A stretch of DNA of 63,043 bases from Prevotella sp. (GTDB lineage: Bacteria; Bacteroidota; Bacteroidia; Bacteroidales; Bacteroidaceae), in the NCBI GenBank assembly GCA_017475265.1, contig JAFVFY010000083.1, positions 1-63,043 of the forward strand, read 5' to 3'. The position numbers and the translations under genes are program-made. The stretch's first letter is position 1. Each line of letters begins with the position of its first letter. Below the pieces are notes generated by a model. The model searched no databases and had not been told where the DNA came from. It worked only from the letters and a program-made list of their open reading frames with translations. This document shows, piece after piece, positions 1 to 63,043 of the stretch.

Positions 1-51
1 CTCGCAGGAGGCCTCGTCGGGGAAACGCTGGGTAAATTCAAATAGCTTCAT
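1..51 (-). CDS. N-terminus of probable IS1595-family transposase (partial)
   Basis: The reverse strand reads MKLFEFTQRFPDEASCE from an ATG at 51 and runs off the left edge, so only 17 residues are visible. The FxxxFPDExxC pattern resembles the start of the zinc-ribbon domain of IS1595/ISXO2-type transposases, where the helix before the first Cys pair has this form. A well-formed Bacteroidetes promoter lies directly upstream (78-109), so the start is credible. With so little sequence the family call rests on recognition alone; it could be another protein with a similar N-terminus. No inverted repeat marking an IS end was recognised between here and 304. Confidence 0.45.
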   Translation of the reverse strand, partial: MKLFEFTQRFPDEASCE

Positions 52-77
52 CTTGCAGTGGAATTTCAAACTTGGTG

Positions 78-109
78 CAAAGGTAAGCATTTCTAAGGAT
101 TCAGCCAAA
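78..109 (-). promoter_or_regulatory. Promoter of the left-edge gene
   Basis: Reading on the minus strand, TTTG (106-109) is followed by 20 bases and TACCTTTG (78-85), an exact match to the Bacteroidetes sigma-ABfr consensus. The ATG at 51 lies 26 bases beyond the -7 box. Confidence 0.75.
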
Positions 110-304
110 TTTTTGGTCGGCTAATTGCGGATAACCATAAATTTTATTACAATTTTGAGCGAAGCGACCACATGAGTAGTTACGAATTCAGTTTTAGTTA
201 CAAAAAATGATTATTATTTCAGATATAGTTAAACCTTTTCTTAAAAGAAACGTCTAAGAGGCGATATTAAACTTAATCCATAACCAATTTAAACAGAAAG
301 AGAC

Positions 305-817
305 ATGAAAAAGTTTATGATGATGATGGCCATGCTGGCCATTCCGTTTGCCATGCAGGCACAGACCAAGTACCACGACGTAGAGCTTAATGAGGCTACC
401 GGCCCCGTGAAGTCCATCTCCACGAATGTCATGGGCAGAGACCAAACGACCAACTTCGACAAGGATGGCAAGATGCAGCGCGAAAACATGAGCGACGTCG
501 TTTACGACGCTGATGGTTTTATGCAGTCGGCCAAGGTTAGCATGATGGGACAGGAATCGACCGTCAAGTACAAATGGGAGAACGGCAAGGTTGCCAGCCA
601 GACCTTGAACATGATGGGTCGTGACGTGACCATCAAGTACACCTACGACGAGAAGGGCATAGTAACATCACAGTCGATGAACTTCGACGGCCAGGAAATG
701 ACCTCACCCTACACTGACTACAAATTCGACGACCGCGGCAACTGGATTAGCCGCAAGAGTTCCATGATGGGTCAGGAAATGGAGCAGACGCGCACCATCG
801 TGTATTTCGAGAATTGA
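305..817 (+). CDS. Small secreted protein with RHS-like beta repeats
   Basis: A 170-residue protein with a signal peptide (MKKFMMMMAMLAIPFAMQAQ, cleavage after about residue 20). The mature part is built from four or five imperfect units of roughly 25 residues with alternating YxYD(E/D)KG or YKFDDRGNW turns and the recurring phrase MMGQE or MMGRD. This resembles the YD-rich beta-hairpin repeats of RHS-like and DUF4595-like Bacteroidetes proteins, but no named family is certain. It is probably periplasmic or surface-exposed. The TGA stop is formed by the first unit of a 7-nt array (811-859), and a strong hairpin terminator follows at 864-905, so it is likely monocistronic. Function unknown. 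Confidence 0.7.
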   Translation: MKKFMMMMAMLAIPFAMQAQTKYHDVELNEATGPVKSISTNVMGRDQTTNFDKDGKMQRENMSDVVYDADGFMQSAKVSMMGQESTVKYKWENGKVASQTLNMMGRDVTIKYTYDEKGIVTSQSMNFDGQEMTSPYTDYKFDDRGNWISRKSSMMGQEMEQTRTIVYFEN

Positions 818-859
818 GATTTGAGAATTGAGATTTGAGAATTGAGAATTGAAAATTGA
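811..859 (+). repeat. 7-nt array (GAATTGA/GATTTGA), 7 units
   Basis: Seven consecutive heptamers of the form GAATTGA or GATTTGA, the last AAATTGA. The first supplies the stop codon of the preceding gene. In sense orientation every unit carries TGA, so all three frames are stopped within 21 bases. Confidence 0.85.
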
Positions 860-863
860 TGAT

Positions 864-905
864 AGTAACGCTGAATCGGTGATCCGGTTCAGCGTTACTG
901 TTTTT
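864..905 (+). terminator. Intrinsic terminator
   Basis: A 16-bp stem (864-879 with 884-899, one G-U pair) with a four-base loop, followed by TGTTTTT. It closes the transcription unit of the gene at 305-817. Confidence 0.85.
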
Positions 906-934
906 ACTAATTTCACAGAAAAGACGCAAAAGTT

Positions 935-966
935 CTTGGTGGTTTGGGAAATATGTTGTATTTTTG
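935..966 (+). promoter_or_regulatory. Promoter for the DUF6057-like gene
   Basis: TATTTTTG (959-966) preceded at 20 bases by CTTG (935-938), close to the Bacteroidetes consensus. A 7-nt array (981-1020) fills the leader between this promoter and the ATG at 1020. Confidence 0.6.
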
Positions 967-980
967 CAGGTCGAATGAGA

Positions 981-1020
981 ATTGATAATTGAGAATAGAC
1001 AATTGACAATTGATAATTGA
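981..1020 (+). repeat. 7-nt array (ATTGATA/ATTGACA) running into a start codon
   Basis: Five to six heptamers (ATTGATA, ATTGAGA, ATAGACA, ATTGACA, ATTGATA, then ATTGA). The last base of the array is the A of the ATG of the next gene, so the array forms the whole proximal leader. Confidence 0.8.
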
Positions 1021-2990
1021 TGGCGAATAGACTAAAAACGATTGCTCTGTGGGGGGGTGTACTGCTAGTGGTTACCTTTGCCCTGCTATTCTATGAAGCC
1101 GACCTGCTGTGGAAGGTGCAGCAGCACAATGCTTTCCTTTTTTCTTCCCTGTTTTTCAAGCAGATGATGGTGGTGCCGGGTGGCCTGCTATCATGGCTGG
1201 GGTCGTTCTTCACGCAGTTTTTCTACTACCCGTGGCTGGGCACCATTATCCTCTGCGCATGGTGGTGGTTGCTGATGTGGCAGACAAAGCGAGCGTTCAA
1301 CGTGCCTGAGAAATGGAACGTGCTGACGGTCATTCCCGTTGCCATACTGCTTATCGCCAACATGGGGCTGGGATACTGGGTGTATTTGATGAAGCAGCCA
1401 GGATATTTCTACGTGCCTACGCTGGGCGTTACGGCCGGCACTGCCCTGCTTTGGGGGTTCCGAAAGACCTTAGACTCCAGTTCTGAGACTTCAGACCTCA
1501 GACCTCGTATGCGCCTGTGGACGCGTGTGGCCTACATCGTGCTGACGGCGATAGTCTGTTATCCATTCATGGGGATATATGCTCTGGCCAGCGTGGTGCT
1601 GATGGGGGTCATAACTTGGCGGTTGAAACCTCAGACCTCAAATATCACTCAACGGATTGTGCTTACTGTTGTGGCGCTGCTGAGTGTGGTTGCTGTTCCG
1701 CTGATATACTATCGCTTCGTCTACCACGGGACCAACCTTATTTATATCTACACCACTGCCCTACCCTCTTTTAGCATCAGGGAGGACTATCCTGACTATT
1801 ATATCCCCTTCTACGCCTTGGCAGTCTTCTTCCTACTGCTGACCCTCTTCTACCGCCACTCTCCATTGACCATTGACCATTCACCATTGACCATGAATCC
1901 TGCGGGCGAGAATGCCGGCACTCCTAAGGCAAAGAAGAAAGGGAAGAAACAAGCCCCCCTTGATTCCTCCAAAGGAGGGGAAAAAACACCTGCGTTCCTC
2001 AATTGGGCGCTACAGGGCTGCATACTTGCGGCTACGACATTCTGCGTCTACCACTTCTGGTACAAGGATGCCAACTTCCACCACGAGCTGAGGATGCAAC
2101 GATGCGTGGAACAGACCGACTGGGAAGGTGTGATAGAGGAAGGCAAGAAACAGGACTGCGAGCCCACACGAGCCATCGTGATGATGCACAACCTGGCTCT
2201 GAGCCGATTGGGCAGGCAGTGTAGCGAAATGTACAAGTTCCCCAAAGGTTCGAGCAAGCCGAACACCCCGCTACCCGTCTATATGTACCATGTTGCAGGA
2301 CGCATGATGCTCTATCAATACGGTATGGCCAACGAGTGTCACCGCGTCTGCATGGAGGAAGGCGTAGAAACGGGCTGGAGCGTGGAAATGCTGCAATACC
2401 TGGCCCGATGCGCCATTATAAACAAGGAGACGCAGGTAGCAAGGAAATTCCTCGACCTACTCAGGCAAACGCTGTTCTATGGACAATGGGCCGACCATGC
2501 AGAGCAACTGCTTAACGACCCGAAAAAGCTGGCCGGCGACAGCGAGACAGGCCCCATCACCCACATGCTGCACTACAGCGACCGGCTCGAAGCGGTGGAA
2601 GGATACATTGAGAAGTTCCTGATGACCACCTTGGCCCAGCACGATGCCAACGACATCTACTTCCAGGAACAGGCCGTTCTCGGCGCTCTCTGGACCAGAG
2701 AGCCTTCTCTCTTCTGGCCACGAATAGAGCATTACATGGAACTGAGCGATGGCTATGCTCCACGCATCTTCCAGGAAGCCATCTGGCTCTTCGGTAACCT
2801 TGAGGGTGTGGAGGGGCTAGACGAATGGACCCTGGAACCAGGCGTCAAAGAGAGCTTCCAGGCCTTCATGCAGATGATGCAGCAATACAAGAAATCTCCC
2901 AATAACGTGATCAGGAACACCATCATGGCCCGATTCGGCAATACTTACTATTTCGAATACTTCTTCCTAAGAAACATCACCTACTATTGA
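1020..2990 (+). CDS. Polytopic membrane protein, DUF6057-like
   Basis: A 656-residue protein with about eight hydrophobic segments in the N-terminal half (first at about residues 8-26, last at about 260-275), one further segment near 325-345, and a mostly helical soluble C-terminal half. This layout and its neighbours fit the Bacteroidales DUF6057 family; the match is from memory and the role is unknown. I use the ATG at 1020 rather than the TTG one codon upstream, which lies in the 7-nt array. Four low-complexity stretches interrupt the coding sequence: 1465-1506 and 1626-1653 (AGACCTC-type heptamers), 1856-1897 (CCATTGA heptamers) and 1954-1980 (GC-rich hairpin). The last two lie in a Lys-rich linker between the hydrophobic segments. 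The stop codon is the first element of the following array. Confidence 0.6.
   Translation: MANRLKTIALWGGVLLVVTFALLFYEADLLWKVQQHNAFLFSSLFFKQMMVVPGGLLSWLGSFFTQFFYYPWLGTIILCAWWWLLMWQTKRAFNVPEKWNVLTVIPVAILLIANMGLGYWVYLMKQPGYFYVPTLGVTAGTALLWGFRKTLDSSSETSDLRPRMRLWTRVAYIVLTAIVCYPFMGIYALASVVLMGVITWRLKPQTSNITQRIVLTVVALLSVVAVPLIYYRFVYHGTNLIYIYTTALPSFSIREDYPDYYIPFYALAVFFLLLTLFYRHSPLTIDHSPLTMNPAGENAGTPKAKKKGKKQAPLDSSKGGEKTPAFLNWALQGCILAATTFCVYHFWYKDANFHHELRMQRCVEQTDWEGVIEEGKKQDCEPTRAIVMMHNLALSRLGRQCSEMYKFPKGSSKPNTPLPVYMYHVAGRMMLYQYGMANECHRVCMEEGVETGWSVEMLQYLARCAIINKETQVARKFLDLLRQTLFYGQWADHAEQLLNDPKKLAGDSETGPITHMLHYSDRLEAVEGYIEKFLMTTLAQHDANDIYFQEQAVLGALWTREPSLFWPRIEHYMELSDGYAPRIFQEAIWLFGNLEGVEGLDEWTLEPGVKESFQAFMQMMQQYKKSPNNVIRNTIMARFGNTYYFEYFFLRNITYY
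1465..1506 (+). repeat. In-frame 7-nt array (AGACCTC type), 6 units
   Basis: Six heptamers related to AGACCTC, exactly 42 bases or 14 codons, inside the DUF6057-like gene and encoding a Ser/Asp/Leu-rich stretch between two hydrophobic segments. Confidence 0.7.
1626..1653 (+). repeat. In-frame 7-nt array, 4 units
   Basis: AAACCTC, AGACCTC, AAATATC, ACTCAAC: four heptamers inside the same gene, encoding KPQTSNITQ between membrane segments. Confidence 0.6.
1856..1897 (+). repeat. In-frame 7-nt array (CCATTGA), 6 units
   Basis: CCACTCT, CCATTGA, CCATTGA, CCATTCA, CCATTGA, CCATGAA. Forty-two bases, in frame, encoding HSPLTIDHSPLTMN. The same family recurs at 4143-4175. Confidence 0.75.
1954..1980 (+). 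repeat. In-frame GC-rich palindromic element
   Basis: CCCCCCTTGATTCCTCC followed by AAAGGAGGGG; the core CCTCC-AAA-GGAGG is a perfect hairpin. It encodes APLDSSKGGE. Related copies lie at 10152-10309, 11206-11227, 30495-30523, 34431-34475 and 39283-39314. Confidence 0.75.
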
Positions 2991-3083
2991 GAGTTGAGAG
3001 TTGAGAATTGAGAGTTGAGAGTTGAGAGTTTAGAGTTGAGAGTTTAGAGTTATCGCTTCGCGATTAAGAATTGATAATTGAAC
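2991..3083 (+). repeat. 7-nt array (GAGTTGA), 13 units, with internal palindrome
   Basis: The 93-base gap is 13 heptamers, mostly GAGTTGA, GAGTTTA or GAATTGA, plus two bases. Two units are replaced in register by ATCGC-TTC-GCGAT, a small palindrome. The upstream stop (2988-2990) reads as part of the array and the downstream ATG follows it by two bases. No separate promoter was seen. Confidence 0.85.
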
Positions 3084-4613
3084 ATGAATAGAATACATAC
3101 GGGTTTATCATTTATTATTTATTGTTTATTATTTAGCAGCGCAGCTGCGCTATTGACTGCCTGCGAACCCAAGATACCGCAGAATTACTGGGAGAAAGAC
3201 GAACTGCCCAACATCTATCCCGACTACGCCAACGTCACGGTGCCTGTCAACATCGCACCGCTGACCTTCCAGATGGACGACAAGGTCGATAAGATGGTGG
3301 CCAGGCTGACGGCAGGCGATGAAGAAGTGGTTTACGGCGGAAACAAGGTCCAGCCGGACAAGAGCGAATGGAGCGACCTCGTACAGTCGGCGCTGAAGCT
3401 ACAGCCGTCGGCCATTACAGTAGAGGTCTTCATAGAGAACAACGACCAGTGGACGCGCTACAAGCCTTTCAGCATCTTCGTTTCGCCCGACTCCATCGAC
3501 CCCTACATCAGCTACCGACTCATTTCGCCTTCGTATGTTGTCTATGAGGATCTAACCATCAACCAGCGTTGCCTTGAGAACTATGACGAGAGTGTGATCT
3601 ACGACAACATGCTCTGTTCGGAGGACACGAAGGGACAGTGTATCAACTGTCACAACTACCAGCAGTACAACCCTGACAGGATGCAGTTCCATGCCCGTGA
3701 GAACCTTGGAGGAACCATCATAGCCTACGATGGAACCATCAAGAAGGTTAACATGAGGAACGACTCCACCCTCTCGGCAGGCGTCTACCCGACGTGGCAT
3801 CCCTGGCTTCCGTACATCGTCTATTCCACCAACCTCACGGCACAATCGTTCCATACCGTCGACCCCAACAAGATTGAGGTGTTCGACAGTCAGAGCGACC
3901 TCATTGCCTACGACGTGGAAAAGAACGAGGTGACGAACATCGTGAACGACCCTGATGAACTTGAGTGCTTCCCCTTCTGGGCTCCTGATGGCAAGACACT
4001 CTACTATTGCAGCGCCCACTTTGAGTATAAAGACACCATCGACAAAGGACAGGAGCTCATGATGCACTACGAAGATGTGAAATACAAGCTCTATAAGAAA
4101 AGCTTCGACCCGGAGACGAAAAGGTTCGGGCCGAGAGAGGCTTTGACCATTGACCATTCACCAATGGTCAATGACATGTCCGCCACCCTCCCCCGTGTCT
4201 CGCCCGACGGACGCTTCCTGATGTTTACCCTCGCGCCCTACGGCATCTTCCACATCTGGCATCACGAGGCCGACCTCTGGATGCTTGACCTGCAGACAGG
4301 CGAGGTCCGCAACATGGAGGAAATCAACTCGCCCGATACGGAAAGCTATCATTCATGGTCGAGCAATGGCAAGTGGGTGGTGTTCAGCAGCCGCCGCTAC
4401 GATGGTAACTACACCCGTCCCTTCATTGCCCACATAGACAGCAACGGTAAGGGCAGCAAACCCTTCGAACTGCCCTCTGCCGACCCCGACTACCACCGGA
4501 AGTTCCTAAAGAGCTACAACGTCCCCGAGTTCATGCGTGGCCCAGTGACTATCAAGCCGCAACAGTTTGCCGATGCCATCAAGAAGGACGGCGAGAGTGT
4601 TAGATATAATTGA
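3084..4613 (+). CDS. Lipoprotein with CxxCH heme motif and TolB/PD40 beta-propeller
   Basis: A 509-residue protein starting at the ATG at 3084. The signal peptide is encoded by a dispersed 7-nt repeat cassette (LSFIIYCLLF) and ends in a lipobox, LLTAC, so the protein is probably anchored in the outer membrane. A single CINCH heme c attachment motif lies near residue 183. It is followed by WD40-like/PD40 blades with typical phrases (WHPWLPYIVYSTN, SPDGRFLMFTLAP, SWSSNGKWVVFSSRR). The mixture of cytochrome-like motif and TolB-like propeller occurs in a Bacteroidales family of unknown role. A CCATTGA-type repeat hairpin (4143-4175) is built into the propeller. Downstream sensor kinases follow without a terminator, so co-transcription is likely. 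Confidence 0.75.
   Translation: MNRIHTGLSFIIYCLLFSSAAALLTACEPKIPQNYWEKDELPNIYPDYANVTVPVNIAPLTFQMDDKVDKMVARLTAGDEEVVYGGNKVQPDKSEWSDLVQSALKLQPSAITVEVFIENNDQWTRYKPFSIFVSPDSIDPYISYRLISPSYVVYEDLTINQRCLENYDESVIYDNMLCSEDTKGQCINCHNYQQYNPDRMQFHARENLGGTIIAYDGTIKKVNMRNDSTLSAGVYPTWHPWLPYIVYSTNLTAQSFHTVDPNKIEVFDSQSDLIAYDVEKNEVTNIVNDPDELECFPFWAPDGKTLYYCSAHFEYKDTIDKGQELMMHYEDVKYKLYKKSFDPETKRFGPREALTIDHSPMVNDMSATLPRVSPDGRFLMFTLAPYGIFHIWHHEADLWMLDLQTGEVRNMEEINSPDTESYHSWSSNGKWVVFSSRRYDGNYTRPFIAHIDSNGKGSKPFELPSADPDYHRKFLKSYNVPEFMRGPVTIKPQQFADAIKKDGESVRYN
3104..3151 (+). repeat. Signal-peptide repeat cassette (TTTATCA array plus palindrome)
   Basis: Five heptamers (TTTATCA, TTTATTA, TTTATTG, TTTATTA, TTTAGCA) followed by AGCGCAGCTGCGCT (3138-3151), a perfect palindrome. 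Together they encode the hydrophobic core and c-region of the signal peptide. Homologous cassettes lie at 21121-21164, 24309-24347, 32454-32500 and 44242-44288. Confidence 0.85.
4143..4175 (+). repeat. In-frame 7-nt array forming a hairpin
   Basis: TTGACCA, TTGACCA, TTCACCA, then the inverted ATGGTCA; ATTGACCATT (4149-4158) and AATGGTCAAT (4163-4172) are perfect inverted repeats with a 4-base loop. In frame within the propeller gene. Confidence 0.75.
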
Positions 4614-4700
4614 AAGTTGAGGGTTGAGAGTTGAGATTTGAGAGTTGAGATTTGAGAGTTGAGAGTTGAGATTTGAGAGTTGAGTATTAAGAATTGAGAG

Positions 4701-4704
<4 letters not shown>
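4614..4704 (+). repeat. 7-nt array (GAGTTGA/GATTTGA), exactly 13 units
   Basis: The gap after the propeller gene is 13 heptamers in strict register, from the base after the stop codon to 4704. The last unit, GAGTTGA, contains the TTG that starts the next gene. Every unit carries TGA or TAA in the sense direction. Confidence 0.9.
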
Positions 4705-7521
<2,817 letters not shown>

Positions 7522-10500
7522 ATGGATTCTTTCAAGACAATATTTTTTGGAGGACTCTTGCAGTGCAAGCGTCCTTCGGCCGAGCGGAGAATGAGAAGAA
7601 GCTGGTGGATTGTGGTTTTGTGCCTGCAATCTTCCATCTTCCATTTTCAATCTTCAATGTGCCACGCCAACGACTTTGGCTATACTGAGGAGCATCCGCT
7701 GGTCATTGTCAGCGACTGGGACTTCCGCCCCTTTGAGTTCGTCAACGTTGAAGGAAAGCCTGCTGGATACAACGTCAACGTGCTCAACATGATTCTCGAC
7801 CAGCTCGACATTCCCCACAAGTTTGTCATGCAGGAGTGGCACGTCGCCACAGGCATGTTCAAACGACGTGAGGCCGACCTCATACACGCCCCGTATTCAT
7901 TCTACAAAGACTCTCCCTACGTATCGACCCAGAAATTCATCAACTATTACAACCTGAAGGTGGCGCGTCGCGCCGACATGGAGCCACTCCATCAGCTTAG
8001 TGAACTACAGCCTACCGACACGTTGATGATGAAAGAGGATGGCTATGCCGCCATGATCTTTGCCGAAATGGACACGGTGCCATTCACCATGGAGTTCAGT
8101 TCACCGAAGAACGGACTGGCGGGCATCAGACAAGGCATATACAAGTACTACATCTGGGGAGAGACACCTCTAAAATATAAAATACAGGAACTCGGGCTCG
8201 ACAGCATTGCCCTCGACGAGATTGACATTCCTACCGGCGAGTTGCGCATCATCGGCTACAACGAAGAGCTCATCGACCTCATCGATGACCAGTACACACG
8301 ACTCGAACAGGCCGGCGAACTACAGAATATATACGACCACTGGTTCCACCCAGAGCGTCAGCACGACGATGAATCGCCCGTGGCGCTCTTCATTGTCGGG
8401 GGACTACTTCTCGCCACCGTCATTGTGTACTTGCTCATAAGGCTCGTAAGACAAAGGGTTCGCATGGCAGTACGCGAAAGCTCCGACCTGGGACAGATGA
8501 TGGACCAGGTGCTCAACATGGGCGACTACTTTGTGTTGGAATGGGACTTCGAAATCAACATGCTCCGCAATAAGTACGGCAACATGCTACCTGATGGCGG
8601 AATGAGGCCGGAAGATTTCCTCAAACACATGCCACAGGAAGAGGCAACGCAGCTCCACAGCCTCAACGCACAACTCGCCACCGGCGTCATCAGCCACTTC
8701 GATTTGAGCTTTACTTTCAACCAGGGCACCCAGGAACAGCCCATCTGGAGAAACTACTATGGCAATGGCATCGGAGAAATGGAAAAATCCTCCAAACAAA
8801 CAGACGACCAATTCCCCAAACGACCACATCATTTACTATATACCATAAAAGACATTACCGAAGAGGTGAATGAAGAGCGTCGCATCACAACCAATGCCAG
8901 CAAGTATAAGAAGATGTTCGACACCAACCTCGTCGCCATGTCCTTCTACGATGCCGACGGCCACCTCCTCGACCTCAACCAAAAGATGCGGGAACTCTGC
9001 CAGCTGCCCCTCACTCAACTGGGAGGGGACGGAGAAGAGCCTGAGCAGTTCGTCCACAACACCTTGCTCTTCAGCTTCCCCAATCTCCAAGGCGTCTACC
9101 TGCCAGGTTCACGGGAGGTCATGTACGTCTGCCAACACCTCGACGAGCCACAGTTAGGACTAAACAAGTACATAGAATTTCGCATCAAGCCTGTCATTAA
9201 CGATGACGACGAGCTAGTCTACTACATCATTACCTGCCGCGACATCACCGCTGAGCGCAACATGTATCTCGAACAGCGCAAACACGACCAGCAGCTGCAA
9301 ACCGTCAACGAAGCCGTCAAACGCTACGAACAGCAACTCGGCTACCTACTGGAGGAAAGCAGCATATACATCTGGAGCTACATCCCCGCAAAGAATGTCG
9401 TCAATCTCACGCGCACCCCAGGACAGACAGAATTCACTGAGACCATAGAAGAATATCTGCTCTCGGTAAACGCAGACTCGCGCCAGCAGGCTATGGCCGA
9501 GATACAGAGTGCCATGCAGCAAGGCAAGCCCTACAACACCATACTGCTCTTCGACCGCACACCACTCGACTTCAAGCCCACATGGTACGCCGTCTCCGGT
9601 ATACCCATGTTCAACAAGGACGGACAGCTTACCGAGTACTTCGGCCTGTCACGTGACATCACCGAACTCATGGATGCACAGGAGAAACTACGCATTGAGA
9701 CGGCACGCGCCAAGGACTCCGGACAACTCAAGGCTGCTTTCCTCGCCAACATGACCCACGAGATACGCACGCCACTCAACGCCATCGTAGGCTTCTCAGA
9801 CCTACTGCCCATGATTGAAGATGCCAGCGAGAAAAAGGAGTTCATGAGAATCATACGCAACAACTGCGACATGCTCCTCCGACTCATCAGCGACATTCTC
9901 GAAGCCTCGAACCTCAACTCTCAACTCTCAACTCTCAAACCCACTGACATAGACTTTGCCCAGGCTTTCGACGACATTTGCCAAACCCTCGAGCAGCGCG
10001 TACAAGAGCCTGGCGTCAAGTTCATCAAGGACAACCCATACAAGACTTTCAAAACACGCCTCGACAAAGGGCGCATACAGCAGGTCATCACCAACTTCGT
10101 CATCAACGCCGTCAAGTACACGAAGCAGGGACATATCAAGGTCGGGTGGAGGACCTCCCCCGACCCCTCCAAAGGAGGGGAGATTATCCCCCCATCCCCC
10201 GACCCCTCCAAAGGAGGGGAGATTATCCCCCCATCCCCCGGCCCCTCCAAAGGAGGAGAGCGTCTCGTGTCGGGACTTCCCCCCTCCTTTGGAGGGGTTG
10301 GGGGAGGTCTTTACATCTACTGTGAAGACACAGGAGCAGGAATCCCCGAGGAGAAACAAGACTCTGTCTTCGAGCGTTTTGTCAAGCTCAATGAGTTCGT
10401 ACAGGGAACAGGGCTTGGGCTCAATATCTGCAAATCAATAGCCGAGCGATGCGGTGGCAGCATCGGCGTCCACAGTAAAGGAAAAGGGAAGGGCTCCACT

Positions 10501-10551
10501 TTCTGGATATGGATTCCCTGCACACAGCAATATGGAAAAACAACGGATTAA
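7522..10551 (+). CDS. Periplasmic-binding-domain sensor histidine kinase
   Basis: A 1009-residue paralogue of the preceding gene (an alternative start is the ATG at 7591, which gives a tighter signal peptide). Solute-binding domain about 50-280, sharing YTEEHPLV with its neighbour; membrane helix about 290-312; PAS-like regions; HisKA with an intact MTHEIRTPLN (His746); HATPase with N box ITNFVINAVKYT, G1 DTGAGIPEE, F VFERF and G2 GTGLGLNIC. Four repeat elements are built into the reading frame: CTCGGCCGAAGG-type (7565-7587), CAATCTT heptamers in the signal peptide (7627-7658), CTCAACT heptamers after HisKA (9913-9940), and a 158-bp GC-rich palindromic insert (10152-10309) between two HATPase strands. 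The last residues and stop come from a further inverted repeat. Ligand unknown. Confidence 0.85.
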   Translation: MDSFKTIFFGGLLQCKRPSAERRMRRSWWIVVLCLQSSIFHFQSSMCHANDFGYTEEHPLVIVSDWDFRPFEFVNVEGKPAGYNVNVLNMILDQLDIPHKFVMQEWHVATGMFKRREADLIHAPYSFYKDSPYVSTQKFINYYNLKVARRADMEPLHQLSELQPTDTLMMKEDGYAAMIFAEMDTVPFTMEFSSPKNGLAGIRQGIYKYYIWGETPLKYKIQELGLDSIALDEIDIPTGELRIIGYNEELIDLIDDQYTRLEQAGELQNIYDHWFHPERQHDDESPVALFIVGGLLLATVIVYLLIRLVRQRVRMAVRESSDLGQMMDQVLNMGDYFVLEWDFEINMLRNKYGNMLPDGGMRPEDFLKHMPQEEATQLHSLNAQLATGVISHFDLSFTFNQGTQEQPIWRNYYGNGIGEMEKSSKQTDDQFPKRPHHLLYTIKDITEEVNEERRITTNASKYKKMFDTNLVAMSFYDADGHLLDLNQKMRELCQLPLTQLGGDGEEPEQFVHNTLLFSFPNLQGVYLPGSREVMYVCQHLDEPQLGLNKYIEFRIKPVINDDDELVYYIITCRDITAERNMYLEQRKHDQQLQTVNEAVKRYEQQLGYLLEESSIYIWSYIPAKNVVNLTRTPGQTEFTETIEEYLLSVNADSRQQAMAEIQSAMQQGKPYNTILLFDRTPLDFKPTWYAVSGIPMFNKDGQLTEYFGLSRDITELMDAQEKLRIETARAKDSGQLKAAFLANMTHEIRTPLNAIVGFSDLLPMIEDASEKKEFMRIIRNNCDMLLRLISDILEASNLNSQLSTLKPTDIDFAQAFDDICQTLEQRVQEPGVKFIKDNPYKTFKTRLDKGRIQQVITNFVINAVKYTKQGHIKVGWRTSPDPSKGGEIIPPSPDPSKGGEIIPPSPGPSKGGERLVSGLPPSFGGVGGGLYIYCEDTGAGIPEEKQDSVFERFVKLNEFVQGTGLGLNICKSIAERCGGSIGVHSKGKGKGSTFWIWIPCTQQYGKTTD
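7565..7587 (+). repeat. CTCGGCCGAAGG-type dispersed element
   Basis: The reverse complement of 7565-7587 matches 28934-28956 at 21 of 23 positions, with weaker similarity continuing beyond. Both copies are in coding sequence of unrelated genes. It encodes CKRPSAER here, ahead of the signal peptide. Confidence 0.7.
7627..7658 (+). repeat. In-frame CAATCTT heptamers in a signal peptide
   Basis: CAATCTT, CCATCTT, CCATTTT, CAATCTT, CAATG. Encodes QSSIFHFQSSM in the signal peptide of the kinase. The same family occupies gaps at 24384-24433 and 32560-32595 and a site inside the gene at 28015-29355. Confidence 0.75.
9913..9940 (+). repeat. In-frame CTCAACT heptamers, 4 units
   Basis: Three perfect CTCAACT copies and CTCAAAC, encoding NSQLSTLK between the HisKA and HATPase domains. 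This is the open strand of the TTGAGAG family. Confidence 0.8.
10152..10309 (+). repeat. 158-bp GC-rich insert with 29-bp terminal inverted repeats
   Basis: The left end (10152-10180, starting GACCTCCCCC and ending AAAGGAGGGG) matches the reverse complement of the right end (10281-10309) at 28 of 29 positions. Inside are three direct copies of a 39-bp unit (starting at 10162, 10201 and 10240), each with the hairpin CCCCTCC-AAA-GGAGGGG or a variant. Thirty-nine is 13 codons, so copy-number change keeps frame. It encodes a Pro/Ser/Gly/Lys-rich loop. Confidence 0.9.
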
Positions 10552-10664
10552 AACTGATTTCACGGATTTTCACGGATTAATTATTTCTTACCATCGAATC
10601 TAAAAGAAATCTGTGAAATCCATTATAATCTGTATAATCCGTGTAATCCGTAAAATCCGTTGTT
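10539..10664. repeat. Inverted pair of 9-nt arrays (AATCCGTnn)
   Basis: Left arm AACAACGGATT onward and right arm ending AATCCGTTGTT are inverted copies. Each arm is a run of nonamers: AATCTGTAT, AATCCGTGT, AATCCGTAA, AATCCGTTG on the right, and CACGGATTT-like units on the left. It overlaps the last codons and stop of the kinase gene and fills the gap to the deaminase. It could fold as a long imperfect hairpin and act as a terminator or RNA processing site. Confidence 0.75.
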
Positions 10665-10701
10665 GAAAAGAGTATGAATAATCCAAGTTAGAGTTGATAC
10701 T

Positions 10702-11193
10702 ATGGAGAATCAAGAACTTTATACCGCACAGGATTGCGAGTTTATGCGTGAGGCCATACGTCTGGCCACTGAGAGTGTAGAACGTGGCGGAGGCCCCTTT
10801 GGAGCTGTTATCGTGAAGGACGGCGAGGTCGTTGCATACGGTGCCAACCGTGTGACGCTCGACCACGACCCTACGGCACATGCCGAGGTGAGCGCGATAC
10901 GCGAGGCATGCCGTAAGTTGGACACCTTCGATCTCAGCGGCTGCACCATTTATACTTCGTGCGAGCCATGCCCCATGTGCCTGGGAGCAATCTACTGGGC
11001 ACACATAGACCGTATCTTCTATGGCAACAACCGTAAGGATGCCGCAGAAATTGGTTTTGACGACGATTTTATCTACGAAGAACTGGACCGCCCGATGTCT
11101 GGCCGCACCGTTCCCATTATTCCGATGTTGCGCGATGAGGCCCTCACTACCTTCCGACTTTGGGAAGAAAAGGAGGACAAGACGGAATACTAA
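10702..11193 (+). CDS. guaD: Guanine deaminase (CMP/dCMP-type zinc deaminase)
   Basis: A 163-residue cytosolic deaminase converting guanine to xanthine. Zinc site: HAE (PTAHAEVSAIR) and CEPCPMC (TSCEPCPMCLGAIYWA), with the Glu of HAE as proton shuttle. The segments AAEIGFDDDFIYEEL and the C-terminal KxEY are typical of bacterial GuaD and unlike TadA, which favours the purine assignment. The length is normal for the family. The gap upstream is the inverted 9-nt repeat and no consensus promoter was seen. It converges on mrdA, with a GC-rich hairpin between the two. Confidence 0.85.
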   Translation: MENQELYTAQDCEFMREAIRLATESVERGGGPFGAVIVKDGEVVAYGANRVTLDHDPTAHAEVSAIREACRKLDTFDLSGCTIYTSCEPCPMCLGAIYWAHIDRIFYGNNRKDAAEIGFDDDFIYEELDRPMSGRTVPIIPMLRDEALTTFRLWEEKEDKTEY

Positions 11194-11205
11194 GTCCTTT
11201 AACTT

Positions 11206-11239
11206 CCCCTCCCTCAACAGGGAGGGGACAGGGGAGGGT
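11206..11239. terminator. GC-rich hairpin between convergent genes
   Basis: CCCCTCCCT-CAAC-AGGGAGGGG (11206-11227) is a perfect 9-bp stem, followed by a second G-rich tract and TCTTTTA. It is related to the palindromic elements found inside genes and probably serves here as a shared terminator. Confidence 0.6.
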
Positions 11240-11242
11240 CTT

Positions 11243-13084
11243 TTACCTCTCTGCCGTACCGTAGTCGATGCGCTTGTTCTGGAAGTCAGTAGCTTTCTTT
11301 TCCGAGGCTTCCGAGAGGTGACCATTGATGTACTGTTCCATGATGAGACCGCCTAGAGGCACGCCGTAGGTGGCACCCCATCCACCGTTCTCCACGTAGA
11401 CGGCGACGGCAATCTTCGGGTCGTCCATGGGTGCGAAGCCCATGAAAACACTGTGATCGTGACCCTTGTTCTGTGCCGTTCCCGTCTTTCCGCAGGGCAT
11501 GAAGTTATAGTGTGCCAGTGCTTTACACGTACCTCCCAAAGCAGCCGAACGCATACCCTTCGCAACCTCTTCGTAGGCCCACGGAGCGGCCAGCGTCTTG
11601 CGGCGTTGGCTGTAGAGCGTGTCCAGCGGCTCTCCCTGCACCTTGCGCACCACATGAGGCGTAATGAACCATCCACGGTTGGCAATGGTCGCTCCCAGAT
11701 TGGCGATTTGTAGCGGTGAGGCTCCCACCTCGCCCTGCCCGATGGATATGGAAATAATGGTCAGCCCGCTCCATGATTCATGGTAACGGCCGTCGTAGAA
11801 CGTGGCGTTGGGAATCATGCCTCGGTTCTCGCCTGGCAGGTCTACGCCCGTCTGGTAGCCGAAGCCCATCGACACCATGTAGTCACGCCAGCGGTTGATG
11901 GCATCCTGCACCGTTGGGTATTTTTCACGGTTGCCAATCATGTAATAGAGTCCCCAGCAGAAATAGCCGTTACACGACGTGCTGATGGCGGGCACCAGCG
12001 CCAGGGGTGAAGAATGTCCGTGGCAACCCACGCGTAGACCTTTGTAGACGAAGCCATGATAGCATGGGTAGGTCGTCTGCGGGGTGATGATGCCTTCGGT
12101 GAGGAAGGTCAGCGCCTGTGTGGTCTTGAAGGTGGAGCCGGGCGGATAGCGTCCCTGGATGCTACGGTTGTAGAGCGGCTTCAGCGGGTCGCGGCTCAGC
12201 TCGCGGTGTGTCTGCGAACGTTGTCGTCCTACCATCTCCCGAGGGTCGTAAGTGGGCGAGCTGGCCATGCAAAGCACCTCACCCGTCTTTGGCTCAATGG
12301 CCACAATGCTGCCAAGCTTGCCTTCGAGCAACCGCTCGGCCAGCACCTGCAGCTTGTAGTCGATGGAGAGCGTGAGGTTCTTCCCTGGCACAGGTTTTCG
12401 GTCTAGTTCACCGTCCTTGTAACGTCCTTTGATGCGGCCGTGGGCATCGCGCAGCAATATCTGCACACCCTTCTCGCCGCGCAACTGCTTCTCGTAGGAG
12501 CGCTCCACACCCTGCTTGCCAATATAGTCGCCCGGCTGGTAGTATTCGTCGGCCTCGATGTCTGACGGCGACACCTCAGCTATGTCGCCCAGCACGTGGG
12601 CAAGGAAGGGGTGCTCATACTGTCGTATGCTGCGTTTCTGCACATAGAAGCCGGGGAAGCGATACATCTTCTCACGAAAGATGCTGAAGTCATGGTCGGA
12701 AAGCTGGCTCAGGAACAACTGCTGCGTAAAGCGCGAATAGTTCCTCATCTTGCGAATGGACGTCATGCGGTCATCGAACTCCTCCTTGGTGATGCCCAGC
12801 GTGTGGCAGAACTCCAGCGTGTCCATCGTCTTGGACACCTCGTTCATCACCACCATGATGTCGTAGCTAGGCTGGTTGTAGACGAGCAACTCGCCGTTGC
12901 GGTCGGTGATGACACCACGAGAAGGGAAGTCCACCTTCTTCAGGAAAGCGTTGGAATCGGCATTTTTCTTATAGTCATCGCTCATCAGCTGCAACGTGAA
13001 GAGGCGCACGATGTAGATGGCGATAATGGCTATGGCCACTATGCCTATCACGAATTTACGGCTCTCATAGCTGTTGTCAGCCAT
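11243..13084 (-). CDS. mrdA: Penicillin-binding protein 2 (elongasome transpeptidase)
   Basis: A 613-residue class B PBP that cross-links peptidoglycan during cell elongation. One membrane helix (about 10-29), a pedestal domain starting about SRGVITDRNG, then the transpeptidase domain with the nucleophile motif PPGSTFK, STSCN as the SxN motif, and GKTGTAQ as KTG. I use the ATG at 13084 (MADNSYES), because the longer reading from 13150 would begin inside the -7 promoter box at 13148-13155. The 5' leader is largely a 7-nt array (AACAATA/ACCAATA). In related genomes mrdA usually sits with mreBCD and rodA; here it stands alone between guaD and rnhB. Confidence 0.95.
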   Translation of the reverse strand: MADNSYESRKFVIGIVAIAIIAIYIVRLFTLQLMSDDYKKNADSNAFLKKVDFPSRGVITDRNGELLVYNQPSYDIMVVMNEVSKTMDTLEFCHTLGITKEEFDDRMTSIRKMRNYSRFTQQLFLSQLSDHDFSIFREKMYRFPGFYVQKRSIRQYEHPFLAHVLGDIAEVSPSDIEADEYYQPGDYIGKQGVERSYEKQLRGEKGVQILLRDAHGRIKGRYKDGELDRKPVPGKNLTLSIDYKLQVLAERLLEGKLGSIVAIEPKTGEVLCMASSPTYDPREMVGRQRSQTHRELSRDPLKPLYNRSIQGRYPPGSTFKTTQALTFLTEGIITPQTTYPCYHGFVYKGLRVGCHGHSSPLALVPAISTSCNGYFCWGLYYMIGNREKYPTVQDAINRWRDYMVSMGFGYQTGVDLPGENRGMIPNATFYDGRYHESWSGLTIISISIGQGEVGASPLQIANLGATIANRGWFITPHVVRKVQGEPLDTLYSQRRKTLAAPWAYEEVAKGMRSAALGGTCKALAHYNFMPCGKTGTAQNKGHDHSVFMGFAPMDDPKIAVAVYVENGGWGATYGVPLGGLIMEQYINGHLSEASEKKATDFQNKRIDYGTAER

Positions 13085-13125
13085 ACCAATAAACAATAAC
13101 CAATAAACAATAACCAATAACAAAT
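13085..13125 (-). repeat. 7-nt array in the mrdA leader
   Basis: Heptamers of the ACCAATA/AACAATA family occupy the 5' untranslated region up to the ATG. The same heptamer core (AATAACC) makes up the tandem array inside the divergent gene rnhB. Confidence 0.75.
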
Positions 13126-13147
13126 TGTGCGTTTCGCGAATTGGTTG

Positions 13148-13179
13148 CAAAATTACTCCTTTTCTCGGAAATAAACAAA
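13148..13179 (-). promoter_or_regulatory. Promoter of mrdA
   Basis: On the minus strand TTTG (13176-13179), 20 bases, TAATTTTG (13148-13155): an exact Bacteroidetes promoter. It fixes the mrdA start downstream of 13148. Confidence 0.85.
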
Positions 13180-13268
13180 AGAAACAAGGCTCTTCACACT
13201 AATTAAGATAAAATTATACTGACTGGGCTTCACCCCGGAGTGGGAAACAAAATAAAAAACAAGATTTG

Positions 13269-13300
13269 TTTGGCGGTCTGCATGATTTGTAGTATTTTTG
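13269..13300 (+). promoter_or_regulatory. Promoter of rnhB
   Basis: TTTG (13269-13272), 20 bases, TATTTTTG (13293-13300). Only seven bases separate the -7 box from the ATG at 13308, so the transcript should be leaderless or nearly so. Confidence 0.85.
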
Positions 13301-13307
13301 CAGCCGA

Positions 13308-14069
13308 ATGTTGTTAAGTCATTACTACGATGGTCTTGTTGAGGCCGGCTGCGACGAGGCGGGCCGAGGATGTCTGGCAGGCAGCGTCTATGCTGCTGCC
13401 GTCATTCTGCCGCCTGACTACGAGAACGCTATGCTCAACGACTCGAAGCAGCTGACGGAGCACCGACGCTACGAGCTGCGGACGGTCATAGAGCGTGATG
13501 CCGTGGCCTGGGCCGTGGGTATCGTCACACCAGCGGAGATAGACCGCATCAACATCCTCAATGCCTCCATCTTGGCCATGCACCGCGCACTCGACGGACT
13601 GAAAGTGAGGCCAGAGGCTATCATCGTGGACGGTAACCGTTTCAAGCCCTATCGGGAACCAATAACCAATAACCGGGAACCAATAACCAATAACCGGGAA
13701 CCAATAACCAATAACCGGGAACCAATAACCAATAACCGGAAACCAATAACCAATAACCGGGAACCAATAACCAATAACCGGGAACCAATAACCAATAACC
13801 GGGAACCAATAGCCATCCCCTACACCACCATAGTAAAAGGCGACGGCAAGTACCTTTCCATTGCCGCCGCCTCTATATTGGCTAAGACTTACCGTGATGA
13901 CTACATGAACGCCCTGCACCAGGAGTATCCGCAATATGACTGGGATAAAAACAAGGGCTACCCTACCCTACGCCACCGCGAGGCTATCCGTCAGTACGGC
14001 ACCACGCCCTATCACCGCCTGAGCTATAACCTGCTAGGGACTAAGGAGCTGGAGCTGGAGTTTCTTTGA
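13308..14069 (+). CDS. rnhB: Ribonuclease HII with an in-frame tandem-repeat insertion
   Basis: A 253-residue enzyme that removes ribonucleotides and RNA primers from RNA/DNA hybrids. The catalytic acidic residues are present: CDEAGRG (Asp16, Glu17), VDGNRF (Asp108) and AKTYRDD. Without residues 116-168 it would be about 200 residues, the normal size. That stretch is seven copies of R(E/K)PITNN plus a partial copy, encoded by a 21-nt tandem array, inserted just after the conserved VDGNRFKPY strand where other RNases HII go straight on to [13 protein letters not shown]. The fold core is intact, so the enzyme is probably active with a flexible loop. The 3' end overlaps the convergent M6 peptidase gene by 46 bases. 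Confidence 0.95.
13653..13812 (+). repeat. 21-nt in-frame tandem array (7.6 copies) inside rnhB
   Basis: The unit is CGGGAACC followed by AATAACCAATAAC, itself three heptamers. It starts at 13653 and repeats every 21 bases, with one variant unit (GGAAACC at 13737). Twenty-one is 7 codons, so gain or loss of units keeps the rnhB frame. The antisense strand is also open across it. Confidence 0.95.
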
Positions 14070-16675
14070 CCATTGGCCATGATGGAGATGACGGTCGAAA
14101 TGTCGGCCACGTCAATTGTTCCGTCGCCATTCACGTCAGCCCTTTCGTATTCTTCCGAACCTGCCATGACGCTAATGATGGCCGAGATGTCGGCCACGTC
14201 TACCGAGCCGTCACCGTTCACGTCACCTACGACGTAGCTATCGGCGGGCTTCTCCACCTCTATCACCGAGCTGGTGAGGCTGATGACGTATGTCAACGTG
14301 TCATCTATAACGGAGGTGGTAAGTATGCCAGTAACGTCGAAATATTTTCCAGAAAGTGTAGAGGTTTTTGGCGTGGTGATGTTCTTCAGTCCGAAGGTGT
14401 TGTACATTTGTGCCCGTTGGCTGCCAACTTCGGCAAACACCTTCTTGTTTTCCAAAGTCAGTTGTACACCCTTCAGGATGACAAGGTCGCAAAGCATTTC
14501 GTCTGTCAGGGGGCCGTTGTGATTCACTTCCAACGGTAATGCTGCTTCGGCATCAGTAGTGACTACGATACCCGAGGCATTGGTGTAGTTCTCCACGGCA
14601 GAGAGTTGCGGCATGCGGTTCATGAAGACAAGTTCTCCGAAGAGAGGCCCGTTGAGTCTGTCGTTCTGTTCGGCATTGAGGCCAGTATTACTGAAACAGA
14701 TACTGCCTGTGGCATCGCGTACGTAATAGTTGTCGTTGTGCTTGAAAAGCACTTGTGCATCAGTGAGTGTGAGCTGAGCCTTGCTGCCTTCTTCTAGTGC
14801 GCGGAAAGCGGCAATGGTGGGAATGACTTCCAGTTCCTTGACGGTAACATGGCAGGTGGCGGAAATGTCGTTGTCAGACTTGACAATGATGTTTGCCGTT
14901 CCCTCGTTGATGGCGCTTACAAATCCCGTTTGATCCACAGTAGCCACCGAAGGATTATCAGATGTCCAAGTCAATTTCTGTATGGCGTTTTCTGGTACAA
15001 GCGTAGGAGTGAGCTGTAGGGTAGTACCGTAGCCCATAACGACACTGTCGGGAAGGATGATGTCGGTCAGCACATGTGCGTAGTAGACGTTGAAGTTAAT
15101 GATATTGTTCTGTTCGGTAATGTTTTTTATGGCATAGTCACATTCCTTGCCTGCCCAAGTGAGCAGGTTGGCAGGGCTAGTAGTGTTGCTGATGCTAGTC
15201 ACGCGACCGAGGCCTGGGAAGGGGTCGCGGCCTGTTGATGGGAAGGGGTCATAATGGGTGGCTTGTACACCTTTGGCTCGCACTAGCTCATAGTAGGGGT
15301 GGTCTGGGTTATCGTTTACACCGTTGCCTAACCAAACTTGTGAGTTTGTGGAATCCACGCGGAAGATAAGCATGCCGTGTCCAGGCAATGCTGAATCCCA
15401 CTTATTCTTCTGGCGGTTCTCCAGCAGGAAAAATTCTTTCTTCACGGGTGTGTTGATGCGGAAGCCTGTGTTGCTCTCATGAATGGCCTCTATTGAGAAG
15501 TCTCCAGGTACGCTGATAACCTGTGGTGTGGCAAAGCCCAGGGCGTAGCGCTCGTAGAGCGAATAGTTGACAGGCGTACGTCCGTAGTTGCCGTCGGCAC
15601 CATTGGCCATAATAGACCATCCCCCTGGGTTCACACATTCCTCGTCGAAGTAATTGTTCGTGTCGTAGAGGTCGGGCAAGCCCAGCACATGACTGAACTC
15701 ATGGCATATAGTGCCGATGCCTTCGAGTAAGTCCTCGTAATACAGCAGTTCTGTAGAGCAAGCATAGCGGCTAAGATAGACCCCGTCCTTTCGCACGTTG
15801 CGGAAGTATCTTATGTCTGACTGGTGAGGCCACAATAGACGCTCATCGTTACCGGCAACATGAGAACCCTTGCCAGAGAAGATAAAATAAATCATGTCCA
15901 CGACACCATTGCCATCAACATCGTAGTCCTTGAAGTTCACAATATCGTCGGCTGCAGTCGCAGCGTCAATCATCAGCTGTGTATAGTTGCTGTTTTCCTG
16001 AGTGCCGTCTGGACGGGGATAATACTGGCTGCGGTCTATATTCACTGGACCAACGACATCGAAATGCGGGACAAATGCCCCGTTGGAATTGTCGCGGAAA
16101 TAGTCGCGGACGGAACCCGTACACACCGTCGAGCCGACGTTTGTGCGGGGCTCACCATTATAATTATCCTGGTTTATCATCTTATCCATGATGTCGTTGT
16201 AGTCATCATAGAGGAATGGACAGTCATTGTACTCCACGAGTATGACCAGTCCACGGAACTTGTCATAGTCATAGCGTTGCGCATTATACTGTGCCTTTGC
16301 CCGTGCGACATTGTTGCGTCGGCGTTCCTGCTCCTGCACGGGTTCCATCCTCGGTGTGAGCATTCGTCCCACGCTCTCCAGATATGCCTTGTCTTCCATC
16401 GTACGCTCTTCAGCATCGTGGGCCACAAGCTCCGTAGGAGCCAGGCGTCCGTCTACATCGAGGTGTGCATAGACATAGTAGCCACGGTCGTTACGCGTCA
16501 GCGTATAGCCATCAGAGGTAGTGTTGAAACTGCGGTACTCATCGCCCACAAGGCGGATGGTGACATACGAGCCATCAGGCTGTTGTACGCGCTTCGTGCC
16601 CTGATAGGCGGGACGCGAAAAGGCCGATACCACAATGAGCAGCATCGACAGGAATATGATGGATAGTCTTTTCAT
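14024..16675 (-). CDS. Secreted M6-family metallopeptidase with Big2 and dockerin-like domains
   Basis: An 883-residue exported protease. Signal peptide about 1-20; M6 (immune inhibitor A type) catalytic domain about 120-450 with the zinc motif [14 protein letters not shown] (first His near residue 325); Big_2 Ig-like domain about 515-590 ([29 protein letters not shown]); a further beta-rich region about 600-790; and a C-terminal dockerin type I pair ([28 protein letters not shown]). It has its own promoter (16702-16733) but follows the other dockerin protein and the SusC/SusD genes on the same strand, so it probably feeds peptides to that transporter. The end overlaps rnhB. Confidence 0.9.
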
Positions 16676-16701
16676 TACAATGTGTATTTATAGTGAGCTT
16701 G

Positions 16702-16733
16702 CAAAGGTACGCATTTCCCGCGAAACAGCCAAT
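16702..16733 (-). promoter_or_regulatory. Promoter of the M6 peptidase gene
   Basis: On the minus strand ATTG (16730-16733), 20 bases, TACCTTTG (16702-16709). It allows expression separate from the SusCD run, which ends at the terminator 16776-16826. Confidence 0.75.
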
Positions 16734-16775
16734 CTTTTAGCATAAATTCACTAAGCAAAGAGGTCATCAAGCCGT

Positions 16776-16826
16776 AAAAAGCACCCTTTTGGCAAAAACA
16801 GTTTATGTTTATTGCCAAAAGGGCGC
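16776..16826 (-). terminator. Intrinsic terminator after the SusCD-led run
   Basis: On the minus strand, GCGCCCTTTTGGCAA pairs with TTGCCAAAAGGGTGC (16812-16826 with 16781-16795; one non-Watson-Crick pair) and is followed by TTTTT (16776-16780). Confidence 0.8.
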
Positions 16827-16871
16827 ATTTTATGCTCCAACAGACGGAGTCGTAGTTAATGCTTTGTCAGT

Positions 16872-19811
16872 TTAGTTGCCAGCCATGATGGTGATGACAT
16901 TAGAGATGTCGGCCACGTCGACAGATCCGTCTTCGTTCACGTCGGCAGCAGCATACTCGGCAGTACCGGCCATGACGCTGATGATGGCAGAGATGTCGGC
17001 CACATCTACGGTACCGTCACCGTTCACGTCACCCTGAATACTTCCAGAACCGCCGCCCTGATTGATGGTGACCTTCAGGCGAGCACCAGTCTGCATGAAC
17101 ACTATTTCTGCCGAGCGTTTCTCCACGCCAGTAGGCAGGGCAGCTGCGGCAACCACGAGGTCGTAGTCGATGCCGTTGACGAAGTACTCATATTCATTAC
17201 CCTCCTCATCTTTCTCAGTCGCAGTAGTGTAGTCCTCATTGGCAACGCTGACAGTTAACCATTCGGGGATTTCTTCTTGCTCCTCACCATCCACGGTGAT
17301 GCTCTCTACGAGAAGTGAATAGGTGGGTTCTTCAGTCTCTTCGTCTTTGTTGTAATACATGGGATCAACATGTATGGACTTCTCGCCTCCCTCGGCATCG
17401 AACTGCAGGTTGGTGTTGTCCTCCGTATGGAGATAGCCATAGGTAGCGTCGTTAAGACCGATGAAAAGCTGGGGCCAGCCTTCTCCGTATGAGCGCAGCC
17501 GCTGCTCGCCTGGCTTCTGGAACCAAGTCGAGGTAACCTCCTTGCAGGAATATTCCTGACTACCCAGCACGCCACTGAAGGTACCATTGTCCCAGTCGTC
17601 AATGACGATGACAAACTCATCCTCGATGAAAAGATAGTCGAGAGTCTCACTCATGCCCATCTCGTCCTCACGATAAAGCTCATCAAATACAACCTCCGCA
17701 ATACCACTGTCGTATAGCACAACGTTGTCGTTGGTGGCATCGCCCTCGGCAATGAGATCGCCCAGCTCGAGGTTACCCGTCGAAGAGCGCGAACACTTGT
17801 AGAGGCAGATGTGCAAATTGAAATCGTCCTGTGCACTAAATGACACCATAGGAAGCGTCACGCCGGTGAGGAACAACGGTGTGCTGGGCTTGCCCTGATA
17901 GGAGTAAATCTTGGAAATAGGATTTACACTAGTGTATTGTTCAGCGAAGTCGGGAGTACCCCAGTTGACATAGAACGTTAGGTCGAAGTCGGGATTCTGA
18001 CGTGTCATCGTGGCGTATGTACCATCAGTGAAGGCGAAGCTGCCCTGGCCGTGTCCTGCATAGAAAAATGCGTCCTCATAGCGCTTTTCCTCAGTATCAT
18101 TGCCCTCTTCATCCGAAGCAAAAGAGAGGCCCTTTCCCCAAGTGAAAGGCTCAGACTTGGCTCCATCGTTATAGGCTACAAGTGAGAAGTCCGAATAGAC
18201 ACTTCCTCCCTCAGTGTCGAAGCTAAAGTCACGGTTAGTGTCGGTGATGACAACTTCATCCTCCTCTTCCCTATTTTTAATAGCCGTCCACTCGAAGTTG
18301 GTAGCAACGTCGAAGGTGTTGTTGCGGAACGAGACAGGAGTGTATGCTCCCAAGACTCCAAGATTATTATTGAAACTATAGCCCGTGGGACCCATTCCTG
18401 CAAAGAGCACCAGCTCGTTAGGCTCGAAAGCCACATCCTTTGGTGCTTCAGGGGCTGCGCCTGGCAGACGATATTTCACGTTGTCTATATACGAGTAAGA
18501 TCCTAGATAGGTATTGAAGGTGGCATCGAAGGTATCTGTCTCCCAAGCTCCTAAGATGACGCTCTCGCCTTCGATAGTGGTCAGCGAGCCGTCCTCGCCC
18601 TCGGTGAGCACAATACATCCATCATTTGCAGTACCACTGCAAATCAGGATATAGACCGTGCCGTCCTCACCGCCTTCCTCCTCGTCGGGGTAGCTGGCTA
18701 TCACCTGTGGAGCCACGGTGATGATGTTGCCTTCCTGTGTGTACTCCACGTCAATGCCGTCGGGATAGAGACCGGCGAATGTGTCAATGAGCGGTGACAT
18801 GTTGATGAAGTAGTGGCTTTCCTCCTCATCCATTGAGATGGTGCCACGCTGCATAATCCAGTCCATGGGCTCATTGGCGAAATAGTCTACGCCATGGGCA
18901 TTGTACTCCAGATTGATTGCATCCTCGTAACGATAGTAATAACGGACGTTGGCATACAGCTCATCCCAACCTAAGTAGGCGTCACCATCGCTCATGTCGG
19001 GATCGAACTCCACATTGGCGAATTTGCCCAAGCATATCCAGTTGCCATTGGTGATGGTGAGCTTCCCTTCGTCACCCAGCTCCATGTTGATTTCACCAGT
19101 GAAGTTGCCATCCTCGTCCTCGCTGTTGGCAGAGAAGAGAGTTATGTAGAACGTAGTGTCCTTTGCCTCATTCTGATAAGTGGCAACGGCTTGAGGAAGG
19201 ATGGTGATGACGTTGCCCTCAATTGTGTACTCCACGGGAATGCCCTTGGGATACAGTTCGCTGAGGTAAGAAGGTGTCGGGATAACATCGACGAGAGCAT
19301 TAACCTCCTCTTCCTCACCAGTTTCTTCATTGGTGTATGTTCCTGTAACAGGAGTCATCGCCCACTGCTCCACCTCTTTTGTGTCATAGTTGATACCAAA
19401 GGCGGTATAGCTCTCGACGAATGACGGCTCTCTGCGCGAACCCCTGGCCTTTGCTGCCGTCTGTCTGTTCAGCTTGATGGTGGGTGTGAGGTTCACCATC
19501 TGGCGACCCTGTGCCTTGCCTTTGCCGAATGTCTTACCCTGCATCTGCTGTAGTGGCTGCACGGACGTATGCTTTGTACGTGTCACAGGCTTTACCTTTG
19601 CGAGGTCGAGGGTGAGGTGCTTACCGACGGGGGCATAGCTCCTGGTGGTCAGGTCCATCCTGGGGGCTTGGGCCTGGAACGATTTCTGTACCATACTGCT
19701 CTTTGTCAGCTCCGGGGCTTTTGGCTGGCCGCTGTAGACCTTCGGGCTGGATTGTGCACTGGCTGTGATGGTCATGACTGCCATGACAGCTAATAGTAGA
19801 AACTTTTTCAT
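16872..19811 (-). CDS. Secreted protein with BACON-like domain and dockerin-like tail
   Basis: A 979-residue exported protein. Signal peptide about 1-19. Two related beta-rich modules (about 150-300 and 300-440) share phrases such as LYPKGIPVEYTIEGNVITI and LYPDGIDVEYTQEGNIITV. A BACON-type domain lies near 800-920 (LQFDAEGGEKSIHV, RSAEIVFMQTGARLKVTINQ). The C-terminus is a dockerin type I pair ([28 protein letters not shown]), closely similar to that of the adjacent M6 peptidase. No catalytic motif was recognised. It follows the DUF4302 lipoprotein by 28 bases and so belongs to the SusC/SusD-led operon; a binding or surface-display role for the imported substrate is plausible. Confidence 0.75.
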   Translation of the reverse strand: MKKFLLLAVMAVMTITASAQSSPKVYSGQPKAPELTKSSMVQKSFQAQAPRMDLTTRSYAPVGKHLTLDLAKVKPVTRTKHTSVQPLQQMQGKTFGKGKAQGRQMVNLTPTIKLNRQTAAKARGSRREPSFVESYTAFGINYDTKEVEQWAMTPVTGTYTNEETGEEEEVNALVDVIPTPSYLSELYPKGIPVEYTIEGNVITILPQAVATYQNEAKDTTFYITLFSANSEDEDGNFTGEINMELGDEGKLTITNGNWICLGKFANVEFDPDMSDGDAYLGWDELYANVRYYYRYEDAINLEYNAHGVDYFANEPMDWIMQRGTISMDEEESHYFINMSPLIDTFAGLYPDGIDVEYTQEGNIITVAPQVIASYPDEEEGGEDGTVYILICSGTANDGCIVLTEGEDGSLTTIEGESVILGAWETDTFDATFNTYLGSYSYIDNVKYRLPGAAPEAPKDVAFEPNELVLFAGMGPTGYSFNNNLGVLGAYTPVSFRNNTFDVATNFEWTAIKNREEEDEVVITDTNRDFSFDTEGGSVYSDFSLVAYNDGAKSEPFTWGKGLSFASDEEGNDTEEKRYEDAFFYAGHGQGSFAFTDGTYATMTRQNPDFDLTFYVNWGTPDFAEQYTSVNPISKIYSYQGKPSTPLFLTGVTLPMVSFSAQDDFNLHICLYKCSRSSTGNLELGDLIAEGDATNDNVVLYDSGIAEVVFDELYREDEMGMSETLDYLFIEDEFVIVIDDWDNGTFSGVLGSQEYSCKEVTSTWFQKPGEQRLRSYGEGWPQLFIGLNDATYGYLHTEDNTNLQFDAEGGEKSIHVDPMYYNKDEETEEPTYSLLVESITVDGEEQEEIPEWLTVSVANEDYTTATEKDEEGNEYEYFVNGIDYDLVVAAAALPTGVEKRSAEIVFMQTGARLKVTINQGGGSGSIQGDVNGDGTVDVADISAIISVMAGTAEYAAADVNEDGSVDVADISNVITIMAGN

Positions 19812-19839
19812 TGTCTTGATTTTTAGTTTATATTAGAGT

Positions 19840-21195
19840 TTATTGTTTCAATGTATAAGTGGCCGTACCGCCAAGCTGCTGCAAGACGCAACCTGTAGGC
19901 TGGAAATAGTCATTGGGGGTGATAGTGTAGGTGCCACTGATTGTGGCAGCGAACTGTAGTGCCAGCTTTCCCACATCGCATTTGCTGGAGAAGTTGGTCA
20001 TGTTGCGGTCCATCTCAGCATCTTCACTGCTCTCAATAAGCATCTGTGCGAAAGACGGGACGCTGGTGCTTAGGGTAAGACCGGCAGTATTGGTCTTTGA
20101 CTTTGCAGTGTTGGTGTAGAACGTGATGACAAGTCCTTTCACCGCCCCGTTGCCAGTAGAACGTCCCAGCCCTATGGCTGCAAGTGAGTAGTTCTTACTA
20201 AACTTCTTCAGCTCGGCATCAATTTGCTCCATCAGCCCTTTCTGGGTTTCTGAGAATGTAGTCTGGTCGAAGTTCCACAGTGTATTGCGGGTATTGACGA
20301 TGTAGTTGTCCCAACAAGCGATGATACGCACTTTTCCGTCAATAGTTTGCAAACAGGTACTATCTGGAGTGAGAACAAATTCCTGGAAGGGGTCGGCACC
20401 AATAGTATCTGTGCGTTCAAAACGCAGACTGGAGGGTGTGTATAAACCTGATAGTGAGTCGTTTTTCAGTGGATCGTTGAGACGCTCGGAGTAGCGTATT
20501 CGTCCAGTAGAGAGTCCTGTAAGATAGAGCGTATCGCTGCCATTGGTGATATAGTACGAGGTGATGAGACCTCCACTGACATAGTCTTTCAGTTTTGCAC
20601 AATCGGCCAAGTATTCCTCCCACGGGCGGTCACATGGCACTAATCGGGTATGCCCACTGTAACGCTCGCCGCGCAGAAGTATCTCATCGTCGCCATACTT
20701 CATGATGACAAAGTTGTTATCACCCTGCATTCCGGCACCGTCCTTATTCAGAACACGCGGTGCCTGCCAAGGGCTGACGGGGTCTACGAAGGGTGTGAGC
20801 ACGTCGTTCCAGGTGTTGAGGGCCAGTACGGGGCCGTCCTCAAGGAGCAACTGGTAGAGGCTGGAAGATTCCGTGTACTTGCCAGCTTGGTCGTTGCGCA
20901 GGTAGCGGTGGTTGCTGGCCAGTGTCACTTTATCACCCTTCTCGAAACGGGCAAGGATGTTGAAGCCCTCGAAATGAGCCACGCCTGTACCACAGAAATA
21001 CTGCATTACCCAGCCATTCTCTGGCTTTACAAGCAGTTCTTGCACTTTCTCGTTAGTGTGCTCCACGCGCAGGGCGGCACTCTCGTCGAAAAAGTCCTCG
21101 TCCTCAAACTGACAGGAGGTCAATGCTATGCTTAACGACAAGAAACAAATGATAAATGATAAAGCCGTTGCAGGCTGTTTCCAATGTATCTTCAT
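19840..21195 (-). CDS. DUF4302 lipoprotein
   Basis: A 451-residue lipoprotein whose signal peptide LSFIICFLSLSIALTSC is encoded by a repeat cassette (21121-21164). The mature part begins with the acidic stretch after Cys typical of surface-exported Bacteroidetes lipoproteins (QFEDEDFFDES), then the pattern VQELLVKPENGWVMQYF that marks DUF4302. This family is regularly found beside SusC/SusD pairs and HExxH lipoproteins, as here. It probably sits on the outer surface and helps bind substrate; its molecular role is unknown. Confidence 0.8.
   Translation of the reverse strand: MKIHWKQPATALSFIICFLSLSIALTSCQFEDEDFFDESAALRVEHTNEKVQELLVKPENGWVMQYFCGTGVAHFEGFNILARFEKGDKVTLASNHRYLRNDQAGKYTESSSLYQLLLEDGPVLALNTWNDVLTPFVDPVSPWQAPRVLNKDGAGMQGDNNFVIMKYGDDEILLRGERYSGHTRLVPCDRPWEEYLADCAKLKDYVSGGLITSYYITNGSDTLYLTGLSTGRIRYSERLNDPLKNDSLSGLYTPSSLRFERTDTIGADPFQEFVLTPDSTCLQTIDGKVRIIACWDNYIVNTRNTLWNFDQTTFSETQKGLMEQIDAELKKFSKNYSLAAIGLGRSTGNGAVKGLVITFYTNTAKSKTNTAGLTLSTSVPSFAQMLIESSEDAEMDRNMTNFSSKCDVGKLALQFAATISGTYTITPNDYFQPTGCVLQQLGGTATYTLKQ
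21121..21164 (-). repeat. Signal-peptide repeat cassette
   Basis: On the minus strand TTTATCA, TTTATCA, TTTGTTT, CTTGTCG, TTAAGCATAGCATTG: a decayed copy of the TTTATCA array plus palindrome, giving LSFIICFLSLSIAL. Confidence 0.75.
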
Positions 21196-21262
21196 AATCT
21201 TCTATTTTCAAATCCCAAATCTCAAATCTCAATCCTCAAATCTCAAACCTCAAATCTCAAAC
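21196..21262 (-). repeat. 7-nt array (TTTGAGA/TTTGAGG) between operon genes
   Basis: The gap between the HExxH and DUF4302 genes is mostly heptamers, on the plus strand CTCAAAT, CTCAATC, CTCAAAC and so on. In the sense (minus) direction it carries TGA in each unit. Confidence 0.8.
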
Positions 21263-22591
21263 CTATTTCAGGTCATAGACGACCATATCTTCCGAATGAA
21301 GGTATTCATTAATGGCATTCTGACGCTCTCGTACTTCCTGCCGAAGCTCGAAGGCATGCAGTCCCCAGCGGTCGGTGTACCATTCAGTGGCAATGTTTAT
21401 CTTCTTGATGATGGCATTAACACCTGGGGTGCTGACACTAAAAGTGAAACCAGCATTAATGAGTTTCTCTACCAACTGCTTGAATGAAACGGGAGACTTG
21501 TCATCGTTTCTCTTGGCAGCATCGTTCAAATCAACCATAAGGTTGACAAAATCCCTGAACTTCAATGACTCTGCAATCAAGGTGTATCGATATTGGCTCA
21601 CGTAGGCCGTAGACTCCTTATTCACCACCTGTTGGCCACTGCGGAAATCGGAGAGCACCAGTCGTCCGGTAGGCTGGTAGCTTCCTGTTTCCGTGCTGTA
21701 TTCCGACTCGGCATAGAAAGTGATGTTATTCCAAGGTGCATTCTGTAGATCAGGATCAATGCCAAGGGAGTCAACAAGATTCAGCACGTCCGCCTTGTCA
21801 GTTTCCTGTAGCAGCACCAAACAGCCGTTAACGATGCGGTTCATCCAACGATGGTCGGTGTCGGTGATGATACACGATAGTGTCTCCACAAAGTCCTCAT
21901 AGTTTGCCGACGAGGCATAATGTGTGACATAACCTAACTGGTGTGTGGTGGTAGAGTCGCGCTCCTGCCATGTGATGGGGTCGTAGCTACCCGATGTCAC
22001 CTGTCCGAAGGTAACGGGGTACGACTTTGTCTGGTGAAGGATGTGTGAGAACTCATGGTGCATGGTATGGAAGATGCGCTCGTTGAGCACCTCAACGTCT
22101 TCGGCCGTGTATTCCACGTCGTCAGTATAACGTTTTACCTCGTTAACATTGTAGAGCGTAATCTTCACACCGCCAGAAGCCGTTCCCAGCACTTCAGTTC
22201 CAGTAGTGGGACTGTAACCAGTAGAGCCTATAAAGTGGAAGATGCGTGGGCCATACAACTTCATAAAGTCATCGCCAGCATACTTTGTATAAACGTCGTA
22301 GAAAAGGTAACGGATGAAATGTGCCAGTACCTGCGAACGGTTGTAGTCAGAGGGTGTGAGCTGGAAGTTCATATCCGATGCGGGGAAATTGAACCTGTAC
22401 TGCACCTCTACGTTGTAGGGTACGAGGAAGTTGTCGTAGAGCCATTGGTCAAAGGGGTATGTAGCCTTATTCTCGTCCACGACGGGCACGTTAGTGTCAA
22501 AGATGCTCTCGGTGAAGTCATCCTCGCTGCGGCATGAGCCGAGAGTCAGCATAAATACGGCCGTGCCAAGTAATATAATGTTTCTCTTCAT
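21263..22591 (-). CDS. Substrate-import-associated zinc metallohydrolase lipoprotein (HExxH)
   Basis: A 442-residue lipoprotein, signal peptide MKRNIILLGTAVFMLTLGSC with lipobox LGSC. The metallopeptidase motif HHEFSHILHQ lies near residue 180, preceded by a helix NERIFHTM. This matches the Bacteroidetes family of HExxH lipoproteins encoded with SusC/SusD transporters (TIGR04549 type). It is probably surface-exposed and could trim or bind a peptide-containing ligand before uptake. It follows susD by 12 bases, so translation is probably coupled. Confidence 0.85.
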   Translation of the reverse strand: MKRNIILLGTAVFMLTLGSCRSEDDFTESIFDTNVPVVDENKATYPFDQWLYDNFLVPYNVEVQYRFNFPASDMNFQLTPSDYNRSQVLAHFIRYLFYDVYTKYAGDDFMKLYGPRIFHFIGSTGYSPTTGTEVLGTASGGVKITLYNVNEVKRYTDDVEYTAEDVEVLNERIFHTMHHEFSHILHQTKSYPVTFGQVTSGSYDPITWQERDSTTTHQLGYVTHYASSANYEDFVETLSCIITDTDHRWMNRIVNGCLVLLQETDKADVLNLVDSLGIDPDLQNAPWNNITFYAESEYSTETGSYQPTGRLVLSDFRSGQQVVNKESTAYVSQYRYTLIAESLKFRDFVNLMVDLNDAAKRNDDKSPVSFKQLVEKLINAGFTFSVSTPGVNAIIKKINIATEWYTDRWGLHAFELRQEVRERQNAINEYLHSEDMVVYDLK

Positions 22592-22603
22592 AATATATCT
22601 ATG

Positions 22604-24382
22604 TTATTTTGTCGTGTAAGGGAAGTACTTCATGTTATCGTCTCCGCCCTGTAGCGAGCGCTGGTTACTTTTCTCCGGGTCGTATCCGGCATCCTTCACG
22701 TTATATGGCACCTTAAGGACTCGGCGTGGGTCATCCCAGCGCAGGAAATCGTGGGTGACATTGTAGTCCTGCGGGCCACGGTAAGCATGGTGAACAGTGA
22801 TGCCATAGCGCTTGATGTCGAACCAGCGCAGACCCTCGAACATGGTCTCTATGCGGCGGAAATGGAGTATGCAACGCAGCACAGAAAGTTCGTCGCCCTC
22901 AAGAATCTTCTCGAAGCCCATCTCTGCGGGGTGTATATCGTCCACCCAGTCACTGGTGGCCGATGTCCCTTGATAGTTCTTCCATCCGGTAATCCTTGCT
23001 AATGTCAGAGGAGTCTCTATCGCCTTAGAACTAGTCCAGTAGTCTAAGTCGCTGACAGCTTCCTGCACCCGTCCCAGATAAAGCTTAGCCTCAGCGCGGC
23101 AGAGGAGCGTCTCTTCGGCAGTGAGGGGCTGATAGATAATATGAACATAGCCGATACCAGCAATCTTGTTTGTGTATTCAAAGTACTCATATACGCGGAA
23201 AAGCCATGAGCCGTACTCCGAACCAGCACCCCAGCGGAATATCTTTCCGTCAAAGGCTGGCACGCGCCCACTCCAGTTGGGGCCGCCACCTTCGTAAAGA
23301 ACATTCTTGGTGTTGGGCACGTTGGGCACGGTACCGTAGGTAGCATCCCAATCAGCAGAAGCTGCCTCATCCAAACCTTCCGGTTTCTTGAAGTTGAATT
23401 TCTTATACCCGTCGTTGATGGCATAGCGACAAGCGGAGAGCATGCGATCCTGCAAAGAGTAGGTGGCCTGCAACAGGTAGTTGCATGATGCCGTCTCATC
23501 GTTATAGTCATTGAGCATGGTGTAAATGGTGTTGGTATTCATCGCTGCCCAATTACGCAATGACGTGGCAGGATTTCCGCCCAGTGCCATGTCAGCATAT
23601 TTCAAGCATTTCTCGTAATCGCGCTTGAAGAGGTAGAAGCGGGCGGCAAAGGCATAGGCGGCATTGTTATTAAAGTGGTAGGCAGGCACCTGATACTTCG
23701 AGTCGTCGATGAGGTCGATACCTTCCAGAAGGTCTTTCTCTATGAGGCGATAGACCTCAGAGACTTTCTTGCTGTAGATGGTATCACTATAGTCAATGTT
23801 CACCACATCCTCGACAGAGGTAACGTAGGGTATTCCCCAGTCCTGACTGCTCTTGGCCTCATCCTTATAAGCTTCAGCAAAGACGTTTACCAGCACGAAG
23901 TGGAAATAGGCACGCATGAGATGTGCCTCACCCCATGAATGTGAAATGGCAGGGTCGGTGCGTGGGTCGGTACTCATCTCCTTCATGGCCTCAATGGCAT
24001 GGTTAGCAGTAGCGATGCCATAATAGTAGCGATCCCAGATTTCGTAGGGAGTGTCATCCTCGCCGGTGCTGTAGCTCTCTACATCCTCCCACTTGTAGGC
24101 CTCCTCATGGAACAGCGAGTAGGCATCGTTGTGAGTGGCGGGCACAACGACGTTGTTGTCGACGAGGTTGTCGCCCATGAGTTCGCAGATGACTGCTGGC
24201 ACAGCCTTGGGGTAACCAGAGGTAAGCAGCTGCTGCACCTTTTTTGCATCGTCGATGTCTATCCACCGGCTGTCGGGCTGCTCGTCGAGCTTGTCGTTGC
24301 AGGAAATGAGCGCTGCGCTAAATGATAAATGACAAATGATAAATGATAAACTTATCTGCCATATCTTGCTTGTCTTAACCAT
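22604..24382 (-). CDS. SusD/RagB-family nutrient-binding lipoprotein
   Basis: A 592-residue SusD homologue that caps the SusC channel and binds substrate. The lipoprotein signal LSFIICHLSFSAALISC is encoded by a repeat cassette (24309-24347). TPR-like helices follow (AHLMRAYFHFVLVNVFAEAY, AYAFAARFYLFKRDYEKC), and the C-terminus has the usual EMGFEKILEGDELSVLRC...RRIETMFEGLRWFDIKRYG pattern. I use the ATG at 24382; the reading from 24391 starts with TTG inside a heptamer array. The ligand cannot be read from sequence; the neighbours argue for peptides or glycoproteins rather than a plain glycan. Confidence 0.95.
   Translation of the reverse strand: MVKTSKIWQISLSFIICHLSFSAALISCNDKLDEQPDSRWIDIDDAKKVQQLLTSGYPKAVPAVICELMGDNLVDNNVVVPATHNDAYSLFHEEAYKWEDVESYSTGEDDTPYEIWDRYYYGIATANHAIEAMKEMSTDPRTDPAISHSWGEAHLMRAYFHFVLVNVFAEAYKDEAKSSQDWGIPYVTSVEDVVNIDYSDTIYSKKVSEVYRLIEKDLLEGIDLIDDSKYQVPAYHFNNNAAYAFAARFYLFKRDYEKCLKYADMALGGNPATSLRNWAAMNTNTIYTMLNDYNDETASCNYLLQATYSLQDRMLSACRYAINDGYKKFNFKKPEGLDEAASADWDATYGTVPNVPNTKNVLYEGGGPNWSGRVPAFDGKIFRWGAGSEYGSWLFRVYEYFEYTNKIAGIGYVHIIYQPLTAEETLLCRAEAKLYLGRVQEAVSDLDYWTSSKAIETPLTLARITGWKNYQGTSATSDWVDDIHPAEMGFEKILEGDELSVLRCILHFRRIETMFEGLRWFDIKRYGITVHHAYRGPQDYNVTHDFLRWDDPRRVLKVPYNVKDAGYDPEKSNQRSLQGGDDNMKYFPYTTK
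24309..24347 (-). repeat. Signal-peptide repeat cassette in susD
   Basis: On the minus strand four heptamers (TTTATCA, TTTATCA, TTTGTCA, TTTATCA) run into TTT and the palindrome AGCGCAGCGCT (24309-24319). They encode LSFIICHLSFSAAL, directly before the lipobox Cys. Confidence 0.9.
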
Positions 24383-24383
24383 A

Positions 24384-24433
24384 ATCTTCAATTTTCAAAC
24401 TTCAATCTTCAATTTTCAATCTTCAATCCTCAA
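24384..24433 (-). repeat. CAATCTT-type heptamer array between susC and susD
   Basis: On the plus strand a run of CAATCTT, CAATTTT, CAAACTT and similar units fills the gap. In sense orientation it reads TTGAAGA/TTGAAAA with TGA in every unit. Apart from the susC stop it contains nothing else recognisable. Confidence 0.85.
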
Positions 24434-24434
24434 T

Positions 24435-27400
24435 TTAGAATCCCAGTCTTAGCGTTGCAGTGAACTGCTTGGTGATGGGCGAAGCCACACCACCTGAGTT
24501 GATGAACTCCGGGTCTTGTCCGTTGAGTTTCTTGTCGGCGTAGAGCAGACAGAGGTTCGTAGCCGAGAGCTTTATCGAGGCACTGGTTAGCAGGTTCGTC
24601 TTCTGCAGCAACTGTTGTGGGAATCCGTATGTGATTGAGATCTCTTTCAGACGTACGAAGTCACCTTTTGCAATTCGTTCAGTACTATAGTTATAAACAT
24701 TGTAGGCAGTACTCAGTGTGGTCGAACCGTAACGGTCGGCCTGGTTCGTAGACGCTATGACAGGGATATTGGTGATAGCCTCATCACCAGCCTGCATCCA
24801 GCGGTTCTTGAATTCACGCGGCAGTGCCGACAGGTCACTATAGCCATAGCTGAACACGGGGTCGAGACGAACGACGTTACCACCGCTATAGGTAATGAAC
24901 ACGTCGAGGCTCAGGCGTCCCATCTTATTGTTCGTATAGGTGAAAGTGTTGCTCAGAGAGCCATACCACGTAGGATCCTGCGGACCTTCGTAGATGAGGA
25001 ACGACTCCAGATCCTGCGTCTCCTGAATATTGATGTCACCGATGGTAGCCTCTCCGTTCTCGTTCTTCACCATGGGCAGTCCCTCCTCGTTGAGACCAGC
25101 GAAGTCATAGCTCCAGATGGTGCGCACAGGGTAGCCCTCAAGCGTAGGTATCATGTAGGGATTGCTGGAGTGCTGTCCTACGCAGAGGTAGTAGGCGTTA
25201 CAGGAGTTTTCAAGCGATGTCACCTTGTTCTTCGCCATAGAGTAGATAAGGTCGGTGGTCCACTTGAAATCTTTGTTGGCGATGTTCACCGTTGAGAGTC
25301 CCACCTCAATACCGTGCGAGCGCATATCGGCTATGTTGGCATACTTGGTGGTCTGTCCGCCGGCACCCTGCGTGTAGAGCATACCGATAAGATCATAGTT
25401 GTTACGCCAGTAGGCATCGAAAGTCAGCGCGAGGCGATCCTGCAGGAAGCCCATATCAACACCCACGTTCCATTCGTGCTTCTTCTCGAAAGTCAGTTCA
25501 GTGTTGGCCAAGTAGTCAATGTAAATCTGGCTCTCGGCAGCCGAAGTGAAGGGGCGCCAAGCATTCTCTGTTTTGTAGATAACGTCGGCATTGTTCACCC
25601 ATGTGGGGCCTACGTCAGCTGTCAGCGAGTAACTGCCGCGCAACTTCAGGTTCGACAGCCAGCTCTGGGTAGACTGCATAAACGGTTCGTTGGTCATGTC
25701 GTAGGCCAGTGACACGTTCCATGTGGGCAGCCAGCGGCTTGACTGTACTTTTCCAAATCGGTTGGTACCTTCGTAGCGGAAAGTGCCGTTCACTGTGTAG
25801 CGCTTGTCGAAGCTATACACCAGCTGGCCGTAGTAAGCCAAAGTGTTGGTGCGGGTGTAGTACTCGGAGAAATAGTCGGTGTTCTCCTCGTTCATCTGTT
25901 TCAGCCAAAGATAGGGGGTATAGACGATACCACCCATGTCGTACTGGTATCCCCAGCCGGTCCATACCGTGGAGGTGCGCTTCACAGAGGAGTACTCCAT
26001 ACCAGCCATGGCATTGAAGGTGTGCTTCTCTCCATAGACATCGCGATAGTCGGCCATCAGACGGAAGGTATTCGAACGCATGTTGTCATCGTTCTGATAC
26101 TTGATACCGCCTTGGGGCAGGATGCTCTCAGGCAGGGCCAGCTCATTGTCGGGGTCGGTATAGAGCAGGGGGTTGTTGTCGCGGATGGTAGAGTTGTCGT
26201 CGGTGGCTTCGACACCGGCGCGGTAGGCATTGGCCTGGTTCGATTTGTCCATCACATTGTGCTGACGGCGCGAATGGCTCATGCGCGTTGACATCAGCCC
26301 GCTCAGGGTGAGCGTCTTGATGGGCTTGTACTCTATCTCGCCACGATACATCAGCTCGTTCACATCATACTCCATGTAGTTGTTCTCCAGCTCATTGAAG
26401 ATGTTGAACTTGGTGTAGAAGCGTGTATAGTCGGTATTGGGATCCAGGCATCGGCTGGTGTTCAGCGCATAGCTGAAGGGGTTGATATCAAAGTCACGGT
26501 TCACCTCACCCGTCACCACGTCGGAGGTCTGGTTGAGCGAGCCGGGAGCCTCTTGGTCGCGGTGGCTGCCCTGTGCGGCGAGCTTCACGGTGAGGTTCTT
26601 CAGAATGTCATAGCTTACGTTACCGTTGAACGTATAACGGTCTACCTTCGAGCGGTTCACGTACTGGCCGGGGTCGTGCATGAGTGATATGGACACGTAG
26701 CTCTGCGATTTCTCTGTACCATTGGATATGGAGATGGAATGGTTCTGCGAAACGGCGGTGGAGAAGAGCAAGTCGAACCAGTCTGTATTCCTGAACTCAG
26801 CCTCCTGCAAATACTTGTTGAGTGATGCCGCAGTATTCTCCAGACCGTACTTCCCTGTTGCGGGGTCATACTTACGCAGCTGTTGGAACATATATCCATA
26901 GACACCGGTGTTCTTTGCATTCACCAAATTCTCAAGCTGGAGCCAGCCCTTATCGGACATCTCCTTATAAACACCCATCATCTCTTGCGAGTTCATGATG
27001 TTGTAGTCGGCGTAGCGGGGCTTCATACGACTGGTGAACTCACCGGTGTAGCCAACCGTGGCGCGTCCCTTGGCACCTTTCTTCGTGGTGATGACAATCA
27101 CACCTGCCATCGCGCGCGCACCATATATAGATGTAGCGGAGCCATCCTTCAGGATGGTGAACGATTCTATGTCATCACTATTCAGTCCAGCCACGGCACT
27201 TGAAATCAGCGTCTTGGCATCGCCCGAGGCCAGTTCGTCGGCACTGACATCGACGTTATCCTCGTAAATAACGCCATCGATGACCCACAGTGGCTTTGAG
27301 TTTCCGTAGATGGAGGTGGCACCACGTACGCGGATTTTCGGTGCTGCACCGAAAGAGCCGCTGACGTTGGTCACTTGCACACCAGCCACACGGCCTTCAA

Positions 27401-27830
27401 GCGAGCGGCTCACGTCGGCAATACCGGCCAGTTTGGTCTTGTCGGCGTCAATCTTGGATGATGAGCCAGTGAAGAGTCGTTTGTCCTGCTTCACGATACC
27501 CGTCACCACCACCTCGTCAACCATGTGCTGGTCTGACTTCAGGGTGATCTTCATACCGTTCTTAGGTGTCACTGTCTGTGAAATCATACCGATGTAGCTC
27601 ACTACAATTTTCTTACCCTTGGGAACAGTGATGTCGAAGTGTCCGTTGATGTCGGTCTTCGTGCCCTGCTTGGTACCTTGTATGAGCACCGTGGCCCCGA
27701 TACAGGGATCGCCAGTGTCTTCATAAACCGTACCAGTGATCCTTTCCTGTGCGAAAGCTACCCCCACCATAAGGAATAGCCCAACAAGAAGCGTCAAGAG
27801 TCTTTTTTCCATTTGTAATACTATCTTCAT
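24435..27830 (-). CDS. SusC/RagA-family TonB-dependent outer membrane transporter
   Basis: A 1131-residue outer membrane transporter. Signal peptide about 7-27 (an internal ATG at 27812 is an equally good start); carboxypeptidase-like regulatory domain about 29-105 (ITGTVYEDTGDPCIGATVLIQG); plug about 110-230 with the SusC signature (IRGVRGATSIYG-type SIYGNSKPLWVIDGV); then a 22-strand barrel ending in the terminal aromatic strand TATLRLGF. No N-terminal STN domain is present, so no anti-sigma link is expected. It heads a run susC, susD, HExxH lipoprotein, DUF4302 lipoprotein, dockerin protein from the promoter at 27857-27888, and depends on TonB energy such as that of the operon at 53-56 kb. 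Confidence 0.97.
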   Translation of the reverse strand: MKIVLQMEKRLLTLLVGLFLMVGVAFAQERITGTVYEDTGDPCIGATVLIQGTKQGTKTDINGHFDITVPKGKKIVVSYIGMISQTVTPKNGMKITLKSDQHMVDEVVVTGIVKQDKRLFTGSSSKIDADKTKLAGIADVSRSLEGRVAGVQVTNVSGSFGAAPKIRVRGATSIYGNSKPLWVIDGVIYEDNVDVSADELASGDAKTLISSAVAGLNSDDIESFTILKDGSATSIYGARAMAGVIVITTKKGAKGRATVGYTGEFTSRMKPRYADYNIMNSQEMMGVYKEMSDKGWLQLENLVNAKNTGVYGYMFQQLRKYDPATGKYGLENTAASLNKYLQEAEFRNTDWFDLLFSTAVSQNHSISISNGTEKSQSYVSISLMHDPGQYVNRSKVDRYTFNGNVSYDILKNLTVKLAAQGSHRDQEAPGSLNQTSDVVTGEVNRDFDINPFSYALNTSRCLDPNTDYTRFYTKFNIFNELENNYMEYDVNELMYRGEIEYKPIKTLTLSGLMSTRMSHSRRQHNVMDKSNQANAYRAGVEATDDNSTIRDNNPLLYTDPDNELALPESILPQGGIKYQNDDNMRSNTFRLMADYRDVYGEKHTFNAMAGMEYSSVKRTSTVWTGWGYQYDMGGIVYTPYLWLKQMNEENTDYFSEYYTRTNTLAYYGQLVYSFDKRYTVNGTFRYEGTNRFGKVQSSRWLPTWNVSLAYDMTNEPFMQSTQSWLSNLKLRGSYSLTADVGPTWVNNADVIYKTENAWRPFTSAAESQIYIDYLANTELTFEKKHEWNVGVDMGFLQDRLALTFDAYWRNNYDLIGMLYTQGAGGQTTKYANIADMRSHGIEVGLSTVNIANKDFKWTTDLIYSMAKNKVTSLENSCNAYYLCVGQHSSNPYMIPTLEGYPVRTIWSYDFAGLNEEGLPMVKNENGEATIGDINIQETQDLESFLIYEGPQDPTWYGSLSNTFTYTNNKMGRLSLDVFITYSGGNVVRLDPVFSYGYSDLSALPREFKNRWMQAGDEAITNIPVIASTNQADRYGSTTLSTAYNVYNYSTERIAKGDFVRLKEISITYGFPQQLLQKTNLLTSASIKLSATNLCLLYADKKLNGQDPEFINSGGVASPITKQFTATLRLGF

Positions 27831-27856
27831 ACTTACTTATTTTCAAATTTAGCTTG

Positions 27857-27888
27857 CAAAATTACTGCAAATATTTCTAAATGACAAA
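27857..27888 (-). promoter_or_regulatory. Promoter of the SusC-led operon
   Basis: On the minus strand TTTG (27885-27888), 20 bases, TAATTTTG (27857-27864). It lies 26 bases before the susC ATG, in a very AT-rich gap shared with the divergent methyltransferase gene. No regulator gene is adjacent. Confidence 0.85.
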
Positions 27889-27969
27889 TTAATTTAGAAA
27901 AAACTAAAAATTTGAATGAATATTTTTAGAATTTTATGCAAATTGACCTTATTTACTGAAAAAAATGTG

Positions 27970-27977
27970 TACTTTTG
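27970..27977 (+). promoter_or_regulatory. Promoter -7 box of the methyltransferase gene
   Basis: TACTTTTG with only a weak ATTG upstream at a longer spacing. The ATG at 28015 is 37 bases beyond. Confidence 0.55.
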
Positions 27978-28014
27978 CAGTGCAATCCATTAATTAATGT
28001 AAGCAGAAGGGTTT

Positions 28015-29355
28015 ATGTTAAATGAGGCCACACTTCAGTATGTTCTCCAACATGCACATGATGACATCCGTATGCTGGCTCTTCGTGGTTGCAAGGATGC
28101 TCAGGTAAATCTGCCTTTGGCTCTTCAACAGATACAGGGACGGCAAACGGCACGTCATAAACTGCCCTCCTGGGCAGCCATCGACGGCATCGTTTACCCA
28201 CCCCATCTCAACATGGAGCAGTGCTCCAGTGAGCTTACTGCCTGTTACAAAAGGGGAATAGCCGACAGGATTCTTTCCCTAGGCGTAGCCCAAATTGTAA
28301 ATCGTAAATCGTCAAATAGTAAATTCCTTGATGTCACTGGTGGTTTCGGCGTGGACTTTGCTTTTATGGCCGATGCCTTCGATGAGGCCGTCTATGTGGA
28401 GCGCGACCCAGACCTCTGTGCCCTTGCTGCCCATAACCTCGCTCATTTGGGCAAAAAGAATGTCAGTACAATCTGTGCCGATGCAGTCAGCTACCTCAGC
28501 TCCATCTCCTCAGACAATTTTGCATTGATCTATCTAGACCCAGCCCGTCGTGACATGCATGGTGCCCGCACATACGCCCTTGCCGACTGCACTCCTGACG
28601 TAACGACCATGATGGACGACCTGCTCCGTCACTCCCACTACGTGTTGCTGAAGCTCTCGCCTATGCTCGACTGGCGAAAGGCCATTGCCGACCTTTCTCC
28701 ACATCACGTTCAGGAGGTTCACATTGTAGCTGTCGACAACGAGTGCAAGGAGCTGTTGCTCCTGCTCGCCAGGCAAGACACCAACTCACAACATTTTCAA
28801 TCTTCAATCTTCAATCTTCAATTTTCAACAGCCCCATGCCTCTTCTGCACCGATATTCATTCCCGCAATGGTTTCCACACAGAATATTGTCCGAGCTCTC
28901 AGTCTCTTCTCATAGAAGAAATTATTCAACCCTCCACTCGGCCGAAGGACGTTTGCGTAACAAGAACTCTCAACTCTCAACTCTCAATCCTCAATTTTCT
29001 CTATGAACCCAACGTAGCGGTGATGAAGGCAGGGTGTTTCCGTGAACTGGCTGCCGACTTCAATGTCCGGCAATTGGCACCCAATAGCCACTTGTTCACA
29101 TCTGCCACCCAAGTCACGGGTTTCCCAGGCCGCAGCTTTCGTATTACTGCCATCACTACCATGAATAAGCGTGATTTACGGACAAGGTTGGGTCACCTGC
29201 AGAGGGCAAACATCTCCGTGCGCAACTTCCCGCTCACCGCTGAGGAGCTACGCCGACGGCTGAAACTTGCCGACGGAGGCGATGACTACATCTTCGCCAC
29301 AACACTCTCCAATGGCGACCACGTTGTTATTCTGTGTACAAAGCTGTCTTCATGA
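28015..29355 (+). CDS. Class I SAM-dependent methyltransferase with THUMP-like domain
   Basis: A 446-residue protein. Helical N-terminal region about 1-85; Rossmann methyltransferase core with SAM motif LDVTGGFGVDFAFMA, acidic strand end VERDPD, and the IYLDPARRD motif IV near residue 180; C-terminal THUMP-like domain about 360-446 (RLGHLQRANISVRNFPLTAEELRRRLKL, DDYIFATTL). It probably methylates an RNA; the substrate is unknown. Three heptamer arrays and one CTCGGCCGAAGG element lie in frame (28294-28328, 28791-28828, 28934-28999), all in regions between conserved blocks, which makes it about 35-45 residues longer than the motifs require. Confidence 0.8.
   Translation: MLNEATLQYVLQHAHDDIRMLALRGCKDAQVNLPLALQQIQGRQTARHKLPSWAAIDGIVYPPHLNMEQCSSELTACYKRGIADRILSLGVAQIVNRKSSNSKFLDVTGGFGVDFAFMADAFDEAVYVERDPDLCALAAHNLAHLGKKNVSTICADAVSYLSSISSDNFALIYLDPARRDMHGARTYALADCTPDVTTMMDDLLRHSHYVLLKLSPMLDWRKAIADLSPHHVQEVHIVAVDNECKELLLLLARQDTNSQHFQSSIFNLQFSTAPCLFCTDIHSRNGFHTEYCPSSQSLLIEEIIQPSTRPKDVCVTRTLNSQLSILNFLYEPNVAVMKAGCFRELAADFNVRQLAPNSHLFTSATQVTGFPGRSFRITAITTMNKRDLRTRLGHLQRANISVRNFPLTAEELRRRLKLADGGDDYIFATTLSNGDHVVILCTKLSS
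28294..28328 (+). repeat. In-frame 7-nt array (ATCGTAA)
   Basis: ATTGTAA, ATCGTAA, ATCGTCA, AATAGTA, AATTCCT, encoding VNRKSSNSKF immediately before the SAM-binding motif. Confidence 0.7.
28791..28828 (+). repeat. In-frame 7-nt array (CAATCTT)
   Basis: CATTTT, then CAATCTT three times and CAATTTT, encoding FQSSIFNLQFST after the methyltransferase core. Open strand in sense. Confidence 0.85.
28934..28999 (+). repeat. In-frame composite repeat: CTCGGCCGAAGG element plus CTCAACT array
   Basis: An element matching the reverse complement of 7565-7587 (21 of 23) is followed by CTCAACT, CTCAACT, CTCAATC, CTCAATT (28966-28999). Encodes TRPKDVCVTRTLNSQLSILN. The two parts adjoin much as arrays and palindromes do elsewhere in the window. 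Confidence 0.8.
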
Positions 29356-29400
29356 ATAGACACCCTCGCAACGGGCAAAATGCAAAAAGAGCACACTTTT

Positions 29401-29432
29401 TTTGGTCAGTTCGCGCAAAATGCGTACCTTTG
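29401..29432 (+). promoter_or_regulatory. Promoter of efp
   Basis: TTTG (29401-29404), 20 bases, TACCTTTG (29425-29432). The ATG at 29462 is 29 bases downstream. Confidence 0.9.
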
Positions 29433-29461
29433 CAGCCGAATTAGCAATAACACAATAAATT

Positions 29462-30028
29462 ATGATTAACTCACAAGACATTAAGAAGGGTACCGCCATC
29501 CGCATGGACGGTTCTATTTGGGTTTGCATCGACTTCCAACATCGCAAGCCAGGTAAGGGAAACACCATCATGATTATCAAGCTGAAGAACGTCAGCGACG
29601 GCCGTGTGCTAGAGCGCCGCTTCAACATTGGTGAGAAGCTCGAAGACGTGGTCATCGAGCGTCGTCCCTACCAGTATCTCTACGAGGACAATTCTGGTCG
29701 TATCTTCATGAACCAGGAGACCTTCGAGCAGATTCCCATCGACAACGACCTCGTTATCGGTCATGAGTACATGAAGGAGAGCGACATCGTGGAGGTTGTC
29801 TCCGACACTACCGACGGCACCATCCTTTACGCTGAGATGCCCGTGAAGACCATCTTACGCGTCACCCACTCTGAGCCAGGCATCAAGGGCGATACCGCTA
29901 CCAATACGCTGAAGCCTGCAACTGTGGAGACCGGTGCTGAGGTGCGCGTTCCCCTGTTCATCAATGAGGGCGACCTCATCCAGGTGGACACACGCGACGG
30001 TAGCTACCTTGCTCGCGCAAAGGAGTAA
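29462..30028 (+). CDS. efp: Translation elongation factor P
   Basis: A 188-residue EF-P, which relieves ribosome stalling at polyproline stretches. KOW-like N-terminal domain with the functional loop KPGKGN (Lys32 at the position modified or used at the P-site), OB domains II and III, and the C-terminal motif GDLIQVDTRDGSYLAR. Full length. The glycosyltransferase gene starts two bases after the stop codon, so the two are co-transcribed, and EF-P expression is driven by the promoter at 29401-29432. Confidence 0.98.
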   Translation: MINSQDIKKGTAIRMDGSIWVCIDFQHRKPGKGNTIMIIKLKNVSDGRVLERRFNIGEKLEDVVIERRPYQYLYEDNSGRIFMNQETFEQIPIDNDLVIGHEYMKESDIVEVVSDTTDGTILYAEMPVKTILRVTHSEPGIKGDTATNTLKPATVETGAEVRVPLFINEGDLIQVDTRDGSYLARAKE

Positions 30029-30030
30029 CT

Positions 30031-31071
30031 ATGAACTATAGCATTATCGTTCCCGTCTACAACCGTCCCGATGAGGTGGACGAGCTGTTGCAGAGCCTCT
30101 GCCAGCAGACGGTGAAGGATTTTGAGGTGATTGTTGTGGAGGACGGCTCCACTGTGACCTGTAAGGATGTCTGCGACAAGTACGCGGACATTCTTCATCT
30201 TTATTACTATGCCAAGCCCAACAGCGGCCCAGGCCAGAGTCGCAACTACGGGGCAGAGCGTGCCCACGGCGAGTGGCTTATCGTTCTCGACTCTGACGTT
30301 GTCCTGCCAAAAGACTATTTGTCCGCCGTCGATAACAATCTTCAATCCTCAAACCTCAAATCTCAAACCTCAAATCTCAATCCTCAATGTTTCGGCGGCC
30401 CCGACGCAGCTCATCCCTCATTCACTCCCGTACAGAAGGCCATCAGCTATTCGATGACCTCGTTCTTCACCACGGGAGGCATACGTGGAGGTTCCTCCCC
30501 CCTTCGGGGGGATAAGAGGGGAGCTTTGGACAAGTTCTATCCCCGTTCCTACAACATGGGCATACGCCGTGAAGTGTACCAGAAGCTGGGAGGATTCTCG
30601 AAAATGCGCTTTGGCGAGGACATCGACTTCTCCTATCGAATCGTCGAGGCAGGCTACAAGACAGCCCTCATCCCCGATGCTTGGGTGTGGCATAAGCGGC
30701 GCACCGACATGAAGAAATTCTTTCGCCAAGTCTATAACAGCGGCATTGCCCGCATCAACCTTACCAAGCGCCATCCCGGCACGTTGAAGCTGGTGCACTT
30801 GCTGCCAACGGTCTTTACCATTGGTGTCATCAGCCTTCTTCTGCTCTCCCCGTTCTGCCTCCTCGCGCTCGTACCTATATTATTATATAGTGGCATCATC
30901 TTTATCGACTCTTCTATTAAAAACCGTAGTCTCCGCGTTGGACTACTCTCCATCCCCGCCGCCTTCACCCAGCTCATGGGCTATGGCTTCGGATTTATCG
31001 AGGCATGGTGGAAGCGTTGCGTTCTTGGTAAAGATGAGTTCCAGGCCTTTGAGAAAAACTTTTATAAATAG
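30031..31071 (+). CDS. Family 2 glycosyltransferase with C-terminal membrane segment
   Basis: A 346-residue GT-A enzyme. N-terminal nucleotide-binding strand YSIIVPVYNRPDEV; acceptor/metal site VLDSDVVLP; FGEDIDFSYRI as the ED catalytic-base region; two hydrophobic segments about 255-300 that probably anchor it to the inner membrane. Substrate unknown. Two repeat insertions lie in frame: a 54-base run of CAATCTT/CAAACCT heptamers (30336-30389) giving LQSSNLKSQTSNLNPQ before FGGPDAA, and a GC-rich hairpin (30495-30523) giving SSPLRGDKRG between TTGGIRGG and LDKFYPRSYNMG. Translationally close to efp. Confidence 0.88.
   Translation: MNYSIIVPVYNRPDEVDELLQSLCQQTVKDFEVIVVEDGSTVTCKDVCDKYADILHLYYYAKPNSGPGQSRNYGAERAHGEWLIVLDSDVVLPKDYLSAVDNNLQSSNLKSQTSNLNPQCFGGPDAAHPSFTPVQKAISYSMTSFFTTGGIRGGSSPLRGDKRGALDKFYPRSYNMGIRREVYQKLGGFSKMRFGEDIDFSYRIVEAGYKTALIPDAWVWHKRRTDMKKFFRQVYNSGIARINLTKRHPGTLKLVHLLPTVFTIGVISLLLLSPFCLLALVPILLYSGIIFIDSSIKNRSLRVGLLSIPAAFTQLMGYGFGFIEAWWKRCVLGKDEFQAFEKNFYK
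30336..30389 (+). repeat. In-frame 7-nt array (CAATCCT/CAAATCT), 7 units
   Basis: CAATCTT, CAATCCT, CAAACCT, CAAATCT, CAAACCT, CAAATCT, CAATCCT, then CAATG, all in register within the glycosyltransferase gene. Confidence 0.9.
30495..30523 (+). repeat. In-frame GC-rich hairpin
   Basis: CCCCCC-TTC-GGGGGG with a flanking GAGGGGAG tract, in frame in the glycosyltransferase gene between two conserved motifs. Confidence 0.75.
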
Positions 31072-31072
31072 T

Positions 31073-32527
31073 TCAGAAGCCTCCCAGGGCGGTGTAGAGG
31101 TTGATGAGGGCCTGAATGCCCTCGAAGTGGTTCTGAACCTCGGTAATCTGAGCCGTTAGTAGGTCTTCCTGTGCCTTCAGTACCTCGACGTAGGTGTTTG
31201 TGCCGTTGTTCATCAGTTCACGGGTGCCAACGTAGGCCTTGTTCAGTGCCTTGACGATGGAGGCAAGATAAGCGGCTTTCTGCTCCGTCTTCTTGCAGAT
31301 GCGAAGCTGTTGGTAGACTTCATTGCCAGCATTGAGAAGGGTCTGGACAAACTGCAGGCGGGCCTTCTCCTGGTCGATTTTAGCGTTCTTATAGCGAGCC
31401 TTCAGAAGACCTTGGGCAAAAATAGGCTGGGTGAGCGAGGCCACAGCCTGAGAGAGGAACTTGGCAGGGTTTACGATGTCATCGCCATTGCTCCAGCCTA
31501 GTGTTCCGCTCAAGGTGATGTCAGGATAGAACGACTGACGAGCTTGCTGCACGTCGTAGAAAGCAATCTCCATGTTGTGCTCTGCCTGACGGACATCGGG
31601 ACGGACTTTCAGCCAACTGAGGTGGACAACATCTCCAACAGAAGGGGCGTTGGCAGAAGAACCGCCAACCGCAGTGGAGGAGAGAGAAGGCATGACAAAT
31701 GTTCCGTAGGGCGAGCGGTCGATGGGATGGGGATGCTCTGAGAGCAACTTGCAGAGGGCACTCTCGGTGACCTGCAACGTTCCTTCCACTTCGACGATAC
31801 CCGAGAGGACGCTGGACAGTGAGGCTTCCATCTGATAGACAGCGGGACTCATATACAGGCCGGCCTCATAGAGCACGCGCATGGACTCCAGTGACTTCTC
31901 CCATACCACTTTAGTCTCTTGCAGAATCTGTAGTTCACGGTCAAGCATCACTAAATGATAATAGGTGGCGGCGACGTTGGCTGCCAGCGAGGCTTGCACG
32001 GCTTGTTTATAGTCTTCGAGCATCTGCTTGCGGGCCTTTGCCTGTCGTTTTTTGCTTTTCGACTGTCCAAAGATGTTGAGCTGCCAGGAAGCAGTAAGGG
32101 GGATGGCGTATGAACGAGTAGTTGTACTGTTGAAGCGGGTCAGCGATGCAGAGGGTTCAAACGACAGGACGGGGAGGTCGCTCAGACGTGCTGCCGTCAA
32201 GTCGTTCTGTGCCTGCTCAATGGTCAGCTGGGCCTGCTGCATGTCGGTGTTGTTCTGTAGGGCCCGCTCGATGAGCTGTTGCAGCAAAGGGTCGGTGAAG
32301 AGTTGACGCCAGCCCAAGGAGCCAAGGGAAGTCGGAGCAGCGACACTGTCGCCACATACAGGACAGGGGGCGGGGGCGCCGTGAAGTGGGCACGTAAGAG
32401 ACGCAGAGGCAGTCGAGGCCTCATAAGGATGATAGAGCGAACCGCACGACAGCAACGCCACGCTAAATGATAAATGACAAAGGATAAAGGAAAAATTCCT
32501 CAACCGTCGTTTGTTTGTAATCTTCAT
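31073..32527 (-). CDS. TolC-like outer membrane efflux lipoprotein
   Basis: A 484-residue outer membrane factor of the NodT type. Lipoprotein signal FSFILCHLSFSVALLSC is encoded by a repeat cassette (32454-32500). The two OEP repeats follow, with long helices such as NNTDMQQAQLTIEQAQNDL and KTEQKAAYLASIVKALNKAY and the conserved GYPDITLSGTLG-type strand (FYPDITLSGTLGW). It forms the exit duct of the RND pump encoded upstream on the same strand. Its stop is one base from the stop of the convergent glycosyltransferase gene, with no terminator between. Confidence 0.93.
   Translation of the reverse strand: MKITNKRRLRNFSFILCHLSFSVALLSCGSLYHPYEASTASASLTCPLHGAPAPCPVCGDSVAAPTSLGSLGWRQLFTDPLLQQLIERALQNNTDMQQAQLTIEQAQNDLTAARLSDLPVLSFEPSASLTRFNSTTTRSYAIPLTASWQLNIFGQSKSKKRQAKARKQMLEDYKQAVQASLAANVAATYYHLVMLDRELQILQETKVVWEKSLESMRVLYEAGLYMSPAVYQMEASLSSVLSGIVEVEGTLQVTESALCKLLSEHPHPIDRSPYGTFVMPSLSSTAVGGSSANAPSVGDVVHLSWLKVRPDVRQAEHNMEIAFYDVQQARQSFYPDITLSGTLGWSNGDDIVNPAKFLSQAVASLTQPIFAQGLLKARYKNAKIDQEKARLQFVQTLLNAGNEVYQQLRICKKTEQKAAYLASIVKALNKAYVGTRELMNNGTNTYVEVLKAQEDLLTAQITEVQNHFEGIQALINLYTALGGF
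32454..32500 (-). repeat. Signal-peptide repeat cassette in the TolC-like gene
   Basis: On the minus strand TTTATCC, TTTGTCA, TTTATCA, TTTAGCG, then TGGCGTT (imperfect palindrome), encoding FILCHLSFSVAL before the lipobox. Confidence 0.85.
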
Positions 32528-32559
32528 TCTTTATTCTTTCGGGCTGGCACAAGGCCTAC

Positions 32560-32595
32560 TCCAACATTTTCAATCTTCATTCTCAATCTTCAATC
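32560..32595 (-). repeat. CAATCTT heptamers forming the end of the RND gene
   Basis: The plus strand reads CATTTT, CAATCTT, CATTCT, CAATCTT, CAATCT. In the sense direction it supplies the last codons (EIED) and TGA stop of the RND permease and the gap to the TolC-like gene. Confidence 0.75.
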
Positions 32596-35500
32596 TCCCC
32601 TGGGGTCAGTCTGTCGTGCACCTTCTGCATAACGATATAGAACGCTGGGGTGACGAAAAGCAGGGCGATGGTGCCAATGGTCATACCGCCGATGACGGCC
32701 AGCGCCAATGAACGGTTGCCAACGGCTCCGGCACCACTGCCAATGGCCAGAGGAAGCATACCCAGAATCATGGTCAACACCGTCATCAAGATAGGACGCA
32801 GACGGTCGCGACAGGCTTCGATGGCAGCATCGACGATGCTCATGCCCTCGCGTCGCTTCTGCACGGCAAACTCGGTGATGAGGATGGCCGTCTTAGCCAC
32901 CAGGCCAATCATCATAATGATACCTGTCTGCACATAGACGTTGGCACCCACGCCCATCGACTCCATCGGGATGATGAAAAGGTAGGCACCAAACAGGGCA
33001 AAGGGGATGGAGAGCATGACAGCCAACGGGATGAACAGCGAGTCGTAGAGACAGGCCATAATCAGATAGATAAGCAGCAGGCAGATGCCATAGATGAGCA
33101 ATGTCTCGCTGGAATTTGCATTCTCGGCTTCCTCGCGAGCCATGCCTGAATACTCATAGCCGAAGGTCTCGGGGAACACCTCGTCCATCACCTCGTCCAC
33201 GGCCTTGCGCACATCGTCGCTGGTATAACCCGATGCAGGAAGGGTGCTGACGGGATAGGAGGGGAAGAGGTTGAAGTGGAGGTCCATAGCCGACCCTGTG
33301 TCAAGCGTCATCGTGACAAACTGCGATACGGGCACCATGTGGTCGCCTACAGGCACGAAGATGTTGTTGAGGAAGGCATCCGACATGCGGTACTCCTTGC
33401 CCGCCTGTACCATCACACGATAGACATTACTGTATTGCACGTAGGAGCCGATATAGCTACCCGCTAAGAACGTGCCAATGGTCTCCAGCACCATTTTCGG
33501 CGATATGCCCATGCGCTTGCAGGCTATCTCATCGACATCAAGTCTGTATTTCGGATAGTCCGTGGAATAGGTCGAGGAGGCAAACTCCGTCTCCGGTCGC
33601 TCATCCAACTTCTTTACGAACTGCTCTCCCAAAGCCACGAACTCCTTCTTGTCGGCATGGCGCGAGAGGTCCTGCACGCTAAAACTAATGTCGGAGCCGT
33701 TGCCGTAACCAGGAATCTGCGGCATCTGGAATGCCGTGACGTCGGACTGCGGCAGGTTGACGGTGGCCCAGTCACTGATGTTCTTCTGTATGTCAGCGAT
33801 GCTGAAGAACCCTCGCTCGCTCCAGTTCTTCAGACGAACCATCAGCGTGGCGTAATTGGTGTTGGTGACATCCTCCATCATCGAGTAGCCAGTGAGTGCG
33901 CCCACCGTTTCCACCTCATCAAGCGACTTGATATAGTCCTCCAGTTCTACCGTCGTGGCCTCCGTCTCGTTCAGGTAAGTGCCTGGAGCCATCATAATGT
34001 TGACAAGCAGGAACCCCTGGTCCTCCTGAGGCACCAGCTCGCTTTTCGACCGCATCAGCAGCACGACGGTCAGCACGCAGAAGACTCCCAGCAGAATCCA
34101 TGCAAGGACAGACTTTCGGATGAAGCGTGTGACAACCTTCATATACCTGTTCAGTAAGGCGTTGTAGGAGGTCTCGTAGGCCACCCACAAATAGCGGCTG
34201 ATGCCCTTCCTCTGCTCTGTCCCCTTGGGTTTCATCAGGAGCACGCAGAGTGCCGGGCAGAGCGTCAAGGCCAACACCGTCGATAGTCCTACGGACGATG
34301 CCATCGTGATGCCAAACTGCTTGAAGAACGTGCCCGACGTGCCCGACATGAACGTCACAGGGATGAACACCGCCATGAAGACCAGCGTCGTGGAGATACA
34401 GGCAGCAGTAACTTCGCCAAGGGCTGAGGATACCCTCCCCCTTACTCCCCTTTCTGTAGGGAGGGCCTGCTGGTTACTATCCAGCTTCGTCATCACCGCC
34501 TCCACCACCACGATGGCATTATCCACCACCGTACCGATGGCCAGCACCAAGGCGAAAAGTGTCAACAGGTTCAGCGAGAAACCAGCCACCTTGACAATGG
34601 CGAAGGTGCCTATCAGCGATATGACGATAGTAACGGAGGGAATGATAGTGGCCTTGATATCCTGCAGGAAGAAATAGACCACGAGTATTACCAGAAGGAT
34701 GGCGACGATGAGCGTCTCCACCACACTATACATCGACGCATAGAGGAAGTCATCGCTGGTTTCGAGCAGCTTGAACTCCAGACCGGCGGGCAGACGCTTC
34801 TCCACATCGGCCAGCACCTTCTTTATCTCGGCGTTCACCTTCGTGGCATTGGCTCCCGGCGCCTGCTTCACGTAGAACATCACGCCAGGCTTGCCGCTGA
34901 TGTTTGTACGGAAGTCATAGGCCTTGGCTCCCAGCTCCACCTCTGCCAAATCGTGAAGTCGTAGAATCTCGCCTTTCTCCGAGGCTCGAATGATGATATT
35001 CTCGAACTGGCTCATGTCGTCGAGCAGTCCATTGAACTCAATATCTATCTTGTCCGTGGCACTCTCCAGTCGGCCTATGGGCACCACAAGGTTCTGCTCG
35101 TTGATGGCTGTGATGATTTCGTCGGGCGTCACGCCATAGAGTCCCATCAGGTCGGGCTTCAGCCAGATGCGCACGCCGTACTGCTCGCCCATGACCATCG
35201 TGCGGCCCACGCCGGCAATACGGCTGATGGCGGGCATGACGTTGATGTCTAGGTAGTTGGAGATGAACGACTGGTCGAACTTGCCGTCCGTGCTCTCAAG
35301 GCTCATAATCATCAGCGTGGCGTTGACGTTCTTCTGGATGGTGATACCGTTGCGGATGACATCCTCCGGCAGCACACCCGAAGCCTGACTCACACGGTTC
35401 TGAACGTTCACCGTTGCCTCGTCAGCATCGGTGCCCTGCTCGAAATAGATGTCTATCTCACCCTCACCGTTGGCGGTAGCCGTAGCGTCCATGTAAATCA

Positions 35501-35726
35501 TGTTCTCCACGCCATTGATGACCTCCTCCAGCGGCATCACCACCGACTCCATCACGGCGTGTGCGTCGGCACCACTATAGGTTGCCTGCACAGTAACCAT
35601 CGGTGGCGCGATGTCAGGGTACTGCTCCACGGGCAGCGACACGAGGCTCACCAGACCGATGACCATCGTCAGCACCGAGATGGCAAATGCCGCCACCCAA
35701 TGTTTCACAAAGAAATGTGTCTTCAT
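32583..35726 (-). CDS. RND multidrug efflux permease, HAE1 family
   Basis: A 1047-residue inner membrane proton-drug antiporter of the AcrB type: 12 membrane helices and two large periplasmic loops. Helix 4 reads GTVVDNAIVVVEAV, with one Asp where AcrB has two; the DN form is, to my recollection, usual in Bacteroidetes HAE1 pumps, so it is not read as a defect. The cytoplasmic loop after helix 4 (SNQQALPTERGVRGRVSSAL) is encoded by a GC-rich repeat element (34431-34475) and is longer than the normal 19-residue loop. The start overlaps the adaptor stop by four bases. The stop codon comes from a heptamer array. Confidence 0.95.
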   Translation of the reverse strand: MKTHFFVKHWVAAFAISVLTMVIGLVSLVSLPVEQYPDIAPPMVTVQATYSGADAHAVMESVVMPLEEVINGVENMIYMDATATANGEGEIDIYFEQGTDADEATVNVQNRVSQASGVLPEDVIRNGITIQKNVNATLMIMSLESTDGKFDQSFISNYLDINVMPAISRIAGVGRTMVMGEQYGVRIWLKPDLMGLYGVTPDEIITAINEQNLVVPIGRLESATDKIDIEFNGLLDDMSQFENIIIRASEKGEILRLHDLAEVELGAKAYDFRTNISGKPGVMFYVKQAPGANATKVNAEIKKVLADVEKRLPAGLEFKLLETSDDFLYASMYSVVETLIVAILLVILVVYFFLQDIKATIIPSVTIVISLIGTFAIVKVAGFSLNLLTLFALVLAIGTVVDNAIVVVEAVMTKLDSNQQALPTERGVRGRVSSALGEVTAACISTTLVFMAVFIPVTFMSGTSGTFFKQFGITMASSVGLSTVLALTLCPALCVLLMKPKGTEQRKGISRYLWVAYETSYNALLNRYMKVVTRFIRKSVLAWILLGVFCVLTVVLLMRSKSELVPQEDQGFLLVNIMMAPGTYLNETEATTVELEDYIKSLDEVETVGALTGYSMMEDVTNTNYATLMVRLKNWSERGFFSIADIQKNISDWATVNLPQSDVTAFQMPQIPGYGNGSDISFSVQDLSRHADKKEFVALGEQFVKKLDERPETEFASSTYSTDYPKYRLDVDEIACKRMGISPKMVLETIGTFLAGSYIGSYVQYSNVYRVMVQAGKEYRMSDAFLNNIFVPVGDHMVPVSQFVTMTLDTGSAMDLHFNLFPSYPVSTLPASGYTSDDVRKAVDEVMDEVFPETFGYEYSGMAREEAENANSSETLLIYGICLLLIYLIMACLYDSLFIPLAVMLSIPFALFGAYLFIIPMESMGVGANVYVQTGIIMMIGLVAKTAILITEFAVQKRREGMSIVDAAIEACRDRLRPILMTVLTMILGMLPLAIGSGAGAVGNRSLALAVIGGMTIGTIALLFVTPAFYIVMQKVHDRLTPGEIED
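34431..34475 (-). repeat. In-frame GC-rich palindromic element in the RND permease
   Basis: The plus strand reads CCCTCCCCCTTACTCCCC, then TTTCTGTAGGGAGGGCC. The flanks CCCTCCC and GGGAGGG can pair. It encodes a loop on the cytoplasmic side between helices 4 and 5. Confidence 0.7.
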
Positions 35727-36859
35727 CGTACCTTCGTTCCGTTTGACAGGTTCTGCACACCGTTGATGACCACCTCATCGCCACTCCGCAGGCCGCTCTT
35801 CACATAGTAGTTCTTACCGCTGTTCGACGGAATGGCCTCGCAGATGACACCCTCTGCTGTACCGTCTTCTTTCACCCTGTAGAACAGCAACTGGTTCTGC
35901 AGGTGCACGGCAGCCGTCTTGGGCACACGGAAAACGCTATCCATCATCGTGGGGAACACCAGCGTGGCCGACAGTCCTGAGCGCAGCACATCATCAGGGT
36001 TAGGGAAGGTGGCCTTGCAGATGACCGTACCTGTCTTGCTATCCACGATGCCGCCTATCTCCGTCACCACACCCTCGTGCTCATACGTCTGACCGTTCTT
36101 CAGCTGTAGCAGTAGGTGCGGCAGCTTCGCACCAGCCGTCTTGCCGTCTACATCTTTCAGACCTTCCGACGATGGTTTCAGGTCGTATTTGTCGAGCAAG
36201 TCGAGCAACTGGCTCTCGGAATAGGAGAACCACGCCTGAATCTCACTATTGTCGCTCAGCGAGCAGAGCAAATCCGTGAGGTCGGCCACTGCGCCTATCT
36301 TGAAGCCGTTCTCCTTAATGATGCCCGTGATGGGCGATGTAACCGTACAGTAGCTTAGGTTTGTCTGCGCGATGGCCAGCTGTGCCTGTGCCTGCTGCAC
36401 GGCCGCCTGAGCCACGTGGTAGGCGTTCATGCTCGTCGACATCACATATTCGCTGACGACATCTTTCTCAGCCAGCTTCTTGTTCGTCTCATATTGCAGC
36501 CGTGTGGTTTCCATCTGTGCCTTTGCTGCCGCCAGGTTTGCCTGGGCGTTCTGCACCTGTAGCCTGTGCTCCGTCTGGTCGATGACAAAGAGCGTCTGCC
36601 CCTTTGTCACCTTGACGCCATCCTTGAAGTTCACCTCGCGGATGATGCCCGACACCTGTGGATAGACCTCCACCTCGCTCACGCCATGCAGCGCAGCGGG
36701 AATATATATATTGTACACCCGCGACTCGGGCTCCATCACCTGAGTCTCATATTTAACTTGCTCCTTCGCGTCCTTTCGCGAACCATCGCCGCAAGAAGCC
36801 AATCCGCCTGCAATCAGCAGTATGGACAGCCATCGGGTAGTTTTTCCCATGCTATTCAT
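35723..36859 (-). CDS. RND efflux periplasmic adaptor lipoprotein
   Basis: A 378-residue membrane fusion protein of the AcrA/MexA type. Signal peptide with lipobox GLASC (about residue 23); lipoyl half-motifs (SEVEVYPQVSGIIREVNFKDGVKVTKGQTLFVID and TVTSPITGIIKENGFKIG) flanking a coiled-coil hairpin about 85-160; beta-barrel and membrane-proximal domains to the end. It links the permease and the TolC-like duct. The ATG at 36850 is an alternative start. It is the first gene of the pump operon, behind the promoter 36882-36912. No transcriptional regulator lies next to it. Confidence 0.93.
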   Translation of the reverse strand: MNSMGKTTRWLSILLIAGGLASCGDGSRKDAKEQVKYETQVMEPESRVYNIYIPAALHGVSEVEVYPQVSGIIREVNFKDGVKVTKGQTLFVIDQTEHRLQVQNAQANLAAAKAQMETTRLQYETNKKLAEKDVVSEYVMSTSMNAYHVAQAAVQQAQAQLAIAQTNLSYCTVTSPITGIIKENGFKIGAVADLTDLLCSLSDNSEIQAWFSYSESQLLDLLDKYDLKPSSEGLKDVDGKTAGAKLPHLLLQLKNGQTYEHEGVVTEIGGIVDSKTGTVICKATFPNPDDVLRSGLSATLVFPTMMDSVFRVPKTAAVHLQNQLLFYRVKEDGTAEGVICEAIPSNSGKNYYVKSGLRSGDEVVINGVQNLSNGTKVR

Positions 36860-36881
36860 TACATTCTCTCCTTTTAGTGTG

Positions 36882-36912
36882 CAAAATTACGAAGAAAAGG
36901 GAAAACCACAAA
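36882..36912 (-). promoter_or_regulatory. Promoter of the RND pump operon
   Basis: On the minus strand TTTG (36909-36912), 19 bases, TAATTTTG (36882-36889), 22 bases before the adaptor ATG. Confidence 0.8.
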
Positions 36913-36949
36913 AGGAAATGGCTTTTTTCTAGTGAAAAACACGGAAAAG

Positions 36950-36981
36950 TTTGGTGATTATGGAAATAATAGCTACCTTTG
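36950..36981 (+). promoter_or_regulatory. Promoter of radC
   Basis: TTTG (36950-36953), 20 bases, TACCTTTG (36974-36981). It excludes the upstream in-frame ATG at 36932 and fixes the radC start at 37001. Confidence 0.88.
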
Positions 36982-37000
36982 CCACAAACAACAATCGAAA

Positions 37001-37702
37001 ATGAATAATCCCCAAGCCTCTAAACTGACGATTGCCAACTGGTCGCCCGATGACCAGCCACGAGAGAAACTGCGCGACAAAGGAGCGGATTCACTATCGA
37101 ATGCCGAGCTGATAGCCATTCTTGTCGGTTCGGGCTATCCGGGCGTGAGTGCCGTAGAGCTGATGCAGCAGATTCTCAACGACTGCAACAACAACCTGAA
37201 CACGTTGGGAAAGATGACCATCCGGGAGCTAATGGCCTACAAGGGTGTCGGCGAGGCAAAGGCCATCACCATCCTAGCGGCTTGTGAGCTGGGCAAGCGG
37301 CGGCAGATGGAGAAAGCCGAAGAGCGGCCTGAGCTGAACACCGCCACACGCATCTACAACAAGATGCACCCCCTCATGCAGGACCTCGACGTAGAGGAGT
37401 TCTGGGTGCTCTACATGAACCAGGCACACCGGCTGATAAAGAAGTTCAAGATTGCCCATGGTGGCATCTCGGAGGTCTCCGTTGACGTGCGCATCATCAT
37501 CCGCGAGGCGGTACTATGCAATGCCACCATCCTCGCCGTTTGTCATAATCATCCCAGCGGCAACATCATGCCCAGCAAGGCCGATGACGCTTTGACGCAA
37601 CAGATAAAACGGGCCTGCGAGGTCATGCGCCTGCACTTCATGGACCACGTCATCATTACCGACGGAGAATATTTCTCCTATCACGAGTCAGGAAAACTGT
37701 AG
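37001..37702 (+). CDS. radC: RadC family protein (JAB/MPN domain)
   Basis: A 233-residue RadC. N-terminal helix-hairpin-helix region (GADSLSNAELIAILVGSG, MAYKGVGEAKAITILAA) followed by the MPN/JAB domain with the metal motif HNHPSGNIMPSKAD and an upstream Glu (GGISEVSVDVRIIIREA). The name reflects an old DNA-repair assignment; the biochemical role is unclear. The start follows from the promoter that overlaps the longer reading. It converges on thyA with only four bases between stop codons. Confidence 0.93.
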   Translation: MNNPQASKLTIANWSPDDQPREKLRDKGADSLSNAELIAILVGSGYPGVSAVELMQQILNDCNNNLNTLGKMTIRELMAYKGVGEAKAITILAACELGKRRQMEKAEERPELNTATRIYNKMHPLMQDLDVEEFWVLYMNQAHRLIKKFKIAHGGISEVSVDVRIIIREAVLCNATILAVCHNHPSGNIMPSKADDALTQQIKRACEVMRLHFMDHVIITDGEYFSYHESGKL

Positions 37703-37706
37703 TGTT

Positions 37707-38522
37707 TTATACGCTGACCTCGGCCTTGATGTGCGGCCAGGGGTCGTAGTTCTCCAACTGGAAATCTTCATATTGGAACGAGAAGAGGTCTTTCACCTCT
37801 GGGTTGATGCGCATGGTGGGCAACGGTCGCGGTTCACGTGTCAGCTGTAATCGAGCCTGTTCCAGATGGTTCAAGTACAGGTGCGTGTCGCCTGTGGTGT
37901 GGATGAACTCGCCTGGCTCCATGTCGCATACCTGCGCCATCATCATGCACAGCAAGGCATAGGAGGCGATGTTGAAGGGCACGCCCAGGAACGTATCGGC
38001 CGAGCGCTGGTAAAGCTGCAGCGACAGGCGCCGCTTCCCTGTTACAGAGGATTCGGGAGAAGTATAGAACTGGAACATGGTGTGACAGGGCGGCAAGGCC
38101 ATCTGTGAGACTTCGGCCACGTTCCATGCCGAGACCATCATGCGGCGCGAGTCAGGCGAATGGCGCAGCTGGTCGAGCACCTGGCTTATCTGGTCGATAG
38201 TACCACCATTGTAGTCGGGCCACGACCGCCATTGGTGTCCATAAACAGGACCCAGCTCACCGTTGGCATCGGCCCACTCGTTCCAAATCCTCACGCCGTG
38301 TTCCTGAAGATAGCGCACGTTGGTGTCGCCCTGCAGGAACCATAATAGCTCATAGATGATAGACTTCAGGTGTAGCTTCTTCGTTGTCAGCAAGGGGAAG
38401 CCCTTACTGAGGTCGAAGCGCATCTGGTGGCCGAACACACTCTTCGTTCCCGTTCCCGTGCGGTCGCTCTTCTCTGCGCCCTCACGCAGGATACGGTCTA
38501 GTAATTCCAGATATTGTTTCAT
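37707..38522 (-). CDS. thyA: Thymidylate synthase
   Basis: A 271-residue ThyA that makes dTMP from dUMP with methylene-tetrahydrofolate. Motifs: [13 protein letters not shown] near the start, catalytic Cys in [12 protein letters not shown], and dUMP-binding residues in [23 protein letters not shown] and [12 protein letters not shown]. Between FYTS and LSLQLYQRS there are about ten residues ([10 protein letters not shown]) absent from the usual enzyme, possibly another repeat-derived insertion. The start at 38522 lies eight bases after the -7 box, implying a leaderless transcript; the longer reading from 38639 would begin upstream of the promoter. folE, another pterin enzyme, is 4 kb away on the same strand. 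Confidence 0.96.
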
Positions 38523-38530
38523 AGTGGGTG

Positions 38531-38562
38531 CAAAGTTACGACATTCTCCTGACATGACCAAG
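38531..38562 (-). promoter_or_regulatory. Promoter of thyA
   Basis: On the minus strand CTTG (38559-38562), 20 bases, TAACTTTG (38531-38538). Eight bases separate the -7 box from the ATG at 38522. Confidence 0.8.
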
Positions 38563-38681
38563 GAAAAAGAGCATAAAAAGTCCGGACAGCTAATGGGTAA
38601 AAGGAGCTTTATGATGAAAAAGACGGTTATGAACAGCACAAAGTGGCAAGCTTACTGATGGACAGAATAGTACTTGGAGAA

Positions 38682-38764
38682 GTAAAACAAGTTGTTTTAC
38701 CTTAGAGAAGTCCGTCCAAACCCTCAGAAAAAACGGCTTTTTCTATACCAAAACAAGTTGTTTT
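38682..38764. repeat. Two AAAACAAGTTGTTTT palindromes in a gene-free gap
   Basis: GTAAAACAA-G-TTGTTTTAC (38682-38700) is a perfect palindrome and AAAACAA-G-TTGTTTT (38750-38764) repeats it, each near an AGAGAAGTC motif. The 38523-38814 gap otherwise holds only the thyA promoter. The site could be a dispersed repeat, an operator pair, or a terminator for the CapA-ended operon, whose stop is at 38815. Confidence 0.65.
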
Positions 38765-38814
38765 ACTTTGGTGAAACTTGATGGAACTTCCAGAGAAGTC
38801 GGCACCTTTGTTAA

Positions 38815-39843
38815 CTAAAAATAGTTCATTCGCGGTCGACATCGCTCAATGAAGATGGGAATGGTGACGGCAGCCACGCTATCCTCCGTGATTTTAAGCT
38901 GCACCAGACAGGCCTGGCTGTTCATGGGTTGCTGCTGGTCGAAGATAAAATTCCCTATACTATAATATATAGGACACCCGTGATAGGTCTCGATGGTCTG
39001 CTGTGTGTGGGTGTGATGGCAGATAAGGGCATCGGCACCTGCGTCTATCAGACGGTGGGCATCAAGGCGTTGTGCCGGAACAGGCTTCAGCGTGTGCTCG
39101 CCACCCCAGTGCAGAGAGACGATGATGACCGCATGAGGGTCGCTCTGTCGAAGACGGTGAACACGAAGAATGAGCGAATCCATCGGCTCCTGACTCACGC
39201 AGGGACGGTCTTCGAGATAGGCGAAGTGCTCAAGCGTTAGGCGGACAGATGAGAACAGCCAGACGCGGCGAGAAGACCCCACCCACGACCCCTCCCCTGC
39301 GAGGGGAGGGGAGTATACAGGATTGAGTAGCACAGGCTGTACGGCTTCCTGCATGTTATTGCCCGCGCCGATGGGGGTCATGTCGGCAGCGATGATGTTA
39401 CGATAAGTGTCCATAAGCCCTCGGCGACCCTGGTCAATGGCATGGTTGTTGGCAAGGTTAAGGTGGGTTATGCCGTGATAACGCAATGCCGGTAGCCACT
39501 CCGGCTCGGCACGGAAGATGAAACGCTTGAAGACTGGAGCTTTTATTTTCGTGGCGGGACACTCCAAATTGGCCACCACTACCTGAGAGGCACGGAAGAG
39601 TGAGTCTATAGAAGGAGAGAAAAGGCAGTCCAGACAGCGGAGGCTGTCGGGACTGCCTTGATTGTCGGGGCTTCTCTCTATCACCCGGCGCACGCCCCGA
39701 TCGAGGAGCAGGTCGCCGGTGAAAGTGATGGTCAGCGTGTCGCCCTTGCTTTCATCGTCTGACAATCCTGTGTTTGTGTTGCCACTGAGTGGCAACAAAC
39801 CAAACAGAAGGCTAGCAACCAGAGCTATAGAAGAACTCCTCAT
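38815..39843 (-). CDS. CapA-family metallophosphatase-like protein
   Basis: A 342-residue exported protein of the CapA/PgsA type (calcineurin-like fold). Signal peptide about 1-20. Conserved blocks: FTGDLLLDRGV (metal ligand Asp), ANLECPAT, NLANNHAIDQGRRGLMDT, SLHWGGEHTLKPVPAQRLDAHRLIDAGADALICHHTHT, IYYSIGNFIFDQQ. Substrate in this lineage is unknown. A GC-rich hairpin (39283-39314) is in frame and encodes SPPLAGEGSWVG. I use the ATG at 39843, which overlaps the upstream DUF3160 gene by 32 bases; the longer reading adds a segment that spoils the signal peptide. It is the last gene of the DUF1599-led run. Confidence 0.85.
   Translation of the reverse strand: MRSSSIALVASLLFGLLPLSGNTNTGLSDDESKGDTLTITFTGDLLLDRGVRRVIERSPDNQGSPDSLRCLDCLFSPSIDSLFRASQVVVANLECPATKIKAPVFKRFIFRAEPEWLPALRYHGITHLNLANNHAIDQGRRGLMDTYRNIIAADMTPIGAGNNMQEAVQPVLLNPVYSPPLAGEGSWVGSSRRVWLFSSVRLTLEHFAYLEDRPCVSQEPMDSLILRVHRLRQSDPHAVIIVSLHWGGEHTLKPVPAQRLDAHRLIDAGADALICHHTHTQQTIETYHGCPIYYSIGNFIFDQQQPMNSQACLVQLKITEDSVAAVTIPIFIERCRPRMNYF
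39283..39314 (-). repeat. In-frame GC-rich hairpin in the CapA gene
   Basis: CCCCTCCCC-TGCGA-GGGGAGGGG (39289-39311) is a perfect 9-bp stem inside the coding sequence, in a region between conserved blocks. Confidence 0.8.
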
Positions 39844-42292
39844 TGGGTTCCGGAACGGTATCCAGAGGCACGATAATCTCCTCCATCCATTGTGGAACAC
39901 CCGAACGCGGGTGGCTCTTCAGGTACTCCTGCCACTCCTCGTCGGTGAGGCGCTGCTCGTCTATCGGGCGGTCGAACTCACGGTAGGAGAGGACGGCACC
40001 ACGTGTGATGTAGAGCATGCCTTCAATCTCCACGACGACGTAGATCTCGTCGGCCTGGCCAATGGCCTCGTAGAGGATACACTTATGATCGTTGTTGTCG
40101 GCATTGGCGGTGTAGACATCGGCCACGATGGCGACGCTACGGTCGGTGCCCTGCACGTCGTCCCAGCCCATGAGGTACTGGTCGGGTTCGCGAATCAGGT
40201 TAAGCGAGATATATTCGAAGTTTGAACCCACCTTTGCTATCTGGTCATACTCCTCGTCCTTCAGCTTGACGCCTTCCAGTTCTTTCTGGCTCAGGCGCAG
40301 CAGCATCTCGGCCTCCTCGCGGATGTCGTTGGTGGCCTCGGAAATCTTCTCGGTCATCAAGTTGTACTTGTTGAACGTCTGCGCGGTGCTATTGAGCAGG
40401 TCGATGGCTTTCTGCCAGAAGCTGACGTTTGGCTCCACGTAACCCTTCGTCACGGGGTCGGGAGGTCCACCGCCGCCACACTCAGCTCCCATGGGTTGCT
40501 TGGCGTAGAGGATGGCATCGTGCTTCAGCTGCGCCCACCCGGCAAGCATGGCGTTGAGGCTTTTCTTGTCCCATTCAGGCGAGAGCATGAAGTAGGGTGA
40601 ACGTTGGTCTTTGTCGGCATTGGCTTGCAGCGTCTTCATCCACTGGTTACAGATCGTCTTCTGCCAGTCGGTTCTACTCATAAGGGCTTTCATGCGTCCC
40701 AGCATGGGCAGGAATCCGCTCCAGCGGCTCTCCTCGTGCAGTTCCTGGATGAGGATGCGCTCGGCAGCACTCACACCCATAGCAGCGAAAACATCAAGGC
40801 CACTGGGCTTCGGGCGCTGGGTGGGATCGTTGTCATAGTCCACCATCTCTTGGAGCACTTCGCCATCAGGCTGGTAACGCTGGGGCATGAGGTTGATTTT
40901 GTAGACCGACGAGCGCAGGTTCTTGGGTTTGATACGTGTCTGCTTCTCGGCAATCTGCTCTATCTGGCTTTTGACGCTGGCAAACTCCTTCTTCTTGCCA
41001 ATAAGTTGTGGAAGGGGCATGGCGACCTGCTGCATAACCTGATAGACCTGCATGATGTCAACGTTGTCGGGCTGGCCCATGAGGAAGGTTATCGGCTCGG
41101 TAATCTGCCGGTAAAGCTCTGACAAGCGACTGTCGTTGCCCACGATGTCTGCCAGGAGGAGGGCACGGACGAGCTGCTCGGAACTTTCAGTACCAAAGGG
41201 TACGGTCTGAAGCCACATCATCGTGCGGAAATAGCGCTGCAGCTTAGGCGTGCGGGTGTAATGGCCACGGGGACGAAAGAGACTGTAGGCAAACTGCACA
41301 TCATAGTAGCCCATGAAAGGCGAGAGGTTGTTCTCGCTGGCGAGAACCTTGTTGGCCTCGTCTTGGGCCTCGCTGGCATAGCGACCCGTGACAGCGGCTA
41401 GCTTGCTGCTCTGAAACGTGGGTTGCTCACCCGTAATCTTTGCTGTAGAGTCCTGTAGCGCATTGGCTACGGCGAAATAGGCACTTAGCCACTCGGCAGC
41501 ATCGCGAAGTTGCTTGTCCTTCTCCTGTACCAGACGGGCATTGACGACCTCCGTGGCACGTGCGCAAAACAGGGTGAGCACGGAGTCGAGACTATGCTCC
41601 TCAGCTTCACGTAGCGCATAATCAAAATAGAGGTGGAAGAGCTGCACGAAGAGGTCGGTAGTGACGAAGTTGGGGAAGTTTATATAGTCATTCTTCTCGT
41701 AGACCTGAAAAAGCTGGTTGTGCTGCGTAGGCACGATGGCAAACCCCTTCTGACCCAGCCGCGACACCAGACGTTGGTCAGCATCGCGGAGCTGCATGGC
41801 GTTGTAGAGATTGCCCATGTTCACCTTGTCGCCTCCGGTGGTGGTGAAGTTCTGTGCCAGCAACACCTTTTCGCGGGCCTGCAACTTCTTGATGAAGGCC
41901 TGCTCCTGAGGTGTGGTCTTGATGGCCTTGGGATTGATGTTGCGGTAGTAGAAATCGCGCCAATCCTCTTCTTCGCCACACTCCAGGTTGAGGAAGTTCT
42001 CGCTTTCTGCGTCGAAGACATACATCAGCGAGTCGTACCAGGACGTGGACCCAAAGACACCACGCAGGTAGGCATCCTTGAAGGGGTATCCCTGGCGGGC
42101 GTAGAAGGCGTTGCGCAGGATGCGCACTTCGTTAAGATTGAGCTGCTCCACGTCGAGCGTGAGGTCAATCTTCTTGTTCAGCAGCTCCGTGTTCACATGG
42201 CCGTAGCCAGGCAGAACAATTCCCCGCTTCTCATTTTGACCGCTGACGGCAAGGGCAAGAAGCAGGAATGGCAAAAGAATGATTTTCTTCAT
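39812..42292 (-). CDS. DUF3160 protein with N-terminal YARHG domain
   Basis: An 826-residue exported protein. Signal peptide about 1-18. A YARHG-like module (RILRNAFYARQGYPFKDAYLRGVFGSTSWYD) at about 55-90, then the long helical DUF3160 region with NFVTTDLFVQLFHLYFDYALRE and GCGG-type segments (MGAECGGGGPPDPVTKGYVEP). Family function unknown; secretion and the YARHG module suggest an envelope role. It is three bases from the next gene upstream in the run, so the two are in one transcript. Confidence 0.85.
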   Translation of the reverse strand: MKKIILLPFLLLALAVSGQNEKRGIVLPGYGHVNTELLNKKIDLTLDVEQLNLNEVRILRNAFYARQGYPFKDAYLRGVFGSTSWYDSLMYVFDAESENFLNLECGEEEDWRDFYYRNINPKAIKTTPQEQAFIKKLQAREKVLLAQNFTTTGGDKVNMGNLYNAMQLRDADQRLVSRLGQKGFAIVPTQHNQLFQVYEKNDYINFPNFVTTDLFVQLFHLYFDYALREAEEHSLDSVLTLFCARATEVVNARLVQEKDKQLRDAAEWLSAYFAVANALQDSTAKITGEQPTFQSSKLAAVTGRYASEAQDEANKVLASENNLSPFMGYYDVQFAYSLFRPRGHYTRTPKLQRYFRTMMWLQTVPFGTESSEQLVRALLLADIVGNDSRLSELYRQITEPITFLMGQPDNVDIMQVYQVMQQVAMPLPQLIGKKKEFASVKSQIEQIAEKQTRIKPKNLRSSVYKINLMPQRYQPDGEVLQEMVDYDNDPTQRPKPSGLDVFAAMGVSAAERILIQELHEESRWSGFLPMLGRMKALMSRTDWQKTICNQWMKTLQANADKDQRSPYFMLSPEWDKKSLNAMLAGWAQLKHDAILYAKQPMGAECGGGGPPDPVTKGYVEPNVSFWQKAIDLLNSTAQTFNKYNLMTEKISEATNDIREEAEMLLRLSQKELEGVKLKDEEYDQIAKVGSNFEYISLNLIREPDQYLMGWDDVQGTDRSVAIVADVYTANADNNDHKCILYEAIGQADEIYVVVEIEGMLYITRGAVLSYREFDRPIDEQRLTDEEWQEYLKSHPRSGVPQWMEEIIVPLDTVPEPNEEFFYSSGC

Positions 42293-42295
42293 AAC

Positions 42296-42838
42296 TTACT
42301 CGTTATACTCGAATACACCGCCCAGGTCGGGGTTGTCGCCGAAGAATTCCTCAGACTCGCTGTCGTAATTGACGGCAGGACGCTTGTACTCCTTGAACAT
42401 GGGGCCTTCGCGAAGGAGGAACTCGTTGAAGTCCACAGTGGGAATGACCAACCCGAAGATACCGAGGGCACAAAGCTTTCCTTCAATATAGAAGCTGTTA
42501 TGGATGTGCATCGTCGTGAAGAGCGAGTAGTCATCGAAGGCGAGCGTGTTGTACTCGTAGAACACATGCAGGTCCTCGGGATGGGTGAGGACAGAGTCGG
42601 CATGGGTGAACATGTAACGGGTATTTTTCACCACAGTCTCCGTCCAGTCAGCTGAGACGCTGTCGCGCTCCTCGATGCATTGACGGATATTGTCGTCCAT
42701 CTCAGCACGCATTTTCTCCTCAGTGGGACAGGTAAAATAAGCAATCACAGCCAGAACGGCCAGCACGCCAGCAAAAATGATGAGGCGGCCTAGGCAACTG
42801 TGACGGAAAGCATGGAAAAGGGATTCATTGTTCTTCAT
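42296..42838 (-). CDS. Small single-pass membrane protein, unknown function
   Basis: A 180-residue protein not confidently recognised. A short cytoplasmic N-terminus, one membrane helix (LIIFAGVLAVLAVIAYF, about 18-35), then about 145 residues outside the membrane with the hydrophobic patch GKLCALGIFGLVIPTVDF. The C-terminus is acidic. It lies one base from folE and three from the DUF3160 gene, within the same transcript. DUF4359-like proteins have a similar layout, but I cannot confirm the match. Confidence 0.65.
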   Translation of the reverse strand: MKNNESLFHAFRHSCLGRLIIFAGVLAVLAVIAYFTCPTEEKMRAEMDDNIRQCIEERDSVSADWTETVVKNTRYMFTHADSVLTHPEDLHVFYEYNTLAFDDYSLFTTMHIHNSFYIEGKLCALGIFGLVIPTVDFNEFLLREGPMFKEYKRPAVNYDSESEEFFGDNPDLGGVFEYNE

Positions 42839-42839
42839 T

Positions 42840-43400
42840 TCATTGTCTATTTATTAGATTCATAAATTCTTGTCGGGTCTTGGCCTGGTTAAAGGCTCCG
42901 CTAAACTCACTGGTGGTAGTAATGGCATTCTGCTTCTCTATGCCGCGCATCTGCATGCACATGTGACGTGCCTCGACGACGACCATCACGCCCAGGGGGT
43001 GGAGGGTCTCCTCGATACACTGGCGTATCTGCAACGTCATGCGCTCCTGCACCTGCAAACGGTGGCTGTAAATGTCTACCACGCGGGCAATCTTAGACAG
43101 ACCGGTGATATAGCCGTTAGGGATGTAGGCCACGTGAGCCTTGCCGTAGAAAGGAATCATGTGGTGCTCGCAAAGGGAAAAGAAGTCTATGTCCTTGACG
43201 ATGACCATCTGACTGTAGTCCTCGCGGAAGAGAGCATCGGTGAGCACCTTGTGAGCATCCATCTCGTAGCCCCGCGTGAGAACCTGCATGGCCTTTGCCA
43301 CACGCATGGGGGTCTTCAGCAGACCCTCGCGAGAGGGGTCTTCACCAAGCAACTCAATGATGCGGCGGTAGTGAGAGGAAAGTTCGTCGAGTGTTTCCAT
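42840..43400 (-). CDS. folE: GTP cyclohydrolase I
   Basis: A 186-residue FolE, first step of tetrahydrofolate synthesis (GTP to dihydroneopterin triphosphate). Zinc and active-site residues: [44 protein letters not shown], and the second Cys in RHMCMQMRG. Full length. The gap to the upstream SPOR gene is a 9-nt CTAGATTCT array (43420-43470). Belongs to the DUF1599-led operon. Confidence 0.97.
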
Positions 43401-43419
43401 AAGATTTTGTTTTGGGGTT

Positions 43420-43470
43420 CTAGATTCTCTAGACTATTTAGATTTCCTAGATTCTCTAGATTTCCTAGAA
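43420..43470 (-). repeat. 9-nt array (CTAGATTCT/CTAGATTTC)
   Basis: Five to six nonamers (CTAGATTCT, CTAGACTAT, TTAGATTTC, CTAGATTCT, CTAGATTTC, CTAGAA). In sense orientation the last one gives the TAG stop of the SPOR gene. Confidence 0.85.
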
Positions 43471-44355
43471 TTGCTGGGGAGTGGTATAAACGATGATTTT
43501 TCCTTTAACGATAGTAGCAGACTCATAGCCCATCTTGCGTATGGCAATCATCTTCTCATGAGCCTCCTCGTAGGTGCGATAGTTGCCCACACGGCATACC
43601 CAGCGGGGCGAGTAGAAGCGCACATAGACATCCTCACCAGGGAAAAGCTGGCGCATGGCATTACCAGTGCGCTCGGCTTTCTGTCGGTCACTGCGAGTGT
43701 TGCCGCCGGCAAAGGCCTGAACGCGATAGCCAGTGGTCTTATAGCCGTGGCGAGGGCCAGTAGGAATGGCGATGGTGTCGCCGTCAACAGGAAGAGGAAC
43801 CTCCTGGGGTGTTGTTCTGGAAGTGTCTGCCAACGGTTTTGACTGAGTGGTATCATCCTGGGGCTTCTTCTGTTTCTCGGATTTCTCTGCCTTGAGCTTT
43901 TCGGTCTTGGGTGCCTCTGCCTTAGACTTCTCCGCGTTGGTTTTCGATGCTTTCGGCTTTGAAGTGGCTTTAGTTGGTGCAGTAGATGCTGCAGGCTTTG
44001 CCGATGTTGCCAGTTTTGCCGATGTCGCGGGCTTTACAGATGCAGATGTTGCGGGCTTTGCGGATGCCGAAGGTTTTGCCGTGGCAGCTGGTTTTGCCGT
44101 GGCAGCTGGTTTGCTGGTATTGGCAGACGGTTTGGTAGCTGTCGGTGCGGCGTTCACCAGACGGTCGATGTCAGCATCGTGGTGGATGGTGACAGTGCCC
44201 TCGCCGTTGCGGTGCTGCTGCACCTGCTGGGTGAAGGTCTGAGCCCTGACAGGGCTAAATGATAAATGATAAATGACAAATGACAAACCTATCATCATCA
44301 TTAGCCTGTTGTTAAACACTCTCATAACTTTTTTATGCATGACAATCTTTCTCAT
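43465..44355 (-). CDS. SPOR-domain protein with low-complexity linker
   Basis: A 296-residue exported protein. The signal region LSFVIYHLSFSPVRAQ is encoded by a repeat cassette (44242-44288), with several possible upstream ATGs. A Lys/Ala/Pro/Thr-rich linker about 75-175 (AATAKPAATAKPSASAKP and similar) spans to a C-terminal SPOR domain about 205-290 (YRVQAFAGGNTRSDRQKAE, YVRFYSPRWVCRVGNYRTYEEA), which binds glycan strands lacking stem peptides at division sites. The linker would reach through the periplasm. In the tpiA-folE run whose gene order is conserved in Bacteroidales. Confidence 0.88.
   Translation of the reverse strand: MRKIVMHKKVMRVFNNRLMMMIGLSFVIYHLSFSPVRAQTFTQQVQQHRNGEGTVTIHHDADIDRLVNAAPTATKPSANTSKPAATAKPAATAKPSASAKPATSASVKPATSAKLATSAKPAASTAPTKATSKPKASKTNAEKSKAEAPKTEKLKAEKSEKQKKPQDDTTQSKPLADTSRTTPQEVPLPVDGDTIAIPTGPRHGYKTTGYRVQAFAGGNTRSDRQKAERTGNAMRQLFPGEDVYVRFYSPRWVCRVGNYRTYEEAHEKMIAIRKMGYESATIVKGKIIVYTTPQQF
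44242..44288 (-). repeat. Signal-peptide repeat cassette in the SPOR gene
   Basis: On the minus strand TTTGTCA, TTTGTCA, TTTATCA, TTTATCA, TTT, then the perfect palindrome AGCCCTG-T-CAGGGCT (44242-44256). Encodes LSFVIYHLSFSPVRA, ending at the cleavage site. Confidence 0.9.
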
Positions 44356-44391
44356 TTATCTTTTATCATTTATCATTTAGTAATAGACCGT
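44356..44391 (-). repeat. AAATGAT heptamers between tpiA and the SPOR gene
   Basis: In sense direction TAAATGA, TAAATGA, TAAAAGA, TAAATGA: the stop-bearing strand of the TTTATCA family. Its last unit forms the first candidate ATG of the SPOR gene. Confidence 0.75.
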
Positions 44392-45150
44392 TTACTTCCA
44401 GGCATCGATGATACCCTTGAAGTCGGCAGCCTTCAGTGATGCACCGCCAATGAGTCCACCGTCGATGTCGGGCTTGGCGAAGAGTTCAGGAGCATTGCTG
44501 GCCTTGCACGAGCCGCCATAAAGAATGGAGGTGTCGTCAGCCACAGCCTGACCATACTTGGCAGCAATGATGCTGCGGATGTAGGCGTGGATTTCCTCGG
44601 CCTGGTCAGCGGTAGCAGTCTTGCCGGTACCGATGGCCCAGATAGGCTCGTAGGCGATGACAATCTTACGGAAATCCTCCTCAGAGAGGTTGAACACGCT
44701 GCCCTCCAACTCGGCCTTCACGACCTCGTTCTGACGGCCAGCCTCACGCTCTGCCAGGCTCTCGCCGATACAGAAGATAACGGTCAGACCCTGCTTCTGT
44801 GCCAGCAGCACTTTCTCCTTCAGGATTTCCGGGGTCTCGTTGTAGTACTCACGACGCTCGGAGTGACCGAGGATGACATACTGTGCACCAGTAGACTTCA
44901 CCATCTCTGCGCTCACCTCACCGGTGTAGGCGCCCTTCTCCTTGTCGGCGCAGTTCTCGGCACCAAGACCGATGATGCTCTGGTCGAGGAACTGGGCGAT
45001 GCTGGCCAGATGGATGAACGGGGTGCAGATGACCACACCGCAATTGGGCTTGTCGGCCTTCAATGTTTCGTTAAGCTCCTTTGCAAGAGCGATACCTTCC
45101 TGGAGATTCATGTTCATCTTCCAGTTTCCTGCTACGATTTTCTTTCTCAT
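44392..45150 (-). CDS. tpiA: Triosephosphate isomerase
   Basis: A 252-residue TIM-barrel enzyme of glycolysis. Catalytic residues: Lys in AGNWKMN, His in ILGHSERR, Glu in [14 protein letters not shown]; phosphate-binding GGSCKASN and GGLIGGASL. Full length, no abnormality. It lies 30 bases downstream of the DoxX/MauE protein gene in the operon. Confidence 0.98.
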
Positions 45151-45180
45151 TGTTGTTTTGTTTTAAAGGGTTATAATTAT

Positions 45181-46482
45181 TTATGGGGTATCTGTTTGTT
45201 CCGGATGCTCTAGGACTTTCGACTTTCTCCTGAGCCAGCGCGACCAAGCCCAAAGGCGGTCAGCGATGGTGAGGAGCAGCAGCGGCAGTACGAACCACAG
45301 GATGATACGAAGCACTTTCGCGGGGGCGGATTCGCTAGGGATATGGCCTATCTCCTGACGGTCGAGAGGTAGCTGCCACTGGCTCTCGTCGATGACGGGC
45401 AAGTTGTTGTAGCTCCACTTGCCAATGACCGTGCCATCCTTCAGGAGCACGAGGCCGGGATTGCTGCGGATGACGGTCTTGAGCGTCGTCTCGTCGGTGT
45501 TGCAGAAGGGATATTCCGCGCCGGTGATGTCGCGCCAGCGGTCAATGCCACGCTCCGTACTTGCCGTGAGACAGTAGAATGAGTAGTCATGTTGGAGGGT
45601 GTACTCATAAAGTTCATTGATGACATCGAGTTGTGAGTCGTCTGCATCCTCTAAATGAGGGGCTATGAGCAACATGGTGTAGCTCGTGTCGGCAAGTACG
45701 ATGTCGGTAATATCATCGCCCTCTTCCGTGAGGATGGTGAAGTCGTGGATGGGCGGCACGTAGCCCTGACGAGTCTGCACGGTGCGCGAGTCTACGAAGG
45801 TCCAGGTTGAGTCAGGGTAGTTGTCGAGGGTGAACTCCTGCTGCTGACCATCCTTCTCCAGGATGAAAGTGGTTTCAAACTGCGGCTGCTCGGCATCTTC
45901 AGGGATGACCATTCCCTCGCGGATGTTGGCCCCAATGTGATAGGGTCGGAAGTCGAAATAAGGCAGATAGTATAGGCTCCAACCAGCGACGGCAAGGATA
46001 AATAGGGCGGTGTAGTTAATGACTATCCACTGGTTTGACTGGCTGATGAATCGCACCATCTTCTCAGGCCAGCACACCACAATAATGGCGGCAATGAGCA
46101 GAACAACATTCTTGCCGAATGTCTGCCAGTTAGTGAGGATGATGGCATCGCCGAAGCACCCACAGTCGGTGATGGGGTTAGTCAGTGAGAGCCACAGCGT
46201 TAGCGGTGTCAGCACACACAGCATGAGAAGCATGAGCCTTGACGTAAGCCGACGGCGAATGGCAAAGAGCATGTACACTCCCAGACAGAACTCCACGGCG
46301 GCAAGGGCCACGGACAATACCACTGCGGCAAGGCTCGGCAGCAAGGCCGACAGGCCAAGGACAGCGGCATAGTCCTCGAGCTTGTACTGCGTACCCATCG
46401 GGTCTACGGCCTTTACAAAGCCAGAGACGATGAACACTGCGGCAAGCAATAGACGGGAGATGTTGACTGCGAGTTTTTTCAT
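45181..46482 (-). CDS. DoxX/MauE-type membrane protein, BT_3928 family
   Basis: A 433-residue inner membrane protein. Four hydrophobic segments in residues 1-170 form a MauE/DoxX-like core (ISRLLLAAVFIVSGFVKAVDPMGT is the typical opening). After a further helix (about 150-170) comes a soluble domain that looks thioredoxin-like in its order of strands, with no CxxC motif seen, and a final membrane helix (LRIILWFVLPLLLLTIADRLW). This matches the Bacteroidales family named after BT_3928. A redox or quinone-linked role is possible. The gene sits before tpiA as in Bacteroides. Confidence 0.8.
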   Translation of the reverse strand: MKKLAVNISRLLLAAVFIVSGFVKAVDPMGTQYKLEDYAAVLGLSALLPSLAAVVLSVALAAVEFCLGVYMLFAIRRRLTSRLMLLMLCVLTPLTLWLSLTNPITDCGCFGDAIILTNWQTFGKNVVLLIAAIIVVCWPEKMVRFISQSNQWIVINYTALFILAVAGWSLYYLPYFDFRPYHIGANIREGMVIPEDAEQPQFETTFILEKDGQQQEFTLDNYPDSTWTFVDSRTVQTRQGYVPPIHDFTILTEEGDDITDIVLADTSYTMLLIAPHLEDADDSQLDVINELYEYTLQHDYSFYCLTASTERGIDRWRDITGAEYPFCNTDETTLKTVIRSNPGLVLLKDGTVIGKWSYNNLPVIDESQWQLPLDRQEIGHIPSESAPAKVLRIILWFVLPLLLLTIADRLWAWSRWLRRKSKVLEHPEQTDTP

Positions 46483-46493
46483 TTCCTAAGGGC

Positions 46494-46556
46494 TAGCAAT
46501 AGATGCTATAGAAACTATAGGTACTATAGAAACTATAAATGCTATAGAAGCTATGG
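46494..46556 (-). repeat. 9-nt array (CTATAGAAA)
   Basis: Nonamers CTATAGAAA, CTATAGGTA, CTATAGAAA, CTATAAATG, CTATAGAAG, CTATGGTAG fill the gap. In sense the array gives the TAG stop of the DUF1599 gene. Confidence 0.85.
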
Positions 46557-47093
46557 TAGCTTTATGAGTGCGAACACTGAGTAGTTGATAATGTCCATGA
46601 GGTTGGAGTCGATACCCTCGCTGACGAGCGTCTGCCCGCCGAGGTTCTCTATCTCCTTGATGCGTTCTATCTTGGTGAGTATGAGGTCGGTATAGCTGCT
46701 CACGCGCATGTCGCGCCACGCCTCGTCATAGTCGTGGTTCTTGCGTTTCATCAGCTCCAGGGTCCCATGGGCGTGACGGTCGTAAAGCAAGAGAGCCTCG
46801 TCGGCACCGATGTCCACGGTGTCGGCGAAACCCTTCTCTAACTGTATCAGTCCCACGATGCCATAGTTTACCAGAGCCATGAACTCTGGCCTGATGCCCT
46901 CGCCGACGAGCGACTCTCCTGTGAGTTCCAGTTGGCGTATGCGCTTGGCCTTGATGAAGAGCTGGTCGGTGAGCGACGAGGGGCGCATGATGCGCCATGA
47001 GGCACGGTAGTCATGCAATTTACTCTCGAAGATGGCACGACATTCTGCCACCGCGGCTTCGAACTCTGCGTTGGTTTTCTCGAACTTGTTCAT
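46551..47093 (-). CDS. DUF1599 protein
   Basis: A 180-residue cytosolic helical protein made of two related halves: SKLHDYRASWRIMRPSSLTDQLFIKAKRIRQLE and KNHDYDEAWRDMRVSSYTDLILTKIERIKEIE, each followed by G(I/I)RPEFM- or GIDSNLM-type segments. This is the duplicated DUF1599 module of Bacteroidetes, distantly like all-alpha NTP pyrophosphatases, though no metal-binding motif is clear. First gene of an eight-gene run. Its promoter (47104-47134) leaves only ten bases before the ATG, so the transcript is nearly leaderless. The stop codon is part of a 9-nt array. Confidence 0.88.
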   Translation of the reverse strand: MNKFEKTNAEFEAAVAECRAIFESKLHDYRASWRIMRPSSLTDQLFIKAKRIRQLELTGESLVGEGIRPEFMALVNYGIVGLIQLEKGFADTVDIGADEALLLYDRHAHGTLELMKRKNHDYDEAWRDMRVSSYTDLILTKIERIKEIENLGGQTLVSEGIDSNLMDIINYSVFALIKLP

Positions 47094-47103
47094 ATTCAGG
47101 GTG

Positions 47104-47134
47104 CAAAGTTACGAAAAAACGAGTGAAGAGCAAA
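47104..47134 (-). promoter_or_regulatory. Promoter of the DUF1599-tpiA-folE-CapA run
   Basis: On the minus strand TTTG (47131-47134), 19 bases, TAACTTTG (47104-47111). It is the only clear promoter found for the genes from 47093 to 38815. Confidence 0.8.
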
Positions 47135-47150
47135 GAAAAATCACGTTTTT

Positions 47151-47807
47151 TTACAGTTTCTCTCCGTAGCAGAGGTCTCCACAGTCTCCGAATCCGGGAA
47201 CGATGTACTTGTGTTCGTTCATACCAGGATCGATGGCAGCACACCAAAGAGTGACATCGTCGGCAACATTCTGCCGCAGCATCTCCACACCTTCAGGTGC
47301 GGCAATGACACAGGCGATATGCACGGCAGTAGGCCGTCCCGTGCGGATGAGGGCCTCGTAGGCAGCTACCATAGAGCCGCCCGTGGCGAGCATGGGGTCG
47401 CAGATGATGAGCGTCTTGCCCTTGGCCGATGGCGAGGCTAGATATTCAGTATGGATACCCACCTCGGTATGCTCTCGGTTGGTGTACATGCGGTAGGCCG
47501 ACACGAAGGCATTGTCTGCACGGTCGAAGATGCGCAGGAAGCCTTGGTGGAAGGGCAGTCCGGCACGCAGCACCGTGGCCACGAGCAAATCGTCCTTGGG
47601 AACGGGAATGTCGATAGTGCCCAAGGGCGTGGTGACAGTCTTGGACTTGTACGTAAGTGTGCGAGACACCTCGTAGGCCATCAGCTCGCCCACACGCTCA
47701 ATGTTGTTACGGAAGAGCAGCCTGTTACGTTGGTAACTCTTGTCACGCAGCTCAGCCATATACTGGTTGAGCACACTGTTCTGTTCGCTGAAATTGATTA
47801 CCTTCAT
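47151..47807 (-). CDS. upp: Uracil phosphoribosyltransferase
   Basis: A 218-residue PRTase that salvages uracil to UMP. PRPP-binding motif ICDPMLATGGSM and the uracil-binding C-terminal hood AAIDPGMNEHKYIVPGFGDCGDLCYG. I use the ATG at 47807 (MKVINFSEQN); the reading from 47819 starts with TTG in repeat-like sequence. A short 7-nt array (AATAACC/AATAAAC) lies in its leader, and the terminator of the LruC gene precedes that. No consensus promoter was seen. Confidence 0.95.
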   Translation of the reverse strand: MKVINFSEQNSVLNQYMAELRDKSYQRNRLLFRNNIERVGELMAYEVSRTLTYKSKTVTTPLGTIDIPVPKDDLLVATVLRAGLPFHQGFLRIFDRADNAFVSAYRMYTNREHTEVGIHTEYLASPSAKGKTLIICDPMLATGGSMVAAYEALIRTGRPTAVHIACVIAAPEGVEMLRQNVADDVTLWCAAIDPGMNEHKYIVPGFGDCGDLCYGEKL

Positions 47808-47819
47808 AACTTGGGACAA

Positions 47820-47848
47820 TAAACGTTAAACAATAACCAATAAACACT
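47820..47848 (-). repeat. Short 7-nt array in the upp leader
   Basis: The plus strand reads AATAAACGTTAAACAATAACC then AATAAAC, a short member of the family that forms the mrdA leader and the rnhB insert. Confidence 0.6.
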
Positions 47849-47860
47849 GAATTATGTATT

Positions 47861-47892
47861 ATAAAAGGGTGTCCATTCGCATGGACACCCTC
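47861..47892 (-). terminator. Intrinsic terminator of the LruC lipoprotein gene
   Basis: GGGTGTCCAT-TCGC-ATGGACACCC (47867-47890) is a perfect 10-bp stem, followed in the minus direction by TTTTAT. Confidence 0.85.
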
Positions 47893-47933
47893 TCGAATGA
47901 TAAAAAGCTATTTTGTATTTGATGATTTCCGGA

Positions 47934-49970
47934 TTACTGCTGGATATCCTTGTACCATACGGTCATACCAGAATTATTGTAGAGTTCAGACGCAACTCTC
48001 GAAGACTCCCAGTCCTTAGGAGTAGCATTGTTCACCCAGCTCTTGAAGCTCTCGAAAGCCTTATCCATATTGCTTCTCTCCACAGCCCAAGGAGTTTCAA
48101 GTTTGCAGCCAATCTTGCAGGCAGCCACACCCTGATTAGCGGTGAGGGTGCACCATTGGCCATTCTTGTACACCTCAACGCGGAGGTTGGTGTTCACGTC
48201 GGAATTGAAGTTGTTCTTGCTGATAGTAAGACCGCCGGCCAGTGTGATGGTGCCCGTCCAATTGCCCTTACCATCGGCAGCAAGATACTTTCCTTCCTTG
48301 TCGACACGGTCGAATGCGTGGGTGTTGGTCATGGTGTTGCTGGTCGTGCCGAGCAGATTGTGAACCTCTAAGTTGTCGTCACCGTTGAGGCGCAGGGGCA
48401 GGGTACCGCCAGCGGCCCAAAGGGTAATCTTCACCTGTGTAACGGCCTCAACGCCTTCGGGATATTCAGCCTCAACATCAAAGACAACATCGTTGAAGTC
48501 GAAGTCGCTGGCCTCTGTAGCGCTGAGATCCTCAGCCATGATACGGATGCTCTTCTTGGTGGGGTCGGGGATGATTTCATCAGGAATTCTCTGTGCCTCG
48601 GTGAGGGTGACAATCCAGTCGCTGAAGTAGCCGTCGCTTACGCCAACCTTAACCCACTCCTGAAGACTCTTGTTGTTGACGGGCAGATAGCCATCGTCCA
48701 CGAGCTGCTTGATGCGAGGCAGGTTGATGACAGACTGATAGTAAGTGTCGCCGTCCATCACATCGCCGATGACGGGGCAGTTCTGGAAGTTAGCAACATC
48801 GAGGTCACTGACCTGAGCGCGGTTTGCGCTACCCTTCTGTGTGCTCAGTGTCACCTTGTCGGCTGCAATGTAGAAATTCTCGTTGGTGGTGAGCCAGCCG
48901 CGGCCAAAGATACTCTTAAACTCATCCTTGTACACAGGGCGATTCTCAGTCCAAGTGTTCCACTCATTACCGACTGTGACTGTCTCCCACTCGCCAGTTG
49001 TGATTTGCACAATCTTTTCTCCGTCCCATGCATACTGGGGCGACTCGGGAGCCTGGTTGTAGGTAGCATACACAACATTTCCATTAGCATCGGTCTCGTA
49101 AGCCTGTTCTCCCTCCTTGATAGCGAGGTCGAAGCCCATGAAGGAACGGTCCCATTTATCGACTACAGCCTCACCAGGATTGCCGTTATTAGCAGCCCAT
49201 GCGTCGATGGTAGCAGCACTTACAAGAGCCATCTTGTCGTTGTGGTTGGGGCTGTCGCTCGACTGGTTGCTGCTGCCGCTTTCGTGGTAGCCGAAGCAAG
49301 ATGTGTCATAAACGTTCACCATCAGCGTAATCTGGTCGTTATGGGAAGTACCACCCACATGCTGGTCGTTATCCAGCACACTGCTCGTAGAACAAGTTCC
49401 TGAATTGAAGTCGTTGATGTGCGAGTTTGCCTCGCCCACGGTCAGGTGATTCATGTTGCTGCTAGTGTATTGGGAACCATCAGCGGCGGTCACTATCTCT
49501 GTTGAGTAAGCCCCCGGATCGGTAGCGCCTTTGTACACCTGCTGCACAAAGAAATGACGGTAGTGAGGATCCTCGTATGCGAGGTTAGGATTAGCCTGGA
49601 AATACTTCTGCACACGAAGCTTCTGGCCCTCTGTTAGAGGATCAGGAACCAGCCATCCACCGAATTCCTTGTCGGGATCTGCCCACTCATTGTGGTTCAT
49701 GTTAGCACCGGCAATCACGACGCCATTAGCATCTTCGTACTCATGTGTTGCGGGATATACATCGGTACCAGGATTTGCGCGTGTCGAACCATCTGGTCCG
49801 AATCCCCAGTCCTGATTAGGACTCACTTTACCAAAAGCCTTCTCGAAGGCCTGGTTGTAAAGAGCCTGATAGTACTCTTCTGCAGTAACGCCTTCATCGT
49901 TACTACAAGCGGTGAACATGGCGCCCATTACCAGTGCCGATGCACCCATCATCAAATACTTTTTCATCAT
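47934..49970 (-). CDS. LruC/DUF4842-domain lipoprotein
   Basis: A 678-residue lipoprotein with lipobox MFTAC. After a helical N-terminal segment ending FGKVSPNQDWGFG (a pattern common at the start of such proteins) come about 400 residues of beta-rich sequence. The LruC/DUF4842 signature DFDFNDVVFDVEAEYP lies near residue 485, followed by VTQVKITLWAAGGTLPLRLNGD. The domain occurs in many Bacteroidetes surface proteins; its role is unknown. It is divergent from a second LruC-type lipoprotein, suggesting a functional pair. Confidence 0.82.
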   Translation of the reverse strand: MMKKYLMMGASALVMGAMFTACSNDEGVTAEEYYQALYNQAFEKAFGKVSPNQDWGFGPDGSTRANPGTDVYPATHEYEDANGVVIAGANMNHNEWADPDKEFGGWLVPDPLTEGQKLRVQKYFQANPNLAYEDPHYRHFFVQQVYKGATDPGAYSTEIVTAADGSQYTSSNMNHLTVGEANSHINDFNSGTCSTSSVLDNDQHVGGTSHNDQITLMVNVYDTSCFGYHESGSSNQSSDSPNHNDKMALVSAATIDAWAANNGNPGEAVVDKWDRSFMGFDLAIKEGEQAYETDANGNVVYATYNQAPESPQYAWDGEKIVQITTGEWETVTVGNEWNTWTENRPVYKDEFKSIFGRGWLTTNENFYIAADKVTLSTQKGSANRAQVSDLDVANFQNCPVIGDVMDGDTYYQSVINLPRIKQLVDDGYLPVNNKSLQEWVKVGVSDGYFSDWIVTLTEAQRIPDEIIPDPTKKSIRIMAEDLSATEASDFDFNDVVFDVEAEYPEGVEAVTQVKITLWAAGGTLPLRLNGDDNLEVHNLLGTTSNTMTNTHAFDRVDKEGKYLAADGKGNWTGTITLAGGLTISKNNFNSDVNTNLRVEVYKNGQWCTLTANQGVAACKIGCKLETPWAVERSNMDKAFESFKSWVNNATPKDWESSRVASELYNNSGMTVWYKDIQQ

Positions 49971-50044
49971 AATGGTTAAAAAATTAAAGAGTTATTGAAT
50001 AAAGTAAATTGTTCCAAAAAGGAAATACTAATTAGTTCGGTGTG

Positions 50045-50052
50045 CAAAAGTA
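50045..50052 (-). promoter_or_regulatory. Promoter -7 box of the LruC lipoprotein gene
   Basis: TACTTTTG on the minus strand. The nearest TTTG is 26 bases upstream, longer than usual, so strength is uncertain. The 49971-50237 gap is AT-rich and holds nothing else recognisable. Confidence 0.5.
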
Positions 50053-50237
50053 CAAAAAAAAACGACACGGAGGTGTCACAAAAGGCATAAAAAAGGTTAA
50101 ATCAGTTGAAAAACATTTTTTTCTGCCTGTTAAAGACGCTTCGTGTGGTCAGTTTTTTGTAATTTAGCGCACTCTTAGAAGTTATTTTTCAAAACAACAC
50201 TAGTACAATTAGGTTAGAATAGACACCTATACAAACT

Positions 50238-51536
50238 ATGAAACAGAGCAGTAAACTATTGTATGCGGCACTGGCCTACGTAGTAGTTACGTGGTTCATG
50301 TCGTGTGGTAAAGATGATTTGTTCAATAAGGAGCTTTACCGCTACCTTATTAATATCACGTACCCCATTGACACCCTGGAGTCTGACCATCCCTGGACGC
50401 TGTTGCGCCGCCACTGGGTGAGCGTCACTGCCGACATCAATTACGATGGCATCCGAGAGCTGCGACTCTACGACGACGACCCCACGCTGGGCGATGCCAC
50501 GCAGGTATTAGCAGAGAGCGACATCAGGTCGGGCCAGACGGTGACGCTGTCATACGACCTGCCGCAGACCAGCCACGGCACGGTGTATGCCGCATTAGTG
50601 ACGAGTGACGGCCCAACCTACTACACGCCCTTCACCATAGGGCAGGACTCGCTGAACTTCACCAACAGGCAGACACGCCTCCTCAACTACATGCCTTCAA
50701 CGGCGCGTCAGACCTTCACCTACCTCTACGAGAGTTGCTTCCCCACGCCCGAGGACTTCGACTACAACGATATCGTACTGCGCATCTCCCGCTATGCGCC
50801 GCGCAACAACAACCTGCAGATTACCGTCACGCTTTCCGCCGCCGGATGCAAGAAGCAGGTGGCTGCCGCCATCCGTCTGCCGGGAGTGAGCTACGAGCAG
50901 GTGAACTTCGTGAACATCCTGGAAGGTGAAGCCTTCGACAAGGGCTTCCCCTACGCCTACACAAAAATCGACGCAGACGACAATGTGGTTAAAGGGCGCC
51001 ACGGTGAGGCCGTCATACGCCTGTTTGAGGACGCCCACTGGTCGTTGAACAAAACCGTGGACGAGCTGGGTTCCGTCATATATGAGCCTTACAACACGGG
51101 GAAGCCAAACCCCGACGGAACGCCCGACTCGACGACCACCATGCCCGTGCTCACGCGTACATTTAATATCTTCTTAAAGGACGGCGCCAATGCCGACAGT
51201 CTGCGACTGGCGGACCTCGACCCCTTTATCATCGAATCGAACCAGACGATACACTTCGAAGTACACACCTATAAGTATAAGTTCGAGGAAACGATTTGGG
51301 AGTACATGTCTAACGACAAACAGGGCTACGATGACTACCTGGCCTGGGCACTAGTCATTCCCGACCCCAAATTCCGTTACCCGCTCGAGGAGATGCCTAT
51401 CGGCACGCATCGTAACGGCGAACTCTATGGCGCCTACGGAATGTTGCACCACTCATTCGGAGAGTGGGGACGCAACTATCGCACGTCATACGACTGGTGG
51501 ATGCACCCCAACGAAGTACTCGTCTATGGTGATTGA
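50238..51536 (+). CDS. LruC/DUF4842-domain lipoprotein
   Basis: A 432-residue lipoprotein with lipobox WFMSC. An Ig-like segment follows (ADINYDGIRELRLYDDD, then GQTVTLSYDLP), then the LruC signature FPTPEDFDYNDIVLRISRY near residue 172 and LQITVTLSAAGCKKQVAAAIRLPG. The C-terminal HxDYLAWALVIPDPKFRYPLEE is also usual for this family. The gene is divergent from the other LruC lipoprotein. An inverted repeat (51566-51615) follows and overlaps the promoter of the next gene. Confidence 0.82.
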   Translation: MKQSSKLLYAALAYVVVTWFMSCGKDDLFNKELYRYLINITYPIDTLESDHPWTLLRRHWVSVTADINYDGIRELRLYDDDPTLGDATQVLAESDIRSGQTVTLSYDLPQTSHGTVYAALVTSDGPTYYTPFTIGQDSLNFTNRQTRLLNYMPSTARQTFTYLYESCFPTPEDFDYNDIVLRISRYAPRNNNLQITVTLSAAGCKKQVAAAIRLPGVSYEQVNFVNILEGEAFDKGFPYAYTKIDADDNVVKGRHGEAVIRLFEDAHWSLNKTVDELGSVIYEPYNTGKPNPDGTPDSTTTMPVLTRTFNIFLKDGANADSLRLADLDPFIIESNQTIHFEVHTYKYKFEETIWEYMSNDKQGYDDYLAWALVIPDPKFRYPLEEMPIGTHRNGELYGAYGMLHHSFGEWGRNYRTSYDWWMHPNEVLVYGD

Positions 51537-51565
51537 AAACCATCAAATCCTGTGGAACCAAAAAA

Positions 51566-51615
51566 AACGTGCAAAATTTACGTCATAACGAAATAATTGT
51601 GTAATTTTGCACGTT
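51566..51615. promoter_or_regulatory. 13-bp inverted repeat over the aminotransferase promoter
   Basis: AACGTGCAAAATT (51566-51578) and AATTTTGCACGTT (51603-51615) are perfect inverted repeats 24 bases apart. The right half contains the -7 box. It may be an operator, or a terminator stem for the upstream gene. Confidence 0.6.
51602..51609 (+). promoter_or_regulatory. Promoter -7 box of the aminotransferase gene
   Basis: TAATTTTG, with TTTA 21 bases upstream as a weak -33 element. The ATG is 29 bases downstream. Confidence 0.6.
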
Positions 51616-51638
51616 CTTAAATCAAAATCACATACATT

Positions 51639-52853
51639 ATGTCACAATTATCCCTTCGACTACAGCGACTGGCACCCTCTGCCACGCTGGCCATGTCGCA
51701 GAAAAGCTCCGAGATGAAGGCCCGGGGCATAGACGTGATTAACATGAGCGTCGGCGAACCCGACTTCAACACCCCCGACCACATCAAGGAGGCTGCGAAG
51801 AAGGCTGTCGACGACAACTACTCTCGCTACTCACCCGTACCAGGATACATGGATCTGCGCCAGGCCATCAGCGACAAGCTGAAGCGCGAGAACCAACTGG
51901 AATACTCGCCCGCAGAAATACTCGTCAGTAACGGTGCCAAGCAGAGTGTCTGCAACACCATTCTGGCACTCGTCAATCCTGGCGACGAGGTCATCATCCC
52001 CGCACCCTACTGGGTTTCGTACCCGCAGATGGTGCTACTGGCTGGTGGCAACCCAGTCTTCGTGGAGGCCACCTTCGAGCAGAACTTCAAGATGACACCC
52101 GAACAACTGGAAAAAGCCATCACACCCAAGACCCGCATGCTCATCCTCTGCTCGCCCAGCAACCCCACAGGTTCTGTATATAATAAAGAGGAATTACGCG
52201 CGCTCGCAAACATTATATTATCTCATAAGGATCTCTACGTGCTGGCCGACGAAATCTATGAGCACATCAATTACGTGGGCCGCCATGAGTCCATCGCTCA
52301 GTTCCCCGGCATGAAGGAGCGCGCCATCGTGGTCAACGGCGTCAGCAAAGCATACGCCATGACGGGTTGGCGTATCGGCTACATCGCTGCACCGGAGTGG
52401 ATAGTGAAAGGCTGCAACAAACTTCAGGGACAGTACACCAGTGGCCCGTGCTCCGTGAGCCAGAAGGCTGCCGAGTTTGCCTATACCCAGAGCCAGGAGT
52501 GTGTCGAGGAAATGCGGAAGGCCTTCGAGCGCCGCCGCGACCTCATCGTCAGCCTTGCCCGCGAAATACCAGGCCTGGAGGTGAACGTGCCCGAGGGTGC
52601 CTTTTACCTCTTCCCGAAGTGCTCTTCGTTTTTCGGTCGTTCGGTGAGCTGCGCAGATAGTGCTGCCAACGGGACAACCATCAACAACAGCACCGACTTC
52701 GCCATGTATCTCCTCGAAGAGGCTCATGTTGCCACCGTCGGAGGTGATGCTTTCGGCGACCCAGACTGCTTCCGTATGAGCTACGCCACGAGCGATGACA
52801 ACATCCGCGAAGCTATGCGCAGAATAGCCGAGGCATTGGCAAAACTGGAATAA
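51639..52853 (+). CDS. aspC: PLP-dependent aspartate/aromatic aminotransferase (class I)
   Basis: A 404-residue fold-type I aminotransferase. PLP motifs: NGAKQSVCNTI (phosphate site), APYWVSYPQM, CSPSNPTGSVYNKEEL (Asn contacting PLP), VLADEIYEHINY (Asp on the pyridine nitrogen), Schiff-base Lys in NGVSKAYAMTGWRIGY, and a C-terminal Arg in DCFRMSYATSDD for the carboxylate. Most like aspartate aminotransferases of the Ib subgroup; prephenate activity is possible. Full length, with its own promoter. Confidence 0.93.
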   Translation: MSQLSLRLQRLAPSATLAMSQKSSEMKARGIDVINMSVGEPDFNTPDHIKEAAKKAVDDNYSRYSPVPGYMDLRQAISDKLKRENQLEYSPAEILVSNGAKQSVCNTILALVNPGDEVIIPAPYWVSYPQMVLLAGGNPVFVEATFEQNFKMTPEQLEKAITPKTRMLILCSPSNPTGSVYNKEELRALANIILSHKDLYVLADEIYEHINYVGRHESIAQFPGMKERAIVVNGVSKAYAMTGWRIGYIAAPEWIVKGCNKLQGQYTSGPCSVSQKAAEFAYTQSQECVEEMRKAFERRRDLIVSLAREIPGLEVNVPEGAFYLFPKCSSFFGRSVSCADSAANGTTINNSTDFAMYLLEEAHVATVGGDAFGDPDCFRMSYATSDDNIREAMRRIAEALAKLE

Positions 52854-52943
52854 ACAATGGTCAGAAATGACGTAAAACATGAAATAAACTGAAAAATCAA
52901 GTTAAATGTAGTTAATTGCCCTTACAACTTGACAATTAATTAC

Positions 52944-52951
52944 TATCTTTG
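52944..52951 (+). promoter_or_regulatory. Promoter -7 box of the ExbB-ExbD-TonB operon
   Basis: TATCTTTG without a good TTTG at the right spacing. The ATG is 60 bases downstream in an AT-rich leader. The 52854-53011 gap holds nothing else recognisable. Confidence 0.55.
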
Positions 52952-53011
52952 CGTGTTGAAAATTTTCTTTTTTTTAATTAATAACTTAAAACTTTAAAAT
53001 CAAAACAAATT

Positions 53012-53845
53012 ATGGCAACTACACAGAAAGCAGCTGCTCCTGCAAAGAAGGGCACGAGCAGCATCGGTTTGAAAGATGCAATTTGGGTGATCGTTATTTG
53101 CGCCGTCATTGCATTCTGCAACTTCTTCCTTAACTTTGGTCAGTCCTCGAACTTCGAGGGTGGCGATCCTAACGGTTCTCCTCTGAACATCTGGGGTACC
53201 ATCTACAAAGGCGGTATCATCGTGCCTGTGATTCACACTCTGTTGCTCACCGTTATCACCATGACCGTCGAGCGCGTCATCGCTCTGAGCAAGTGTATCG
53301 GTAAAGAGAAGCTGGCTAAGTTCCTCGCCAAGATCAAGGCCGACCTGAAGGCCCTTAACTTCGACGCTGCTCTGCAGCACTGCGCTGCCCAGGGTGGTTC
53401 TGTTGCTAATGTTGTCCGCGCTACCGTTCAGGCTTACAAAGAGGCCGACGCTGCTCAGGGAATCAAGAAGGAAGTGAAGATTGCCCGCATCCAGGCTGCC
53501 CATGAAGAGGCTATCGCCGTTGAGATGCCTACGCTGACCATGAACCTCCCGATGATTGCAACCATCGTTACACTGGGTACTCTTACTGGTCTGCTCGGTA
53601 CTGTGGTAGGTATGATCAAGTCGTTCCAGGCCCTGGCACAGGGCGGTGGCGGTGACTCCGTCGAGCTGTCGGCTGGTATCTCTGAGGCCCTTATCAACAC
53701 GGCCTTCGGTATCGGTACTTCTTGGCTCGCCGTTGTCTCCTACAACTTCTTCACCAACCGAATCGATAAGATTTCGTTTGCACTGGATGAGATTGGTTAT
53801 TCACTCGCACAGACCTACAACACCACACACCCAGACGAGGCTTAA
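53012..53845 (+). CDS. exbB: ExbB/TolQ/MotA-family proton channel protein
   Basis: A 277-residue inner membrane protein, stator of the TonB motor. An N-terminal helix (about 24-42), a second (about 65-85), and the conserved pair MIATIVTLGTLTGLLGTVVGMI (about 180-202) and ISEALINTAFGIGTSWLAVVSYNFF (about 218-242), the last lining the channel with its Thr and Ala positions. First gene of exbB-exbD-exbD-tonB, which energises transporters such as the SusC protein here. Codon use is biased towards common codons, as for a highly expressed gene. Confidence 0.93.
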   Translation: MATTQKAAAPAKKGTSSIGLKDAIWVIVICAVIAFCNFFLNFGQSSNFEGGDPNGSPLNIWGTIYKGGIIVPVIHTLLLTVITMTVERVIALSKCIGKEKLAKFLAKIKADLKALNFDAALQHCAAQGGSVANVVRATVQAYKEADAAQGIKKEVKIARIQAAHEEAIAVEMPTLTMNLPMIATIVTLGTLTGLLGTVVGMIKSFQALAQGGGGDSVELSAGISEALINTAFGIGTSWLAVVSYNFFTNRIDKISFALDEIGYSLAQTYNTTHPDEA

Positions 53846-53879
53846 TTTTGTCTAACCCTTTAAACTAAACGTTACTGCT

Positions 53880-54548
53880 ATGGGTAAGATAAAAATTAAG
53901 AAAAACGATGTCTGGATCGACATGACCCCGATGTCAGACGTGATGGTGCTGCTGCTCACGTTCTTCATGCTGAGTGCAAACTTCGTGAAGAATGAAGTGG
54001 TGAAGGTCGTCACGCCCGCATCGCAGACCATGGCGAAGGTCCCGTCGTCTGCCACCCTCGATATCACTATCGACCCGGAGGGCAAGGTGCTCGTGGCCAC
54101 AGACAAAGTGGTGACGATGGAGAAAGCCCTTGACCAGATGCTCAAGGAGCGCGAAGCATCGCTCACCCCCGATCAGAAGAAGACATTCCTCGCCCAAACG
54201 CAAATTGGCGTGCCGGTGAAGAATCTGGCCCAGTTCCTGGACATGACGCACGAGGAGCAGGTGAAGGTGCTCAAGAGCACTGGTATACCTACCGACAGCA
54301 TCCAGTCCCGCGAGGACAAGATGAGTGAGTTCCAGCTCTGGGTGAAAGCAATGAAGAACGGCTACAAGGAGTGGTACAACGACCTCGACGACGTGGATAA
54401 GAGCGGCGTAGCCAACAAGCTCGAAATCTGCATCAAGGCCGACAAGCAGACTCCCTACAGCTCGGTGAAGATGGTCATTGCAGAACTGCAGGACATCAAC
54501 GAGAGCCGTTACAAACTCGTTACACAGTACAAAAAGTTGGAGGACTAA
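53880..54548 (+). CDS. exbD: ExbD/TolR-family protein (first copy)
   Basis: A 222-residue protein with a short cytoplasmic N-terminus, one membrane helix (VWIDMTPMSDVMVLLLTFFMLSANF) holding the proton-carrying Asp of PMSD, and a periplasmic domain (SATLDITIDPEGKVLVATDK) extended by about 80 residues beyond ordinary ExbD. Follows exbB by 34 bases; the second ExbD starts three bases after its stop. Two unlike ExbD proteins are usual in this Bacteroidetes operon. Confidence 0.93.
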   Translation: MGKIKIKKNDVWIDMTPMSDVMVLLLTFFMLSANFVKNEVVKVVTPASQTMAKVPSSATLDITIDPEGKVLVATDKVVTMEKALDQMLKEREASLTPDQKKTFLAQTQIGVPVKNLAQFLDMTHEEQVKVLKSTGIPTDSIQSREDKMSEFQLWVKAMKNGYKEWYNDLDDVDKSGVANKLEICIKADKQTPYSSVKMVIAELQDINESRYKLVTQYKKLED

Positions 54549-54551
54549 GCT

Positions 54552-55286
54552 ATGGCAAAGAAAAAAGAAAGCAAGCAGAAAAAAATGAATGTCCGCGTGG
54601 ACTTCACGCCAATGGTGGACATGATGATGCTTCTCATCACCTTCTTCATGCTGTGTACGTCGCTCGCTAAGCCTCAGGCCATGCACCTCACCATGCCTGC
54701 AAAGGACGAGAACATGCAAGCCGAGGACAAGGACAAGTCGAAGACTGAGCAGACCATTACCATCTACCTCGCCGACAACGACAAGCTCTACTACTACATC
54801 GTCGACAAAAAGGAAGACTTCGGTAACCCCGAGTTCCTCAAGGAGACCACGTGGGGCAAGGATGGTATTCGCAATGCCCTGCGCAACCACAAGCACGCTC
54901 CCGTAAAGGTGCTCATGGACGCAAAGCAGCAGCTCGACAACTGGTTCAACGCTCTGCCGAAGACCCAGCAGGAGGCTAACGACTCGGTCTACAACCGCGC
55001 TCTTATCATGATCAAGAAAGGACATGTTGACGTAGTCAGCAACAACCAGCTTGATCAGGCTAAGTACAATAAGGTTGACAAGGAAATGAAGGAGTTCACG
55101 GAGAACCCCGCCGACATGGTGCCCACGCTCGCCGTGAACATCAAGCCGCTGAACAACTCCAGCTATGACAACCTTGTGACTATTCTCGACGAAATGCAGA
55201 TTTGCTGTATCGGTAAGTACGTGATCGACCAGATCAACGACAAGGATATGGAAATTCTGACTGGTAACGGTATCACTGTTGAATAA
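54552..55286 (+). CDS. exbD: ExbD/TolR-family protein (second copy)
   Basis: A 244-residue ExbD-like protein: Lys-rich N-terminus, membrane helix VDFTPMVDMMMLLITFFMLCTSL with the conserved Asp, periplasmic TolR-like domain (MHLTMPAKDENMQ, QTITIYLADNDKLYYY) and a longer C-terminal region ending about DEMQICCIGKYVIDQINDKD. It probably forms a heterodimer with the first ExbD inside the ExbB pentamer; that pairing is inferred. Confidence 0.92.
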   Translation: MAKKKESKQKKMNVRVDFTPMVDMMMLLITFFMLCTSLAKPQAMHLTMPAKDENMQAEDKDKSKTEQTITIYLADNDKLYYYIVDKKEDFGNPEFLKETTWGKDGIRNALRNHKHAPVKVLMDAKQQLDNWFNALPKTQQEANDSVYNRALIMIKKGHVDVVSNNQLDQAKYNKVDKEMKEFTENPADMVPTLAVNIKPLNNSSYDNLVTILDEMQICCIGKYVIDQINDKDMEILTGNGITVE

Positions 55287-55309
55287 CCCATTAAACATCG
55301 AAAAGAACT

Positions 55310-56149
55310 ATGTCAAAGATAGATCTATTAGAAAGAGAATGGATTGACCTCGTATTCGAAGGAAAGAACGAGGCATACGGTGCATACGCCATTCGCCGTG
55401 ACACTAGCCATCGAAACCTCTTGGCCGTCATCGCACTCATTTGCGGACTCATTGCTATCGTGGCGCTCTTCCTCATCGTGAACGTGGCACAGAACGCCAT
55501 CGCCGCTGCTAACGCAGAGCACGAGACGGAAGTGACCCTCGAAGCCATCGAGGAGGAGGTTGAGGAAGAGAAGGACGACGAGGAAATCGTCTATGAAATC
55601 GAGGAGCTCGAGCAGCTCGTCGCTGAGGAGACGGTGATGAACTCTGAGAAGTTTACTGCCTACGAAATGGAGGACGATGCCCCCGAGCAGGTCACCAAGA
55701 CGCAGGATGAAGTCGCAACGAGCGACGTGGCCATCGGTGCCATCGACTATGACCAGGGCTCTAACGAGGCCGAGCACGTGCTGAAGGTCAATGAGAAGGT
55801 GGTTGACGAGGTGCCGCCCGCAGAGGAGGTGACAAAGGTGTTCGACGTCGTGGAGCAGATGCCGTCATTCAAGGGTGGCGATGCTGCCCTGATGGAGTGG
55901 CTCTCGAAGAACATCAAGTACCCCGTTGTGGCTGAAGAGAACGGTATTCAGGGACGTGTCGTTGCCACCTTCGTGGTTGAGCGCGACGGTTCGATTACCG
56001 ATGTGAAGATTGTCAAGTCGGTTGACCCCTCGCTCGACAAGGAGGCCGTCCGCGTGCTGAAGTCCATGCCTAAGTGGATTCCTGGTAAGCAGAACGGTCA
56101 GGCCGTGCGCGTGAAGTACACCGTGCCTGTGACATTCCGCCTGCAGTAA
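55310..56149 (+). CDS. tonB: TonB energy transducer
   Basis: A 279-residue TonB. Cytoplasmic N-terminus ERIDLVFEGKNEAYGAYAIRR-like (typical of Bacteroidetes TonB), one membrane helix about 42-64 (LLAVIALICGLIAIVALFLIV), a periplasmic linker and a C-terminal TonB domain about 195-279 (MPSFKGGDAALMEWLSKNIKYP, VVATFVVERDGSITDVKIV, KWIPGKQNGQAVRVKYTVPV). The linker is strongly acidic (EEVEEEKDDEEIVYEIEE) rather than proline-rich. Last gene of the operon, followed by a strong terminator. Together with the upstream genes it can power outer membrane transport. Confidence 0.95.
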   Translation: MSKIDLLEREWIDLVFEGKNEAYGAYAIRRDTSHRNLLAVIALICGLIAIVALFLIVNVAQNAIAAANAEHETEVTLEAIEEEVEEEKDDEEIVYEIEELEQLVAEETVMNSEKFTAYEMEDDAPEQVTKTQDEVATSDVAIGAIDYDQGSNEAEHVLKVNEKVVDEVPPAEEVTKVFDVVEQMPSFKGGDAALMEWLSKNIKYPVVAEENGIQGRVVATFVVERDGSITDVKIVKSVDPSLDKEAVRVLKSMPKWIPGKQNGQAVRVKYTVPVTFRLQ

Positions 56150-56205
56150 TTTGTCTAAACAAACAAATTCAACGGATTTAACCGCACGAATTTGTAACAA
56201 CAACC

Positions 56206-56254
56206 CCAAAGCGGGCCGCACCAATATAATTGTGTGCGGCCCGCTTTGATTTTG
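56206..56254 (+). terminator. Intrinsic terminator of the ExbB-TonB operon
   Basis: AAAGCGGGCCGCAC (56208-56221) pairs perfectly with GTGCGGCCCGCTTT (56234-56247) over a 12-base loop, followed by GATTTTGTG. Confidence 0.85.
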
Positions 56255-56291
56255 TGTCTTTCCGTGGCTCCTACAGCGGAATTGCAATTCC

Positions 56292-59144
56292 CTAACTTCC
56301 GAAGATATACTTGATATCCTCCTCGGTGAGTCGCTTGGTGATGGCACTGTCGCCGGTGATGAGACTGTCGGCCAAGTCCTGCTTCTGCTGCTGCAGCAGG
56401 CGTATTTTCTCCTCTATTGTATCACGTGTGATGAGCGCATAGCTCATGACCTTAGCCTTCTGCCCTATTCGGTGCAGACGATTGATGGCCTGCTCCTCGG
56501 CGGCCTTGTTCCACCACGGCTCGAAGATAAAGACAGTGTCGGCCACGGTAAGGTTCAGTCCCACGCCGCCTGTCTTGAGGGTCATGAGCAGTGCGCGGCA
56601 TCCAGCATCGTTCTGAAAGCGCTCTATGACGGCTCGCCGGTCGCGCGTAGAGCCAGTCATCGTGGCGTAGTCGATTCCCAACTCTGTGAGGCGCTCTCCC
56701 ACCAGCTCTATGCCAGCAATGAAGTTGAAGAAGATGACCACCTTATGGCCTCCCGCAACGGCCTCCTCCACCTGCTCGCAGAGCAGCGCAATCTTCGGCG
56801 AGGCAATGACACCGTCACTGAGGCTTTCGGGCACGGACGCTATGCGACGGAGCTCGGAGAGGGCCTGGAACATCATCATCTGCGACTTCTCTATGCCTTG
56901 AGCGGCGATGCTGCTCTTGATGGTCTGCTGGTAGTAGCGACGGCGTTCCTCGTAGAAGCGCTGGTGGTCGGCCTCCATCTCCACGTAGAGTGTCTGCTCG
57001 GTGCGGTCGGGCAGCTCGGTGAGGACGTCCTTTTTCAGGCGGCGCAGCATGAAGGGGAAAATCTTGCGGCGCAACGCCTCAGTGGCCTCCTTGTCTGCCT
57101 GATGCTGTATGGGGGTGGCATAGGTGCGGTTGAATTCCTCAGACGTACCCAGCATGGCGGGATTGAGGAAGCGATAGAGGGAATATAGCTCAGTGAGGTT
57201 GTTCTCAATGGGTGTACCACTAAGAGCCAGGCGGTGCTCGCCATTGAGGAGGAAGACGGCCTGTGTGGTCTGCGACTGCAGGTTCTTGATGTTCTGGCTC
57301 TCATCGAGGATGATGTAGTGGAACTGCTGCTCACGGAATTGCTCAATGTCGTTACGCACCAGGGCGTAGGTAGTGAGTATGAGCTGGTGCTTCAAGGCTT
57401 CCTGCAGGTCGCGCTGCGTACCATAGTAGGTGTAGTAGGTCAGCTGCGGTGCAAACTTGCGCAGCTCGTCCTGCCAATTGAAGAGGAGCGAGCGGGGCAT
57501 GACAATTAATGAGGAATGGACCTCTAACTCCTTTTTACTACTTCTAACTCCCTTTAAGTCCTTTTTCGAAGCATACACTTTCGCCAGCATCGTGATGGCC
57601 TGCAGTGTCTTTCCCAGACCCATGTCGTCGGCCAGACAGCCGCCGAAATGGTTGTCGTAAAGGTAGTTGATCCACTTCACGCCCTCCTTCTGGTAGTTAC
57701 GCAGCTTGGCCTTGACGAGACTGGTAGTGGTAAGGCGCTTCGAGGCCAGTTGGTTAAATCCCTCGTAGAACTCGCGGTAGTGCTTAAAGGTCTTTCCCTC
57801 CAGCTTCTCGTTGAGCAGACTCTCTATCTCCGGAAGGTCGAAGAACGACACCTTCACCTTGTCGCCTTTCTCCACCTTGCGGAATATTCGTTCCAGGCGG
57901 CGCACATAGTGCTCATCTACGAGTCCGCGCTGTCCGTCACCCAGGGTGACGTACTTCTGCTTGCCATACTGCTGGAGGAACTTGCGCAGCGACATCTCCT
58001 CTCCGTCAAGATCGATGGTGGCAGTGCCTTCAAGAAAATCGATGCCCGATGCAAGCTTCAGGTTCATCTTCGGCACGATGGGCTTGACCTTGTACTCCTT
58101 GAGCCGCTCTGCCCCGAGCAGCTGGTAGTGCAGCACAAGGGTGGGCAGCGCTCCGAGAAGGAATGGGCCGGCCACGTCCTGCGGAATGATGAACTCTCCA
58201 CCCTCGTCCCACACCTCCTTCGCCAGCATTTTTGTGGGAGCGAAGCTCTGTATGGTCCTGCGCAGGTCGGCCACGTCCTTCGCCTCGTCGGTATGCACAA
58301 TGCGGCGCAGCAGCACTTGCTTCTCCATAGTGAGCGTGGCCAGGTGTGTGAGGTCAAAGCGGTCGGCAAAGTCGGCATCTGTATCGGGCAGGGTGTGTGT
58401 CAGCCGTAGGTAAAGAGCCATGTCGGAGTCAACCTTCTCAATGATAATGGTGGGCACGGTGTCAACCGTCTGCGGGCTGTGCACCAGCTCGTAGTCGTCC
58501 AGCTCCAGGGCAACGTTGTCCACGTATGAGTAGAACACGGAGAGATACTGCTCCAACAAAGTCCGTGGAAACTGCTCGCTGAAGAATCCTAACCTCAAGT
58601 AGTTCTCGCCCAACGAGGCAATGGGGTGAATGGTGTCGCCCACAAGAGCAAAGACATCGCTCAGCAGTTGGAACGACTGTATGGTCATATCCTCCGTGCG
58701 AGCCTGCAGAATGGGTGTACACAGCCCGTTGTCGGTGGTAATTTTCAGGACAATGGTGGCAGGTTCCTGGCTCACCTTCAGCGGCTGCATGAGGCTGTCC
58801 ACAAGGTTGTCGCAGCGCAGCAAGGCGAAGAGCAGATACTGGTAGTCATGCAAGGGTATGCCCTCGTCGGCGACGGTTCCCCAGCTGATGCGCATGGCCT
58901 GCTCCTGGCGTATGCTGTCGATGATGCGCAGCACGTTGAAGGTCTCTCCCTGATACTGTTTATAGTCGGGAGCTATGAGCTTACCCTTCTCGTCGACCAC
59001 AGCAACGGTAGCCACAGGAAGGGAATTATAGTTTGCACTCTGCCCAAACGAGAGCTGAAACAGCACTTTCTGGCTGCCCCGGCTCGCTGCCCTCTCCATC
59101 GTACGGAACACCGTCTTATGAAACTGACTAAGGAAATCATTCAT
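56292..59144 (-). CDS. SNF2-family DEAD/DEAH ATPase (putative helicase)
   Basis: A 950-residue Swi2/Snf2 ATPase. An N-terminal region of about 470 residues without clear homology, then SNF2 motor: motif I DDMGLGKTLQAI, Ia LIVMPRSLLFNWQDEL, II LDESQNIKN, III ALSGTPIENNLTELYSLY, V LLMTLKTGGVGLNLTVADTVF, VI NRLHRIGQKAKV. The C-terminus is EEDIKYIFGS. Such proteins move on DNA or strip bound proteins; the specific target is unknown. A 45-base 9-nt array (57522-57566) inserts KKDLKGVRSSKKELE between motifs I and Ia. It is divergent from the 631-residue protein, with promoters 25 bases apart. Confidence 0.9.
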   Translation of the reverse strand: MNDFLSQFHKTVFRTMERAASRGSQKVLFQLSFGQSANYNSLPVATVAVVDEKGKLIAPDYKQYQGETFNVLRIIDSIRQEQAMRISWGTVADEGIPLHDYQYLLFALLRCDNLVDSLMQPLKVSQEPATIVLKITTDNGLCTPILQARTEDMTIQSFQLLSDVFALVGDTIHPIASLGENYLRLGFFSEQFPRTLLEQYLSVFYSYVDNVALELDDYELVHSPQTVDTVPTIIIEKVDSDMALYLRLTHTLPDTDADFADRFDLTHLATLTMEKQVLLRRIVHTDEAKDVADLRRTIQSFAPTKMLAKEVWDEGGEFIIPQDVAGPFLLGALPTLVLHYQLLGAERLKEYKVKPIVPKMNLKLASGIDFLEGTATIDLDGEEMSLRKFLQQYGKQKYVTLGDGQRGLVDEHYVRRLERIFRKVEKGDKVKVSFFDLPEIESLLNEKLEGKTFKHYREFYEGFNQLASKRLTTTSLVKAKLRNYQKEGVKWINYLYDNHFGGCLADDMGLGKTLQAITMLAKVYASKKDLKGVRSSKKELEVHSSLIVMPRSLLFNWQDELRKFAPQLTYYTYYGTQRDLQEALKHQLILTTYALVRNDIEQFREQQFHYIILDESQNIKNLQSQTTQAVFLLNGEHRLALSGTPIENNLTELYSLYRFLNPAMLGTSEEFNRTYATPIQHQADKEATEALRRKIFPFMLRRLKKDVLTELPDRTEQTLYVEMEADHQRFYEERRRYYQQTIKSSIAAQGIEKSQMMMFQALSELRRIASVPESLSDGVIASPKIALLCEQVEEAVAGGHKVVIFFNFIAGIELVGERLTELGIDYATMTGSTRDRRAVIERFQNDAGCRALLMTLKTGGVGLNLTVADTVFIFEPWWNKAAEEQAINRLHRIGQKAKVMSYALITRDTIEEKIRLLQQQKQDLADSLITGDSAITKRLTEEDIKYIFGS
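57522..57566 (-). repeat. In-frame 9-nt array in the SNF2 gene, 5 units
   Basis: On the plus strand CTCTAACTC, CTTTTTACT, ACTTCTAAC, TCCCTTTAA, GTCCTTTTT: 45 bases or 15 codons, encoding a Lys/Leu/Ser-rich stretch between ATPase motifs I and Ia. Confidence 0.75.
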
Positions 59145-59161
59145 ATTGCACTAATTTTCGG

Positions 59162-59193
59162 CAAAATTATCAATATTCTCCCATCCCACCAAA
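59162..59193 (-). promoter_or_regulatory. Promoter of the SNF2 gene
   Basis: On the minus strand TTTG (59190-59193), 20 bases, TAATTTTG (59162-59169). Seventeen bases before the ATG at 59144. Confidence 0.85.
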
Positions 59194-59218
59194 TTTATTC
59201 GTAAAAATAATGAAATTG

Positions 59219-59250
59219 TTTGCTTAGTTACTGAATGTTCGCTACCTTTG
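59219..59250 (+). promoter_or_regulatory. Promoter of the 631-residue protein gene
   Basis: TTTG (59219-59222), 20 bases, TACCTTTG (59243-59250). It overlaps the upstream in-frame ATG at 59235 and so sets the start at 59289. Confidence 0.88.
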
Positions 59251-59288
59251 CAATAAATACTAAAACCAGAAGAACTAAAGAGCAGAAG

Positions 59289-61184
59289 ATGGCAGAGGCA
59301 ACAGCAAAGAACAAAAAGAGGGACAACGATAATATCCTTGTGCTTAAAGAACCTAACCATAAAAGCGTGTATGCGCTGCAGGCAGCACTATACAGGAGAA
59401 GCACTAAGGAAAACCTGTGGGACTTTTTCAAAACGTTTAAGCCATGGCTGCAAAACTACGGGAAAATCTGCAAAGAGAGAGTCGACGGCAGCATTACGGA
59501 GGCAACAGAGATTGCCTTAGCCAAAAGCACGGCATCATGGCAGACCATTGCCGACGGCTTGTTGCTCATCATAGCCAGTACGGAAAACCTCAAGATGTAC
59601 GTCGATAACTTCGACGAGAGAATGAAAAGCCTCTGGCGAACCGTGCTCCTCTATGACTATGTATCCCACGAAGAAGCCCAGAGCATACTCTGCACCGAGG
59701 AAGAGCTCTTCACCGGGAAGAGCTATTCTTACTATTTCGCAGACAGCATCAAATGGAACCGTCTTGAAATGCACTGGTTCATGGTAGAGCGACTACGCTC
59801 CGACAAAACCGACCGCTACGGCTATCGCCAATATGAATCGTTTATCACCATCAGCGACGAGGTGAGAGGACTATTCTTCCCCGTATTCTTTCCACGGAAA
59901 ACCTACACACAGACCTTCAGCCAGCTACCCGAGGGCCGTTTCCGCACCGTCAGCCTCGAGACCGACAGCGTGGCGCGCTTCCCACTCTTCACCAGCATCT
60001 TCAAGCAGGGTCAGCTGCCCATGAAGAAAAAGGGCATCACCGCTGCCGACATGAAGCGTGCACAGAAAATCATGGCACTTCAGGAAATCTTTCCCGACGA
60101 CGACAACGAGTTCCGGGAGCATCTGCGGGCCTACAGCTACATGCAGATACTCGCCATCAATGAGCACAAGAAGACTGCCTACATGGCAAAGAAGTTGCTC
60201 ACTTACCAGGACACACTGCGCGACATCATCAGAAACAGTGAAAGGCTCAATGAATACATCACCGCCATCCTCTACCCGCACATCAAGGGCCTTCGCCAGA
60301 ACCAGACACAGTTCAGCCACCTGAGTCCCCTTCTTACCTATGCCCGAGGCTACCTAAAAAACAACCCCAATGTGTGGGTTCGCATCATCGACATCTATAC
60401 CTACATAGCCGGCCTTGAAAGCGACGGCAGCCACTCCATACGCACCGCCCTGGTCTTCGACCCTTACAACGAGCAGACCACGGCGAGCATCACCAACCAA
60501 TACACTGGCCGCGTTGTTGCCGTCAACACCTACGCTCAGGAGTTCGGGGTCGCCGGCCTGCAGTCCTACGCACTCGTCATGGCAAGCCTTGGCATGGCAG
60601 AGGTGGCTTTCGACGAAAAATCAAAACACAACATGTCACCCTTCGACGGACTGGAATACGTGCGCCTCACACCCCTGGGCCACTACGTGCTCGGCGTCAC
60701 CGACAGCTACGAGCCGCCCACTCAGCAGCACGAAGCCTGCTTCGAACTGGATCCCGACCGCCTCATCATCCGCTCGCTACTCTCGCCCAACCCATACGCC
60801 CAGCTGCTCATGGACACTGCCACGCCCATCTCCAAGGACCGCTTCCAGACATCGGCAAACTCCTTCTTGGCCAACTGCCACAACCGCAACGACGTGGAGG
60901 ACAAAATCAGCATCTTCCGCCAGTTTATAGCCAGCGACCTGCCGCCACTCTGGCAGCAGTTCTTCCACTCACTGCTGCAACACTGCAACCCCTTGCAAAA
61001 GGACAAGCAGACCTATCAGCACTATACCCTGCAGCCCGACAACAGTGACCTCATACACCTCATCACCACCGACCCCGTGCTGCGACAGATTGTTGTACGC
61101 GCCGAAGGCTACCGCATACTCGTAAAGAGCGATGACCTGCGAAAATTCGAGGCCCAGCTGAAGAAACACGGCTACCTGCTGTAG
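59289..61184 (+). CDS. Unrecognised 631-residue protein divergent from SNF2 ATPase
   Basis: A 631-residue cytosolic protein with no signal peptide. A Lys-rich N-terminus (about 1-20) is followed by mostly helical sequence. The last 45 residues (DLIHLITTDPVLRQIVVRAEG and YRILVKSDDLRKFEAQLKKHGYLL) resemble the ends of XPB/Ssl2-type helicase-associated domains (PF13625-like), where a short beta unit ends in L..LGY. The middle part EVAFDEKSKHNMSPFDGLEYVRLTPLGHYVLG has the look of a winged helix, with the phrase VRLTPLG common in such folds. These are impressions, not proof. Divergent promoters suggest it works with the SNF2 ATPase, perhaps as a DNA-binding partner. Start chosen from the promoter position. 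Confidence 0.6.
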   Translation: MAEATAKNKKRDNDNILVLKEPNHKSVYALQAALYRRSTKENLWDFFKTFKPWLQNYGKICKERVDGSITEATEIALAKSTASWQTIADGLLLIIASTENLKMYVDNFDERMKSLWRTVLLYDYVSHEEAQSILCTEEELFTGKSYSYYFADSIKWNRLEMHWFMVERLRSDKTDRYGYRQYESFITISDEVRGLFFPVFFPRKTYTQTFSQLPEGRFRTVSLETDSVARFPLFTSIFKQGQLPMKKKGITAADMKRAQKIMALQEIFPDDDNEFREHLRAYSYMQILAINEHKKTAYMAKKLLTYQDTLRDIIRNSERLNEYITAILYPHIKGLRQNQTQFSHLSPLLTYARGYLKNNPNVWVRIIDIYTYIAGLESDGSHSIRTALVFDPYNEQTTASITNQYTGRVVAVNTYAQEFGVAGLQSYALVMASLGMAEVAFDEKSKHNMSPFDGLEYVRLTPLGHYVLGVTDSYEPPTQQHEACFELDPDRLIIRSLLSPNPYAQLLMDTATPISKDRFQTSANSFLANCHNRNDVEDKISIFRQFIASDLPPLWQQFFHSLLQHCNPLQKDKQTYQHYTLQPDNSDLIHLITTDPVLRQIVVRAEGYRILVKSDDLRKFEAQLKKHGYLL

Positions 61185-61385
61185 CACAAAGGTAAGCAAT
61201 GGCTACGACACCCCAAGATTTTTATCTATGCACTAATTTCTCATCGTGAAGCCGATTTCATGAATGGATTGGTGAAAGCCTGTTACATCGTTTTTGACGG
61301 TGAGGTTGTTGTCGCTGTTCCTCCCTGCGTCCATTTTTTATGTTTTTTTACGATTTTTCGGCCATAATCTCCCGGAAAAGTTGTG

Positions 61386-61393
61386 TAACTTTG
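61386..61393 (+). promoter_or_regulatory. Promoter -7 box of the PstS-like gene
   Basis: TAACTTTG; no clear TTTG at 19-21 bases upstream. The ATG at 61422 is 28 bases downstream. The 61185-61421 gap shows no other clear feature. Confidence 0.6.
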
Positions 61394-61421
61394 CAGCCAG
61401 ATAGTTAAAAACAATAGGATT

Positions 61422-62429
61422 ATGGAAACAAAGAGAAAACACCCCGTAGGCATCCAGGCAGCAAAGACAGTGACGATGAAGCGTACTTGCGCCGCCTTAT
61501 TGACAGTATTCACGCTGGGGCTGCTGGCCTCTTGCGGCGGCAACAAGCAGCAGGACACGGCCTATCAGGAGCAGTGTAAATATTTCGCGGCCGACGAGAG
61601 CCTGTCGCCAGTCATCGACGAGGAGCTCGACATCTTCCACATGAAGAGCAAGCGCGACTCCATCCATCCGCTCTACATCAGTGAGCAGGAGGCTATCGAG
61701 AAGCTGATGAACCAGGAGGTGCTGCTGGTGTTCACCACACGCACACTGACACCCAGCGAGGAAAGCCAGCTGAAGGCCCTGAAGTACAACCCTCGCACCA
61801 TTGCGCTTGCCTACGACGGACTGGCGCTCATCGTGAACAAGGCCAACCCCGACTCGATGATTACCGTCGAACAGTTCCGCAGCATTATGGCTGGCGAGGC
61901 TACGCAGTGGACCGACCTCTACCCCACCTCTAAGCTTGGCAATATAAAGATGGTGTTCGATAACCCGCGCTCGGCCACTGTGCGCTTCTGTGCCGACAGT
62001 ATCATGCAGGGCAGGGGCATCAAGACCGATGGCGGCAATGTGCAGGCCGCCAATACCAGCGCTGAGGTGGTGGACTACGTGGAAAACCATGAGAACGCCA
62101 TCGGCGTGGTAGGCAGTATCTGGCTCGACGACCAGCGCGACTCTACGAACCTCATCTACAACCGCACCGTCAAGGTGATGCGCGTCAGCCGTGCCAGCGA
62201 AGCCACGAAAGCCAACAGCTACACGCCCGACCAGTATAACATCGCCTACAACTACTATCCGTTCATCCGCACGCTCTATGCCCTGTGCATAGACCCGCGT
62301 AGCAGCGGCGTGCCTCGTGCTTTCTCCAACTTCTGCTGGCTACCCAACCCCGGCCAGCTCATCTTCTTCCGCGCCGGTCTCTTCCCCGCCCGTGCCGACT
62401 ATAGCGTACGCGACGTAGAGATAAAGTAG
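61422..62429 (+). CDS. PstS-like substrate-binding lipoprotein
   Basis: A 335-residue periplasmic-binding-fold lipoprotein, lipobox GLLASC. The ATG at 61476 (MKRTCAALLTVFTLGLLASC) gives a compact signal peptide and is a fair alternative start. Phosphate-ABC-type motifs: TRTLTPSEE, IALAYDGLALIVNKANPDSMITVEQFRSIMAGEATQW, FDNPRSATVRFCADSIM, ENAIGVVGSIWLDD. No PstABC genes are adjacent; in Bacteroides a homologue usually follows exbB-exbD-tonB, so a link to TonB energy or sensing is possible. Here it is separated from tonB by the SNF2 and 631-residue genes. Confidence 0.82.
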   Translation: METKRKHPVGIQAAKTVTMKRTCAALLTVFTLGLLASCGGNKQQDTAYQEQCKYFAADESLSPVIDEELDIFHMKSKRDSIHPLYISEQEAIEKLMNQEVLLVFTTRTLTPSEESQLKALKYNPRTIALAYDGLALIVNKANPDSMITVEQFRSIMAGEATQWTDLYPTSKLGNIKMVFDNPRSATVRFCADSIMQGRGIKTDGGNVQAANTSAEVVDYVENHENAIGVVGSIWLDDQRDSTNLIYNRTVKVMRVSRASEATKANSYTPDQYNIAYNYYPFIRTLYALCIDPRSSGVPRAFSNFCWLPNPGQLIFFRAGLFPARADYSVRDVEIK

Positions 62430-62446
62430 TCAGAAAGGAAACGACA

Positions 62447-63043
62447 ATGAGAGACAAGACATTTATCAGTTTCGACTGGGCCCTGAAGCGTCTGTTGCGC
62501 GACAAGGCCAACTTCGGTGTGCTGGAAGGGTTCGTTTCGACCTTGCTGGAACGGCCAGTGAAGATTCACCGTCTTTTAGAAAGTGAGGGCAACAAGGAGC
62601 GTGACGACAGCAAGATGAACCGCGTTGACTTGCTGGCCGAGGACGAAGACGGCGAACTGCTGCTGGTCGAGGTGCAGGGAGAGTCGGAGTATGCCTACTT
62701 CCAGCGCATACTCTTTGGTGCGTCAAAACTGGTTACGGAGTACATCGACAGCGGGAAGAACTACGAGAACGTGAAAAAGGTCTATAGCATCAACATTGTC
62801 TATTTCGACCTTGGTCAGGGCAAGGACTTCATCTATCGCGGACGTACCGAGTTTCGGGGTGAGCACTACGACGACGTCTTGCAGCTCTTGACCTTCCAGA
62901 AACAGAAGTTTGGCGTGGACAGCGTATATAAGCTGTTCCCGGAGTACATTATCTTAAAGGTGAACGACTTTAACCGTTGGTCGAAGGTACCGTTGGAGCA
63001 GTGGTGCTACTTCCTGGCCAACACGGACATTCCTGAGGATGCC
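62447..63043 (+). CDS. Rpn-family/PD-(D/E)XK nuclease-like protein (partial, 3' end outside)
   Basis: Open from the ATG at 62447 to the window edge (199 codons). Begins MRDKTFISFDWALKRLLRDKANF, the usual start of Rpn/PD-(D/E)XK transposase-like proteins, followed by the nuclease core VDLLAEDEDGELLLVEVQ, where the Asp and the ExQ of the metal site are present. Further typical phrases: YFQRILFGASKLVTEY and YSINIVYFDLG. Members promote recombination or are remnants of mobile genes. It lies 17 bases after the PstS-like gene. Confidence 0.85.
   Translation, partial: MRDKTFISFDWALKRLLRDKANFGVLEGFVSTLLERPVKIHRLLESEGNKERDDSKMNRVDLLAEDEDGELLLVEVQGESEYAYFQRILFGASKLVTEYIDSGKNYENVKKVYSINIVYFDLGQGKDFIYRGRTEFRGEHYDDVLQLLTFQKQKFGVDSVYKLFPEYIILKVNDFNRWSKVPLEQWCYFLANTDIPEDA

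Follow-up and report, generated by a model that had tools for sequence, protein, structure and literature searches.

Direct repeats of the heptamer TAACTGA have been described upstream of start codons and overlapping the stop codons of upstream genes, and they are found in some Bacteroidetes too (MacGregor 2015, PMC4679880). Copies of this repeat located within ORFs take the reverse, stop-free orientation, in which they encode a heptapeptide repeat (PMC4679880). Rickettsia palindromic elements (RPEs), which are palindromic repeats of approximately 150 bp, reside in frame within the genes of unrelated proteins, as summarized in a review (PMC10969869). The BrickBuilt MITE of Porphyromonas gingivalis is characterized as always intergenic, and the main text of its description uses "in-frame" 0 times (PMC4596501). 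PARCELs are described as palindromic DNAs that code for protein repeats and that are scattered by transfer and shuffling (PMC2996958). Nowhere do the main texts of PMC4679880, PMC10969869, and PMC4596501 use the term "signal peptide".

The repeat examined here, from a Prevotella sp. genome, is probably an RPE- or MITE-like element that is dispersed, apparently non-autonomous, and co-opted as an export signal, where both the role in export and the mobility are inferred from sequence.

Structure of the element in the window and in related genomes

The window, meaning the whole 63,043-nucleotide stretch of DNA that was analyzed, is one (C119) of the 135 contigs that make up the 4.75-Mb host genome. 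The original prediction held that five unrelated genes of this window carry an array of TTTATCA/TTTGTCA heptamers followed by a palindrome. The array is indeed present at all five locations, and in each it lies within the signal-peptide coding region. In the gene for a PD40 beta-propeller lipoprotein (3084-4613), originally called a heme-propeller, the array and its terminal TTTA (3104-3135, plus strand) precede the hairpin GCAGC(GCA)GCTGC and a GC tail (3136-3150, plus), which code for SAAAL ahead of the lipobox LTAC. The SusD-like gene (22604-24382) carries array and TTTA at 24319-24350 (minus), followed by the mini-hairpin GC(GCA)GC and a GC tail (24310-24318, minus) that code for SAAL ahead of the lipobox LISC. 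In the SPOR-domain gene (43465-44355), array and TTTA (44256-44287, minus) are joined to the hairpin GCCCT(GTC)AGGGC with a TC tail (44241-44255, minus; SPVRAQ), and the 5′UTR contains the array once more in inverse orientation (44348-44379, plus), where it is predicted to form a long mRNA hairpin by pairing with 44256-44287. The remaining two genes have array ends of 2-bp form, which are GC(GTG)GC-GT with an altered tail (32455-32463, minus; SVAL) after the array and TTTA at 32464-32496 (minus) in the OEP (TolC-like) gene (31073-32527), and a degenerate GC(ATA)GC that ends the array at 21121-21163 (minus) in the DUF4302 gene (19840-21195). Because 2-bp stems are too short on their own, those of TolC and DUF4302 were not counted as palindromes, and this part of the prediction is clear in only three of the five genes (SusD, PD40, and SPOR).

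The five proteins belong to different Pfam families (SPOR, OEP, SusD-like, DUF4302, and PD40) and are unrelated as proposed, with the SPOR match scoring 19.9 bits, slightly below the cut-off of 21. When TTTATCATTTGTCA was sought at up to two mismatches, 14 matches (including overlapping registers of single arrays) were recovered in the window versus 0.32 expected, and none of 100 shuffles reached 14. Gene calls were made by an in-house caller, and some starts are therefore misplaced.

A general layout was derived from 108 TTTATCA-class arrays of the host genome and 12 same-genus genomes, wherein loci of the relatives were taken around pattern matches. The element, whose hairpin frequently has a GNA loop, reads (TTTATCA-like heptamer)n-TTTA-[G..C hairpin]-GC, and its 3 to 5 units, which include TTTATCA, TTTGTCA, TTTATTA, TTTGTTC, and similar heptamers, are interrupted. 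GNA triloops form very stable DNA mini-hairpins. On one strand the array is stop-free and encodes the hydrophobic heptapeptide F-I-I-Y/C-H-L-S, and it does so in all three frames because seven divided by three leaves a remainder of one. In one frame the hairpin then adds S-x-A-L-x-x-C, a lipobox, when its stem is 2 bp, or S-x-x-x-A-Q, a signal-peptidase-I-like site, when its stem is 5 bp. A-Q is a usual signal-peptidase site in this phylum. A hairpin could be parsed in 42 of 57 N-terminal copies (stems of 2 bp in 13, 3 bp in 9, 4 bp in 1, 5 bp in 18, and 7 bp in 1) and in 25 of 38 non-coding copies (4 bp in 20, 5 bp in 4, and 3 bp in 1). All but one of the 42 N-terminal hairpins share a single frame, the exception being an antisense partner.

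The stems of the hairpin covary. The pattern TTTAGCN9GCGCA, which leaves the inner 9 nt free, has 107 matches in 60 genomes, and its flanking triplets are fully complementary in 53/78 matches from the 13 array-bearing genomes and in 3/29 elsewhere (chance, 1/64). GNA loops are likewise found in 54/78 and 5/29 of these matches, respectively. Among distinct inner 9-mers, 24/49 are complementary versus a permuted mean of 4.2 and maximum of 13. With two outer stem pairs fixed by the search pattern, all 49 distinct sequences give 87.3% paired cells (slid controls, 66.9% or less) and a covariation score of 0.410 versus 0.138, a value that 0 of 500 shuffles attained and that slid controls approached only to 0.177. 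Leaving out 13 sequences from six genomes, the other 36 give 93.3% and a score of 0.498. The hairpin-encoded peptide takes 20 forms (SPAGAQ, SHAVAQ, SDVVAQ, etc.) while the stem covaries, suggesting that the palindrome is kept as the protein changes. Hairpins with GNA triloops on either strand show no genome-wide excess (75/650 versus approximately 8/64 expected), and counts for a 15-nt anchor pattern at two mismatches were not used because its 90 matches compare with 208 for a reversed-pattern control.

Copies within and beyond signal peptides

At least 29 distinct N-terminal cassettes that read as signal peptides, mostly of unrelated proteins, are present in the host genome. This number comprises 14 from an array search, the PD40 gene, and 14 new copies from a hairpin-only query, whose other hits among 18 were two repeats, one copy within acetolactate synthase, and one chance match. 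Judged by eye from the translations, the cassette N-termini display a positive n-region, a hydrophobic core, and a lipobox or A-x-A site. Twenty cassette proteins were scanned, and 17 of these fall into at least 14 kinds while 3 lack a family above the cut-off. The kinds are SPOR (under its cut-off), OEP (three proteins), SusD-like, DUF4302, PD40, Fasciclin/DUF5108, Fasciclin, GH127, OMP beta-barrel, DUF6108, LptE, DUF4876/dockerin, GldN, GH43, and DUF3108. Paralogy of the cassette proteins was ruled out by these Pfam families. Further copies were found in related species. At least 3 of the 57 copies labeled N-terminal are not signal peptides, namely L071 (in a P-type ATPase) and the antisense partners L074 minus and L114 minus, and the latter two were removed from the inverse-partner and fold counts given below.

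The element is also present in 5′UTRs, after stop codons, and inside other proteins, and thus the proposal of a portable export signal is supported with regard to co-option but does not describe all of the copies. Among hairpin-parsed copies outside N-termini, 12/35 have an opposite-strand stop codon 1 to 3 nt from the hairpin end, counting stop codons of open frames of at least 60 codons. In genus g14 the element is mostly non-coding, with one clear signal peptide among 36 copies read, and 12/29 hairpin copies in three g14 genomes lie immediately 5′ of an ATG. Heavy-metal P-type ATPases of the host genome and of G057 (L014 and L071) also contain a copy, and in these two species the same cassette peptide occupies the same membrane loop.

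Two conserved enzymes carry inserts. The hairpin GCCCC(GCA)GGGGC with its heptamer array lies antisense and in frame within acetolactate synthase (identified above its NCBIfam cut-off), adding approximately 20 residues that are absent from 10/10 aligned orthologues, an 11th being misaligned. Threonine synthase has two inserts of inverted heptamer arrays, one of which is a 36-nt inverted repeat of 89%, and both are absent from all eight aligned orthologues (3/11 were misaligned and uncounted). L321, L322, and L335 were left out of these enzyme alignments. In-frame arrays in conserved enzymes were noted at L304:9504-10943, L039:3958-5775, L298:3285-4703, and L043:14144-15472. The enzymes with such arrays are threonine synthase, acetolactate synthase, RimO, and GcvPB.

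Carriers of the element are some genomes of Prevotella and two related genera. Exact triple arrays are found in 13/60 same-genus genomes, including the host. An array followed by TTTAG is found in 12/251 genomes and 3/30 genera of the family, and across the order in 1/198 sampled genomes, which is the host itself. The original prediction allowed that the shared DNA might be inherited by descent at these genes. Orthologous loci argue otherwise at SusD, DUF4302, PD40, and SPOR, as the full TTTATCA array is missing from SusD (9 loci), DUF4302 (9 loci), and PD40 (19 loci) orthologues, and none of the 13 SPOR orthologues with a readable start has it. The nine named relatives from the SusD search are Prevotella, Prevotellaceae, or Bacteroidales MAGs that are 62 to 71% identical. 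One DUF4302 orthologue, L056, retains a two-unit stretch, and one SusD orthologue, L058, has a different heptamer array, CATTCTT, within its signal peptide. No start was readable in 5/19 SPOR orthologues, and one more was left out of the pairing test described below. Other heptamers occupy the signal peptide in 5/13 SPOR orthologues, each matching a complement in its own 5′UTR. These five are L230, L231, L236, L240, and L245.

The TTTATCA class is one among many different heptamers that form period-7 arrays throughout the host genome. Runs in the window number 26 at lag 7, 16 at lag 14, 3 at lag 9, and 0 at lags 3 to 6, 8, and 10 to 13. An 852-kb sample of the host genome has 166 period-7 runs versus 0 to 5 at periods 3 to 6, 8, 10, and 12, along with 29 at period 9 and 17 at period 11, and 400 kb of the relative G059 has 49 versus 0 to 14 at the other periods tested. 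Called genes contain 80 of the 166 runs, and 64 arrays in this sample, including those of RimO and GcvPB, lie more than 60 residues from both gene ends. In unselected samples of two genomes, 10/14 hydrophobic in-gene arrays fall within the first 40 codons, compared with 3/77 other in-gene arrays, one of these three being a TTTATCA copy whose translated stretch scored under the hydropathy line. Intergenic period-7 arrays of all classes lie 30 nt or less from a start in 39/86 (host) and 9/38 (G059) cases.

Other repeats were observed in passing. Among single-unit periods of the host genome, period 9 ranks second in number of runs, and window positions 43419-43469 and 46495-46558 hold period-9 palindromic arrays, CTAGATTTC and CTATAGAAA. 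The window also includes 7.8 copies of the 21-mer CGGGAACCAATAACCAATAAC, made of three heptamers (13653-13815), and 2.7 copies of a 39-bp tandem repeat (10156-10260). A dispersed palindrome around GGATTGCAAATCC is found at L031-L047 (C36 and C103). Three alike, MITE-like units of approximately 120 to 150 bp with a common core and inverse heptamer arms CCAATAACCAATAAACAATAACC / TGTTTATTGTTTAACGTTTATTGTT lie at L308:4734-4883, 8142-8258, and 13940-14057.

Possible origin and use of the element

In the reading we favor, the element would spread through a DNA-level process, and copies at the starts of exported proteins would be retained because they may act as signal-peptide core and cleavage region. 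Copies elsewhere would persist in 5′UTRs, after stop codons, in membrane segments, and in tolerant loops. The 7-nt unit could aid such co-option by giving the same hydrophobic heptapeptide whatever the frame. One might instead suppose that hydrophobic cores built from T-rich codons simply converge, and the translations are typical h-regions that would be favored in any case. The original prediction recognized that nucleotide likeness could reflect amino-acid composition, but the likeness survived this control. At shared residues, the fraction of identical codons is 0.791 versus 0.386 in synonymous recodings, the largest of 200 recodings reaching 0.445 (27 copies; LptE, which has no anchor, and the PD40 gene were left out). 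The hairpin also covaries, and the same DNA occupies non-coding sites. Convergence is therefore already refuted and is extremely improbable; chance or codon composition as a source of the likeness was ruled out by shuffles and by the recoding test. A different possibility is that recombination among exported genes passes the cassette exclusively between signal peptides, the non-coding repeats being a separate, related family. Non-coding stems are mostly 4 bp versus 2 to 3 or 5 bp at N-termini, which makes such recombination as possible a route as repeated recruitment, and n-regions are common to subsets of copies (e.g., KWWLI.LSFIIYHLSFS in G032). However, 5-bp stems are present in 4/25 parsed non-coding hairpins, and the acetolactate synthase copy joins hairpin and array in an antisense setting, so we regard exclusive spread of this kind as unlikely. 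Movement of the hairpins by a Y1 (HUH) transposase, as in REP/RAYT systems, would be consistent with three Y1_Tnp matches in the host genome. A short conserved 5′ flank ahead of the hairpin is reminiscent of REPs. However, Y1_Tnp is found in 35/60 genomes while arrays are found in 13/60, and G032, the richest in exact arrays of the 60 (assembly 97% complete), lacks Y1_Tnp at E≤0.001. Unless the gene is missed by that assembly, this genome rules out a RAYT as a requirement, and we consider the REP/RAYT account highly improbable.

Two regulatory uses were weighed as well. Tandem units could slip, and the arithmetic of the original prediction is correct in that a 7-nt change shifts the frame, such that gain or loss of one unit could toggle exported proteins. 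This form of phase variation is nevertheless very unlikely, given that 41/42 parsed N-terminal hairpins are in frame, that arrays have 3 to 5 units broken by TTTGTCA/TTTATTA/TTTGTTC, and that, with one assembly per species, only one of the non-coding copies (L115 minus) resembles a signal peptide, in a frame that is short and broken. Alternatively, a 5′UTR array might pair with the inverse array of the signal peptide, thereby hiding the start codon and regulating export proteins. An inverse array lies within 260 nt upstream in 16/55 N-terminal copies (18/57 with the two antisense partners), versus 0/57 downstream and 1/57 at 400 to 1400 nt upstream. Fold z scores average −2.8 with a partner (7/16 below −3) and −0.5 without (0/39), and the SPOR gene of the window has a predicted fold of −53 kcal/mol (z −5.96). 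The 5/13 SPOR orthologues whose signal-peptide heptamers match their own 5′UTRs point in the same direction, as does a pairing score of at least 10 in 6/14 own SPOR pairs (window gene included) versus 10/182 mixed pairs. However, 39/55 copies have no partner, the SusD gene of the window folds worse than its shuffles (z +2.55), and insertion of an inverted repeat would yield the same pattern without regulation. As a general account, this translational hairpin is thus quite unlikely, although it is possible on the basis of predicted folds for the 16/55 copies with an inverse partner, but not in SusD. Genome-wide complementarity between 5′UTRs and signal peptides was rejected, with 3/278 genes at a score of at least 13 (direct, 0; permuted, 0.2 per set).

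A more ambitious reading, which we find somewhat unlikely as a whole, would combine several of these features. Here a self-dispersing inverted-repeat element would carry a frame-proof signal peptide, with the core supplied by a heptamer arm and the cleavage site by the hairpin. Where both were present, its two arms would span the start codon, so that one insertion would give a 5′UTR, a start region, and an export signal under a translational hairpin, and the in-frame enzyme arrays would belong to the same invader family.

Co-option of a dispersed repeat, if correct, would show that repeat DNA is repeatedly turned into a working, portable protein part on a genome scale. The apparent signal peptides involved belong to outer-membrane, periplasmic, and lipoprotein genes that are mostly unrelated, LptE and GldN being two of them. 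This reading would explain simply why a 7-nt period, which is no multiple of 3, suits signal-peptide use, and it offers a testable route for proteins to acquire or renew their export. A broader invasion of Prevotella genes, with heptamer arrays entering in frame, is suggested as well.

Comparison with described repeat families

Such in-frame entry of heptamer arrays into Prevotella genes was not found described in the open-licence PMC literature, an absence that is weak evidence. Compared by their descriptions, the present element is like RPEs (PMC10969869) in being palindromic and in frame within unrelated genes, but it differs in having 35 to 50 bp per arm, a tandem array, and apparent recruitment as an export signal. 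PARCELs (PMC2996958) are described as 25-residue tandem domains rather than signal peptides. With MITEs such as BrickBuilt (PMC4596501), the element shares tandem repeats and the same bacterial order and may share a non-autonomous nature and an inverted-repeat layout, whereas BrickBuilt is larger and, by its description, always intergenic. Inverse arrays within 160 nt accompany 29/166 arrays of the host genome (control, 6; direct, 23) and 21/49 of G059 (control, 5; direct, 12), and most arrays lack one.

The nearest published relative is the family of TAACTGA heptamer repeats, which is one base per unit off. No exact TAACTGA pair is present in the window, and all five matches at two mismatches are TAAATGA arrays. 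Read toward starts, the unit described here is TAAATGA (also TAAACGA-like), and as far as the published account (PMC4679880) describes them, the two repeats are similar in their placement and in the reversed orientation of in-ORF copies. The element of Prevotella differs from TAACTGA repeats in that it draws on many heptamers, has an attached hairpin, and is apparently used in signal peptides.
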